A DNA stretch of 64,000 nucleotides from NCBI GenBank assembly GCA_963924555.1, contig OZ004589.1, forward strand, positions 3,968,001-4,032,000. Direction: 5' to 3'. Position 1 is the first letter of the stretch, and each line of letters begins with the position of its first letter. The notes under the pieces are model-generated. The model was not told the DNA's origin and made no database searches. It worked only from the letters and a program-made list of their open reading frames with translations. Shown here piece by piece: positions 1 to 64,000 of the stretch. The DNA comes from Crambe crambe. Its lineage: Eukaryota > Porifera > Demospongiae > Poecilosclerida > Crambeidae. The position numbers were made by a program, and so were the translations under genes.

Positions 1-209
1 GGTGGAGGGAATCTAAAATGTCCTACAAAAAGTAACCAAGGTAAAATGATTTGGAAATACATAGCAGGTTTTTGGAAACAGTAGCTGAGTTTCAAGATCT
101 TGAGTCATTATTACCAAATGTGAATGACATGATGCTGAAGCATTCCTGAAGAATGAGGCTAAATGGTGCCATTTAAAATTTACTCCTTCTAAGCTGCTTT
201 GATTGCAGA

Positions 210-1377
210 AAAGAAAGTTAGCTGTGAACCTGCTAATGAACAACAGCAGCAAAGGAAATCAAAGCGACAACAGATATTTGGCAACCCTGACATGGATAGC
301 TGTATCTTTTGCTCTGAGGTGAGAGGTATGCTTCATTAACTGTGCAAGATCACAACATAAGGAGAATGCAAGATTCCTCATTGCTTGCTAGGATTTCTGG
401 GGTGATTTGATTGCTATTGAAGCAAAGTATCATTTTAACTGCCTTTCAACTTATAAAAATAGATATCGGAGTGCACAATGAGCCCAAAATAGCCCTTCTT
501 CTAGTCAGGAAGATGAATTCATTCAGGTTCAAGTGTTTGCTGACGTAATATTATACATTGAAGAGAGCATAGAAGGTGGAAACTTTATATTCAAGTTATC
601 TGAGCTTCATCGTATGTATGTGAGCCAGCTGGAAGAGTTTGGGATTGAAAAATTTGTTCATAAAACTAGGCTGAAATTATAAATACTTGACTATTTTGGG
701 GGGGGGGGATTGCCAGGAACAGTTATCCGATGGCATGAGCATAGTGCTAGTGTTTAATCAAGGCAACAACAACAAAAAAAAAAGAAGCAGTTGATACACG
801 TGATTTTGAATCAGAAGCACTTGAGCTGGTGAAGATACTTAGGCATGAAATGCTTGAATGGAAATCCTTTAAATTTTCCACCTAGCTGCCAAAGAAATTA
901 TTCCTCTCTTTGTTACTGAATGGGTCAAATGCAAAAAACTTTGAGACTCAGGCTTCTCTAACTATAGCTAGCCCAGCTAATACCAAGGTTAAAGGCTCTT
1001 CTGCTGTACCGTGAACCTCCTATACCTCTGTTTCTTGGCTTACATGTCCATACACAAACCAGGAGCAAGAAGATAGTGAACACTTTGTATAGAATGGGCA
1101 TTAGTGTTAGCTATGATCAGGTGCTTGAAATAGAAAATTCTCTCGCCAGAGCTGTTTGCAAACGTTTTGAAGAAGAGGGTTTAGTATGTCCTGCAAATTT
1201 ATGTAAAGCATCCCAGTACCAGAGGGATTTGGTTGGACATTACTTGAACAGACCTGGGAACCGGCAAGGGCTTGTCAAGAGTTTCTGAAGTGTGGCTGCA
1301 AATCACTTCTATTGTGCTCAAAGTGTAGACTTTCATGCACAGGTCTTTGCTACTGCGGTGGAACTTGTGACAGTTAA
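210..1377 (+). pseudogene. Decayed transposon-like Cys-rich ORF family member
   Basis: Several short open stretches in shifting frames read as one broken protein. In order they give a segment with FKLSELHRMYVSQLEEF (about 590-650), then NTLYRMGISVSYDQVLEIEN and VCPANL (about 1078-1200), then KASQYQRDLVGHYLNRPG (about 1206-1260). A Cys-rich tail follows at 1259-1377 in another frame, with about ten cysteines in CxC- and CxxC-like spacing resembling a tesmin/TSO1 CXC domain. I recall proteins of this shape as repeated, unnamed genes in corals and sponges; that is memory, not a search. A block expected between VCPANL and KASQYQ appears to be deleted. Stops and frameshifts make function impossible. 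The role of the family is unknown to me. Confidence 0.5.
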
Positions 1378-1379
1378 TT

Positions 1380-2820
1380 TCTTTTTCAATTTAACTGCTT
1401 ACATTAATCTACTGCAGGAGAATTTTCTTGGCAGGGTAGATTTTAGACAGGGTATCTTCCCCATACTAACTCAAAAGCTGACTTTAAATATATCATTGTA
1501 AAGCTTATCAGCTAAGCTTTCATTTGAGACCGAAATCATTCATTAGGCAAGTATGAATCAAAAGTTTAAAATATCTCATGAATAATTAATAAGTTGTTAG
1601 TACACCCCCTATAAAATATGTTGAACACCCTTTAGAACGTGGCACCCCTTCTGAAATGCTTCAGTATGGTCTAAAGTATCACTGTGCAGAGTATGACATT
1701 TTGGTCCAGAAGTGCACAAAAAATGTAGTTAGCCACTACACTATAAGTGCTTTATGGCATAGATAGTATATTACTGCCCTGGGATTGGAAACGGTAGCAT
1801 TTGAAAATTTCGCAGGCACTCCATGTTATGGTTTGTGACCAAGAAACTTACCTGGTTACGTGGGTGGTAATGGGCTGCGGTAGTCTATTAGGAGGCGTGT
1901 AGCTGCTCTTCTACATGGAAACTGCAAGCAGCAGTTACAATTTCAATTATTCCTATTAGTTCAATGGCTAAACTCCACACTTTAGCGGTCTAGAAAACTA
2001 GATGAAATTTGTCAGGGGAATGGTAGTCTTCATAACTTACTTTTGTGCTTATTATCTAGTTCTGTGAGTAGAACCATTCTTCTTTCATAGCATGAGTGGC
2101 ATTAGATGAATGCTACTGCATTTAAAAATATAAACCAATTTCTTATAGCATTCATGGGAGGAAGGAAGCATCAACTAAGTAATGGTCATGTAACCTTCAC
2201 TGCTGCACTCCATTACGGATATCCTGGTCACTCTACAGTTCATGCTGATATTAAATGGTGTCAATATCGACAGCAACATTGATCCTAAAAATTGTTCCAG
2301 CATTGTATGCTGGAGAAGCTCATGTGTCTCTCTAGTATCAGAAGTGCCATAACTGTGATTGACTCCAGAAAAATTTGTGTTGGTAACTCTGATGACTCAT
2401 TCATAGCATCTTGGCATTGAAGTTCATTGATGGTATAATTATTATTAGCAACTCTGCATTTTGTAATCACTAACTCTTGTAGCTAGCAAATCTGAGAGTA
2501 TATTCATAATTATTGTGCAGTAATTATTGTGTAGTAGCCTGCTAGCTAGGCTGATGAATAAGGAGAGGAAGAGAGTCCATCACATCACTAGCATGCACTG
2601 TATAATTATTAGATTTTAAGTGCGCGCGTTGACTTCATAACATGGATTGCCTGTGAAATTGGTTCCGTTTCCAATCCTATATTATCTATGTTTATGGTAA
2701 GCATTACAGCTTTCTATGTATGCATAGAGGCGAAGTGTGAGATAACTGCCCATATTTCACAGAGTTATCTTACAATGTACTGAGCATGCGCAAAGTCGGC
2801 AACTGAATAATTGAGCATCA
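1380..2820. other. Non-coding AT-rich stretch
   Basis: I see no gene, clear terminal repeat or tandem array here. The few open frames are short and have no recognisable motif. Confidence 0.5.
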
Positions 2821-2826
2821 AGGATG

Positions 2827-3233
2827 ACAATGGCTGCAGCACCGCAGACTGATATAATTCTGCTTGGAGAAGATGAAGTCAGGCAGTTTATTGAAAGCAA
2901 CAAGGCGAAAAATACTGTTTAAAAAAAACTAGAAGCGACTTAAATGTATGGAATAGTTGGTGTAATTTGGTGAAGGAAACAAGAAACCTGGAAGATATTT
3001 TACCTTGTGAGTTAAACCATTTTGTTGGAATTTTTTTTGTTTCAGTAAGAAAAGGAAATGGTGAGGAATATGAACCTTCGAGTTTGACATCTTTTCAAAG
3101 AAGCATAAATAGATTTCTTCGTGAAAATGAAAATTTAGTAGAATTAGAAACAGTTAGACAAGCCCTTGAAGCAAAAAGGAAGAGTTGTAGAAAGCAAACT
3201 AAGGTGAAGAGAAAATGTGGAGAATTTAGGTGA
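2827..3233 (+). pseudogene. DUF3504/Crypton-like recombinase, N-terminal fragment
   Basis: The segment starts at a plausible ATG (2827) and encodes a core-binding-like region: VRQFIESNKAKNT, then after a frameshift in an A-run near 2920 LNVWNSWCNLVKETRN, PCELNHFVGIFFVSVRK and EYEPSSLTSFQRSINRF, ending in a Lys/Arg-rich stretch. The order helical repeat, (L)N.F...FF.SVR..., YEPSSL.SFQRSI..(F/Y)L matches the N-terminal half of the DUF3504 family (KIAA1958, ZMYM2, QRICH1), which derives from Crypton tyrosine recombinases. The catalytic half does not follow in this orientation. Truncation plus frameshift make it a pseudogene. Confidence 0.6.
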
Positions 3234-3430
3234 CAGAAACCCAAATGTGTTACAACACAATATGGTACTTGTGCACCATGCATTTTGGTAATCACTGTAG
3301 GGTCTGGACTACTGACATAAAGCACTTAGCTTTGCATAGGGTGGGCCGTGTGAGAGTGATTGTATTGGCGGGTTGAAGATAGAATGGTGAACCTGCTCTA
3401 GTTTGATGGGGTGGAGACTAATGTATCTCA

Positions 3431-3628
3431 TTACTGGACAGTGATCTCCCCAATGGCTAACATCCTAGGGTTGAAGGCATGCTCTTGTTGACCCTCACAT
3501 CCACTACAAATCTTGGTTCCTCTCTCAATTTTTAGTTCCACAAATTTAGTACCATCATCCACTCCCATCTCAAAATCGCCATAGCATACATGCCTGTGTT
3601 CATCTACTCCCCTCCAAGCTAGCAGCAA
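3431..3628 (-). pseudogene. DUF3504-like fragment, inverted
   Basis: On the minus strand a 65-residue frame contains RGVDEHRHVCYGDFEMGVDD, then FVELKIERGTKICSG, then AFNPRML. This resembles the catalytic-region pattern RG..EH....WGD ... Y(V/L)E...ER.TKTR.G ... F.PKM of DUF3504/KIAA1958-type proteins, in which the first Arg is the first recombinase-box arginine. It lies only 200 bp from the N-terminal fragment at 2827-3233 but on the opposite strand, so the two may be parts of one element separated by an inversion. The fragment is too short to be functional. Confidence 0.5.
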
Positions 3629-4337
3629 TTTACATGACTAAACCCAGTCCTCTATGCCAGCCCTACAGTTCTTAGTTAGCTAGCAGGTAATGAACAACAA
3701 CAATGCATAATGTAGGCACTGATGGGCTGTATATATATGCTTCGCACACAATAGTTTACATATCTAAGAAAGGTGTTGAGATCTAGCTAGCTGCCTTATT
3801 TTTATTTCCAGCAGTCTTTATGAATAAATTTAAGCACTCTAGCTTGAGAGAGTGGTAGATCCAATCTGGTTCTTGTTTGTATACTTCTCTAGAAATAATT
3901 ATATATAGCTAGCTACCAGCTAAATTTTTCAGATTGAGAAGTCATTATGAAGTCCAAATCTGGACCCTTTGAAATTAGAAAGTGCTCCATTCAAACCATA
4001 TGCATTCACAAATACGAATCTTTCACTAATCCAATCAATGGGTATTTAGATTAGTGAGGGTCCAGCAAAACAACCTGTGCATCAAGCCTTTCCATTTCTT
4101 GTACAAAATAACAGATTTAAAAGAAGTGGCCCAAGCCTTTTTTTTTTTTTTTTGCATATTAAGAAGAGTGCATATATCAGATAAAAGAGTTTTAGCAGCT
4201 TTTGATCTTACAGTATTCCTATGGTAACGAAAAGCACTGAAGTGCTAACCCTTAGCACACACTAAGAATGCTTAGCATCGTGTATGTCTTTGCAGATATT
4301 GAGCAGATCAAGCAGGTATTATTTCAATGTTGAGCTA
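3629..4337. other. Non-coding stretch
   Basis: No coding signal was found. Contains many GCTAGC-like words and a T-run at about 4138-4153. I see no terminal repeats. Confidence 0.4.
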
Positions 4338-4873
4338 GCTTAGCCTCGTCCCCCCAGGCCTTTTTTTGATTGTGGAGGGACTGGTACGAAGTCATGGGGT
4401 AGTGCACGATAGCATTATGACCCAGCCCACGCATTAGGGCTATGGACTGGAGTGACTACGGCATCAAGTGTTCAGAAGAACTTCTGCTGTTTCCCTACAA
4501 CGCTACAGCCATACAACCAAGGACTTCTAACACTCGTGAAAAATTCTGAGGCCAATCTATCTGTGATCCAGCTAAGCCTAAAGGGATGAACAAAATCTAG
4601 TAGCTAAATAGCTAACAATAAGCAGCTCTAATACTATCTGCTGTTAGGCTAGCAAAGCATAGCAACACTCAAATTCAGTGGCAGCTCAACGCCTCTTTTT
4701 TTTCTTAGGCCTGGCCATGTGCTTGTGTGTGGTCGTAGCACGAATTTGTCATGGTGACGTAATGCGTTTCCTTGGACACACCCACACTATAGGTTTCTAT
4801 GATTTCTAGAAATTTTCACGTACTGGCCCTCCACAATCCTAATTTAATAAGAGGGCCTGGGGATGAAGCTGGC
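4338..4873. mobile_element. MITE-like element with imperfect terminal inverted repeats
   Basis: The left end reads GCCTCGTCCCCCCAGGCC then GATTGTGGAGGGACTGGTACG. The reverse complement of the right end (about 4806-4873) reads AGCTTCATCCCCAGGCCCT then GATTGTGGAGGGCCAGTACG. The ends are therefore inverted over roughly 45-50 bases with indels. There is no coding potential inside. Boundaries are approximate and no clear target duplication was identified. Confidence 0.6.
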
Positions 4874-5184
4874 AGTGTCTGTACTACAGAGTCCACATTC
4901 TAATTATCATCAGTGCCTTAAAAAAAAAAAGAAATACTTGCTTGGAGAACTGCACAAAAGTCAGATAAGACAATAGCAGTTAATGGTTACATAAAGCTTG
5001 CCATGAGCAACACTGTCGTAGACTTATCACTAAAGACTCTACAGCTAACTATGCTGTTCTCTACACCAGTCCACAGATGCAGATAAGCTCACCTTGTAGT
5101 CTCACACAGCCTCAAAGCACTTCAGATACATTAGGTAATGGTCAGCAGCATAGTGTGCAATATGGAGTATAGGCCGGCTATATA

Positions 5185-5728
5185 CCATATAGCCGGTAAT
5201 ATTGACGGGAATCATATTATACGATTACCTCATAAAAATACCATTGACGGTATTTAATTTGACGGAATCTGAAATCGCGCAAAATAAATAATGCACGTGC
5301 ATCGTGCATGCGAGCTGTGTACAGCTAGTTAGCCATATAGCTATTATCAGTTTAGTACGAGTTCTCCAGTTGTGTTAGTCTACGAAAGTGTATGGACTTC
5401 AATTCTTGGGAGAAACTAACACTGATAGCGATCCTTATGCTACAATCGTTGGACACATCCCTCGAAGAATTTCAGCCGCTTGTTCTCTCTTTCTTTATAG
5501 TGATGGATGGCTCATCAATTCGTTGCGCTATCACAGGTTCAAGGCGCTACTCCTCCAGAGCCTATATTTTCTTTGACTCTCCAGCAGTGGTGTGCAATAA
5601 ATGGAATGCAATGTATCACAAACTTAATTAAACTGCGCGACTTTTTGACGGTTTTATTTTTGGCGATTTGATGCTTAAACCGCCAAAGCGTCAAATTAAA
5701 ATCTTCGTCAATATTTCCGGCTATACGG
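5185..5728. mobile_element. TA-flanked MITE, 544 bp
   Basis: The left end is CCATATAGCCGGTAATATTG and the reverse complement of the right end is CCGTATAGCCGGAAATATTG, followed by ACG on both sides. Both ends are flanked by TA (5183-5184 and 5729-5730). This is the layout of a non-autonomous Tc1/mariner- or other TA-targeting element. Internal frames of about 60-80 codons overlap in several registers and look like chance. A related single end lies at about 10295-10321. Confidence 0.8.
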
Positions 5729-5730
5729 TA

Positions 5731-5979
5731 GTATGGAATGCCCTTCTTTTTGGAATAAAGCCTTTTTCCAAACATCAGCTCAATCTAAACGCTGAAGAGT
5801 ATCGTCTAGACATCATTAAGGCTGAAATTGAAGCGCTCTAATCGCTACTGGCTGCGTGGTCGATATAAAACACACACACAGATATACCAACCGAGTACTG
5901 TAACCCTTGTAACCCTTGTGTATGTGCTGAGGGTTAATAATAATAAGTCCCTAGTTAATTATGATAAGCATGTGCTCAC
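5731..5979. other. PTBP intron sequence left of the last identified exon
   Basis: Holds a short CA-rich stretch and no detectable exon. It belongs to the unresolved downstream part of the PTBP gene. Confidence 0.4.
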
Positions 5980-8900
5980 CAGCAAATGCAGCTGATACAT
6001 CTGGCATGACAGGAGGACCTGAAGCAGATGGTTGAGACACAATTTCATTCTCTCCAGTTGGAAGATCAGGACGGGTGTAGTCTCTATTGAATTCATCCAA
6101 TGAAAGGGTATGTCAAAACTTTTTGACTAACTAACTGCTACAATTACTTCATCATCTAAGATGAATGTATGACTGTATGCACCTGGTTTTCTCATTATTG
6201 AACTTCACGGTAAGATTACTAAGCTTTGAGAAATCAATTCTGAGGGTGCAGCATCCATTATAAATATTCTGTCCATCTAATGACTGCAAATAAATATAAT
6301 TACATAACTGCATGAATAGGGCTGGGAACCATCCATAAACCAAAATAAAAAGTTATCAGGTATCATAGGAGCAAAATAGTCACTGTTTGATAGCATGGTC
6401 CACAGCCCACATAGCCCACCAGACATTCAACTTACTGCTTTAGCATTAGTAGCAACTATAGCATCTGGATATTGAATTAGGGCATGAAATTGTGCTATAC
6501 ATAAAAAAAAAGTTATGATAGTTGATTGAGTGACGAGCAAAATTAATTAAAAGACTACAGTATCATAATAATTATGGTCATTGATATTTGTATATACCAA
6601 GCATTGTACTTGCTTCTCAAAACAACATAAGCTTATCAGCTTCATGGCATTTTTTTATTTCCTCTCCATCAAGCTTTAAATCTTGTATATACTTCATTCA
6701 GCAGAGCCATTTTTAGCTCGTTATACTGTAGCAACCATGAATAGCAGGTGCAAGAGTGTGCACAATATACACATGTGTAACCATTGTTAAGTAATAAAAC
6801 TGTGTATGATTCCTAAACTGCCTCATTGTTACTACTTCTAGCCATATAGTATGTTCTTCTATCATAATAGTGAATAAAGCATTAATAATAACATAGACGG
6901 TTTTCCACTCACTGAATACATGGCTATGCTATGCTCAAGGCTGTTATTTACCACTGATGATTGCAACTATGTTATAGAGTCAGCTAGAGAGAATTGGGCA
7001 TAGTAAGACCTGCTCACTAAACAGTGCCCCAGTTTCATAGTGGAGAATTGAAGGGTGTTGCAAGTACTTCTTACTAAGTTCACCTTGACTGTACAGTCAG
7101 CATGTGGTTTTAGTACATGCATGCACTCATCAAGAAGAAAGCATGTGCTAAATAAAATTAGCATGTGCTTCATATCAAATAAGTGCTTTCCGAGTCTACA
7201 TAACTCCAAAATGTACTCCAGTAGTGCCATACGTACAAGTTCTTATGTAGAGGTGACCTGGAGGGTCTATACCTGTAAAACTTCTCTAGATACTAGTTTT
7301 AAAAATTCTTATCACAGCCGACATTTTGGCCTGCCTTTGTCAGGGGATACAATTACAAAACTTGTAATTTGCAATTGTATCCCCTGAGGAAGGCCTGAGC
7401 ACCAGGCTGAAACATTGGATGTGATAATTTTTAAAGCTAGTATCTAGAGAAATTTTACATAGTTTTTTTTCGTTCTATTGGCTAATAGTTACTCTTGTGA
7501 TTTTGATATAATATGTATACGTACCATTTTTGTAGAATGTAACAATGCGAAGAATGGTACCGTACTTTGAAAAAATCTGTAAGATACAAGATCTATAATA
7601 CTACTATAACTCCATAGAAAGGCATCACACGCACATCCTAAAATTACCATAAAACAATTTACCTGGTGCAATACATCAATAGTGATAGGATAGAGCATAT
7701 TTTCAATGATAATACGCAGAACAGAGTTAGGACAGCCCTGAGGACCATGTGGAGAAGCTGGGTCAAGGGGTGAAGAGCCTGAAGTTGTAGTTCCTGAAGG
7801 AGAAGCACCTCCTGTCAGTACAGGAGGTGCTAGAGACATAGCCCCTCCCGGAGAACCACCTGAAGACTGTTAAAACTAGTGATTGACAAACATAGTTTCA
7901 GCAAATATTATATTACCTGTTGTGTTTTTAATTCTTGGTGTTTTGAAAACTGAATATACACAGTTCGATCCCTAATATTAAATAAAATTTATCAAATCAC
8001 TGATCCTAAGTGGCCTTACTGACCTTATAGTAGCAGGCATCGTAGTGTAGTAATTGACCATTCTAGTAGTAGCAGTAGTATCAGCCAATTCTATAAAGCC
8101 CTGATTTTTAGCCTTCAGTAATAAAACATTGATGACTTGGCCAAAAGGAGATCCTAAGAGTGTCAACTCTACTTCAGTGACCTCAGGTGGGAGGTTTCGT
8201 ACATGGAGAACTTTAGAAGGTACCACTGATTGCTCATCCATACGTGGCTATAAGAATGCCATAATCAAGTATGTATATGCATAATAATGCCTACATTGTA
8301 ATTTTTCTATATTCATTAGAATATACCTTAAATGGCTAATATTTCATGTTAAAAATAATTCTTGTTCAAGCCATACAATACAGCTAGCTTATAATAAGCT
8401 CTAATACTAATTCATTGTAAATAATTTTGTACAGGAACAAGTGTACGAAAATATTCAACAACAAATAAAAGCAAATTATGGTAACCAACTACATCATGCA
8501 TACACACAGAATACAATTGTCAAACTACAGGTGGAAGCTACTATACTTGAGGTCTAGCTACTATAGTGACCATAAGGAATAAAAACAATAAGGATGTTCA
8601 TTAATTTCCTCTATAGACTAGACATTAAAGTGTTAATTTCTAGTACTGTATTAATTTCTAGTTTCTGCTAGCTGCCAGGCGAGCTCAAGATGGCTCTGCT
8701 GAAGATCTGCCAAAGGAGAATTTACTCCTGCCTGATAAAGAAGCTGATAAAAAAGCGTGCATCTCCATAAACATGCTAAAGAGAAAAAATGCCTGGAAAT
8801 AAGACTACGATACCAAGAGTCGCTGTGCCAATTGGGGCATCTCTCCAGAACCAAACAAATCAGTCTTCAGCAGGCTGGACAGCACAAAGCGTCCCTGCCA

Positions 8901-10787
8901 GATTCAGAAATCCAAACAACAGAGAAAACAGAACCAGTCAAAGCAGTAACCTGAGCAGTACCAGAGAAGGCATGCAAGATTCAAACACCACTAAAGGCAG
9001 CAGTTATTAAAAGGCCATCCGGACAAGTGGTTTGCTGAGTTTATACAGAGGGGAATTGAAAATGGTTTTCGAATTGGTTTCCATGGTGACAGCACATATC
9101 CCACATGTGGAACATGGTGTCAGCTATCAAACACCCTGAAGTGGTAACCGGTTACCTGGAGGCAGAGGTGGAGTTAGAGAGGCTGGTGAAAGTGGGGTCA
9201 CCTGAGTGAGCTAAGGGGATGGGAATCCATTGCAGCCCATTTGGTGTAATTCCCAAGAAGGATAAGAAATGGCGGATGATCCTTAATCTATCATCACCTG
9301 AGGGTCATCGCATGAATGATGGGGTCCGAAAGGATCTGTCATCAATATTAGCAAAAATGAAGCTTATAGGAACATTCCGGTCCATTCAAAGGATAGGCAT
9401 CTTTTGGGAATGCAGTGGGAGGGGGAGGTGTTCATTGACACTGTGCTCCCATTTGGCATAGGTCAGCACTTTTGCTGTTTACAGCAGTGGCAGACGCCTG
9501 CCAATGGATTATGGAGAAGAAAAGAGTGGCATGGGTGCGCCATTACATTGATGACTTCATAACTGTGGGAGCACCAGACTCCCCAGAATGTTGAGATGAT
9601 GCAATGAGTATTCAAAGAGACAGGTATGCCAGTTGAACTTAAGAGGATGAAGGCCCAGCCACCACTATTGGTATGTTGGGGATGGAGCTGGACATGGAAG
9701 CACTAGAAATCCGGCTGCCGCAAGAAAAGTTAGAGCAACTGAGGGCAGTACTGCTACCAAGGGGGAGAAAAGCATGCAGGAAAAGAGACCTGCTGTCTTT
9801 AATTGGTTCATTGAACCACGCATGTAAGGCAGTACGAGCAGGCCGTACATTTCTGCGTAGGCTTATTGACCTGTCAACGACGGTGAGGCACCACAGGTTC
9901 GGATAAAGGCATCAAAAATGGATCCATTTTGTGACATTTTTGTGGGGAGAAATAATGATCTTCTGTGCCCAGTGGCAGCAGTCCTGGGTTATATGATGAA
10001 ATGGGGATCATCAGTGCATACCAAGTGTATATAGAGAGGAGTTGGCACAAGTATCAAAACGTCTGGCTTACCCACAGTTAACTTAGTCCAAATGTACTTT
10101 AGACATGCCCCAAGTAGGCATGCCATTTACAGGACTATTCTGCCCCACAAATATTCATATTAGTGAAGGGTAGTTATGGTTAATAGAGAGTGCAAGAGAA
10201 GCTAACTACCAGCTTACATACTCAGGTTGCTTGAACAAGCTAAAAATATAATTCACACAATAAATCTACCCCACAGACTGTCAATTTGCAAAATCGAATT
10301 CCCGTTAATATTTCTGGCCATACAGTAATAATACAAGCCATTTACATAAATTGATCTCTCATACAAGTATGTTGCTGGCACCATCCAAGCTAGATCACTC
10401 TAATGACTTAACAATAGCAAAATCACAGTATTTCTGTATTCTTCAGATATATAAGTCATTGATCTCTCATACAGGTATGTAGATAGGTACACTTGCTAGC
10501 ACTATCCACGGTGCTAGCAAGCTAGATAACTCTAATGACTTAACAATAACAAAGTTACTCACCTTCTTGGCAGCTGAATCCTGTTCTATTGGATTTAAAT
10601 ATGGGATAGCACCTACATAACAGTGTTTCTCATTAAACAGCTATCGATTGAGTGTATAATTAACAGGTAAACACATCCAGCAATACCTGAAGTTGATCCT
10701 TCTTCACGGAAACGCTAAATGAAGTAATTGATATTTAATGCATCTATTAGAAGTATTCAATTCATGTACCTTATCTCCTTGAGACAT
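5980..10787 (-). CDS. PTBP: Polypyrimidine-tract-binding protein (PTBP), 5' ten coding exons
   Basis: A nuclear RNA-binding splicing repressor. Coding exons, with splice phases checked: 10787-10770, 10714-10687, 10612-10563, 8247-8024, 7971-7917, 7866-7663, 7576-7525, 6494-6436, 6283-6183, 6083-5980. They give about 298 residues. A short N-terminus carries AAKKPRMDEQ, like the PTB nuclear signal. RRM1 (about 44-119) has [13 protein letters not shown] and GFIELAD. A Ser/Gly/Pro linker follows. RRM2 (about 176-255) has [30 protein letters not shown] and [20 protein letters not shown], then RDYTRPDLP. The start is the ATG in MSQGDK. The last exon ends in phase 1 at a GTGAGC donor, so more exons must follow, but RRM3 and RRM4 were not found down to position 1. 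They may lie outside the window. A DIRS remnant fills intron 3. Confidence 0.88.
7268..7462. mobile_element. Foldback (hairpin) element in a PTBP intron
   Basis: An inverted repeat of about 85 bases per arm is centred near 7365. The left arm has TTCTCTAGATACTAGTTTTA and CAGGGGATACAATT; the right arm holds their reverse complements AATTGTATCCCCTG and TAGTATCTAGAGAA. The arms are imperfect. There is no coding capacity. The position in the intron before the RRM2 exons should not affect coding. Confidence 0.65.
8660..10040 (+). pseudogene. DIRS-type retroelement remnant in PTBP intron 3
   Basis: Opposite to PTBP. Fragments in several frames follow the DIRS pol order: an N-terminal segment with [13 protein letters not shown] (about 9050), RT palm parts [20 protein letters not shown] (about 9225), [20 protein letters not shown] (about 9364-9425), and [14 protein letters not shown] (about 9538-9580) keeping the YIDD motif. 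Then come [20 protein letters not shown] and [18 protein letters not shown] (9710-9860), and a tyrosine-recombinase scrap, [17 protein letters not shown] (about 9965-10015). RNase H and most of the recombinase are deleted, as is the KIDIK part of motif A. It is related to, but clearly diverged from, the copy at 16950-21729. Confidence 0.8.
10290..10333. mobile_element. Solo terminal repeat of the 5185-5728 MITE family
   Basis: CCCGTTAATATTTCTGGCC then ATACAGTA resembles, in the same orientation, the right end of the element ending at 5728. No matching left end was found nearby, so this looks like a truncated copy. Confidence 0.5.
10348..10556 (+). repeat. Tandem duplication beside a PTBP exon
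   Basis: Two copies of a segment of roughly 100 bp share TTGATCTCTCATACA at the left and CTCTAATGACTTAACAATA at the right. The second copy ends directly at the splice donor of the PTBP exon ending at 10563. The second copy carries an extra insertion around GCTAGCACTATCCACGG. Confidence 0.7.
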
Positions 10788-11494
10788 ATGGAACACACGA
10801 TAAGATGAAGAAAAGAGTGCTAGTACTGCAGTGATAAAAGAGAATACATTAAAATATAAAATTGCCAAGCATATCAATATATCAAGCACTAAATTCCATT
10901 GGAACTTGAACTTCCTGCTACAGAGTGTACTGGATGAAAAAGTACAGGAGATTATGGCAGTCATGAATCTTTTATACACAAATTATCCACATATATCATC
11001 CCCACCATCTCAGATCCAGCCAGACACAACAGATACATTCTACTGACAAATTGCCAAAACCTGAGAATTTAAAATATACTAGGGGACCTGCAATCAGTTT
11101 GAGGTACGTATAGATTATTGGCTTTATAACAAATCCACTTGACCCTTGTAAATACTGTGGTCTTGGTATAATAAAAGGCCCCTCTAATGAAAATGCATAC
11201 CTACAGTGATACCACTGACCTGGAATAGATGAGAGTTAAGTAGAACTTCAAAATGTGATGAGAAGGAGGATGATAGAATAGGAAGAAAAGAACAGAAAAG
11301 GTAAGTAGCAGCAGGCATAGACGGTTCCCTGCTACAGTGTCAAGCTCATCATTGGTGTAACCACTGCACTTGTATCACCTCGATGGCAGATGGGCAGTCG
11401 AGGATTATGAACACGTACCTCCTCGCAGTCAACTTTCGGGTGTGGTTCAGTTTCTCTAATTAATGCACAACATGTGAGGTAAAGGACGTCACAC

Positions 11495-11598
11495 CACGGT
11501 CACAAAGTTTTCGTGGTTTTCGCAAATATTGATGTGTGCCCTTTTTTCAAAACCACGAAAATATTTACTCACGAAAATACCGCGCTATACGGTACTAG
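11495..11598. mobile_element. End of a TA-type MITE related to the 39.7-kb element
   Basis: The stretch repeats the word TTTTCGTG / CACGAAAA and ends ATACCGCGCTATACGG then TA. Elements ending CGCGCTATAC(G/A)G-TA with internal TTTTCG repeats resemble the complete element at 39734-40373. No left end was found. It lies immediately upstream of the ATG of the HD-domain gene. Confidence 0.45.
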
Positions 11599-11607
11599 CG
11601 CCGCAGA

Positions 11608-12530
11608 ATGGAAAGTGTCGGATCATGCTGGATAAAACTATGTCAACAGCTTCTTGTAGTGAAGGAACAGGCTGAGAAATGGTGGATCTTTTTGCATGAT
11701 CATTATCAGGATAATAGAAGACATTACCACACACTCACTCACATCCGTGACATGCTGAATGACTGTGAAGGTGTTGAAAGCCAGATAAAAAATTATGGGG
11801 AGCTATGCTTGGCCATATTTTTCCACGAGTTAGTACCATATCCTAAGTGCATAAATTTCGTTTGAAATATATATTTTTTCCTTCTTATCCAGTGTTATAA
11901 TAATATGATCCAAAGGCAACTGATAATGAAGAGAAAAGTGCTGAAATTATTTATGAAGTTTGCCGAGGACTGTCTCAAAGTAAAACTAGTAGTAAAACTA
12001 GAATCATTAAAATAAAACCCTTTTTTTTTTTCAGAAGTCAACTGTAGTCCATCCAATAAAAGTCAAGGAAATGATTATAATGACAAAGCATCACTTTACA
12101 GATGCACATGCCAGTACTGAAGTGTATGTATGAGCAAGGTTCTAAAAATAATTTAAAATGCTTATTTTTATTAGTTTTGGAACAGAAGACGTTCATTACC
12201 TATTGGACTGTGATATGGGAAGGAGAGAAAAGGTAAATAGTAATAGCTGTTGTGCTCATCTGTCTATATTGGTACATGCAATAATGCAGTGTATGAGAAA
12301 TGTTCTGCAGCTATTCGTCAAGAATATGCTCACATTGACAACATAATATACTGTCAGAAAAGAGTGAAAGTAAGTTGGTACACACACACCTTTTATATAA
12401 TTATTATAAACAATTTCCATTTAGGTACTACAAGGTATTATCAGATCCCCTAAAATATTTGCAACTGAAACTTTTTATTAACTGTATGAAGATACAGCTA
12501 GATCCAATATTTGTCTTGAAATTGAATCTT
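11608..12530 (+). pseudogene. HD-domain metal-dependent phosphohydrolase, broken
   Basis: Resembles the COG4339-type predicted HD phosphohydrolases. Exon 1 (11608-11828) encodes RRHYHTLTHIRDML and LCLAIFFH. The HD Asp would form across a phase-2 splice (GA at 11827-11828 joined to T at 11893), followed by VI. The family's YDP.A.DNEE.SAE motif follows but out of frame after an ATA/ATAA insertion (about 11898-11906). Later pieces match the family: EDVHYLLDCDMGRR (about 12186), VYEKCSAAIRQEYAHIDN (about 12287), VLQGIIRSPKIFATETFY then a TAA stop and LYEDTA (about 12424-12500). A splice-phase mismatch at about 11980/12032, the frameshift and the stop suggest a pseudogene, but a sequencing error or an unseen intron could explain part of it. 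The real substrate of the family is not established. Confidence 0.65.
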
Positions 12531-12987
12531 TGGTAATGTGAAAGTAATGTTTATACAGAACTGAATTAAAAATGACAACTGATGATCACATGTCAACAGA
12601 AAATTATAATAATTATACAAGAAGTTTATACAGTACACATCAAATTGTTCATGATAGGGGGGAATAACCTGTGTTGCACCTTGTGCCAGTTAATACTCTC
12701 GCTGTCTCACTGAATTCGGCAACCTACACAATATCAATTCATGCATAATTATAATAAAGAGTAGTCTCATGATCAAGAAAGAATCCAGATGTATTCCAGA
12801 GGAAGGGGGAGGGAATATCATGGCTTCAAGATACGGGTTACATCCATGATTGTGCACATGATATTTGGAGCAGAGAAATACACCTGCAAGGTTGTGTTGA
12901 TAGAATAAAGGTGCTTCCTAGAGCCAAAGGAAGGTTGGCTAGACATTGAGAATTTCCTGAGGGGCTATAGACACATCACGTATCCAT
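12531..12987. other. Intergenic stretch between converging genes
   Basis: Lies between the 3' ends of the HD-domain gene and ULK3. No gene was recognised. Confidence 0.4.
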
Positions 12988-15301
12988 TCACTCCATTGCA
13001 AGGTCACAAAGTTTGAATTTTGAATACGCAGTGACAACATCCACATGTACCATCCTTTCCCTCCCCCTTCTTCCAAATGTCTGGCTGAGAAGCTTATAGT
13101 AATAAAATGAATTCAGAAAGACTGATACATTATAATCTAGGTTCAGCATACATTCACTTACGAGAGTCTGATGTTTCCGTGGCAGAGTTTGTAAGATAAC
13201 CAAGCAACCGCAGTCTTGACTTTTGCTATTATTTTTTCTCAAAATGAAAATGGCTATCAGAATGAAAGATGAATTCACATACCTTACTCAATAATAGAAC
13301 TTCTTCAGCTCTATCCAAATATAATTTAATCTAAGATACATATTAATAAGACAGTGATTATACCCAAATTGCACATACGTAGGAAGCCAGGTTGTCAGTA
13401 GTTGCATATGTACATATAACTAGGATTAATGCTTCACATGGCATAGTAATGAGGCAGACCAATTGATTTATATATATGAAGAGTATTTTTTTTCACAAAC
13501 AGTGTGTGGGCTAGGTTTACCCAATTATATGGTACATTTCCCCAGAATAATACAACTTACCTCTGATTTCAGTACTTTCTTATATTCAATAGAAGTAATT
13601 TCTAAAATAACGATTTTTACTAGTTGCACCATAAATTATATGCATATAATACCTTCTACCACAGGAATCAAAAGTTCCACTGCTTTTTGATAGAGGTCAA
13701 AGGCATGTCTAAAGTTTTTGCTGGCTTCTTCTTGCTCAGCCATGCTAGCCTTAATAAGTGCAGCTTTTACAGCTGAATTTTCAGTTTTTAAACGATCTAC
13801 AAAAAAAATTCAAATAAGAACTCTTCCTATCACATCAATATCATTCTAAAACCATCAGTTAATGATTGGTTTATCAAGTATTAAAATACCTAATAGCTTT
13901 TCTTACCCAACAGCTTTTCTTGCTTAAAATGTTGAAGAGAAGGTCGTTTTCTCCCCAAGATTTCTTTGAGATGTTCTGCTCTTTCAATATACTGTTCAAT
14001 CTATACAAAATCACAAATATAAGTGAGAATATACACAATAAGTGGTGAATGAGCTCAAGCCTGAGAGTGGAAGCCAAGAGTATTACATAATTCTCTGCAT
14101 TAGGGGGTAGGTTCTTGTAGCAGAGTCCTTACAAGAGAAATGCAGAGTATCGTGAGGTGAGCCTGATCTTATGCTTTATATATTAATTTTGTGTTTATTA
14201 TGGATGTGAGCTCAAAATCACCTTCATACTGGAAACTCAAAGTCACCTTGAGATGCTTGCAATTGCAAGTACTTCTTCCACCAATAAACTTTCTAAGTGC
14301 AATATGGTTTGATGCATTTGTGCATGTGCTTATTTGTGCTCGGGATGCATGTTCATACGTTATTTGCACAAAAAACGAAAGAAAAAAAACAACAAAAAAA
14401 AACTACAACAAATGCTGCACAGTGCAAAGAATGTACACATAAGTATACTCTCTGACTTGATTGTAACTGAGTCTTTACAGAACAATTTCTATTATGTGGC
14501 TAGTGGGTTCAGTGGCTTTAGAAACCATGACCTATGAAGAATATTGGCCAAAAGACCGTTCAAATTTCTCTTTCAAGATTGCTGTCAGTATAAAAGAGGA
14601 TAAGCTAGTGCTACTGCTGGGTGGCAAAATATTTTTAACCATCCTTCCATAGCACCAAAATATTGGCAACTATTTGGGACATCACCTAGATTTTCTGGGA
14701 TATAATTATTCCCACCAGATATACATTCTACAGTAATTCAACACACACCTTTATTCGTAATGCTTCTTTAGTAGATGAATCTTCTTCATCTACAGAAAAT
14801 AGGAACTCAATTCTTTCTTTGCTTATTCTAACTCACATTCCATAGCTGGTATGAAGTATTCTATAGCCTGCCTGTAGTTATCAAGAGCTGATTTGATATT
14901 TCCTTCAGAATCATCTGTAACAGCTTGTGTTACAAGTTCTCTCTTAGATATCAGAAAAAAGGTAACACATCTGAATAACTATACCAAAAATCTATCTTAC
15001 AGCTTTCAATAGAGATGATGGCCCAGGTACATGTTCCAGGTCAACAAAAGGATGATCAAAAAATTCTTCAAATGATATTCTCTTATTAGGATCTCTCTCC
15101 AGCAATCTGTGTAGTAAATCTCGGCACTCAACAGACACTGCAGGACTGGTTGGAATCTACAAGAGGCAAGTGATTAAAAAAAGGCATAATGTTCTATACT
15201 GCCAACCTTTATTGGTTCTTGATCCAAAACTTTCGATTCCAATTCCTCAACAGTTTTGGAAGCAAATGGTGCCATTCCAAAGAGAGTTTCTAGAATTATA
15301 G

Positions 15302-15347
<46 letters not shown>

Positions 15348-18300
15348 GTATGTAGAACTGATATCATATAACCTATACAAATATATACCATATAGGATAA
15401 CTCCAACAGACCAAAGATCAACAGTAGCATCATAAGTATGTCTTAACATTATTTCTGGAGCCTGCACAAAATTGAACGTTGTATCATACTTCACGGCTGG
15501 AAAAATTTACACACCATATAGAGTGGAGATCCTCTAAATGATTCTGCACTATCACCAGCACGCAAGTGTTGAGCCATTCCAAAATCTAAGGAGAAATATG
15601 TATATATGGTTTACCCTACTCATTCCTTTGCTATAATTATGGCACCTTCAAGAGTTAACATTAACGCATGTGAAAAAATTTTTGCATTACATTTCAGATA
15701 CTGAAATGACATACTTTTTGACTTCTACTTTGCTTTAATACTTGTAGTTAAGGCAGATGCTCTAAGAAGTTCTAAGAATGTTACTTCAGTGATTTCAACA
15801 CTCTCTATTAAACAACTTATTTTGAAAGTGTGAGTTTACCTGCAATTTTTAAAATGGGCCTTCCATCCCCAGATAATAGGAGGTTTTGAGGTTTCAGATC
15901 CATGTGTGCTATACCCTTTTTATACAGAAACTGGAGGGCAAGACCTAAAATAAAGCATGACTATTATAAGGGTCAGATGGCAGTTAAATTCAAAGTATAA
16001 TCTTTAATAAAAAATACATTCTATGTACACAATGAAAGATCAGCAAGTAACTTGAACCCAGGTGCTTCAACCAATACAAGTGCTTTCAATCCAAGCACTC
16101 TGCCCAGAGGTTGCAAGTGGTAAAGACATGGCATAAGAGCAAAAGCAGAAAATTAACAGAGATAGTGATAGAAAGAGTGTGGGCACTGCTGTCTTTTGGG
16201 GCAGTATAATGAAGCTGCACAACATCAATTTATAGGTAGGTTCCCCTCTCTACTCAAATCAATAACCAAAATGAGCATCAGAAATTTTATTATGTGCATA
16301 CAAAAAAGTGATTGCTCTCTCAATCTCATATTGGTCAGCAATGACAATCTTCGATATAATTACACAACGATAATAGGTATGCTTTGCTACTCCATAATTA
16401 CTCAGTGTGGTCCACAGTTCCAATAAACACTGCCTGGGTAACTTGTGTACATAATTATATTGATAGCCAACTATGATAAGTATACCTAACTGTCTCAAAA
16501 ATTTTCTTGCATCTTTTTCACTTAAGACAGTTTTATTTTTGATGAAAGTGAAGAGATCACCTCCACTGCAATACTCCATGATTAAATAGATGTATTTATC
16601 ATCCCACTGAAACATCATAAAATAGAAATTAGTAAACAGGACATACTGATTAATTTGAAAAATGAAGGTTAATGGTACATTAACCGGAGTTAATAGAAGG
16701 AGGCTCCTGGGGTGGCAGCTAAAAAAAAAAGAAGAAGAAGAGAGATTTGTAATAATAAAATACTACCGCCCGCGCGTGCATGCAATATTCAGTGCGCATG
16801 CGCCTCAGGACGTCAGTGCATGCGGCTCTGGAAGAGAAGGCCATTTGGGATTGCATAGTATCTGTGTCAATCCGTCGCGCTCTCAGGACTCGAGCTACTA
16901 TTTCCATCCTAAAAGATCAAGATCAGAACCACATTGGCTTAATAGACAGATGTCTGGAGGGGAGTCACCGAACGCTGATCAAACACCCCCTGTCTTCTCC
17001 CAAGAGCAGCAAGCATGGCTAGACCAGTTCTTGACAGCCCGCATGGGAAGGAATGCCACATCAACTACAACTACGGATGGTCCAACCCCAACCCAAACAC
17101 CTGGCAACGTGGGTAAGTATGATCATACCCCCTCAGCTGAGAGGCTAGCTATTTAACAAACCTTAGTGGGCCCACAACACCCCTGATCTCTGTATCAACA
17201 ACAGCAACTAACTGACCAATAGACCCACAAGGTACACGTATATGTAGATACAATAATAGGAAAGATGCACATAAATAAAATACTCCTGTCATCATCCAAT
17301 AATGATAGTCTCCTATGAGGGGCCCAGCACCATATACAATTGGCTCCCAGCAATGGACCCCTCAACAGCATTCAATAGGGGGCAGCAGACAATGGTGGGC
17401 AGATGCCCCCCCCCCCCCAGCTGCATACAACAGTGGGCGTGTGGCCCCAGCAGCATACAACAACAACGGTTGGCATGTGCCCCCCCCCCCCCCCCCTCAG
17501 CAGCATACAATACAATGGTGGGCATGTGGCCCAGCAGCATACAACAACAACAGTGGGCAGGTGCCCCCCCCCCCCCCCAGGAGCATGCAATGGTGGGCGT
17601 GTGGCCCCAGCAGCATACAATGGTGGGCATGTGGCCCTAGCAGCATACAATGGTGGGCATGTGGCCCCCAGCGCAGCATACAACGGTGGGCGAGTTGCCC
17701 CAGCAGCTTACAACGGTGGGCGTGGCCAGCAGCATACAATGGTGGGCGGGCCCCAGCAGCATACAACGGTGGGCGTGTTGCCACAGCAGCTTACAATGGT
17801 GGGCATGTGACACCCCCCCCCCCCCCCCCCCCAACAGCAAACAATGGTGGACGGGTGGCCCAAGGAGCACACATGATGGGCGGGTGCCCCCTTGCAGCAT
17901 ATGATGATGGGCAGGTGCCTCCGACAGCATACAAGGAGGGCGGGTGCCCCCAGCAGCTTATAATAGTGGGCATGTGGCCCCCAATAGCATATGATGGGGG
18001 CAGGTGGCCCAGGCATCACGCATGATGGGCGGGCGGCCCCCAACAGCATACAATGAAGGCATGTGGCCCCCAGTAGCATGACACTGTGTGGCATCACAGC
18101 CTACCCACATAATTGATGCTACTCCCATCCTCTTACAGGCTTAGGCATGACCCCACCAGCTGCAGCATTACCGGATGTGCCCACAATTGAGGGAGGAGAT
18201 ATCACGGCACCCATCATCTCCACTGGGGCAGACAATACTCCTACCACCCCACAACAAATCACCCTCCTGGGAATGTCCCTCCCAGCCAAACTCCAGAAAA

Positions 18301-21300
18301 AGATCCTGGACTTGGAGTTCATTGAGATGTCCGAACTCCTCCCCGACACATGGAGGCAACAGGACGAGGACACTAAGTGCTGCCAAGCAAGGAAATCCTT
18401 GAGGAGGGGACCAGTAAATGACATTCTAGTATGGACAGAATGCTACTCCACACTGGTGGCTGTTCTGTCATCTAGGTTCCCTAAACAGACGCCACAATTG
18501 ATGGCATACCAGCGGACCATCGTGCTAGCTCAACGGACATTCGTGGGAGAGGGCTGGATAGTGTATGACACATGCTATAGGCGGAAGGCAGGAGTGTCAA
18601 AGTCACTAAACTGGGGAGACATAGACTTCACCCTGTACAATGAGACCTTCATGGGAAGGGCGAAAGCCTTGGCCCGATGCTGATATTGCGCGAGTGAATT
18701 ACATGGCTCTCACGAGTGTGTCTACGCCCCGATACAAAACCAAAGCACTGGGAACAACCCCCAGCATTGGACCCGGCCACCTCCCCGCAATCAGACAGCA
18801 GTGTGTCAACTCTTTAATGGGCGTACAAGCAATTGGTGCACATTTAACCCATGCAAGTATGCCCACATCTGCTCTGACTGCAGGGGCCGTCATCCGGTTT
18901 CTACATGCCGAAGAGGAAGTAGGCAGCAGACTGACAGCCGGCACAGATCTCGTTCACCAAACCCTGTTACCACTAGAAGAAGTAGAGCCGAATGATCAGT
19001 CAATGAACAGAACTGTAGGTAGTGATAATCATAGATAGATTTTCCGCCACAAGGCGTGATCACCCACCACTAGGTGGGTTCCAAATGATTCATGCAATCA
19101 CACACCTTATGTAACCTTTTACTATGTTATGAATAATTATGATCATAATTATCATGCAATTTGGGGGGTAGCAAATCATGGGTCCCATCCTTGCACTCTG
19201 ATTGCAGGTCCAGAGGGAGCATACATCTACACCAGCGACCTTTGAATACCAACACACATCGGATGGCGTCCGAACCAAGGCTCGCACAGATAAAAACTCC
19301 ACTCAACCTGGGAGCATGGGCTCAGAACCTTCGCAGGCACCCAGATAAGGATTATGTCCACTATAGCCTCAATGGGATCGAACACGGTTTTCAGATAGGA
19401 GTGTATGACAGTTGCTCACTCCACTCAGCAAGCCAAAACATGCTATCTGCAAAGCAAAACCCAGAAGTGATAGAGGACTATTTGTCCAAGGAAAATACAG
19501 CAGGCAATATTCTGGGTCCTTTCACTGCAGGGACTGCACCAAGGGTCCATATTAATAGGTTTGGGGTTATTCCCAAGAGACATCAACCTGGAAAGTGGAG
19601 ACTCATAACTGATCTCTCCTTTCCAGAGGGGAACAGCATCAATGATGTGATAAACCCGGACATGTGGGGCTGATCTTAGGCCGAAAGGTAGCATTCCATC
19701 TACAAAGATTTGATCCTTTCATCTCATGCCTAGCCATTGCCAGTCGTAAGCACAGATGGGGATGAGCCGGTAGGCGGACTTGATGTCAATCTTGGCTATG
19801 AGTGCTCCCTGCAATGGCTGTTTTGGCTACAGTTTCCACTGTGATGTACGTCAAAGATCTTCAATGCCCTTGCTGACGGCCTGGAATGGATTGTGGCACA
19901 GAGAGGCGTGGAATTCATCTTCCACTATCTGGACAACTACGCAATTGTTGGCCCCTGTTTGTCAGAAGGCATTGGATACCCTAGCAGCCATCTGCAAGGA
20001 GCTCGGAGTCCCTCTTGCCCCTGAGAAGCAAGATGGCCCCAGCACGCTGATAACTTTCCTGGGGATACTCATCGATACGATCAAACAAGAACTCAGGCTC
20101 CCCAAAGACAAGTTGAGAAGGTTACTGGAGACAGTGTCACAGTGGGAGGGTAAGAAAACATGCACACGTCGAGAACTGGAATCCCTCATAGGGACGCTCC
20201 ATCATGCATGCAAAGTCATCCCCGCTGGTCGCTCTTTCATGAGACGGGCAATTGAACTGCTAAGCGTAGCAAGACGGAGGCACCACCACATCCGGCTCAA
20301 CAAGGAGATCAGATCAGACCTCGCATGGTGGAAAGTCTTTGCATCCAACTGGAATGGGGCCTCTCTAGTCACCCATAGTAACAGTGAACAGATCCACATG
20401 ACATCGGATGCATCCAGATCATGGGGGTATGGGGCGTGGCATGGGTCCAAGTGGTTCCAACTGCCCTGAGCGAAGGAGCTAATCCCGATCATTGCGGCAA
20501 CAGCGATATGGGGACACAACTGGAAGGGGAAAAGGGTTGTCTCCCACTGCGACAATAATTATGGCAGTGGTGGCGGCGATTAACAGCCGCTATGCCAAAG
20601 ACACACAGTTGATGCACATGCTAAGATGCCTATTTTTATTGAAGCCCACCATCAATTTTCGGTATCAGCAGTACACATTCCAGGAGCCCAAAACACCCTG
20701 GCAGACAATCTGTCCAGGATCTTTTCTTGCCAAAGTCCAACACTGGGACCCTGATCCTTCTACCATTCCCCCCTCCCTCATGCAGTGGCTACTTCACCCA
20801 CAACTGGACTGGACCTCTCCCAACTGGATGGCACTGTTCAGTTCTTCTGTGCTAAAGGAATAGCCCCCTCCACGCATCGCACCTATCAGTCAGCTCTACG
20901 TAAATTTTCTAATTTTTGCTCTCAGTATAATATTGTATCATCTTTCCCTGTATCAGAGGCTATTTTATGCTACTATGCAGCATCACAGAAACTATCACCA
21001 CAAACCATAAAAACCTATTTGGCAGGAATAAGACACATGCAAATTACGCTGGGGTTACCGGAGCCAAAAGAGTTCTCCTCACTGCCTAGGCTGAGATTGG
21101 TTCAGTCAGGCATAAAGAGGGTGCACGCCCACAATCCACCAGAGTCATCTCGAATAAGATTACCAATCACGCCAGCAGTGTTACGTCAGCTACATACCCT
21201 CTGGTCGACAAGAGCAGCAGACCCTGATATTGTAATGCTCTGGGCAGCAGCTGTCATGTGCTTTTTCAGTTTCTTCTGGTCGGGGGAACTCACTATACCA

Positions 21301-24300
21301 TCACAGAATGCCTATGATCAAGCAAAGCACCTGAGTTGGGGGGACGTGGCAGTGGACAGCATTCACTCACCGAAGATGTTGAAGGTTAAATTAAAACAGT
21401 CCAAAATAGACCAATTACGCCAGGGTGTGGAAGTTTTCATAGGAAAAACAGGCTGCTCGCTATCCCCAGTCGCAGCAACATTGGCATACATGGCAATTAG
21501 AGGAAGCCATCCTGGTCATTTTTCCAATTTGGGGACCAGAAACCCCTCACCAAAGGGATATTCACTGACAGGATCAGGTCAGGCTTACACACAGCAGCAG
21601 CAAGAGCAGGTGTCGAGGACTCCACCATCCGAATGATGGGAAGATGGAGCAGCTCAGCATTCCTGATCTACATTCGTACTCCGCGGGAAGAACTGGCCAG
21701 CATCTCAGTCAATATAGCCCGAACATAACTCATGGACGACACCCCCTATAGCTAGCAATAAATCACTACAGTACAGATATAAAAAATAAATAAATAAATA
21801 AATTTAAAAATAGAAAAAAAGGTGAGAGAGAAAAGGGTGCTGATCTTCTCTTGGAGGGAAAGATGTGAGCAACTGACCCACATCTTTCTCTGGACGAAGT
21901 TCCTCCAAGAGAGGATCAAAAAACAGGGATAATTGTGGCAAGGAGATGCCACAAAACAGTAGTTGGGCTAGTATAGTGCGAAGCAGTGCTAATGGGAGCT
22001 AAAAGGTGTCAATTGGGGCTAGAGCACTGCAAGTCACTGACTAATGGGGGTCTAACTAGCTAGTTAGCACAAAGAGCCAATGTCAGGCATTATGTCAAAG
22101 GGCCAATAATAGGTGCTAACTAGTACCAGGGGATAATACCACCATGTCCAGGGGCCTCCTCCCAAATAACTCCAATATCTTTCTAGTTATTATATCTAAA
22201 ATACCACAACTGAGATTAACAAGCCTCAAACTCCTGGAATGTTTCCTCAAGATTGGTTGTGTTTAAGAAGGCTTGCTTGTACAACTTGGAGTTTGAGTAC
22301 CTGGATGCATATGCAGCTAGCTAGAGCATAACTATAGCATGAATATTCCTTGCAGTGCAAAAAAAATTCCCAACGCATTGAAATGTAGGGATAATTGTAA
22401 TTGGGGCAAGCCTGAGCAAGCCCCACACTAGCAATTAGGCTGAGGATCATATCATACATTCTAAACACGATTTTTGTTGATATACAATTGCACATAAGCA
22501 GTATTGCTGCAAGATAACACTGAGTTTGCCAGGGAGCTCAACCTCCCTTTGGAATGTCTCAGGAAGTGAGGGATAGTATACAGGATTGAGAAAAACAGCT
22601 GAATAAAGACAGGCCAGATCAAGAAAGTTCATAGGTTTGACTGGATAGCTTGAGCCTATCAAATAGAAGGTATGAGACAGCTAATGAGAGGGAGGCCAGG
22701 TTGGAGACTTGAAATCATTGCTGAAATAGTCTTTCAGGTCATAACGTCCTGTCCTGTATGTTGCTAGGCTATAACCCAGTTGTATGCGCACGCCTGATGA
22801 AAGCACCCATAACTGATACATGCTTCTTGGAACTATCATTATTGTAATTTCCCAGGTGCAGGTCAATTTGAATGACTGATTTGACTGAGTAACAACAAAA
22901 ATAAAAACAAACAACCAAACAAAAAAATTAATATGCAGAAATATGAAACCAGGCTTGCCCCTGTATTTCTCTAGTAATCATGCAGAGGTGGGGCATCCCT
23001 ACAAGGGTGGTATGGTTACTAAACTGCAAGGAAGGTTGATTGATCAGAACCAGAGAATATCCATACCTCAAAATCTTTCAACTTCACTATATGTTCATGA
23101 TCCAGTGCTTTCATTACTTCTATCTCAGTAAATAAGTTCTCAGTAGTTAGTTTTGTGAGTCTAATTCGTTGTATACACTTGACAGCTACAATTTCTTCAT
23201 GATCACTCTGCATGTTAAAATTTACAGAGATACCCTAATACAGTGCCAGAGATACTGGGGGTCAGGGACATGTATGCTTTTTTTCTTACCTATCATGCTA
23301 TGCTCCAATGCTTTACATTTTCCCCTATTATGCCCCATAACATGGCCTATTATGCCTCTATTATTTAGTGTTTATTATAATGTAACATTATGCTAGCCTC
23401 CAAATAGTCTTCTAGGGTGTTATATTGTTTAGTTCCAAATGAATTGTTTAAAAAGTAAAAAACACCATTCAGCAGCTGCTGAAGATGGCTGCATGAGCAA
23501 TGCTTTCTTCAATGATGTGATTCATTTTCATTACACATCATAAACACTGCCTAATTATGCCAGCATTATTATGCCTGCTTTGAAATTTAACCTATCATGC
23601 CAAAAATTATGCTGGCATAATTTACATGTTCCTAACGGGGGGGGGGGGGGGGGGGGGGGGCACTATTTGAACCTGAGATACCACCAATATGGTTAGTCTC
23701 ACAAGCCACACCCCCACCAACACAAGGAAGGAGAGGGTCTGGTGACGCTGGTTGAACTTTTCTGGCAAACCGGATACAGAATTCAAATTCTATTTCCTGT
23801 GTTTTCATGTGACTTGATGACGTAGTTCGTGGCGAGGCGTATCAATCAATCTTAGCAATGTAAAGCCCAAAGGGCATATGCAAAATAAACGGGGGGAAAA
23901 AGAATGTCAAGTGACTGAGGGAGGCTACTCAGGTGTAACATAAAAATGATTTATAACAAGTGATAAGTCAGGTTCTGATGATGACAGAGCAGAGAGGATC
24001 CTGTCCACATTCATGAGGGAGGAGTGAGTTGTGATATAGTGTTCAAAGTACGAATTTCCCTGAAAATATTGAAAAATATTGATCTTACAGAACATAAGGG
24101 TTGGATGAAAAAAAAACTAGAATCACTTTTGTTGTACAATTATTAAAGGCATGGCTAGTAGTGTTCCATTTGTAGCATCAATGTGTTATCACATATGTCA
24201 CAGCAGTAGAATGGATCTAATGTAAGTTCATCCAAGTTAAAGTCATCAAAATTTCTTAATAGTAGTTCACGTCTGCAAGTGACAGAATTCTGGCAATATT

Positions 24301-26339
24301 CTTTCATTAGCTTGCGTGTATGGGCTGTAAAATCTAATGTACGATAATAAAGAATTGCTTTTGCAGGATGATTATCACAACCAGCTCTTCCAACTTCCTG
24401 GACATAACTTTCTAGATCTCCAGTGATATACATGTCTAATATCAGGGCAGTCTAATCCTAATCCAAAAGCAATGGGAGCAATTAAAACTCGTAAATTTCC
24501 ATCAGGTTTACAAAATGATTTCAAAATAGATTCTTTAACTTCCTTTTCTGTGATTGAAGAAAATATATCCACCAGTCTAAAACGTACTAAGTCTGGTGCA
24601 CCAATAGGTTCAGTCCCATACAAACCAAGTGTTTTTTTCATGAATAAATAGATACAACTGCAATCATCATAGCTGTGGCAAAAAATAATTGTCTTATCCC
24701 TTTTTTCCTCAACCAATGGTTGAAAATGTTCTTCAATACTACTTTTTTTAAAAAGCCACACTTAAATGCAGGGTTTCATCTACTGGGGGGGGGGGGGGGG
24801 GGGGGGGGAAGATTCCCCCTCCCCCCAAATTTTTTTATGTTCATAAGGTTTATATAGCTATACTTAGTGAAAGAAATGTAATCCCCTCCCTAATAGAGTA
24901 TTGGAAGTTGTGGAGAATTAGCCAACAATGAGTCCTCCAAAAATAAGTAAAATTTTCTTTCGCGCTCTGCGCGGGAAGCACCTTCCCCCTCGCCGTGGCC
25001 TATGGCCACGCAATCAGTGAGCTTCCCCCCCAAAGTGAAATTCCTAGATGAAACCCTGAAATGGATGTTTGATCGATTTGGGGACTTGGAAATCACAAAT
25101 GGTGCTTTCATATCAAGGTTTTTACAAAAAAATTTTCTTGATGATTTTGTAGCTGTAGCAGTCAGTGCCATAATATTGATGTTTGATAATATGCTCCCAA
25201 TCCTAGAAAATTCAGTTCGAAAAGAATCTCCCCTGCATACAACAAATAAAATGAAGTAGCTACAACTTTGTGTATGCAACTGAGACTTACCATTGCTTCA
25301 CACAATGAGCTTCGTCAACAATTAAAGCAATCAGATACATTTGGTAATCCTGAGATCCCAGCATATCCCTCCACTCTGATTCATTCAAAAGAGACTCTGT
25401 TATGTACGCTACTGTGGCTCAGACTGTCTGACAAGTCTCCCACATAAACAGCTGTGGCTCCCTTTTCCTTAAGTTTTTGCACTTGCTCCTTCATAAGTGC
25501 AATGAGAGGGCTAATTACAACTATCGAAGAAGTAGTGCCTTAAGTCATTAAATATTGATGGTAAGACAAAGTAGCAGAGAGATTTCCCGCTACCAATGAT
25601 AAAAGTATCGTGTCCACTTACAAAATTTAATATTGCTTCCTCCTGACTCGAATATAAATCATACCCAAGCTGATTTGCAGCTTTCTTAGCTGCTCTTATT
25701 TACTCTCACTGTCAGCCATTACTCGCAACGAAATGGCGCCTAGCCTTAGCTGTGTGCACATGCATATACATATACGAAGTCATGTAAGCTGTGCATACGT
25801 CATATCATGTGACAAGATGCAGCTGATTGGTCTATGCAAAATCCAAAACTAATTAATAGTTTGCCAGAAAAGTTCAACCAGCGTCACCAGACCCTCTCCT
25901 TCCTTGCGTTGGTGTGGGTGTGGCTTGCAAGACTACCAATATGGTATTACCTATTAGTTTAGGTACAGCTCACAACACACACCATACACCTCAATTTTTT
26001 AAAAACTTTTCTACACTACACTTGATTGACTGAAAAGCAATTAAACAACGTATAGTTTACTTCAACATACTGTTTATATTATACATCAGGAACACTATGA
26101 ACTACCACAGGAATGTGGAATTCTGCTCCATTCCCAAACACAGGCTTTCAAAGTGTTGTTACTGCACTTGCACCAATACAGTTTTACCCATAGCTCGCAT
26201 GTTATCATGTCCCTTGTAAGCTCACCTTCTTGTAGCCCTTATAAACGGTAGCATAAGTTCCTGTACCAAGTATATCAGTCAATCTGTAATTCCTCATCAC
26301 AGGAAAAACAGGTTTATGCACTAAAGAACGATTCATCAT
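12988..26339 (-). CDS. ULK3: ULK3-like serine/threonine kinase
   Basis: Family members act in autophagy, Hedgehog/GLI signalling and ESCRT-dependent abscission. Exons, phases consistent: 26339-26226, 23207-23067, 16606-16486, 15944-15840, 15585-15515, 15461-15389, 15289-15207, 15156-15001, 14942-14837, 14789-14749, 14000-13907, 13796-13653, 13601-13561, 13330-13283. These give 446 codons. A possible last exon at 13092-12988 would bring the protein to about 480, close to human ULK3 (472). Kinase motifs: glycine loop [16 protein letters not shown] (Lys about 48), AHMDLKPQN (Asp about 141; HMD instead of HRD, human has HLD), DFGMAQ, SPLYMAPE. Two MIT-like regions follow (about 320-360 and 390-440), binding ESCRT-III in homologues. 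Intron 1 contains a RecQ-bearing transposon and intron 2 a DIRS element, enlarging the gene to 13 kb. Confidence 0.92.
15303..15350 (+). repeat. (TG)n microsatellite
   Basis: About 20 TG dinucleotides with one C interruption, in a ULK3 intron. Confidence 0.95.
17113..18138 (+). other. Predicted spliceosomal intron inside the DIRS gag ORF
   Basis: GTAAGT at 17113 and CTTACAG ending at 18138 join two gag segments in the same frame (phase 1, restoring a Gly codon). Nearly the entire intron after about 17320 is a minisatellite that lacks stop codons in several frames, so chance ORFs of up to 236 codons run through it. The exact frame match supports a true intron over one long ORF. Confidence 0.7.
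17320..18080 (+). repeat. Strand-asymmetric minisatellite, units of about 28-33 bp
   Basis: About 25 variable copies of CAGCATACAATGGTGGGC then a linker such as ATGTGGCCCC. Several linkers expand into runs of 10-20 C. The array is G-poor in the runs on the plus strand and G-rich on the minus strand. Open in several frames because the units vary in length and lack stops, giving overlapping chance ORFs on both strands. Confidence 0.9.
19019..19207 (+). other. Possible second DIRS intron between gag and RT
   Basis: Between the gag tail and the RT start lies a stop-rich AT-rich segment ending CTGATTGCAG at 19207. A GTAGTG donor at 19019 would join both sides in the same frame (phase 2). The donor is weak and the TGA at 18993 precedes it, so this could instead be an inter-ORF spacer. 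Confidence 0.4.
19208..20740 (+). pseudogene. DIRS reverse transcriptase / RNase H with internal inversion
   Basis: The N-terminal part has [20 protein letters not shown] and [16 protein letters not shown] motif region [20 protein letters not shown] and [11 protein letters not shown] follow. At about 19666-19857 the strand flips: on the minus strand one reads [14 protein letters not shown] (motif A), then WQWLGMR, a TGA, and [12 protein letters not shown] (motif B). The plus strand resumes with [18 protein letters not shown] and [11 protein letters not shown], where the second Asp of YLDD is Asn. Connection-like [16 protein letters not shown] and [19 protein letters not shown] follow. RNase H shows [15 protein letters not shown], a TGA where Trp is expected, AKELIPI, HCDN and [13 protein letters not shown], with two frameshifts. 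Confidence 0.85.
20785..21729 (+). pseudogene. DIRS tyrosine recombinase, catalytically dead
   Basis: Reads [70 protein letters not shown], then [14 protein letters not shown]. The box-I pattern is normally FRSGE, so the catalytic Arg is replaced by Trp (21280-21282, TGG, consistent with CGG to TGG). At about 21535 the frame shifts; the other frame continues with [35 protein letters not shown] and stops at about 21729. The HSFRIG-type HxxR box expected between SGLH and TAAARAG is missing, apparently by an internal deletion. The terminal Tyr region (FLIYI) survives. Confidence 0.85.
21839..21922. repeat. Long imperfect hairpin downstream of the DIRS element
   Basis: GATCTTCTCTTGGAGG near 21842 pairs with CCTCCAAGAGAGGATC near 21904. 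An inner arm GAAAGATGTG pairs with CACATCTTTC. The loop is about 11 bases. It could belong to the DIRS 3' non-coding end or be an unrelated foldback. Confidence 0.7.
21923..23066. other. Remainder of ULK3 intron 2
   Basis: Contains a low-complexity (AAAT)n-like tract at about 21780-21815 just upstream and otherwise no recognised gene or repeat boundary. Confidence 0.4.
23637..23660 (+). repeat. Poly-G run of 24
   Basis: Uninterrupted G tract ending about 35 bp left of the RecQ-bearing element. Inferred G-quadruplex potential. Confidence 0.95.
24155..25735 (-). pseudogene. RecQ-family DNA helicase, decayed
   Basis: Helicase motifs appear in order on the minus strand: [19 protein letters not shown] (motif 0 region, about 25670), [14 protein letters not shown] (Walker A with a small loss upstream), [15 protein letters not shown] (Ia), [12 protein letters not shown] (II), [13 protein letters not shown] (III), [12 protein letters not shown] (IV), [20 protein letters not shown] (V), [12 protein letters not shown] (VI), then RecQ zinc-region-like CRRELLL and CCDIC. 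An intron at 25290-25233 (58 bp, GTAAGT...GCAG) joins QW to GDSFRTEF in frame. Motif VI normally reads GRAGRDG; the second Arg is Cys here. Several frameshifts, an in-frame stop near the start and a poly-G tract (24785-24808) inside an intron show decay. RecQ enzymes unwind DNA 3' to 5'. Confidence 0.85.
24785..24808 (+). repeat. Poly-G run of 24
   Basis: Uninterrupted G tract (C tract on the RecQ coding strand, where it forms the polypyrimidine part of a probable intron acceptor). Confidence 0.95.
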
Positions 26340-26502
26340 GCTACAGCAATATTACAGGTCAAAGGTCATAGGGAGGATTGCGTTATGCGGCTAGCTATAA
26401 TCAGTCTAGTCGCCGCCTACCGGAAGTGCCCATAGGAACAATACAAATTTAATTGCACTAGCCACTCCTTTTAATTTACGGTTTTCCGTATACTAAATTG
26501 TT
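26340..26502. promoter_or_regulatory. Likely bidirectional promoter between ULK3 and a plus-strand exon
   Basis: Only 163 bases separate the ULK3 ATG (26339, minus) from the ATG of the plus-strand exon at 26503. No TATA box is obvious. The arrangement is inferred from the divergent starts; no transcription evidence is available. Confidence 0.4.
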
Positions 26503-26706
26503 ATGAATCTCATTAATTCGGGAATCGTTCAGTTGCTAAGGACCAAAATCGCGAAACTTTCTGCACTGAATAGTCTGCAAATGCAGCTCAAGTTAGGGAT
26601 TTCTACCACAAACCAGGCGACATTTATAGCTACTAACAGTTCTGAAGGGCATAATCCTTCAACCTTGGGCCATTTGCTGAATAGTCCTCTTGGCACTTTC
26701 ACACAG
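26503..26706 (+). CDS. Possible first exon of an unrecognised gene
   Basis: An open frame of 68 codons from ATG to a strong CAG|GTAAGA donor (GT at 26707), divergent from ULK3. The start MNLINSGIVQLLRTKIAKLS is hydrophobic and basic without acidic residues until residue 48, which would suit a mitochondrial presequence. The rest shows no motif I recognise. A phase-0 continuation at about 26947 is possible (LVCSCMEEEQQLDN) and then runs to 27427, but that segment has no recognisable fold, so I do not join them with confidence. Nothing more can be said of function. Confidence 0.35.
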
Positions 26707-27149
26707 GTAAGACAAGTAGGCAAATAGCTGCAGTATTAAACACCAATAGATATTAATTGTCCCATATTCCTACATTGAGAAAATTAGCTGCAAAATTCCT
26801 TAACTATAATTGGCCAGAGGTGTTTTTGAAGTAGTGTTTGGTTTCTTATGATATGCATGCAATGCACTTAGCTAGATAATAGCTACTTATTTATTTAAGA
26901 GTTCATCATAGCTCTCTTTATTATCCACAATATAGCTACTATTTGAGCTGGTTTGTTCCTGTATGGAAGAGGAGCAACAACTTGATAACATGTCCTGCAT
27001 ATGCCATGCACGTTATAGACAAGCCACCAGAAATGTAGGCACCAATAATTTCAACCCCAGATGGAGAGACAAACTTACTAGCAAGAAGGGATACTGTGGA
27101 GTGGCTGGGTATAATAAGGATACATACAGACGAACACAGATGGCTTCAC

Positions 27150-27549
27150 CAACATCCCTTCAATCCATATACTTGGGAATCATATTATCTCTGGTTCTGA
27201 GCAGGACACCCCACTGTGCAAGGGTCATTACACCTACATGCAAAATGCACTATATGCCCCGCAGCCATGCATGCTCATCCTGCAACAGCAAACCAAAATG
27301 CACACCAGACATTGCCCTGAATCAGACCTGGTTAACTCGTATCTTACCACCATATGTATTGAAACATCAGCACTCACTGCATCAAGTACCATCTGTAGTC
27401 ACTGTTACAAGCTTTTCAGCAATGTAGTCTTACAACTCAAGCACTCCAAGGTTGTGTTTGAGCAGGCAAAACCCACAAGCAGCATGTCAAGTATGTATAC
27501 AAGCATGGAGAGTGTGGTGAGTGAGCCTTCCTCTCATGAAAATTCCTAG
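27150..27549 (+). pseudogene. Possible transposon-like ORF remnant
   Basis: One frame reads MHTRHCPESDLVNSYLTTIC then ICSHCYKLFSNVVLQLK and ends in a Ser/Met-rich tail. The pattern of a PES..V..YL segment followed by ICxxCYK...L is reminiscent of N-terminal zinc-binding parts of a repeated coral/sponge ORF family, perhaps the same family as at 210-1377. Overlapping frames are also open, so this is weak evidence. Confidence 0.25.
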
Positions 27550-27687
27550 ATGTGGCATGATAACTGTGATAGTGCTAATATCTGTTAACAGCATGTAAGC
27601 AAGCGCTGCAGCACACAGTACAGTACACTTAGCTAGCAGCCACCTTCGTGAACTCTTGTTCATTTTCATCATCATCACAACTCTATT

Positions 27688-30600
27688 TTATTTATTCAGA
27701 GCATTTGTAATGAATTCACACACAGTACGTTTATTGAGACCTTCAGTGTTGTTTCCTAATTCCTTACTTGAGCATACATCTGAAAATAGACTCTTACTCC
27801 ATCGCCATATGTGTCTACTAGCAAGAACATCTCTGCAGGAAGGAAAAATATGGATCCATTTTACCTCATGCAAATTATATAATTACTCACACATATGATG
27901 CAACTGAAGACTTAGGACATGTGTATGTACTCTCTCTTGTGCTGCCATTATAGAAATAAAATCTGTGCTCCTTTTTACTCAGGTGTATATGCCAAGGATC
28001 TAAATAATTATAAGAATATCATACATAACTCTATCTAGCTTTCAAAGAACAACCTTTAACATGCTTTATGAATATCACCCCAATGGGAGCAAAATAAATA
28101 TTATCAGGTGTGGAATAAGTTGGAATTGGTGAAGAATGTCCTTTGCACTCCCTTAACTTCAATCTACGAATAGATTGTATAGACATACATTTGTTGTCAT
28201 TTTTGTTTTATCAACTTACTCAGAAAATTTTGCTTCAAATTCAGCGACTCTATTGAACCTTTTGGTCCTATGAAATAATCCACATGATTTATAAAATAAT
28301 AATAGTGTAGTACTCACTTGAGTGTAATGGATTGCTTCCTACATGGCTTATTCACAGCTTTGCATAACTTTTCTGCATACTGAATTCTTTACAATGTAAA
28401 TAAATAAAAAGTGATAACCAATCAAAAAGCAAGATCAGTCATTACCTCTCACTAAAAGGTTTTTCATCTAAACGTTCATTATATATAGAAATAATATCTA
28501 ATATATATGCAGCTAATTTCTTCCGCTGCCCACTTCCCTGAATATTACAATGACAATGATTTAGTGACATTTTGGTGATGTATTTAGGGGGGGATAGTTT
28601 ATTGGTTTGATCAACAAGAGTATAGGATTGGCAAGCAAAGCAGTCTTCATTTTGATCTGATAAACTGAAGCATGGCTCTCCTTAGTCTTCACACGACAAA
28701 CTGGGTTGTTAGTTACACTCAATGCTTTAACTAACTACTTCCACATAAAGATCTCTGATTTTAGAAGTTATAATGCTTTATAACTAGGGTCATGGAGAGA
28801 TACTCTAAACGAAACTATAGGCTGGAGAAACTTACAGTTTGATTCCTACACTCAAACAAAAATGCATGGTCAGGTACATAACTGAACTTATACTTATTTT
28901 TTCAACCAGCAGGATTAGTGTATGGAATCACTTTGCTTGCCCAATTACACACCTCTCCTACAAGCTCTTGTACGATTTCTATTTCAAGGATTGTTCCCTC
29001 CGGAAGTTCTAATCCATAAAATTCTCGCCGTATAGAAAAACTTGGTTTCTCATTCGTCATATCCCATACATGCACATCATTTCTCTGCAAATATTCATAG
29101 TGAGTATCAAACTACATAAGGTAACAAGTTACTAGTCTATTATTAAAAAGGTATAAGTACAATCTTACCCCAAGACCAACCACCATGTATCTTTTACCAC
29201 TTGGCCAATACCATTTCCAAGAATGCACATCTTCCATGAAGCTTAGTGATGAAACATCTTCAAGACTTACAAAATTAACAGTTTGTAGTATTTTTAAGTT
29301 CATTTCTTTATCCATTTTCTGAGAGAAACACAATATTGTAAGCATATAACTACTTCATACACTTGTCCTGCTCATGCATGAACACTACAATTCTCAGCCT
29401 ATCCTTAGACCTTAGAATACTTATCCTGCTGTAACCATGAAAAAAAAAGGGACATTTACATCATAGTCTGTATGTATAGTGGCATACAAACCTCCCAACA
29501 AGCATTGAAGACATTGAGATGCGATGTTTTTGGTGAGGCAGTTCGTGGTTGATTTGGAATCTAGATGTTAATACCAAAATTAATGGTAATGTGTTGATGT
29601 GTTTATTAATATTTAGAAAGTATTTTGAATGAATATGTGAAGTATATTCATATGGAAGGGATTACAACTACAACTGAAACCAATAATATATGCACAGACT
29701 AGAAGAGCCGAGTCAAAGGAAGCTATAAGAGGCAATAGAAATTACGGATGTCTAAGCCAGGTGTGAAGGAATAGGTAAAAAAGGGTATGCTCATTCAGTA
29801 AATGGATTTGTGTAGGCATCCTTCCTATTTTAAAGAGTTCATACACTTATGGCCGGAGAAGTTCAGTCATTGAACGATTGAACTTGGACCCTAGTATTCA
29901 AGAAACTGCACAAATCAACATAATGCACAAGCTGATACATCATGTGACATGGCAATACCTTTCACTGGTGTGTGGGCTTGCTTCACTCACCAATTAATGC
30001 ACATGGGATATGTATACAATGACAAGACTTGGCCATGATGGATATCTTTATAAGTCACTTATATAATATTACTCATCTCTGAAGTGGCACAAAATTCGGA
30101 TGAGTACTGAAATTATATTTACCTTCCACAGCTGAAGGCACTTTTTCCTAATGTCACTTTGTCTGTTATCTTGTAAATTCCTATAGGAATTATTGTCAAA
30201 CTCAGAGATTGTCTCTATTGTAGGATGCATGCTTTACTGTATGGATGGTTTGCGTAGTGCAGCAGAAATAAGTTAATTGGAGTGCTTGTGGAACTTTGCA
30301 TGCACTGATGTTACTTGCAAGCACTGTGTATGACACTACACTGAAGCTGAATCTTGGAATTAGTCTTTCAGTGTGTACATAATATATAACACTGTTATTG
30401 TCTGTAGTCAAAGGATCAATCATAGTTTAGTAGTGCAGCATACTATTATGACACAAAGAATATAACTGAACTGCCTTTGTCATTCCAAATGTGTGATTTA
30501 ATAAAAATCACAGTATGATAGAATTCAGATAAAAAATTAATTTATTAGGGGGAGTGACCCCCTTGGAACCTGGTTATCAGAAATTATTTGCCCCCTTATT

Positions 30601-33600
30601 CTGGGATATCATAATTTAATATTCTCCTTGATAAACAATCTGAATTCAACCATGCTTATTATACTGGCTTACGTGTTCTTTACAAAATGTTGTAACTTTT
30701 TGAGATTGGTGATTTGATTTACTCCAAAGCTGTATTTTAAATTGCACATGAACAGAAGGAGAAAAGCAAAAAGAGCTGGGGCTAAGTACAGGACTACAGC
30801 ATGAGGTGCTGGAAGCCTTGGTTGATATCTAGTACATACACATGTATGTACCTGTCATTAAATGCAGTAACGTAAGTTTTAAACTTGATTTCTCTATCCA
30901 AAATTGACTGTGGAACTACCTATAATATAAAATAATATTCATTACTATAAAATATGAATTCATGAAGAAAAAAACAAACAAACTACTTATATAATTTCAT
31001 TTTAGTTCTGTAGACTAAACATATCAAAATGTGTGCATAAAAGCACACAATCTTATTATCCTGCCAGCCAAGTAGGCCCCCATTGGCTATAAATACAGGA
31101 TCTGCTTAGTTGGTCATAGCAATAATGATAATCCCACAAACTGGCTTTCAGGAAGTCAATTTCAAGAATTTCATGAATAAGGAGAACAGCTAGAATGTGA
31201 ATACTCTACTGCAAGCTAGCAAAATTTTTCATGCAGAAAATTTATTATTGAGAAACAAAAGATTCACTGGAGTTCATCATGTCTATATGTATATGAGTAC
31301 TAACAGAGTGTACACAGCTTACAACATAGAAAACTAATGTCATATTAATTTTTTTGATGATTAAGGGGGCTCCGACATGACTACGTGCGCGCGCAAGTAA
31401 GATCATTATTGTGGAAAACGAGCTGAAAAACCACAAAAAGGTTAGGAATGCAACTTTGTACAGGTAGTACATGAACCATACAAGCAGGAAAAGTCATAAT
31501 AGTAAATAATTCATTCAATTGCATGTATATACTAGCTAGTATAGGTAGCACTCCTGAAGAAAAATAATGTAGGCTATAATTATTTCCAGCGCCAGATTCA
31601 GAGCCTATTCCAGAGCCAGTGTCACCAGAAGAGTCTGGCCCGAGCGAGACTAACTCCAGAGCTAGCAGACCTCTGGTACAAAGAGGTGTTGAGATCCAGA
31701 CGAGTCCGAAGTGCAGTGTTGAAGAGAGAGAGCCAGATTCTCCCGAGTCTGGCCAGGATCAGGGCCGCCCCACCGTGGGATGAGCAATCACTCGACTAAT
31801 AGTACTGCATGGACAGAAAGACTCGGCATCCTGCCGGATATAGTGGGTGGGGCTGGGGTGGGGCTGTGTAGTGGTATACTTGCAGACGCCAGTAAATCCA
31901 GAAGAGTCCGTACTTTGCATGTTGTTTCCTCATGGTCTGGGGTAGACAGCTACGGATGGGATTAGGAAATCTTCAAAAACTGAAGTGATCAGCGCTTTCA
32001 GTAGTTCATTCTAAAGCTAGAAATTCGTGTATCTAGGAAGCTAGGTTATATAGAGACAATTCGATCCGTAGTTGTCTTATAAGCATGCAAAGGAAGGATG
32101 TGAAACTATTTTCAACACTAAGTTTAGCACAAAAAAAGAAGTATTAATTTTAGTCCTTTTAGCTTCAAGCGGTGCTAGCCTCTCGGTGACTGCCCCGTTT
32201 TTCCTAGTTCTTGGGAGATCAGCAACCGTAGATAAGTCCTCCACTGTGGTCTTTGTAGCTTATCTCTGCAAGTGTCGGTAGTCTCGATATCAGTCCCTAG
32301 CAACCTGCAAAACAAGTGCGTGGGCGGGATGTCGGAGCCCTACAGCTCTCCCCTTATTCTCATCTACATGTATATATTAATATGCCTGTATGTACGTCTG
32401 TAATGGTTCAAAAGTCAATTGGTAACACGCATGCATGTCACTCATGGTAACAAGGAAGGGCGGATTGAACCGCTGAGTGTCTAGCTATGGACTCACTCTG
32501 AAAGAATATAACAAAGATATAACAAAGTAAAGATATAACGAAGATAGAAACAAGCAAGGGGCTGGAGACTCAGCGAAAAATGCAAGGAGTCAAACACATA
32601 AGCAAGCCTAGACAGCAAGCAAGGTGCCAGATAATGACGCCACATATGACAATGAGTGCTGTGTGCGCATGCACAATAAATGGTCAACATCAGCGCGTGC
32701 ATGCGTATGAACTGCGCATGCTTAAATAGCATGGCAACAAGCTAATTTTAGTTGATACACCTTTCTTTCATGGATCTTGATACCAGAAGATACCAAGAGA
32801 AAGACAGAGAAGGCACAGAGGTGCACTAACTGACAGTATCTGCCAGTGATGCTCTTCTTGAATGCTGTCTTTCTCTCTCTCTCTTGCTCTTATTTCCTCA
32901 TTATTTGATGCTCTTCACGTTGTCTAGTGTTTTCTATATATTATTTGTAAGGCCATAAATAAAATAATATAGCTACAAAGCATGGTAATGTATTACCTTC
33001 TCTCTATATTCCCCTTGAGAGAGAAAGAAGAGTAAATTGTCATCCTTGGCTAACTATATTGTTGTTGTTGAAAACAAAATACTACTCAGCAGCGTGTACA
33101 ACGAATCAGAGCAGGAAATGGTCAAAGCAGTTACTACCTAGGACCAATGTCTGAACTATGCCATTACTGTGGAGCCTTACGATTTCCAAGAGAAACTCTC
33201 AACTGCTGCCACAAAGGGAAGTCAACTTACCACCTTTAGCTGGAACCAGCCAAATAGATAATTTCAATCAAACATCAGAAATTATAATAGTGCCTTTGCA
33301 TTTGCTTCCTTTGGTGCTCAGAGAAACATACCACCCGACCATGGAAATTACTGTTTTTGAATACATGGCCAGACATACCATTCCACAAGTACTCCTGATG
33401 GAGAAGAAAGACGCTATGGCCAGTTATACATCATTGAAGGTGATCAAGCAGTAGCCTCATGAATGAACACACCATAAAATCGAGACTCCATACCAGAGGT
33501 CATGGAAGCAATACAGGTAGTGATGGAAGAGGCAAACCCTTCTGCAGATGCATTCAGACACATGTAGGAAAATGAACGTGCAGCAGCTGATGGCAGAGAT

Positions 33601-36600
33601 GCATAACAGGTTAGGCTCTTTTTCAAACAAGGTCCTGATTGCAGAAGGTACAACTACCGCTTGGCTGTGCGTAATAATTTCAGCCCAATTCATGGAACAG
33701 GTAAGCTCTTCCAGCAATATGCTGTGGATGCTTATGTAAAAACAGAAGGGTGCAGATTGCACTACATTCGCAACAACCAAGCTCAGCTCAGAGTGGATCT
33801 TTACTCGGGTTTGGGTGCACCAGGAAAAAAATGTTTTCACCAAATCTGAGTGCAATTTCAAAATTTCTGCATACGTATAGTAGTCAGACGTCTGATGACC
33901 AATTTTTGCAAGATTCCCTAAAACCTCTGTAGCCTTTTGCTGCTTTCCATGAAATTATTCACAGTCCTTACATGGAGGTAACATATCAATCTTCATCACT
34001 GTCAGTACAGTACTCAAACTCTTGATGTAGCAGAAGAGCTGAAAGTGTTTTCTTCTGTGGGAATAATGATATGAGGAATTGAATATTCAAATATTAACTG
34101 TAGCCAAAATGTCTTCAAAACTTAACTGTAGCCAGATTGATTTGAACTGTAACTGGAGGACAATTTAGACTAATTAACTGAACAAACTGGCAACATTTTT
34201 AAGGTTCCACAACCAAAAGGTGGACTGGAATAGCATCCACTCTTTTGATAGAGGGGAGAACTGTTCACAGTTTATTTAAGCTGTGCCTATCACTGAAGCA
34301 AGCTCATGCAACATACCATCAACTTCGAAGCATGCTCAAAACCTACGAGATCACACATTGATGAAGCATCAATGATCCTACCCATGCTCTCCATGCAATT
34401 GACAGGTGTCCCATTTGGCGGCAAGGTTCTGCTTCTTGGTGGTGATTTCAGGCAAGTACTCCCAGTTATTCCGTGAGTTTCAGCTGCTGTCATCATTGAC
34501 ACCTGCATCTACAGTCATATTTCCAAAAATAAATGCTCACGCAGAATATGAGAATGAGAGAAAGTGAGCAGAGAGTTTTCCAGATGGCTTCTGGAGCTTA
34601 GCTGATATTTCACCAAGTATACCTGGGGTCATAGAGATTCCTGTCACATGTGCAGTGAGCTTTAACAGGGAAGAAGTTTACGGTGACATGTTTGGCACTG
34701 AAGATGTGTCTGACAGAGTCATTCTTTCACCCACCAACAACAATTGCCTACAGAAGTATTGAAAATGCTTCCTGGAGAAACCACAGAATACCTCAGTGCA
34801 GACACAGTGAAACGTGACAACGAAGAGGAGAGATCCAATTGAATTTCTGAATTCACTAATACCATCTGGGATGCCACCACACCCCCTGAAACTCTAACTT
34901 GGATGTGTAGTCATGCTCCTTTGAAACATATCTCTGAATGAAGGATTGTGCAATGGCACAAGACTGAAGGTTACCAGTCTTCACCAAAACTGTGTACATG
35001 CAGGCTCAAGTACTTTATGGGCCAAATTCAGGAAAAAAAGTATAGATTCCAAGAGTTAAGCTTGACACAAGAGAAACCAATTTCCACTAAGGTTGGCTTA
35101 CTCAATGATAATAAACAAACCTAAAGGCTAAATTTTTGGACGAATAGGCATATATATATATTTTGCACATGGTCAGTTATATGTAGCTTTTTCAAGAGCA
35201 AGAGCTCTCTGTGATGTCAAAGTTGACATACATGATAGACAGCTATGTGCAAGAAAAAACAGTAACACACAATATAGTACACCATGAAGTTTTTATGACA
35301 GTTATTATATACCATCATGGCAAGATCTATTCTGTCATGCACATGCAAGCTAGCAATAACATTAAGTGTGATAATATACTTGCCACAGATTATATGCGGG
35401 TGCAAGCTAGTATTACTAATAGTAACTATAGACAGAAATCACTCACATATAATACATCTAAGTGAGGGTTATCTTCCTTGAGCATGATAAACTGATCATT
35501 AACAGCACACAAATAGCGCACTACTGCATCTTGTCCATGGAGTAAATTGGAACACACCACATACCTGCATGTATATGTACCATGAAAAATTATTCATATT
35601 GACATACCAAACAGAAAAATTAACAAATATAATGTTACTGCTTCTCTGCACATTTTAGATATCATATACAGTTACCTTCACACTTGTCTAACCAGATATG
35701 ACTACTTTCACACTTAATTTATTACTTTTGTACTGAATTCAAGAGCTAAAAATCAATGATTTAATACTACAGTCATTATACAAAGTTAAAATCTAGCAAA
35801 TTCACAAGACTGTTAGGTCATAGCTGGAATAGGAAGATTTAAGATTGAGCCTCATATTCCTGATAGAAGGAACAGCCCTGCTCCATCTCATTGGAGCAAT
35901 ATTTGAAAGCAGATGGCATTTGTTAGTCCTTTACCAAAGTTATCCAATGCAATATTACACGAGACTTTACAAAACTACATTCATTTTCCATGCACTGATA
36001 TTCCCAAATTAGCTTTTTCAGTGTTTATATTTGGCCAGTAATAGTAGTAATAATCATCCACAGGGGCCTTATGGAGGGAAAATTACATATTTCCCTCCCT
36101 GGGTTTCTTTAAGCTGTAATAGAAACAACGATGAAACATACACTGTAACCATAACAGCCAGTATCTATAAGTGCAGTGGACGCAAGCTGTGGCTATTTAC
36201 AATCATGTTAGTGTAGTTATTGTTGGTGAATCAATTTGGCAGTCTGTGAGTCATTTAACCCGTTTGGCTCAACATGATTGACACATTCTGCTATAAAAAT
36301 TACTATCTTGCTTGTTCTAGCTTAGTGTTCATATCAGTTTTTCTTTTCACATTTCCTATATACAATAGAACTTGTAGTACAGCCTCATCTGTCTTCCTAA
36401 GTTGTGCTACTTACTAGTCAATCTTCTCACTATTTCTTCGAAAATTGTTCAAAGGACAACTGTACTGGAAGCCCAAAAGGTCATGCATGCATGCTTCAAT
36501 TGAAAAACTGCCAAACCGCCAAATTAAAGGGCAATTCTTGGGCTGGCCCTCAGACTTGGGTGCTTATTTCCTTAGCAACATGTAATACCTACAATATACA

Positions 36601-39600
36601 TGAATTAACGTGCAGTATTCTTGGGCTGTGCCATAAGACTTGGGACTAATTTTCCCTAGTAACATGCAATACCTACAATATACATGATTTAATGTGCAGT
36701 ATTCTCAAGACATGGGTGCTTATTTCCCTAGCAACATAGAATACCTACAATATACATGAATTAATGTGTAGTATTAGCAGGTAGTCCTACCTCTCAGAAT
36801 TAGCAGGTCTACTTGTTACTGGTTTGAATAAACAAACTCTCTCAAAGCATCGATACAATAGGTAAAACAGTCCTACGCTGAAAGGTGTGAACATATCAAA
36901 CACCTTACATATAAAGTTACCACCTACGATTGAAAATTCACTGAAAAATATTTATAGTAAAAGTTATACCTCACAAACCTTTTCGTAAAATCGATAAACC
37001 ACATATATACTGACAAAGAACTAATTGCTTTGTTAAGATTTCTTGGATATTTTCTTGACCCTCCACTGATATACCCTACAGCAGGTGAAAAATTAAGTTA
37101 ATACTGTATTCCTAATTACAGGAGCATTAATTTGTTAGCTTATAGTCACTCCTAATACAGCAAAATTTTATAGGTTCCTAAATCTCATATATTAAACCTG
37201 CTGAAGCGGAGAGCTTTATATCAATATAACCTCCTCTCGGGCCATTTTATTATAAATTGTTGCTAAGGCTCTAAATCTACGTATTACTGAATGGAAAAGA
37301 TGGTGGGTGGAGCTTTGAACTTAAGCTTTAACTAGCTAACTCTAGCACTTCATTTGAATCCGTTTCTATGGTTGCTATATGCTTTAGACTAGATAGCTTG
37401 ACCAACGGTATTTAGAAACCCTTGAACCTTTATTATTATTATTATCATCATTATCATAATAATATTAATACACTAGACAGACCGACTAACAGTTCAAAGG
37501 TCATTTTTAGGTAATTACGTAAGCATGTGTATCCCAAATGTGAAGAGAGAAGATCAGGTCTAAGTGACAGGAGAAAGACAATCAAAGCAGAGTGCTGACA
37601 GAAACAATGCCAGCAAGTCAATAAAGTGCAGCAGAGCGGAAGCAGAAGTTAAGAGGCTGCAGCAGAGAATCTGATGACAGGGATGGAGAAAATAGGGGGC
37701 AGGGGGGCTCCAGCCCCCCAAAATCTAAAGTGGAGGGGGGGGGAGGGGGGCTCTACCCCCCCCCCCTCACCCCACTTTTAACTAAGTGTTAGATTGAAGT
37801 TGTAATTTTTAGTTGATATAAATTTTGTTTCATATGCATTGTTATGCTCTCTAGTTTTAAGGTCGTGTAAATTTTCCTGGGAAGGTATCTGTACATCCTT
37901 TTAGGTTAGCCTTAGTTTTTCTTCAGCCCCCCATTATTAATTGGCTGTCTCCATCCTTGGATGAATGGGAGAGAGATAAAGATGAACTAGAGAGAGACAA
38001 GGAGCTGACAGAAACAGATACAGCATGCAGAGGACAGAAATAAAGCCAGCCAGGCAGAGAAGCTAAAAGGGAGAAACAGTGACAAAGAAACTGCAGCAGA
38101 GTGAGAGGAGAGAAGCAGGGAGCTACTTCACCCAGATAAATGAAGTCAAGAAGTTGCAGCAGGGAAGAAAAGACAAACAGGAGACGAACAAAGCAGAGGG
38201 GCAATGCCAGCCAGACAAATGAAACAAGAAACTGCAACAGAGGGAGAGAAGAGAAGCAGGGAGCTGACAGAAGCAAGACAGATAAAGTCAAGGGGAAAGA
38301 TAAAAGACAAACAGCAAGTGGAGGAAGGCACTGCCAGCCAAGTCAAGAAGCTGCAGCAGAAAAGCTAAAAGGAGAGCTGACGAAAAAAAAAGTCAGTCAG
38401 GGTGCAGAGAGCCACTGAGAAAGAGATGAAGAAGTAGAAGAGCAACATGCATAAGCAGAAGAGCAATACAGACTCAAACTGCATGAGGCAGCGAAGCTGA
38501 AGAGCAGAGCTAAGCAAGAGCAGAACTAAGCAAGAGAGAGAGGCAAGTAGAAATCAGCACCAATACTACAAACAAGAGATTCTGAATTGCTTTTCATAGT
38601 CAGCAGCTGTAGGAGGAGCATAAGCTATTGCAGATGCATGGAGCTTTTGACTTCGGTCACCAAGGGAAAGAAAGAAGGAAAGACAGTAATACCAAATGTT
38701 CCAACATTATATAAATCCATGTAGCTAACTATATATTGACCACATGCATTGTCAAGTCAATTGAAATAGCTAAAAATGCATGCATGCTCTAACTACACTT
38801 CCCCATTTCACTTATACGAACACAAAACCGCAGGATTCTTGCGGGTATCCCCTAGTTATTATTATTATTATTATCATGCAAGGGCAATATTTGCTTCTTC
38901 GATGGGGTGGTGGCGCTCCTACAAATGCCTGTCACTAATGGAAAAGGATGGGAGCGGCAACAAGTTATCTTGTACAGCAATGAAAGATGAACAGATACAC
39001 CTATCATTTAAATTTAATTGCACTCAGTCACTACAGCCCAGGCTAACCCATTCCAAAGCAATATTTACTGTGCATTCTGTTCACAAACTGTTTCCCCGAC
39101 TGACATCATCAGTGTGTGGACTCACTTCATTTGCCCAATAACTAGTTTGTTCCTCTTCTGTGCACACCACAATGCTACACACATGTAGGATTAAGGTAGT
39201 GAAATACTTGCTTGAATAAGTCACTATGAAAGAGGCTAATCAACTTACACCATCAGCCATAACAAAGTGAACCCCTTTGTTCTCGGTACACTCCAAAACA
39301 TAATCCCTGAATGCATCTAAGTTTTCTTGCTTTGTAATGTCGCCATCTCCTTCATAGCCTCCTTCACCTAATCATTGATAATAGTACATGATATTATAAC
39401 AAAAGTACCAACACTCACCATAATGTGGGTCAAAAGATTCACATGGTGCTGAAAGAAAATTTTCTAGTTTGAAATCTGATCCACTCTTTGGGTCTTTTAA
39501 AGTGATCCCAAATCCTTTAGCATGCCATTTTTTCTTCCATAAAACATACTCACTAAAACCTCCAGGACCAGCACACAAGTCAGCAAAATAGAAGAGATCA

Positions 39601-40890
39601 AAAGGCCCAATCTTGTCGTGCTAAAAATGGGGGAATTATAGTAATCAATATTTACTGGTGGGGTGAAACAACTTCAATGATAATGAGACTAATCAAGATA
39701 TCAAATTTCACAAGGATAAACTGACTAAGAATACTGTATAGTGCTTTATTTTCGAGGCACTTTATTTTCGAGGTTTTCATGGATTTTGCTCAAAAAACGA
39801 AAATTGTGCCCTCAAACATAATATTATAGCCTCGAATAATTTTGCCTAAGTAGCCACATCTTATGTACACACATGTGCAATGCGTAAAATGTAGTACAGT
39901 ACCTGCAGTCTGTCTGTCGTTATTAAAATTTTTAGCTCTAAAAATCCTTCGAAGCACCTACAAATCGTCCACCACCAGATCCTAGTGGTATAATGTCACT
40001 GACAGTTCCTCCTCTTCTGTTGAAGCAGCAAACTCAAAAGTCTACCACTTTGAAGCAGGGATCTACCACCAGAGGGTGATTTCGTCAAAAAAAAAGAAAA
40101 GAAAAAAGAGAGGCTGAAATAGGAAGAAGAGCAGTAGAATATGGTGTAGCCTCCACTACCCTGGCAAATTCTCGGAGTGAGACAGCAGCTACTCTATCAA
40201 GGGGAGCCGCAAAAGCATGCAGTTCTACGTATGTGTGCACGCTATAATATATTATTATTTTCGTTTCGTAGGTGGGGTTTTAAATTTTAATGATCCTTGA
40301 AAATTATTCTGCGAAATAATTAGAAATAGCTATCCTCGAAATATTAGTGCCTTGAAAATAGAGCACTATACAGTAGAAGAGAGGATACTGAAGAAGAGGA
40401 AAGACAAGGTAATCCATATACTGGAATATACACATTCCATCCCAAGAAAAAATTGACAGAGACAGTTTGGTACAACAATCAGTGTGTAGGTGTAAACTTG
40501 GTAGCAAAAAGAAAGTGATTTCAAAGTAGCTAATCTATTAAAGAGAGATGTGCAAGAAATATCATTCGTCTGATTGGCTGGTATGCACACTCATGCCTGC
40601 AGCACTCATGTGAATACTGGCTAACAGATTTGTGATATTTCACTGTATCGATGTTACATATTTGTGAGAAAAGTGAGCTAGGGGGCCAAATGAGGATGTA
40701 TATTATCGTATGTATATACGTTCTAAAGTTCTGTCCTTGTAATATGGTGATATCATTGAATAAAGCTTCACTCGCCATAATACTTTGCATTTCCCTTGTA
40801 TGTATGTACGGTTCAAAGGTCAATTGATAACACCAATGCATGTCACTTGTTGAATGGCAACAAGGGAAGACCGGATCGAATTGCAAAGTA

Positions 40891-40974
<84 letters not shown>

Positions 40975-43900
40975 ATAGAGAGCAACAAGAGAAACTGCAG
41001 CAAACCTAGCTGACGAAGATAGAAATAAGCAAGGGGCCAGAGACTACATGCACAAAGGTTGTAGTACTTAGTTGGTGTACCTGTGTGTGTATGTTTTACA
41101 TTGACTACACAGTCAGTAGCAATTAGAGCACTTCAATTTCAGCCTTAATGTCTAGACAATACTCTTCAGTGTTTAAATTGAGCTGATTTTTGGATAAAGG
41201 CTATATTCCTGAAACAAGATAAGATTTGCAGCCTTAATGTGCATGCACACTCAATTTTGTATGCTTGTCAACCATTACCCACTCATCTACAGGTGAGCTC
41301 TGTGTCTGTGGTGTAGTAACAGGATAATGAAACTGATGGCTAGCTAAATAGCTTTAGCTTCAGTTTAGCGCATGTATCTATGTGCATGTTGCTTAAGCTT
41401 TTATAGCCACTAGCTAGGTGCTACATGTCTTACAATGCATGCCTTTTTCTGTATAATCATTAGGCCATCTCCAAGCAGTATTTTAAAGAATGTGGAGTGT
41501 ATGCTTCCTGTCAACTAAGCCGACAGACACTGCTTGCTCAATGATATGGAATCCACATGCCTATTTATGAAAATGTGGTACTCAATACCTCTTGTTCATC
41601 AGTGATCTATATCTGGCAAACACAAATTATACTGATTCTTAGTAGCTTACAGTTGAGGGTTAGCCTAGTTTTCATTATCATTATTATTACATGGGTAACT
41701 GCATACCAAGTATAAAAGTACCTTAAAAGTTGCTAGTTAAGTATCAAGGCAAAGGGGCAATGCACTCTACTTTAATAGCTGGTAGCTCTGTGTACACCAA
41801 TTGGTACTATATTTATAAAATTGTTTCCGCCACTTTTCTGGAAACCTACATGAAACATTTCAAGTTGGTCTGGCCTATTCTGCAACAGCATTCACACATA
41901 CACTCCATTTATATAATTAGCTAAAATTATATCTGGTGGACTCGTGAAGTAACATTTCAAGTTGGTCTTGCCTAACCTAGCCATATCAAGAACTGTAGTT
42001 GAGTGCAGTTGGATATTTGGTAAAGGTCGTCACTGTTCCTGGCGCTCACGTACAAAAATCTCAACCACTGCTCAGAAAGCACTGCTATGTGAGAAGAGTT
42101 ATAACATGTTCAGGATGTTGAATCTTTTTATTGAGGAGTTCTCAAAATACATAAACACATAGCTCCACTGGCAAAGAACTATAACTTTCTGCTCAAGCAT
42201 GAATGGTAGCTTTATATGACATCTAACACATGAAGAGAAGCAGTTACATATTCATATATCTTTACTTAAGAACCAGAACAAAAGTCAGTTATCCAATAAA
42301 TCCTTTATCTTCTATAAAGAAGCTTGGTGTAGTGTTTTGAGAACATGAAGGAATGAAAAGTTCAGAGCCTTATACATTTGACTTTAGGGAGCTTGGATGA
42401 GATACAGTAAGACAAGCTGGAAGTATATTGTATGTATTGATTCAGAAGATAGCATGAAAATCGATTGCTGGCTCCATAACAACTCCATGGTCAGGAAGCA
42501 TGGGCATAGCTTCTTAGATATCTCTGCTGAAATGAAGTGCTAACCTATTATGCAGAATCTGAGCAGATCACTGATGAGCTGGAGTTGTTAAAGTATACGG
42601 AATGTGCACTATTAAGCTAACAGTGTCCGTAGTACGGTTGACAAGAAACATACAGTCACACATTTTCATTTTGAATCGTGACCAGGGTTTGGATAGTGTG
42701 TGTGCTATTGTTTATTGGAGATGGCCTAGCTCAGGAGCGGAGGAACCAACTTTTGAGTTGGGCTTCCCTGCAGCTAATAACTGTAGGGTGTACAGAGTGG
42801 GCCGTATGAGTATGTAATACTCAACAAATATGCACGATAGTGTATCCATATATTGTGTAGAAAAAAATAAAGCCAAAAATTGATGCAATTCAAAAACTAG
42901 AGTATCATCTGAGGCTGAAGTTGATATGGAGTCGATACAGCAAATATACACACAATCACACACTAAGAGTAACGACATGACATAACCCTCACACATGGAC
43001 TGAGGGTTAATCAAAGAGAGTGGTAGCTCTCTCCATTTATAACAGAACAAGTTAAGGAAAAAAATATTCTAAATAGAAAAGAAAAGTAGGGATGGCTGTG
43101 TGCAGTTCAAAAAAGTTCAGCAACAAGAGAGTCAAGTAACCCCTTACCCATCACTGATAATACCAAACTAAGAGCTAACTATTCCCCTTTATATATCTTG
43201 GCCTGTCATGGGAGTGAAGTTGGCTCGTACTTTGGTAATATTAGTGATGGGTAAGGGATTATGTGACTGAAGTTCACTCTCTTGTTGCTGAACTTTTTTG
43301 AACCGCACACAGCCATCCCTTTTTTTCGAATAAATATTTTTTCCTTGTTCATCACCTTTTTTGATAATCCTCTATTAGTTTATTATAGGCAACTGGATGC
43401 TGTGATCCTGCTATACAAGCTATGTAGTTCATTGGAGGTTTCATCATAATATCATATGAGCCGAAATGAATCTGATCTGGAAGGGTTAATGGAGCTTGTA
43501 TCTATACAGTTTTAATAATAAAATTGCCATTGACCTATTTTATATATAATTTTTTAAGGTGTTATGCATGCACCTGATATACTTGATTAGTGTTGCATCA
43601 AGCATAACCAGACTAGTGCCTAGGGTTTATGCTCTGAGCATCGAGAGACCAACATCAAGGGAGAAAGTTAATGACAGATTCGCTAGTCAGTTATGAGGTC
43701 ACGGCCCACACTGTGTGAAATGAAAGGAGAAAAAAAGTAGGGATAACCATTGCTCAAAAAAGGGAAACAAGGGTAGGGATGAAGGATGGAAGGATGGAAA
43801 TGGGATCAATTTTTGTTTTTTATATCCAGCCAACGATCCCCATCAGGTAGCTTCAGATAATAGTGCGTATATGTAGAGATTGTTGGGAACAAAGATTGAT

Positions 43901-46900
43901 CCTATTTCCTTGTTTCCTTACTTTCTTTCATTTCACGGAAATTTAATTTTCCCTCACTTGCAATACTACACATTCTCATACACTCACTGGCTGGAGATGT
44001 TCTGCTAGTAAGAATCACTGAATATAGCACTTTGACCTTTGTATCCCTGGTATCCAAGCAATAGAAATGCGAACTGCGCATGCTCATATTGGTCCATGTA
44101 CGTAACCACACATAATAACATGGCAGTAGCTATTTTACCCCACTAACATGGGTTGCCCTATGAATATGTGCTATACATAATAAGAATGAGGCCTCAGCTA
44201 AGCTATAACTATATGATTACATACTGGTTCTAATTGAGGATCAGTAAACATAAAGCCAAAAACAGCATTGATGTTAGCCATCTTCATAGCAGCTCTGTGA
44301 AAAATGTGTGAATAATTATGATATAATACACAGTATAATATTATCGTGTACCTGTTTTGAAATATGGCACCTTTAATAGTTTCAAAAGGATTTGATCTCA
44401 TTCTAGCATCAAGAAATTCTTTCTCTGATAAGTTATCGAATACACTCTAGTTTAAATAAGATAAGTGACATTAGATCACAGGATTTAATACCACAGAGTA
44501 TGGTAAAAATTGCCTTTGGTATCTAAATACATTCCATATCATATATTGAATGACTATCCATGCAGTATAAGTGCATATGAAAACCACACATACTTCTGCA
44601 GCAGAATCTATATTATGGTGTAATTTACCTTGCCATCCAAAATTTTCTTTAATATATTTGGATCACAAAATGATACTTCGTCTTCAATGGTCCTTTTTCG
44701 CTATAATTGAAAAGTCCACATACAAAAATCCATTATAGATGATTGAGCAGCAGCTTGACTACACCAATCACTAGAGAGTACAATAATACTCTCTAAGTAG
44801 GGATGGCACGGATCACCCCATTGGACTAATACCTAGTATTTTCTTTCATAACTCCCCTCCTACAGCCAGCAACTCCTAACTTGGAGACAGAACACCTTCA
44901 ATGTGCTAGGACTCAAGTATGAAGAGCAGAAGACAAAGCAGTATCATTTACAGCGACTTCTAAAATCGCAGTTTTCATCATCATCATCATCATCATCATC
45001 ATTAAACAACTTATTTCAGAAATGGTTCATTCAAATGCTATAATTTTTATACCACACTACTCAAAATTGACTGCGCTATAATCCTTTATCTTTAACTCGA
45101 CATGTTCAAAAATAGCACATCATTTTCCAACTTGCTAGCTTTCAACCTACAACATGGCAGACATTTTTATGCCCGCCCCTGTACACATGATTCTTGGACC
45201 TTGACCCCACAACTGACTAGTGAATCTGTCATTAGCTTTCTCTCTTGATGCTTAGAGTGTAAACCCTAGGCACCAGTATCAAGCCTTGATGCAGGTACAT
45301 ATCAGTAAAGGCCTTAAAAAATTAAGATCCATGGCAGATAGCATGTCCTTCCAGACCAGATTCATTTCAGCTGATACAATATTCAACTTGGATAGCAGGA
45401 TCACAGCATCCAGTTGCCTATAAAATAATAGAGGATTACATCAAAAAAGGTGATGAACAAGTAAAGGAAAAAATATTTTATTCTAAATAAAAAAGAAAAG
45501 TAGGGATGGCTGTGTGCGGTTCAAAAAAGTTCAGCAATAAGAGAGTGAACTTCAGTCAAGTTACCCATCACCAATATTACCAAGCTACAAGCTACTTCAC
45601 TCCCTTTATATCTCATCTTGGCCAGTCACGGGAGTGAAGTAGGAACAGTTAGCTCATAGCTTGGTAATATTGGTGATGGGTAAGGGGTTACTTGACTGAA
45701 GTTCACTCTCTTGTTGCTGAACTTTTTTGAACTGCACACAGCCATCAAATATTTTTTCCTTCACTTGTTTCTGATAGAAGTACACATTTGGTTCTCGAAA
45801 TTAATCATTATTCTTCTTCACTGAAACATGGGATATTGATGCATAATTAGCCACATCATGAAATCATTAAAATTTGACCCAAAGTGATTCTCAGTTATGA
45901 AAGGGGGACGACTTTCGATAGTAGAACCCTTGAAAGTGTTGATGGTGGTGTCTTAGAATATTCATCTTTTGACTGTATATAATATAGTAGTTAGTATACT
46001 CCTGTTTGTTAACATATCCACACATATAAGTATACTACAGCACCCTAATATAACTTCATGCTCAGTAGTTACGTACTTCAGCCACATTTATCCATCCAGT
46101 GAAATCTTCGATCTCCAATGCAGGCTTGCCAGAAGATATTAACCACTCACAAGTTTGATCATAATAAATCTTAATATAGAACAGAGACAAATCTCATAAG
46201 TGCTACCATTAGAAATTATTTTTCATGGATTGTGGTTTTAAAATTACTACACCATAACTATGGTTCACATTATGGTTCATACTTTACAAACTATAGAGTA
46301 TACATATTAATATTTTTGAGGAGATGATGTTTATGAATTACTGTTATTGGTGCACATGCGAAATCATTTACAGAGTATAACCTCCATCCCATCATTAGTT
46401 TCACCATATGGCATGCTGGTGATATGGCTTCTGTGCCAGCTGAAACAGTAAAAGAAACAGGACACTAGGAGAAGACGAGGTTATAATAATGAACTAAATA
46501 TGGAGTAGCCAGAACTGCAAGAAGAGATATCAATACACGTGCTAATCATTACATCCAAACTGTCACAAATGTTCTAATGCTCAAATTCAATCCTCTAATT
46601 GAGTTTCAGTATCATCTATATTTCTTCTCACAATCACCATCATTTGTTACTTTTTCAACTAGTCAGTCTTGGTCTAATATTTCACAATTGAAGAATAGAG
46701 AGCACACTAAAGACATTTTTCTTGTCATAATTATTCTTACAGAATCCTTATGCAAATCTACACTTTCTTTGGACTTTGCCTTCCCAAATATGAGAAACCA
46801 TGTCCACTAAAGCTAGTTAATCTGCTTTTCTAACAGCTGATAATGATCACCATGTGTGCAACTAATCTTCTCTGATATTCACAAAATTCAATCCCTCAAA

Positions 46901-47422
46901 AGTATCTACACATATGGTTATCAATATGTGCTAGAGAGACCCCAGCACACTTCCCAGTCTTGTAAGAGCATGGAGAAGGACCTCGGTCCACAAAAGGTGA
47001 ACTATTATACATTTTATGTTTAAATTACCTCTTCCAACTCCCATTGTACATCTTCCTGCTCTAAGTTTTCTAGTAAATATCCTAAACCACGCCTTCCTTT
47101 ATGTGTCGACTCTTCAATAGGCTGAGCTCTACCAGTCCCATACTTTCCAATACCACGTCCAGGAACATACCCCATTGCAGCCTTAAAAATATATCCTATT
47201 ATAGTCTAGCTTATATATGTCCAGAAAATTTTACCATCATTTTCTGAGAAATTTTGCTGTATTCTTCATTTTCAATGGAGTTGGCAGATCGTTTAGGTAA
47301 GTGCTCCACTTGAGTGTCCTCTAATTTCCTCTTCCGGCTCCCTAAGCCTAAGGAATGAGATGATGTGTAAAAATTAATGTAGTTAGCTTGGCTATACCTG
47401 GGGTACAATTACCCTCCTCCAT
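27688..47422 (-). CDS. CMTR1: Cap-specific mRNA (nucleoside-2'-O-)methyltransferase 1
   Basis: Transfers a methyl group from SAM to the 2'-O of the first transcribed nucleotide (cap1), in the nucleus. The 23 exons are 47422-47398, 47341-47235, 47181-47029, 46169-46077, 44700-44629, 44446-44352, 44294-44225, 39620-39419, 39367-39249, 37075-36979, 36923-36791, 35564-35447, 30919-30852, 30180-30123, 29560-29492, 29318-29169, 29084-28953, 28537-28446, 28386-28318, 28267-28220, 28163-28054, 27999-27891 and 27832-27688. They total 2334 bases in one frame (777 residues; human 835). Seen: basic NLS-like SRKRKLED, G-patch ([20 protein letters not shown], about 45-85), Rossmann SAM site [18 protein letters not shown] (about 220), and the K-D-K triad as AAMK (about 186), MADGG (about 311) and FICK (about 351). 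The C-terminal guanylyltransferase-like and WW-like parts ([19 protein letters not shown]) follow. Large introns hold a Helitron remnant and several TIR elements. Confidence 0.95.
31366..32341. mobile_element. TIR element in a CMTR1 intron
   Basis: The left end reads GGGGGCTCCGACATG and the right end reads ATGTCGGAGCCC, giving about 12-14 bases of inverted repeat, with TA beside both ends. Between them is a plus-strand frame rich in Pro, Glu and Ser (about 31590-31782: [20 protein letters not shown]) that may be a relic exon preceded by TTTCCAG. No transposase was seen. Confidence 0.55.
32398..32600 (+). repeat. Dispersed repeat, copy 1
   Basis: Shares with 40797-41045 the words GTCAATTG.TAACAC, GCATGTCACT, GGCAACAAGG-like sequence and GAAGATAGAAA.AAGCAAGG then GG.GAGACT. 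The order is conserved and the spacing differs by a (GA)n expansion in the other copy. Confidence 0.65.
33090..35240 (+). pseudogene. Helitron Rep/helicase remnant in a CMTR1 intron
   Basis: In shifting frames: [15 protein letters not shown]-like sequence with zinc-type cysteines and [10 protein letters not shown] (about 33160-33245), [20 protein letters not shown] (about 33296-33350), [14 protein letters not shown] (about 33420-33460), [20 protein letters not shown] then [20 protein letters not shown] (33680-33805). These match the Helitron_like_N region. Downstream, [11 protein letters not shown] and [18 protein letters not shown] (about 35095-35225) match motifs V-VI of the Pif1-like helicase. 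Much of the Rep and central helicase is lost, and stops and frameshifts are numerous. The 3' CTRR hairpin terminus was not identified. Confidence 0.8.
35565..36535. other. CMTR1 intron without recognised features
   Basis: AT-rich intron sequence between the CMTR1 exons ending at 36791 and starting at 35564. No coding signal. Confidence 0.4.
36536..36778 (+). repeat. Tandem repeat, three units of about 75-90 bp
   Basis: ATACCTACAATATACATGA is repeated three times (about 36584, 36669, 36746), each followed by TTAA(C/T)GTG.AGTATT and preceded by a CCTAG(C/T)AACAT(G/A) word. The array ends at the CMTR1 exon donor region near 36791. Confidence 0.85.
37530..38580 (+). repeat. Purine-rich degenerate repeat tract with G/C-run island
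   Basis: A strongly purine-biased plus strand with recurring words such as GCTGACAGAA, AAGCAGGGAGCT, AAGTCAAG and AAGCTGCAGCAGA. It is interrupted at about 37690-37775 by near-symmetric G and C runs (GGGGGGCTCCAGCCCCCC). Chance ORFs occur on both strands; none has a recognisable domain. Polypurine tracts can form triplexes (inference). Confidence 0.6.
39734..40373. mobile_element. TA-flanked MITE, 640 bp
   Basis: The left end reads CTGTATAGTGCTTTATTTTC then GAGGCACT; the reverse complement of the right end reads CTGTATAGTGCTCTATTTTC then AAGGCACT. Both are flanked by TA (39732-39733 and 40374-40375). The interior has further TTTCGAGG / CCTCGAAA words near both ends and no coding frame. It lies in the CMTR1 intron just before the exon starting at 39620. 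Confidence 0.85.
40797..41045 (+). repeat. Dispersed repeat, copy 2, with (GA)n
   Basis: Second copy of the repeat at 32398-32600, split by a (GA)n microsatellite at 40893-40967 (about 37 units). Confidence 0.7.
41046..43050. other. CMTR1 intron without recognised genes
   Basis: No recognisable coding frame. A short direct repeat, ACATTTCAAGTTGGTCT with minor variation, occurs at about 41855 and 41951. Confidence 0.4.
43055..43715 (+). mobile_element. Repeat family X, copy A (starts with foldback)
   Basis: The first 290 bases fold back: TAGGGATGGCTGTGTGC near 43087 and TTCAAAAAAGTTCAGCAACA pair with TGTTGCTGAACTTTTTTGAA and GCACACAGCCATCCCT near 43288-43318. The following 400 bases (TTTTTTGATAATCCTCTATT ... 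GTGCCTAGGGTTTA ... ATGACAGATTC) recur inverted at 45170-45470. Thus the foldback is part of a longer unit. Confidence 0.75.
44975..45002 (+). repeat. (ATC)n microsatellite
   Basis: About nine ATC units in a CMTR1 intron. Confidence 0.95.
45170..45770 (-). mobile_element. Repeat family X, copy B (inverted relative to copy A)
   Basis: Reverse complement of copy A over most of its length: the foldback part is at 45463-45766 and the non-palindromic tail at about 45175-45465. The two copies lie in one CMTR1 intron region (on either side of exons 44700-44225) in opposite orientation, so recombination between them could invert those exons (inference). Confidence 0.75.
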
Positions 47423-48460
47423 GGTTTAAAAACTTTCGCTAGGAAAAGGGTCGAATCAACCGCCCACGCCCGGCGCCCAGCTAGCTCGATCAGCTATATC
47501 CGTGGGGCGTGGCTCATGATAGAGAGGTGCTATCTTTGCACAAGAGCCAACAAGTTGCTGCTAAGAGCGTAGAGCTAGAGCTAGAGATAGCTTCACTCTA
47601 GCACCTGCCACGCCCCACGAAAAAACCACGGAAGTTCTAAGTGAAGTGAAATCAACAGTAGCTAGGCTTTGTATGTAATTGCAGCGAGGGAGCGCAGCGA
47701 GCGAGCTGACTCTCAGGTCATGACTCATTGAAATTTTAAATATATATATATCCCACCTAATACATTTACTCCCATAGAGAAAAGTGCTCTTACGGTCATA
47801 AATTCCCTCCCTTAGGGTAAAATGCGTTATGACTCATAAACGCACTGTTCCCCAGGCTATGAATAACAACAGTTTTAGGTTTTCTGAAGCTGACTGTTGG
47901 AAGAAGATGATATGAAGATAATTTATGAGATAATGATTGTCATCAGCTAGCTATTACCAAAGAGTTTATTTCTGTCTCTGTATTATGTTGGTAGTTTATA
48001 GCTGACTGTTGGAAGAAGATGATTATAAAGTTAACGATCAGTCTATAACATTGTCATTAACCATTAACTATTATAAAAGAAGCTATTTCTGTCTCTGGGT
48101 AGTTTATAGCTGATTGTTGGAAAATGAAGTCATCTGGTGCTGGGTCACAAGGAAACTTCATAGCTTTTTTTTTTGTTTTTTTTTTTTTTGTTTTTGTTTT
48201 TATTTTGCAATTTTCCACAAGAAGAAATTATTTCTAAGACCCATTGGTATTTTTTATACCTTCCGCTAGCTTCGCTGTCGCTAGCAAACACAAAACGTGG
48301 GTGGAGGAACTCGTTAATAGCTAGCTAGCTGGGTGTGGTGGGCCGGGCATGGGAGGAGCCTCGTAGTTCGTAATCGATCTTGCTTGAGAGCGCGCGTCAC
48401 AGGACAGGGACAAGCCATGGCAGGAGTTTCGTATCGTAACTAAGGGCATAGATACTATAC
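47423..48460. other. CMTR1 upstream region with a tandem repeat
   Basis: Holds the presumed CMTR1 promoter (no TATA box seen). At about 47885-48130 there are two to three units of roughly 115 bp sharing AGCTGACTGTTGGAAGAAGA, TATTTCTGTCTCTG and GTAGTTTATAGCTGA. A T-rich tract lies at about 48165-48205. Confidence 0.5.
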
Positions 48461-48463
48461 CTA

Positions 48464-48949
48464 CCTGTTACAGAATGCTTACAAGTTGTAGATTTTTCGC
48501 TGTGTACAATAACGAAGAAACCTCCGTTGCTACGGCTTGTTGACGACCGTTACTATACAACACGGAGTGTCCGCGCATGTTTTGTATTGTTGTAATGGAA
48601 AAATTTGGATGCACAGAAATCGTTTCCAATATCCCGGGGCGGAGTATAGTATCTATGCTAAAATCTAGCTGGCCTAATGTACTGCAGCCTCGTATGAAAA
48701 CAATCCCTACATTTACATTCACTACCTATAGCAGTTGTAAAAGTAGGGATTATTTTCATACGAGGCTGCAGTACATTATATAGCCCAGCTAGATTTTAAG
48801 CTACGAAAAGTACTGGCTATAACACTACTATAGCATCTGTACCAAGGAGTGACTGTAACATCATCAGATAAGAATAAAATTAATAGCGATTAAACTGAAG
48901 ACATAGCCAAGCTTAGCTACACAGCGAAAAATCTACAACTTGTAACAGG
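48464..48949. mobile_element. TIR element with a nested foldback MITE
   Basis: The left arm (48464-48507) has CCTGTTACA then CAAGTTGTAGATTTTTCGCT; the right arm (48918-48949) is its reverse complement with a deletion (AGCGAAAAATCTACAACTTG then TAACAGG). Nested inside at about 48656-48800 is a second hairpin whose arms contain TGTACTGCAGCCTCGTATGA and TCATACGAGGCTGCAGTACA. A relative of that nested hairpin is at 61890-62015. Confidence 0.75.
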
Positions 48950-49038
48950 TCTGGACTGCCCCACATACCAGTTATGACCTGTACACAGGTCTGTAACGGG
49001 TCAGTAAAATCTACAAGTCTGTAACAGCATAGATATTA

Positions 49039-49896
49039 GACACGGAACAGGATTGGAAACTGCCTACGTCATATGACGTCACTCCCATTAAGCTAATACA
49101 TTTCGCGCATGCTATCCGCGTTGTAACCATAGAAAATTTAGCCCTATTGTCGCAATACATTTTCTGAGGAAGAGAGGTACAGACTTTGTGGGACTAGAGC
49201 TACGAGTGCAAGTACTTTTCTAGCAATTTTATCCTATAGAAGTTTGGAAGGTAAAGTTTCTTACTGGAATAGACTGAAATAAAGAGTGTAGTAATTGTTC
49301 TTGGTGTAGGATATGTTGCTAAAGATTTTATAGGCCTACCAATTTGTGGGACTAAAACAGGACTCGCATAAATTTAGAAGTCAAGTGTTTGGTATCTTTT
49401 AGTAGTATAATAGTTTGTCTATCGGATGATATATGTTATATTGATTCATAGCTGTTAGTTTTTTTTTGATTGCAGTGTTAAACTATGGGTTAAATAGTTA
49501 TTATTATTACATTTCTATTATTTATTTGCATTATCATGTTTTATTATCCACTCCATAAAGCTCTCTGCACAAGAATGGGCATCTATAGATGGCTGGAGAG
49601 GAAGACTAAACTCTTCATCTTTCAAAATCCTTGAGATACTGAATCTCTCATAGATTTGTACTGTCTAGCTAGATCTAGTATCATATTAAGTTTTATTATT
49701 TTTATAGAAACACAACATGGAAACACTCTAGCCCAGCTAATATTAAGCTACTAGACTAATATCTACTCTGATATCTTTTGCAGAACTCATCCTTAACTAT
49801 GTGGTAACTATGCATTCATATCTCGCGCCAAAATTTCCCGGCAAACACGGATAGCACGCGCATGGTAGTATTAAGTTTCCAATCCTGTTCCGTGTC
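49039..49896. mobile_element. TA-flanked TIR element, 858 bp
   Basis: GACACGGAACAGGATTGGAA then ACT at the left end is perfectly inverted at the right end (23 bases). TA flanks both ends (49037-49038, 49897-49898). The interior is AT-rich and has no coding frame of note, so it is non-autonomous. Confidence 0.85.
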
Positions 49897-50845
49897 TACT
49901 ATCTATGGTAACAGGTCCGTATTTTTGGACTGTATCAGACCTGCTGCCCCACCAACTGCCTACAGATCAAAAATTAGTACTTCAGGTGCCTAGGGTTTAC
50001 GAATTTTTGTTATTACATACCTGTTACAGTAGTACTTTGCTTTCTATGCATGCAGCTGCCTGCTACTTAGCTACATAACACAACAGCAAAGCACAAATGA
50101 ACTATCAGCTCAACATTCCTACAGCCTTTTGGGCAGCAGGCACAAGACTGACAATAGGCTTATCTAAGCGGCTTGTAGGCACTAGGCTTATCTAAGTGCT
50201 TTGAGGTAAGCATGTATGCAGCTGCCTGCCACCACTTACATGACTCTTAACAATATCAAGCACTGAAGCCTATCAGCTACTTTAATTGCTCACTATCAAA
50301 TGCTGCACATTGCTACAGATACTCAACAGCAAATGAAAATCGTTGAAGAATACTTGCTTGCTCGCTCGCTGTCAACTGAATGTTGAACATTGCCCTAGTT
50401 AGTTATGATCAAAATGTGCAAAATTACTAAGACATGCATAACTCTTCTATTGGTGATACTAAAAATTTAGAAATTTGCACTATGAATATACATTATTCTA
50501 TGATATCCTGCTGTATTTAGAATTTTTTGAATGATTACAGAATTTCAGGTTGGTTTAGACATAGTACCTCTTTCTGAGAGAATGATTGAGATAGTTGTGG
50601 CTTAGTACACGATTATTAGGGAAATTAAAGTGCAGGATATCATAGATCTCATTGAGAACATTCCAAAAACATGCAATTGGAGTATTTTAAAGGTACCAAC
50701 AAAGAGATATTCACGTCTTGGTGTCAAAAAAGTTGGTATTGAGAAAATCAACGATATAGAATACATAACAAGATCATTAGTGTCAAAAAAGTTGGTATCG
50801 AGAAATTCATGGATAACATAATGTTGAGAGTTCACACACTGATTA
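49897..50845. other. Non-coding stretch with short repeats
   Basis: Words such as TAACAGGTC and AGACCTG link this area to the TIR element at 48464-48949. A direct repeat, GTGTCAAAAAAGTTGGTAT, occurs at about 50720 and 50779. Confidence 0.5.
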
Positions 50846-52796
50846 AGGTTGTGGTACTGGATCATCAAAACCCTTACGCTTAGCTCTTGCCTTTCTTCTC
50901 AAGCTTTTGTAATGATCTGAGGCCTTATATTCACTCTTCTCCAGCCTTTTGAGATCTTTTTCTTGCAACTGAAGCTTACATAAAGAAGATGGTTGAAGAC
51001 CAAGATCTTTGGAAATATCATACAGAGATGTGGAGCCATCATTGCAATTGCAAACTGCAATTGCACAAGCAGTTTCAATGGCCATCCTTCCTAAGAAGAG
51101 TTCCTTTGGGCAGAGTTTCCATACTGTGGAGTGCAACGATTCATTGGGATTTTGAGTGAAACCCCCTAAGCATCTCTGCAACAGATCCTTACTTCCAAGA
51201 CGGTTATAAATAGGTTGAAGAAGCTGGACAATAGCTGAAGGTATTGGTTTTTTCTTGTGCTGGTATGCTATACCATTAGCCAATGCCTTTTGCCATTTAC
51301 ACCATGATGTTGCTCCCTGGGGACAAAAATGATGTCGAGCCTGCTGATCTGAAGAGTTAGCATGTAATAGTGATGCTTGGACAGCTCACATCATGCCTTG
51401 AAGATCACCTTTATTCCTTCTTATGGAATCCCCATAATAATTTTGTAAAGAGTTGATCAAAGCGTCGGTAAGTCTACCTGCTCCTCCAATTGGTTTTATT
51501 ATCAGAAAGTTTCCTTCCCTTGTACTGTTTCTTTAGCTCACGGAGAGCTGTACCCATCCTTTTCTGTACATGGCCAACACAGTCTACTTTTACCACTTCA
51601 TGACTTGGACCATAAGGCTTCTGTTCCAAGAGGACAGCATGTGTCTTGGCATCACCATCACAAATAAGATGTTTGTAACGTATATTGAAGTCGAGAGACC
51701 TTGCAAACATTTTCAAAATGCCATTGCAGCTGCACTGCCCTCAAAATTCATTTCACACTCCCCCTCGTGTTTTTTCTTCCATTCCTTATATTTACAACCC
51801 TCCCAAAACTTGCAGCCTGGACAGAATTTGGAGAGTACTATGTAATCCAAAAAATTTTTTGTTTCATGTTCAATAACAAACATTGCTCCAAAGAGTGAGG
51901 AAAAACCATGACATTGCCATGTTCCATCTGAGCTTACTGTAACATCAACAATGTCATCATACGGCACTCCATAACAATCATGCACTTCTTTTCTTGCTCG
52001 TTGCATGCTGGCTTGGGCTTGAGCAATACAATGATCGTTGATCACTTTTGCATGCTCTTTATATGCAGATTGTGATACTGGACCAGGTAGTCAAGTAAAG
52101 AGCAAAATGAACTCAACGAAGCCCCAGTACCTCCTACACATTTAGTAGCAAATATTATTTTGCGATTGATCAAAAAAGCTTTGTTACTGGGAGGAATTTT
52201 TGTAGCATTACCACATGCTTCACATGACAATTCAGGACTGGTATATAAGCCTTGGTGCTTACTCAAATCTTGTTTGAAGATTATTGGGCCTTCAATACAG
52301 TAGTAGCATCTTTTAAGGCCTCATTTAATCCGTCTATTTCAAGAAGAATAAGTTTTCTCCCATCCTCCAAATCTTCATCATCAGAATCAAACAAACTATG
52401 AGGAGCCTTACTTAGCCTTTTTCTAACAGTACTTATAGTACCTGAACTTGAAATTGAAGAGCATGAAGATAAGGCCATGATTGAAGAGGCTGTTGAAGAG
52501 GCTGGTGTTGAAAACACTGAAGTAGAAGCTGGCATTGAAGAGAGTGGAATAACTGGGTTAGATGAAGTACCAGTCGAGCAAACAGTAGATGGAGGTGAAG
52601 CTTGTACTGAAGAAGCTGGGCTTGAAACTGGAGTGACAGTAAGTGTAGTTGGAGGTGAAGCTGGTACTGAAGAAGCTTGGCTTGAAACTGGAGTTGAAAC
52701 AGCAGTAGGAGTAGATTCTGGCTTGCTTTTTCGCTTTCTGATATGTGGAGGGACTATTTTCTTCCTTCTAACTGTCCTTTGTTTAATTCCAGGCAT
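50846..52796 (-). pseudogene. Mutator-like (MULE) DDE transposase, decayed
   Basis: The start MPGIKQRTVRRKKIVPPHIR is followed by a Ser/Pro/Thr-rich region (about residues 30-120), then a stop at 52281 and a stop-ridden Cys-containing part. The catalytic region continues: VDVTVSSDGTWQCHGFSSLF (first Asp), KHLICDGDAKTHAVLLEQKP (second Asp), VDCVGHVQKRMGTALRELKK, a frameshift at about 51500, GGAGRLTDALINSLQNYYGD, a TGA at about 51388, HHFCPQGATSWCKWQKA, and FTQNPNESLHSTVWKLCPKE (Glu). The SSDGTW...CDGDAK...NPNESLH layout is that of the Mutator-like transposase domain common in cnidarian and sponge genomes. It ends in a Lys/Arg-rich tail. At least three lesions make it inactive. No TIRs were identified. 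Confidence 0.85.
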
Positions 52797-53634
52797 CTTG
52801 AATTCACACGTGGCAACTTTGAATTTTAAATTAAAAATTCAAACGGAACTCAGCTGGCTAGCTAGCTTAGATTACATCATGTATTTAGCCTTTTCTAATT
52901 CTAAGAAAGCAAATTTGAAAAAAATGGCTGAAGAATATAGAAGATCAAAATCAAGAATCTCATGGTTGGTTAGGCACCTTTTGCAAGGATTTTGCTCCCT
53001 TCTTGAAGAATAGTGGGCTGTATATATGTGTACTTATCCAGCCATAGGTATTAAATAAAGCATATTTCATTTCAGTGAAGTATTTTAGTGTTAGTTTTAT
53101 ATTTGCATAATAAAAGCAATAACATTTTCCTTCACTTTTGCTTGACTGTATGAACGTGTACTTATTCAGCCATAAGTACTGAATAGAGTATATTTCATCT
53201 CAGTAAAGTGTTTTAGTATCATTTGTAATGATTATAGAAAATAATAAGACAAATAAAATTTTTTTTGATTTTTCTTCTATGTCCCCGGCCCCCCCCCCTT
53301 AAACTGTCACTATGGTGATGCATAAACATATTTAGTTTTACCATGGAAATGTATTATAAATACAAGTGTTACAATTCCTCTGGCTTAGTTTGGAGTCGTC
53401 CTCGACATCCTATACTCAGGTTAGGTTAAAAATGATTACACAAAATATTAATGATAACTACAGTAAAATCTTACATAGATTAACAATACAGGATAGAATG
53501 ATGCATAACTAAGTTGTGATAATACAGGTTGGAATGATTACAAAAATTTACACATTAAACTATGATACGACACAAACAGAGTAACAATACAGGATGGAAG
53601 GATGGAATAATTACAAAAATCTTATGCATGATAA

Positions 53635-54820
53635 CTAGTTAGAGGTGATGTGAGACATTGACCTGGTAATAGGACCTTTCCTTGGTGGTATGACATCAGA
53701 TGATGGTGTAGATGTTTCTTGCTGTTTAGACTTTTTCTGTCGTTTCCTTTTACGTTTAGTTCCAGTCCATGATGTAGTATCTGCAAAGACGAATACGGCT
53801 GAGAGAAACAAATATTGATGGTTCCTTAGGCTGATCAACCAATACCACCTCTGCATTGCTTGGAGTAAGAGCAACAACTCTATACAGACCATGGAATGGC
53901 CTAGCCAGCTTCCATGCTGGGCCTTGTACTTCTCCTGGCTTATGAACCATAACCCTATCACCAACAGACAATTTTGATTCTTTAGCCTTACGATCGTACT
54001 GTTCTTTCTGTGCTTGTCGAGCTTTTCCAATTTTCTCTTGAGCCATTGTCCAAGCAGATGATAACTTTGTTACCAATTCCGTACGATAATCTTCAATATC
54101 TACCAGATATGGTGAAGTTGGCTTACTTAATATGGTCTCAGTGGATATACGAGGATCTCTACCAAATAGAAGGAAAAAGGGTGACTCCCTTGTAGACTCT
54201 TGGGCAGAAGATCTGTAAGCAAACAAAAGGTGTGGCAAATGATCATCCCAGTCATGCTGTTTGACTTCACAACACTTTGCAACCATGTTAATTAAACTTT
54301 TCTACGAGACCATCTGTCTGAGGATGGTATCCAGAGGTATTGATTTTCTTAACTCCAAGTATCTCACACACACCTTGAATGAGATCGGACATGAAATTAG
54401 CACCTCGATCAGAAAGCAACTCCTCGGGAATACCATGTCTACACACTATGTGTTCCACAAATAACCTTGCAATAGTATCCGCATGTTGGTCAGGGACAGC
54501 AAATGCCTCTACCCACTTAGTTAAATAGTCAACAAAACATACAACATATTGTAGTTGTTAAAGGTAATTGCAATAGATCAACACCAAGACAGTGAAACGT
54601 GGTATTGGGGTTAATGGAGGTCAAAAAGATCTACCTGGTCCTTTCCTACTTGCACAAACCAAACAACTTCGACAAAAATGATGAACATCTGCTCTCATAC
54701 CCTTCCACCAATAATACCTACGAAGCCGATCAACCTTTTTAAAAGCAAAATGACCTGCAAAACAACCTGCATGAGCATCCTGTAAAAGCGTGGAGCGTAA
54801 GCTCTCAGGTACCAGAAGGG
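53635..54820 (-). pseudogene. Ty3/Gypsy integrase region, 3' end of pol
   Basis: On the minus strand: an integrase zinc-binding part (DAHAGCFAGHFAFKKVDRLR then HHFCRSCLVCAS, about 54790-54630), the core (VEHIVCRHGIPEELLSDRGA and TSGYHPQTDGLVEKFN, the Asp and Glu of the DDE site, about 54460-54290), then LPHLLFAYRSSAQESTRESP, LFGRDPRISTE, and C-terminal KARQAQKEQYDRKAKESKL and VGDRVMVHKPGEV (54240-53930). Frameshifts occur near 54285 and 53760. The 5' side is cut off by the satellite starting at about 54822. RT, RNase H and LTRs were not identified; a polypurine-like run lies at about 53285-53300. Confidence 0.85.
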
Positions 54821-54821
54821 A

Positions 54822-56010
54822 AGTTGATTAAGGACCCATTGCTGTTACTCTCCAAAAAGATAAGGTGCGTTCTGTTCCAATGGTCACCAGTACCCTCTAT
54901 GCTAGTACAAACTATATCTGCACTTGATGATCTATATCTCTATTCCTAGTTGAGGAACATTGTCTTCTAGAAGAAGAGTTATTTAAGGACCCATGACCCT
55001 TACTCTCCAAAAAGATAAGGTGCGTTCTGTTCTAATGGTCACCAGTACCCTTATGCTAGTACAAACTATATCTGCACTTGATGATCTATATCTCTATTCC
55101 TAGTTGAGGAACATTGTCTTCTAGAAAAGGAGTTGATTAAGGACCCATGGCCGTTACTCTTTGAAAAAATAAGGTGCTTTCTGTTCCAATAGTCACCAGT
55201 ATCCTTTATGTTAGTACAAACTATATCTGCACTTGATAATCTATATCTCTATTCCTAGTTGAAGAACGTTGTTTTCTAGAAGAGGAGTTGATTAAGGATT
55301 ACTATCCAAAAAGATAAGGTACGTTCTGTTCAAATGGTCACCAGTACCCTCTATGCTAGTACAAACTATATCTGCACTTGATGATCTCAATCTCTATTCC
55401 TAGTTGACAAACATTGTTTTCTAGTAGAAGAGTTGTTTAAGGACCTATGGCCGTTACTCTCCAAAAAGATAAGGTGTGTTCTGTTCCAATGGTCACCAGT
55501 ATCCTCTATGCTAGTACAAACTATATCTGCACTTTATGATCTATATCTCTATTCCTAGTTGAGGAGCATTGTTTTCTAGAAGAGGGGTTGATTAAGGACC
55601 CATTGCTGTTACTCTCCAAAAAGATAAGGTGCGTTCTGTTCCAATGGTCACCAGTATCCTCTATTCTAGTACAAACTATATCTGCACTTGATGACCTATA
55701 TCTCTATTCCTAGTTGAGGAACATTGTTTTATAGAAGAGGAGTTGATTAAGGACCCATGGCCATTACTCTTTGAAAAGATAAGGTGCGTTCTGTTCCAAT
55801 GATCACCAGTATCCTCTATGCTAGTACAAACTATATCTGCACTTGATGATCTATATCTCTATTCCTAGTTGAGGAACATTGTTTCCTAAAAGAGTAGTTA
55901 ATTAAGGACCCATGGCTGTTACTCTCCAAAAAGATAAGGTGCATTCTGTTCCAATGGTCACCAGTATCCTCTATGCTAGTACAAACTATATCTACACTTG
56001 AATCCACTTC
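54822..56010 (+). repeat. Satellite A, forward arm, 155-bp unit, about 8 copies
   Basis: Units start near AAGGACCCATGGC and contain AAAAGATAAGGTGCGTTCTG, ATGGTCACCAGTA.CCTCTA and ACAAACTATATCTGCACTTG. Unit starts (AGGAC) lie at about 54831, 54986, 55140, 55294, 55440, 55596, 55750 and 55905. Copies diverge by a few percent. The first unit abuts the Gypsy fragment. Confidence 0.95.
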
Positions 56011-56339
56011 ACAGTCTGTAACCAAACTAGCTGATGTAATAATAGTAGCTACGTATACCCTCAAATGCAAAAGCAACCATTGGATCTGCAAAGTTTTTTT
56101 CTGTTATAACTTTAACTTCTACATCATTAATAAACCATGTAATGTTAATAGGAGCAGTAAACTCAAAGTACCTTCACAGTAGTATCTGTAACACAATCTG
56201 AATCATGGTCACGCTTGTCTTTCTTTGCCCAGGACACTGAGCTTCCCTGTATGTACAATAATAGGAGATATAAAAATGCTACAATGATCAAGTCTTGCTG
56301 ATTCGGAAATTCTCCCTGAAGAGGACATCTCTACGAATG

Positions 56340-57330
56340 CTGACTACCATACACATTCCACCCCATTATTTGCTGAATGTTACATTTTTGGATGCTACCA
56401 ACCACAGTTCAGGGTACCAGACTACCATAAATGTTTCCACCCCATTACTTGCTGAATCCTACATTTCATGCTGAATGTTGGATGCTCCCAATCAAGAGTT
56501 CAGGGCACCAGACTACCATACACGTTTCCACCCCATTACTTGCTGAATGCTACATTTCATGCTAAATATTGGATGCTACCAGCCAGAGTTCAGGGCACCA
56601 CACATTTCCACCCCATTACTTGCTGAATGTTACATTTCATGGATGCTACAAACCAGAGTTCAGGGCACCAGACTACCATATACACATTTCCACCCCATTA
56701 CTTGCTGAATGTTACATATATTTCATGCTGAATGTTGGATGCTATCAACCAGAGTTCAGGGCACCAGACTACCATACACTTGCTGAATGCTACATTTCAT
56801 GCTGAATGTTGGATATTACCAACCAGAGTTCATGGCACCAGGCTACCATACACGTTTCCACCCCATTACTTGCTGAAATTGCTACATTTCATGCTGAATG
56901 CTGGATGCTACCAACCAGAGTTCAGGGCACCAGACTACCATACACTTTTACAACCCATTACTTGCTGAATGCTACATTTCATGCTGAATGTTGGATGTTA
57001 CCAACCAGAGTTCAGGGCACCAGACTACCATACATGTTTCCACCCCATTACTTGCTGAAATTGCTACATTTCATGTTGAATGTTGGATGGTACCAACCAG
57101 AGTTCAGGGCACCAGACTACCATACACTTTTACAACCCATTACTTGCTGAATGCTACATTCATGCTGAATGTTGGATGTTACCAACCAGAGTTCAGGGCA
57201 CCAGACTACCATACATGTTTCCACCCCATTACTTGCTGAATGCTACATTTCATGCTGAATGTTGGATGCTACCAACCAGAGTTCAGGGCACAGACTACCA
57301 TACACGTTTCCACCCCATTACTTGATGTGA
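56340..57330 (+). repeat. Satellite B, 90-bp unit, about 11 copies
   Basis: Units contain TTACTTGCTGAATGCTACAT, TTCATGCTGAATGTTGGATG and CCAGAGTTCAGGGCACCAGA. Periods of 89-92 bases were counted between 56881 and 57242; early units are truncated. The length is a multiple of 3 in many units, so stacked chance ORFs of about 80-114 codons arise. Confidence 0.95.
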
Positions 57331-57534
57331 TTGAAACATCACTCCTTAAAATTTCATGATGTATTAATATGAAGTCATGATATAGAATTTGCTTGCTAGC
57401 AAGTAATCATTATCGGGAGAAAAAATGAACAGCATCTAGTTTCACAGAAGTAGCAGAAGTTTTTCAATCAGGCGGCAAAGAATTCACTCATCTCACTACT
57501 CAGTTGTAAAAACAGCCATGAGTTCCTCAACTAG

Positions 57535-59826
57535 AAAGATAGATCATGAAGTGCAGATGATTTGTACTAACATAGAGGACCAAGCATACCTGAAAGTAAC
57601 AGTCATGGGTCCTTAATCAACCCCTCTTCTAGAAAACAATGCTCCTCAACTAGGAATAGAGATATAAATCCTAAAGTGCAGATATAGTTTGTACTAGCAT
57701 AGAGGATACTGGTGACCATTGGAACAGAACACACCTTATCTTTTTTGGAGAGTAACGGCCATAGGTCCTTAAACAACTCTTCTACTAGAAACAATGTTTG
57801 TCAACTAGGAATAGAGATAGAGATCATCAAGTGCAGATATAGTTTGTACTAGCATAGAGGGTACTGGTGACCATTTGAACAGAACGTACCTTATCCTTTT
57901 GGATAGTAACAGCCATGGGTCCTTAATCAACTCCTCTTCTAGAAAACAACGTTCCTCAACTAGGAATAGAGATATAGATTATCAAATGCAGATATAGTTT
58001 GTACTAACATAAAGGATACTGGTGACTATTGGAACAGAATGCACCTTATCTTTTCAAAGAGTAACGGCCATGGGTCCTTAATCAACTCCTTTTCTAGAAG
58101 ACAACTAGGAATAGAGATATAGATCATCAAGTGCAGATATAGTTTGTACTAGCATAAGGGTACTGGTGACCATTAGAATAGAACGCACCTTATCTTTTTG
58201 GAGAGTAAGGGTCATGGGTCCTTAAACAACTCCTTTTCTAGAAGACAATGTTCCTCAACTAGGAATAGAGATATAGATCATCAAGTGCAGATATAGTTTG
58301 TACTAACATAAAGGATACTGGTATAGAACGCACCTTATCTTTTCAAAGAGTAACGGCCATGGGTCCTTAATCAACTCCTTTTCTAGAAGACAATGTTCCT
58401 CAACTAGGAATAGAGATATAGATCATCAAATGCAGATATAGTTTGTACTAGCATAGAGGGTACTGGTGACCATTGGAACAGAACACACGTTATCTTTTTG
58501 GAGAGTAACAGCAATGGGTCCTTAATCAACTTCCCTTCTAGAAAACAATGCTCCTCAACTAGGAATAGAGATATAGATCATCATAGTTTGTATTTTCATA
58601 GAGGGTACTGGTGACCATTAGAACAGAACGCACCTTATCTTTTTGGAGAGTAACAGCAATGGGTCCTTAATCAACTTCTCTTCTAGAAAACAATGCTCCT
58701 CAACTACGAATAGAGATATAGATTATCAAGTGCAGATATAGTTTGTACTAACATAGAGGGTACTGGTGACCATTGGAACAGAACACACGTTATCTTTTTG
58801 GAGAGTAACAGCAATGGGTCCTTAATCAACTTCCCTTCTAGAAAACAATGCTCCTCAACTAGGAATAGAGATATAGATCATCATAGTTTGTATTTTCATA
58901 GAGGGTACTGGTGACCATTAGAACAGAACGCACCTTATCTTTTTGGAGAGTAACAGCAATGGGTCCTTAATCAACTTCTCTTCTAGAAAACAATGCTCCT
59001 CAACTACGAATAGAGATATAGATTATCAAGTGCAGATATAGTTTGTACTAACATAGAGGATACTGGTGACCATTGGAACAGAACGCACCTTATCTTTTTG
59101 GAGAGTAACAGCAATGGGTCCTTAATCAACTTCCCTTCTAGAAAACAATGCTCCTCAACTAGGAATAGAGATATAGATCATCAAGTGCAGATATAGTTTG
59201 TACTAGCATAGAGGGTACTGGTGACCATTGGAACAGAACGCACCTTATCTTTTTGGAGAGTAACAGCAATGGGTCCTTAATCAACTTCCCTTCTAGAAAA
59301 CAATGCTCCTCAACTAGGAATAGAGATATAGATCATCAAGTGCAGATATAGTTTGTACTAGCATAGAGGGTACTGGTGACCATTGGAACAGAACGCACCT
59401 TATCTTTTTGGAGAGTAACGGCCATAGGTCCTTAAACAACTCTTCTACTAGAAAACAATGTTTGTCAACTAGGAATAGAGATAGAGATCATCAAGTGCAG
59501 ATATAGTTTGTGCTAGCATAGAGGGTACTGGTGACCATTTGAACAGAACGTACCTTATCTTTTTGGATAGTAATGGCCATGGGTCCTTAATCAACTCCTC
59601 TTCTAGAAAACAACGTTCCTCAACTAGGAATAGAGATATAGATCATCAAGTGCAGATATAGTTTGTACTAGCATAGAGGGTACTGGTGACTATTTGAACA
59701 GAACGTACCTTATCTTTTGGATAGTAACGGCCATGGGTCCTTAATCAACTCCTCTTCTAGAAAACAACGTTCCTCAACTAGGAATAGAGATATAGGTCAT
59801 CAAGTGCAGATATAGTTTGTACTAAG
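57535..59826 (-). repeat. Satellite A, inverted arm, about 15 copies with higher-order repeat
   Basis: The same 155-bp unit as at 54822-56010 but reverse complemented. Unit marks (GGGTCC or AGGTCC) occur at about 57607, 57763, 57917, 58072, 58216, 58361, 58516, 58661, 58816, 58961, 59116, 59271, 59426, 59581 and 59735. Positions 58441-58740 and 58741-59040 match except for one base seen by eye, a 300-bp dimer made of a 155- and a 145-bp unit. Confidence 0.95.
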
Positions 59827-59839
59827 AGGAATCAACACC

Positions 59840-60110
59840 CTCCCAACTCAGGGGGGCATTTAATGGGAATCACCCCCCCCAGGCCACAAATATTCATCAA
59901 GAAACACCCCCCCCTGGGGGGGGGGGATTTTCCTGATGAATCTTTGTGGACTGGGGGGAGGGGAGGTTGATCTGCCAGGAATGCCCCACTTCCAGTCCAC
60001 AAGCATTCATCAACGAATCACTTTTCCCCCCGCTCCACCCAGTCCACAGGCATTAATCAGAAATGACCCCCATTCCACTGGCATTCATCAGTTCACCAAG
60101 TTTCATATCT
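59840..60110 (+). repeat. Degenerate tandem repeat with C/G runs
   Basis: About five degenerate units alternate a CAG(T/G)CCACA word, CATTCATCA and a CACCCCCCCC-like run, partly in inverted form around 59900-59935 (CACCCCCCCC facing GGGGGGGGGGG). Non-coding. Confidence 0.65.
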
Positions 60111-60600
60111 GGATGCTGGGTGTCCCTATTACTATCATAGCAACTCTGTCTACTAATTTTTACCAAAGATGTCAATGGCTGGATGGTCAGCTGGATCCCG
60201 TGGTTGCTCTCTTTCCATGATCTCCGTTCCATCATGCAAGCTTATTTCTTCACTTCTTGAAGTAGTATCTCTATGAATTATATACTTGCTTCTCCTTACA
60301 CACAGTAAGCTTCAGAGGAGGCAGCTTAAACCTGCTATAATGACTAGCCATCCTGTGCTACCTCACCCCTCACCACCAGGTCAGGTCACCACACAGCCTA
60401 CGGTTTTTGCTGAGATGGCAATCTTTAGGCTTGCTAGCTGCATGCTATCTATGGGTTAAACTTTGGGAACCTTGCCCCGTTTTGACGGGGAAAGGTTCCC
60501 GTACGTACGGGGAAAAGGTTCCTGAAACGGGTGACTTAGAGAGTAGCGCACTCTGATAAAGAAACAGTATATCATTTTTTTCTTATGTTAGTGAATGAAT
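60111..60600. other. Non-coding stretch with short inverted words
   Basis: Contains GGGAACCTT...AAGGTTCCC near 60466-60500 and a repeated GGGGAAAGGTTCC word. No gene. Confidence 0.4.
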
Positions 60601-60609
60601 TTTTGGTTT

Positions 60610-60765
60610 TTGAACATTCTCCTCTCTTCTTTGTAGATGTAATAATTCACTGTAGCCTTCTGAGAACCTGTAGAATAAGGGTAGAAGAGAAAGAAGAGTT
60701 TTTAGTTTATACAGTGTTATGACCTTTGACCCCCATCCCTATTTAACTTAGCGCACTCTCTGAGC
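60610..60765 (+). repeat. Dispersed repeat, copy 1
   Basis: Shares GTAGAATAAGGGTAGAAGAG then AAAGAAGAGTT and the flanking ACATTCT.C.CTCTTCT with 62960-63080. Confidence 0.7.
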
Positions 60766-61885
60766 TGATTAGGGGCGCATTATTGATGGGTGTGGTTTGT
60801 GGGTGGGCAACTTCCGCTAGCTATTTTATAAATATACTGTTTTGCCAATGATGCGCAATCGGCGCTCCGGCGATAATGACTAAGTGTATGTGTGCTACGT
60901 GCTGCTGCAAAAGTGAAACTAGTGAGTTGAAATTTTACTTGGTAGTTTATAGCTAAATATAACTATATAGCACAAGTGTGTAGCAGTTAGCAGTAGTACC
61001 TCAGAAAAGTCCGTCATCTTAAGTTAATCCTAATAATAAGTTGGGTATTGTTCATACACTTTGTTGATCCATTAGTAATAGTATTGATGCCTATGAAATA
61101 GTGTTACTACAACCATAATCTGTGTAGCAATGAAAAATGTATTTTTCTTGGAATTAAGGTATATGAAATCTGATATGCAATAGCAGGTCTTCTGTGTACA
61201 CTGTTTATTATAACATGTGGGTGCAGCTATTGATCTTATCACTACCTAATTGACCTACAAATTCATAGGTAGCTAATGTGAAGTAGCACTATGTTAGCTA
61301 TTGACAATACCCAGATTCATTAGAGGTAATTTGAAGTATGTGTCACTCTAATTTTCATCCAATATGCAATGCTGTTCACAGTTCCTAATGTACTGTGCGT
61401 GTTTCAACCACACAGTTATTGTTAGTTATTCACTGCTGCTCATGCCAACAGACTCATATTATCAATGTGGGTTGTTAGGTTTGATTGCTTTGGGAGGATG
61501 CAATGTGACTGCACCTTAGTAATAATACAAGTACTGGTAGTCTTTATGGAACATGAATGGCTGATCCATTAGACTGTTCTTTCTTCCCCTGATCCATTAA
61601 ACTGCTCTTTCTTCTCCTATCTAAAGCTAGTCATTAGCAACCATATAGTGTACATGATCAAGACTAATGTTGGATTCCTTGCATTCCAAATTAATGTGAC
61701 ATAATCAGATATGACATTCCTCCAGCTCTAAAATTTTAGCTCCCTTTCCTCTGCATAGTGAAGACACTATATTTTTCAATCAAACCCAGACACCATCCAA
61801 TGAAGGATCTGATAACAACTTATTCCAGAATCCTGCTGAATCAATGAATATCATTGCATAATGTGTAATGACTAGGAGCACGATA
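60766..61885. other. Non-coding stretch
   Basis: No ORF above 60 codons, no repeat boundary recognised. A short direct repeat (CTGATCCATTA.ACTG.TCTTTCTTC) is present at about 61561-61615. Confidence 0.45.
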
Positions 61886-61889
61886 ATTT

Positions 61890-62015
61890 AAAAAAAAACC
61901 CTCGTATGAATACATTTACATCACTGCCTATAGCTTATAGGCAGTTGAAAATGTAGGGATTGTTTTCATACAAGGCTGCAGTACATTATACAGCCCATCT
62001 AGATTTTAGAGAAAT
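61890..62015. mobile_element. Foldback MITE, second copy of the 48.7-kb hairpin family
   Basis: Contains TTTTCATACAAGGCTGCAGT and CATTATACAGCCCATCTAGA, matching the right arm at about 48737-48798. The left arm is shortened (CCTCGTATGAATACATTTAC), so one side is deleted. Confidence 0.75.
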
Positions 62016-62959
62016 TTTTTGCACTCACTTATTTCCTTCGTAAAATGTACATTAGATCAGAATAAACTACTTCTATTTCTAGCTCTCTGTAGCCTCATAT
62101 GCTTCTACATGGCTCCATCCTCATCTACACATGCACTAGCTTCAAAAAGATGGAGAAAGACTCGCTAGTGTTCTATTGCTAGCGCTGATTTGCAAAGATC
62201 AGTCTCTATGTACTGCTCTAAGAGATGGCCATAACAGAATTATGATAACCAATGCTAATCTTATTGCCGAGCAGGAAGTGAGGCAAATAATCATATCATA
62301 AAGTCATTCCAGTTTGTATATCTGTACGTCTGTAGCATGCATTATTCATGAGTTAGTGTATTCATGGTTGCATAGTAATATTCATGAGATGCAAGTTTGA
62401 ACTATGAGTGAGGATCAATAAGCGGGAAGAAACTAGTAGGATCGATGTGAGAAGAGAGTCAGGAACAAGGTCTAGCCATTAGCTACCATTAAATGTAGAC
62501 AAAAGAGACTTGTTGCTGATAGGGAGCATGCCAGATGTCCATTTGTTGCTCCACTGTCAATCTCAATCAGCTGCTCTCAGTCTCAAACTGAACCACTAGT
62601 AGTAGTCTCACACCTGCAAAAAATAGTTCTCGTTAGGGCATCCATGTTCCGTCCTAGTCTGTTCTGCCCTGGTAGGGTGACCAAACGTGGCACACAAACT
62701 TCCTGGTGGTGTATGAAACTAGCTAGAACTAAGTCAGCTAGCAACCATTCAGCAATTCTTTTTTAGAACACCTATTATTATCTTATGACATCATTGACAA
62801 TTCAATTAGTATCTATCTCATAAGAAGGCAGGAATTAAGTTATAACAGTCTCCAAAACAGTGGTACAATACTTGATACATTTCTCCATGGCTTGCACATT
62901 TCTGCAAGGCCCTTCTCTGCGTGCTTACAAAACAATGTAATTTACTTCGAATGAATTTA

Positions 62960-63085
62960 AACATTCTTCCCTCTTCTGTATTGTAGCCCTGTAGAGTAAG
63001 GGTAGAAGAGAAGGAAGAGTTATCAGTTTTATAATGTCAACCTTGACCTGCCATTCCTACATAGAGAGTGCTAATGCACTATCTG
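62960..63085 (+). repeat. Dispersed repeat, copy 2
   Basis: Counterpart of 60610-60765 with the shared core GTAGAGTAAGGGTAGAAGAG. Confidence 0.7.
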
Positions 63086-63770
63086 ATGTGTATAATGTGC
63101 GGTCTAGGTTGTGTTATGTTTTAAGTCTTGGCAACCACATTACCGTGTACAGTTACAAAGAAGGAAGTCATTATTGGCCAGTTTATTCATAGAATAAGCT
63201 AAAATGTGTCCCACTTCATAACCATGAAGGACCCATACATGTAGCTATATGCCTCAATGTTTGGGTGGGAGACCCTTTTTTTTTATAAATATATAGCAAA
63301 CTCCTGGAAATCAAATGTTTTTTTTTTGGACAACAAGCCTTGATTGAGGGCACCAAATGGGACAGATCATATGCTACATTGTATAGCATAATTCTGGCTA
63401 GCAGCACAGCTCATAGGCTCCTTGTAGGGAAGAAGAGCTTGCTGAACTGTATTAGAGAACTATCTTAATAAACAACATGAACATTATTTCCAGTCATGCC
63501 CATGCAAGGGGTGGAATTTTGAACTAGAGTCAGTTCTTGCTCCCTGGCCTGGCTCCAACTAAAGTCTAGAGAAGAGAAGAACGTACTGAAGGTAACAGAG
63601 TTAGTTTATATTTCCAAGCACGTAAGCTGGAATGCCTACCTCAGTTTTAGTCTTCAATTTTCCACATAACTCTCTGCTGGTGGATTCTCTGTGCGTGAAG
63701 CTTTCACGGCTGACTAGCTAGTTTTAGCACTAGAGGTCAGATCTAAGTCACTATGCTGATTTTTAAGCTT
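63086..63770. other. Non-coding stretch
   Basis: No gene recognised; one minus-strand frame of 63 codons (63216-63407) has no known motif and overlaps T-runs. Confidence 0.4.
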
Positions 63771-63775
63771 GCAAG

Positions 63776-63836
63776 GCTTTTAGTCTGTCATATCCTAACG
63801 CTTAGGCTTTTAGTCTGTCATATCCTAACGGTTAGC
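63776..63836 (+). repeat. Tandem direct repeat, two units of about 28 bp
   Basis: GGCTTTTAGTCTGTCATATC then CTAACG occurs twice in succession. Confidence 0.95.
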
Positions 63837-63969
63837 CCTTAGCTGTGCAGCATCTCGAATCGCTTGAATGGCTTCTATCCATACGTGATCAGGTTTTTGT
63901 GGTTAAATATAATAACATTGTGCGGTTAGTTAATTGGCCAGCACCGGCTAGAACTGATCTTGTATGCTG

Positions 63970-64000
63970 GAGTCACCAGACCCTTTCGGTTACGCCAGAC
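63970..64000. mobile_element. Possible terminal repeat cut by the window edge
   Basis: GTCACCAGACCCTTTCGG then TTACGCCAGAC resembles the GTCACCAGACCCTCTCC part of the right TIR of the RecQ-bearing element. Only the edge is visible. Confidence 0.3.

Follow-up and report, generated by a model that had tools for sequence, protein, structure and literature searches.

How does a RecQ helicase gene come to lie between long terminal inverted repeats (TIRs) in the genome of the sponge Crambe crambe? The window analyzed here, a stretch of 64,000 nucleotides of contig OZ004589.1, contains such an arrangement, and the original prediction offered two readings of it: a host gene piece captured in the manner of plant Pack-MULEs, or an element family that carries RecQ as its own helper. 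We argue that the unit is very probably an AcademH-like DNA transposon in the form of a dead, non-autonomous copy.

The proposed unit, inverted repeats and a direct repeat around RecQ, is real. Its inverted arms (84 nt; 23687-23770 and 25859-25942 of the window) are 93% alike, a target site duplication (TSD) flanks the unit and RecQ exons lie inside. With TAGTCT...AGACTA taken as its termini, the element covers 23694-25935, or 2242 bp (table 1). The duplication was first read as 11 bp, and this sequence, ACCAATATGGT, is indeed a perfect direct repeat when it is allowed to take in a single base from the end of the right TIR, but the flanking repeat is best read as the 10-bp CCAATATGGT. When 98 bases (arm plus flank) were used as a query against the genome, 23 matches were found, the weakest with an E value of 8.5e-8, and 14 loci, L009-L021 in addition to the window, have ends of the window type. 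Both ends are present in nine of these loci, which we examined for TSDs. Flanking repeats of 8-10 bp were found in six of the nine: 10 bp in the window, 9 bp in L010, L015 and L021, 9 bp in L013 if its left end is shifted by 2 bases, and 8 of 9 bp in L012. The repeat of L009 has 6 bp, more if it overlaps the TIR end, and no recognizable TSD is present in L016 and L019. Together, the 23 arm matches and the flanking repeats in six of nine loci exclude in practice a chance origin of the unit. Two loci outside this TIR family also have TSDs, of 9 bp in L082 and of 8 to 10 bp in L083, depending on where the TIR is cut. The target duplications of L015 and L082 (GGGTAGAAT and CATTCTACC) nearly match when one of them is reverse-complemented, perhaps by target preference, perhaps by chance.

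Table 1. Features of the inverted-repeat unit (positions and strands are those of the window).
Feature	Position	Strand	Remark
Left target site duplication CCAATATGGT, 10 bp	23684..23693	.	direct repeat
Left TIR, starts TAGTCT, contains GGGTCTGGTG	23694..23770	+	23 genome matches to arm
Left interior	23771..24184	.	first ~55 bp common to several short copies
Decayed RecQ helicase gene, exons 1-3	24185..25693	-	reading frame varies among pieces; motif I shorter
RecQ exon 1	25541..25693	-	
RecQ exon 2	25290..25406	-	
RecQ exon 3	between 24185 and 25237	-	in pieces
Nested small inverted-repeat element	24769..25058	.	TIR CAGGGTTTCATCTA, 5-bp TSD AAATG, inside RecQ exon 3
Right TIR, terminus AGACTA	25859..25935	-	inverted-arm comparison
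Right target site duplication CCAATATGGT, 10 bp	25936..25945	.	direct repeat

The interior had been described as an intron-containing RecQ gene, which holds as far as its exons are concerned. Exons 1-3 are all present, in the same order as in an intact relative and with 32-45% identity, and Pfam recognizes two domains in it, RecQ_Zn_bind with an E value of 4e-6 and Helicase_C with one of 7e-7. The gene is nevertheless broken: exons 1 and 3 each consist of pieces that differ in reading frame, motif I is shorter by eye than in loci L016 and L083, and exon 3 carries an insertion. This insertion, which reads CAGGGTTTCATCTA...TAGATGAAACCCTG, is a small element with termini resembling those of hAT elements; it is absent from the corresponding place of L016 and was found at 37 further places of the genome, plus small pieces, among the matches listed. 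Matches at query positions 649-944 correspond to it and were left out of the RecQ counts given below.

Most of RecQ is kept in just two of the 14 TIR-family loci, the window and L016 (C8:5188518-5191485). The two RecQ units are 87-92% alike in matching blocks, and L016 has its exon-2 region inverted over about 190 bp relative to the window. The remaining 12 loci gave no RecQ exon in a protein search at E 0.01. Such a distribution would be compatible with capture, in which a Mutator-like element took up a fragment of a host RecQ gene once, and Mutator-like elements, with their long TIRs and TSDs of about 9-11 bp, indeed resemble the unit in both respects. However, DNA resembling the start of RecQ (window position 25633 onward) is kept in at least four short copies of the family (L009, L010, L012 and L017), which argues against capture, as does the recurrence of RecQ elsewhere in the genome.

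A search with the N-terminal part of the L016 RecQ gave at least 115 matches in the genome, a lower bound based on 150 scored candidates out of 192, and we took the best 30 of them as 3-kb loci (L052-L081). Three near-identical families, with copies about 96-99.9% alike, account for 22 of the 30 loci: A (L056-L062), B (L067-L072) and C (L073-L081). Most ends of these families show the pattern TAGTCT...GGTCTGG; it is absent at that place in L058, L061 and L077, varies in L068 and lacks its first bases in L081. In 23 of these best 30 of the at least 115 matches, the pattern lies no more than 250 bp upstream of the RecQ match. When the whole locus is considered, it was found in 27 of the 30 (all but L054, L063 and L068) vs. 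4 of 26 comparison loci, which had been fetched for the nested element, with L022-L025 excluded as copies of the window and L016 units.

A full-length relative of 5.2 kb lies at positions 39-5271 of L083, between TIRs of 74 bp that are 97% alike, start with TAGTCT and contain GGTCTGG. Two genes, with exons predicted from open frames, face each other inside it. The RecQ gene is open, with its start about 210 bp from one end and with three exons (~251-1709, plus strand); its product matches Helicase_C (E 1.3e-14) and DEAD (E 2.4e-7) in Pfam, and its best PDB matches are WRN chains, followed by RecQ and BLM. The partner gene starts near the opposite end and runs toward RecQ. It comprises about five exons on the minus strand (5097-1862), with cysteines in the first exon and the Pfam domain DUF6589 in the last (E 3.2e-49). 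By Pfam, no Mutator transposase domain was detected in exons 1, 2, 4 and 5, the four of its five exons that were scanned, a further point against capture by a Mutator-like element.

The partner gene was found in L082 (exon 2, minus strand), and this exon has 59 matches in the genome. In the same locus, beyond the limits of the family C element, an array of tandem repeats with a period of about 20 bp is present in both orientations (2465-2647 and 3634-4656). After merging same-strand places less than 1 kb apart, we obtained 52 loci of the partner gene and at least 114 of RecQ. A RecQ match lies within 7 kb of 43 of the 52, whereas 0.58 would be expected under uniform placement, and all 43 pairs are convergent, without a single divergent or co-directional pair. 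Since copies within a family are not independent, the 43 pairs do not represent a count of events. Among the matches listed, nine partner-gene loci are unpaired with RecQ, and 71 of the 114 merged RecQ loci, including the window and L016, have no partner-gene match within 7 kb. The genome-wide TIR search suggested by the original prediction led to repeated TIR-RecQ units and to a second gene, a DUF6589 gene with a putative DDE triad. In its product, the motifs GD(Q/Y)L and NY(A/S)xE recur across families A, B and C, in L083, L084 and L085. A candidate for the first D is VGDNID, picked by eye in exon 4 of L083 only. A DDE triad is therefore plausible, and judging from this candidate D...D...E the partner gene most likely encodes the transposase. 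The 437-aa DUF6589 exon of L083 had no sequence match in PDB and none in the viral contigs scanned.

With the five partner-gene exons of L083 as queries, no exon of this gene was found in the window at E 0.01; as none occurs in the left interior, the gene is presumed to have been deleted from this copy. Two short relics probably tie the TIR family of the window to DUF6589. In L016, a probable DUF6589 relic of 27 aa (52% identity; modest E value of 0.006) aligns with the DLHMEHLNR stretch common to families A, B and C, and would link the family to the DUF6589-RecQ layout. L019 has a relic of the fourth exon of the partner gene (18 aa; E 0.001, also modest), and both relics are oriented as the layout of L083 predicts. 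The stretch inside the left TIR of L016 (query 4-187), where the start of a small cysteine-containing ORF lies, has 10 other matches, seven of them in TIR-family loci. Reading the whole stretch from the left TIR to RecQ in L016 as one transposase gene was considered and rejected, since much of it (query 195-617, 746-1017 and 1237-1414) matches other places in the genome; for the same reason, the parts counted as element were limited to the DUF6589 relic and the stretch resembling a first exon. Pfam found nothing significant in the left-side ORFs of L016, and in L016 and the window pieces helicase matches came from the RecQ side alone.

Comparisons among RecQ copies bear on whether RecQ is a functional part of the elements. 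We chose 21 pairs: 15 diverged, five within families, and the window against L016. In the diverged pairs, pN was 0.27-0.44 and pS 0.75-0.92, with codons picked by protein alignment, which favors conserved stretches, and with the decayed L052 and L054 in some pairs; as pS is saturated, we give no pN/pS ratio. Because amino-acid change was restrained while synonymous change became saturated, RecQ looks to have been under long purifying selection between the diverged copies, as far as such sequence comparisons can tell. The window and L016 (dN 0.173, dS 0.288) are nearer to decay, and divergence in the five within-family pairs (dN 0.005-0.035, dS 0.008-0.058) is too recent for a conclusion. While the captured fragment of Pack-MULEs varies, RecQ is here a recurrent and constrained component: DNA of its start is kept in other copies of the TIR family, and several diverged families have the gene again, next to this terminal pattern and paired with a partner in a fixed convergent layout. 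A single Pack-MULE-like capture is thus very hard to maintain. The other reading put forward at the outset, an element family with a RecQ helper of its own, is supported by the convergent layout and the restrained amino-acid change, a helper role being what RecQ would have in such a family.

Which family this would be depends on how the unit compares with known transposons that carry a helicase. KolobokH and Kolobok-1_CCri share with it a RecQ helicase inside a DNA transposon, and the Kolobok TSD is TTAA; the duplications found here have 8-10 bp and none is TTAA. According to PMC9587614, RecQ is present in KolobokH and in Kolobok-1_CCri, in the latter on the complementary strand, a point in favor of a RecQ-bearing Kolobok lineage of this sort. 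The gene order differs, however: in KolobokH, RecQ lies downstream of the transposase domain, whereas the genes are convergent in L083 and in all 43 pairs. Such a lineage is accordingly a most improbable source of the unit.

The AcademH kind agrees better. The helicase of AcademH elements is probably of the RecQ type, and RecQ is found both in L083 and, broken, in the window; TIRs, as in AcademH, are present in both. In PMC10045372, AcademH is described with TSDs of 9 or 10 bp and its sister lineage within the Academ superfamily, AcademX, with TSDs of 3 or 4 bp, a difference linked there to the encoded protein, a helicase or a nuclease. Our TSDs (10 bp in the window, mostly 8-10 bp in other loci) and helicase agree with AcademH and differ from the short TSDs and nuclease of AcademX. 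The title of the founding paper (Kojima 2020, Mob DNA 11:15) places AcademH in animals and fungi, and in a fungal screen (PMC10799480), AcademH, KolobokH or Helitron was given as the origin of DEAD and Helicase_C domains. Among the features compared (helicase, TSD, animals and fungi), none differs from AcademH. The window copy therefore fits an already described kind of transposon, in decayed and internally deleted form, and the original statement that no named family has this make-up is probably wrong, given the helicase and the TSDs of 9 or 10 bp attributed to AcademH in PMC10045372. The lineage presumably descends from Academ.

A separate superfamily with DUF6589 and RecQ, resembling AcademH in layout and not homologous to Academ, has in its favor that our literature search found no paper naming DUF6589. 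Against it stand the combination of helicase and TSD, which is that of AcademH as described in PMC10045372, and the animals and fungi named in the title of Kojima (2020), so that we consider it improbable. Likewise unlikely, in our view, is a distinct superfamily of DUF6589-RecQ elements that has kept RecQ as an obligate, selected part of its transposition machinery during all of its divergence, and whose bursts are a main source of the RecQ-like genes and relics of this genome. A literature search combining Academ or AcademH with helicase or RecQ returned no title reporting such an element in such a genome.

If the unit is of the AcademH kind, its history may be pictured as follows. As the putative transposase, the DUF6589 protein would bind to the TIRs and bring about insertion by a staggered cut of 9-10 bp; the resulting TSDs are what is observed. 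When the element is excised or integrated, or when a gap is repaired, RecQ may act by unwinding or remodeling DNA. The window copy would have moved by means of proteins made elsewhere, or would have lost its second gene after insertion, and may then have decayed and received the nested insertion. Much of the RecQ-like material of this genome, genes and relics alike, would then belong to transposons instead of having arisen by host gene duplication or random capture; among the matches listed, the partner gene lies opposite 43 of the 114 merged RecQ loci. The young families, with their nearly identical copies, provide material for testing the role of RecQ in DNA transposition.

Other features were observed around the unit. 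On the minus strand, two long ORFs (50843-51385 and 53756-54301), apparently repeat-derived, gave no Pfam match at E 0.1. A G+C-richer stretch on the plus strand (~17300-21640), which we take to be possibly a DIRS-type retroelement, has an ORF resembling tyrosine recombinases (Phage_int_SAM, E 3e-4, under the curated cut-off). Finally, protein kinase exons lie on the minus strand on both sides of the unit (16259-16762 and 26205-26351), with a Pkinase match just under the curated cut-off (E 7e-7) and a match to a ULK3 chain (E 0.004). They are probably ULK3-like, and the unit may lie between exons of one kinase gene, that is, in an intron.
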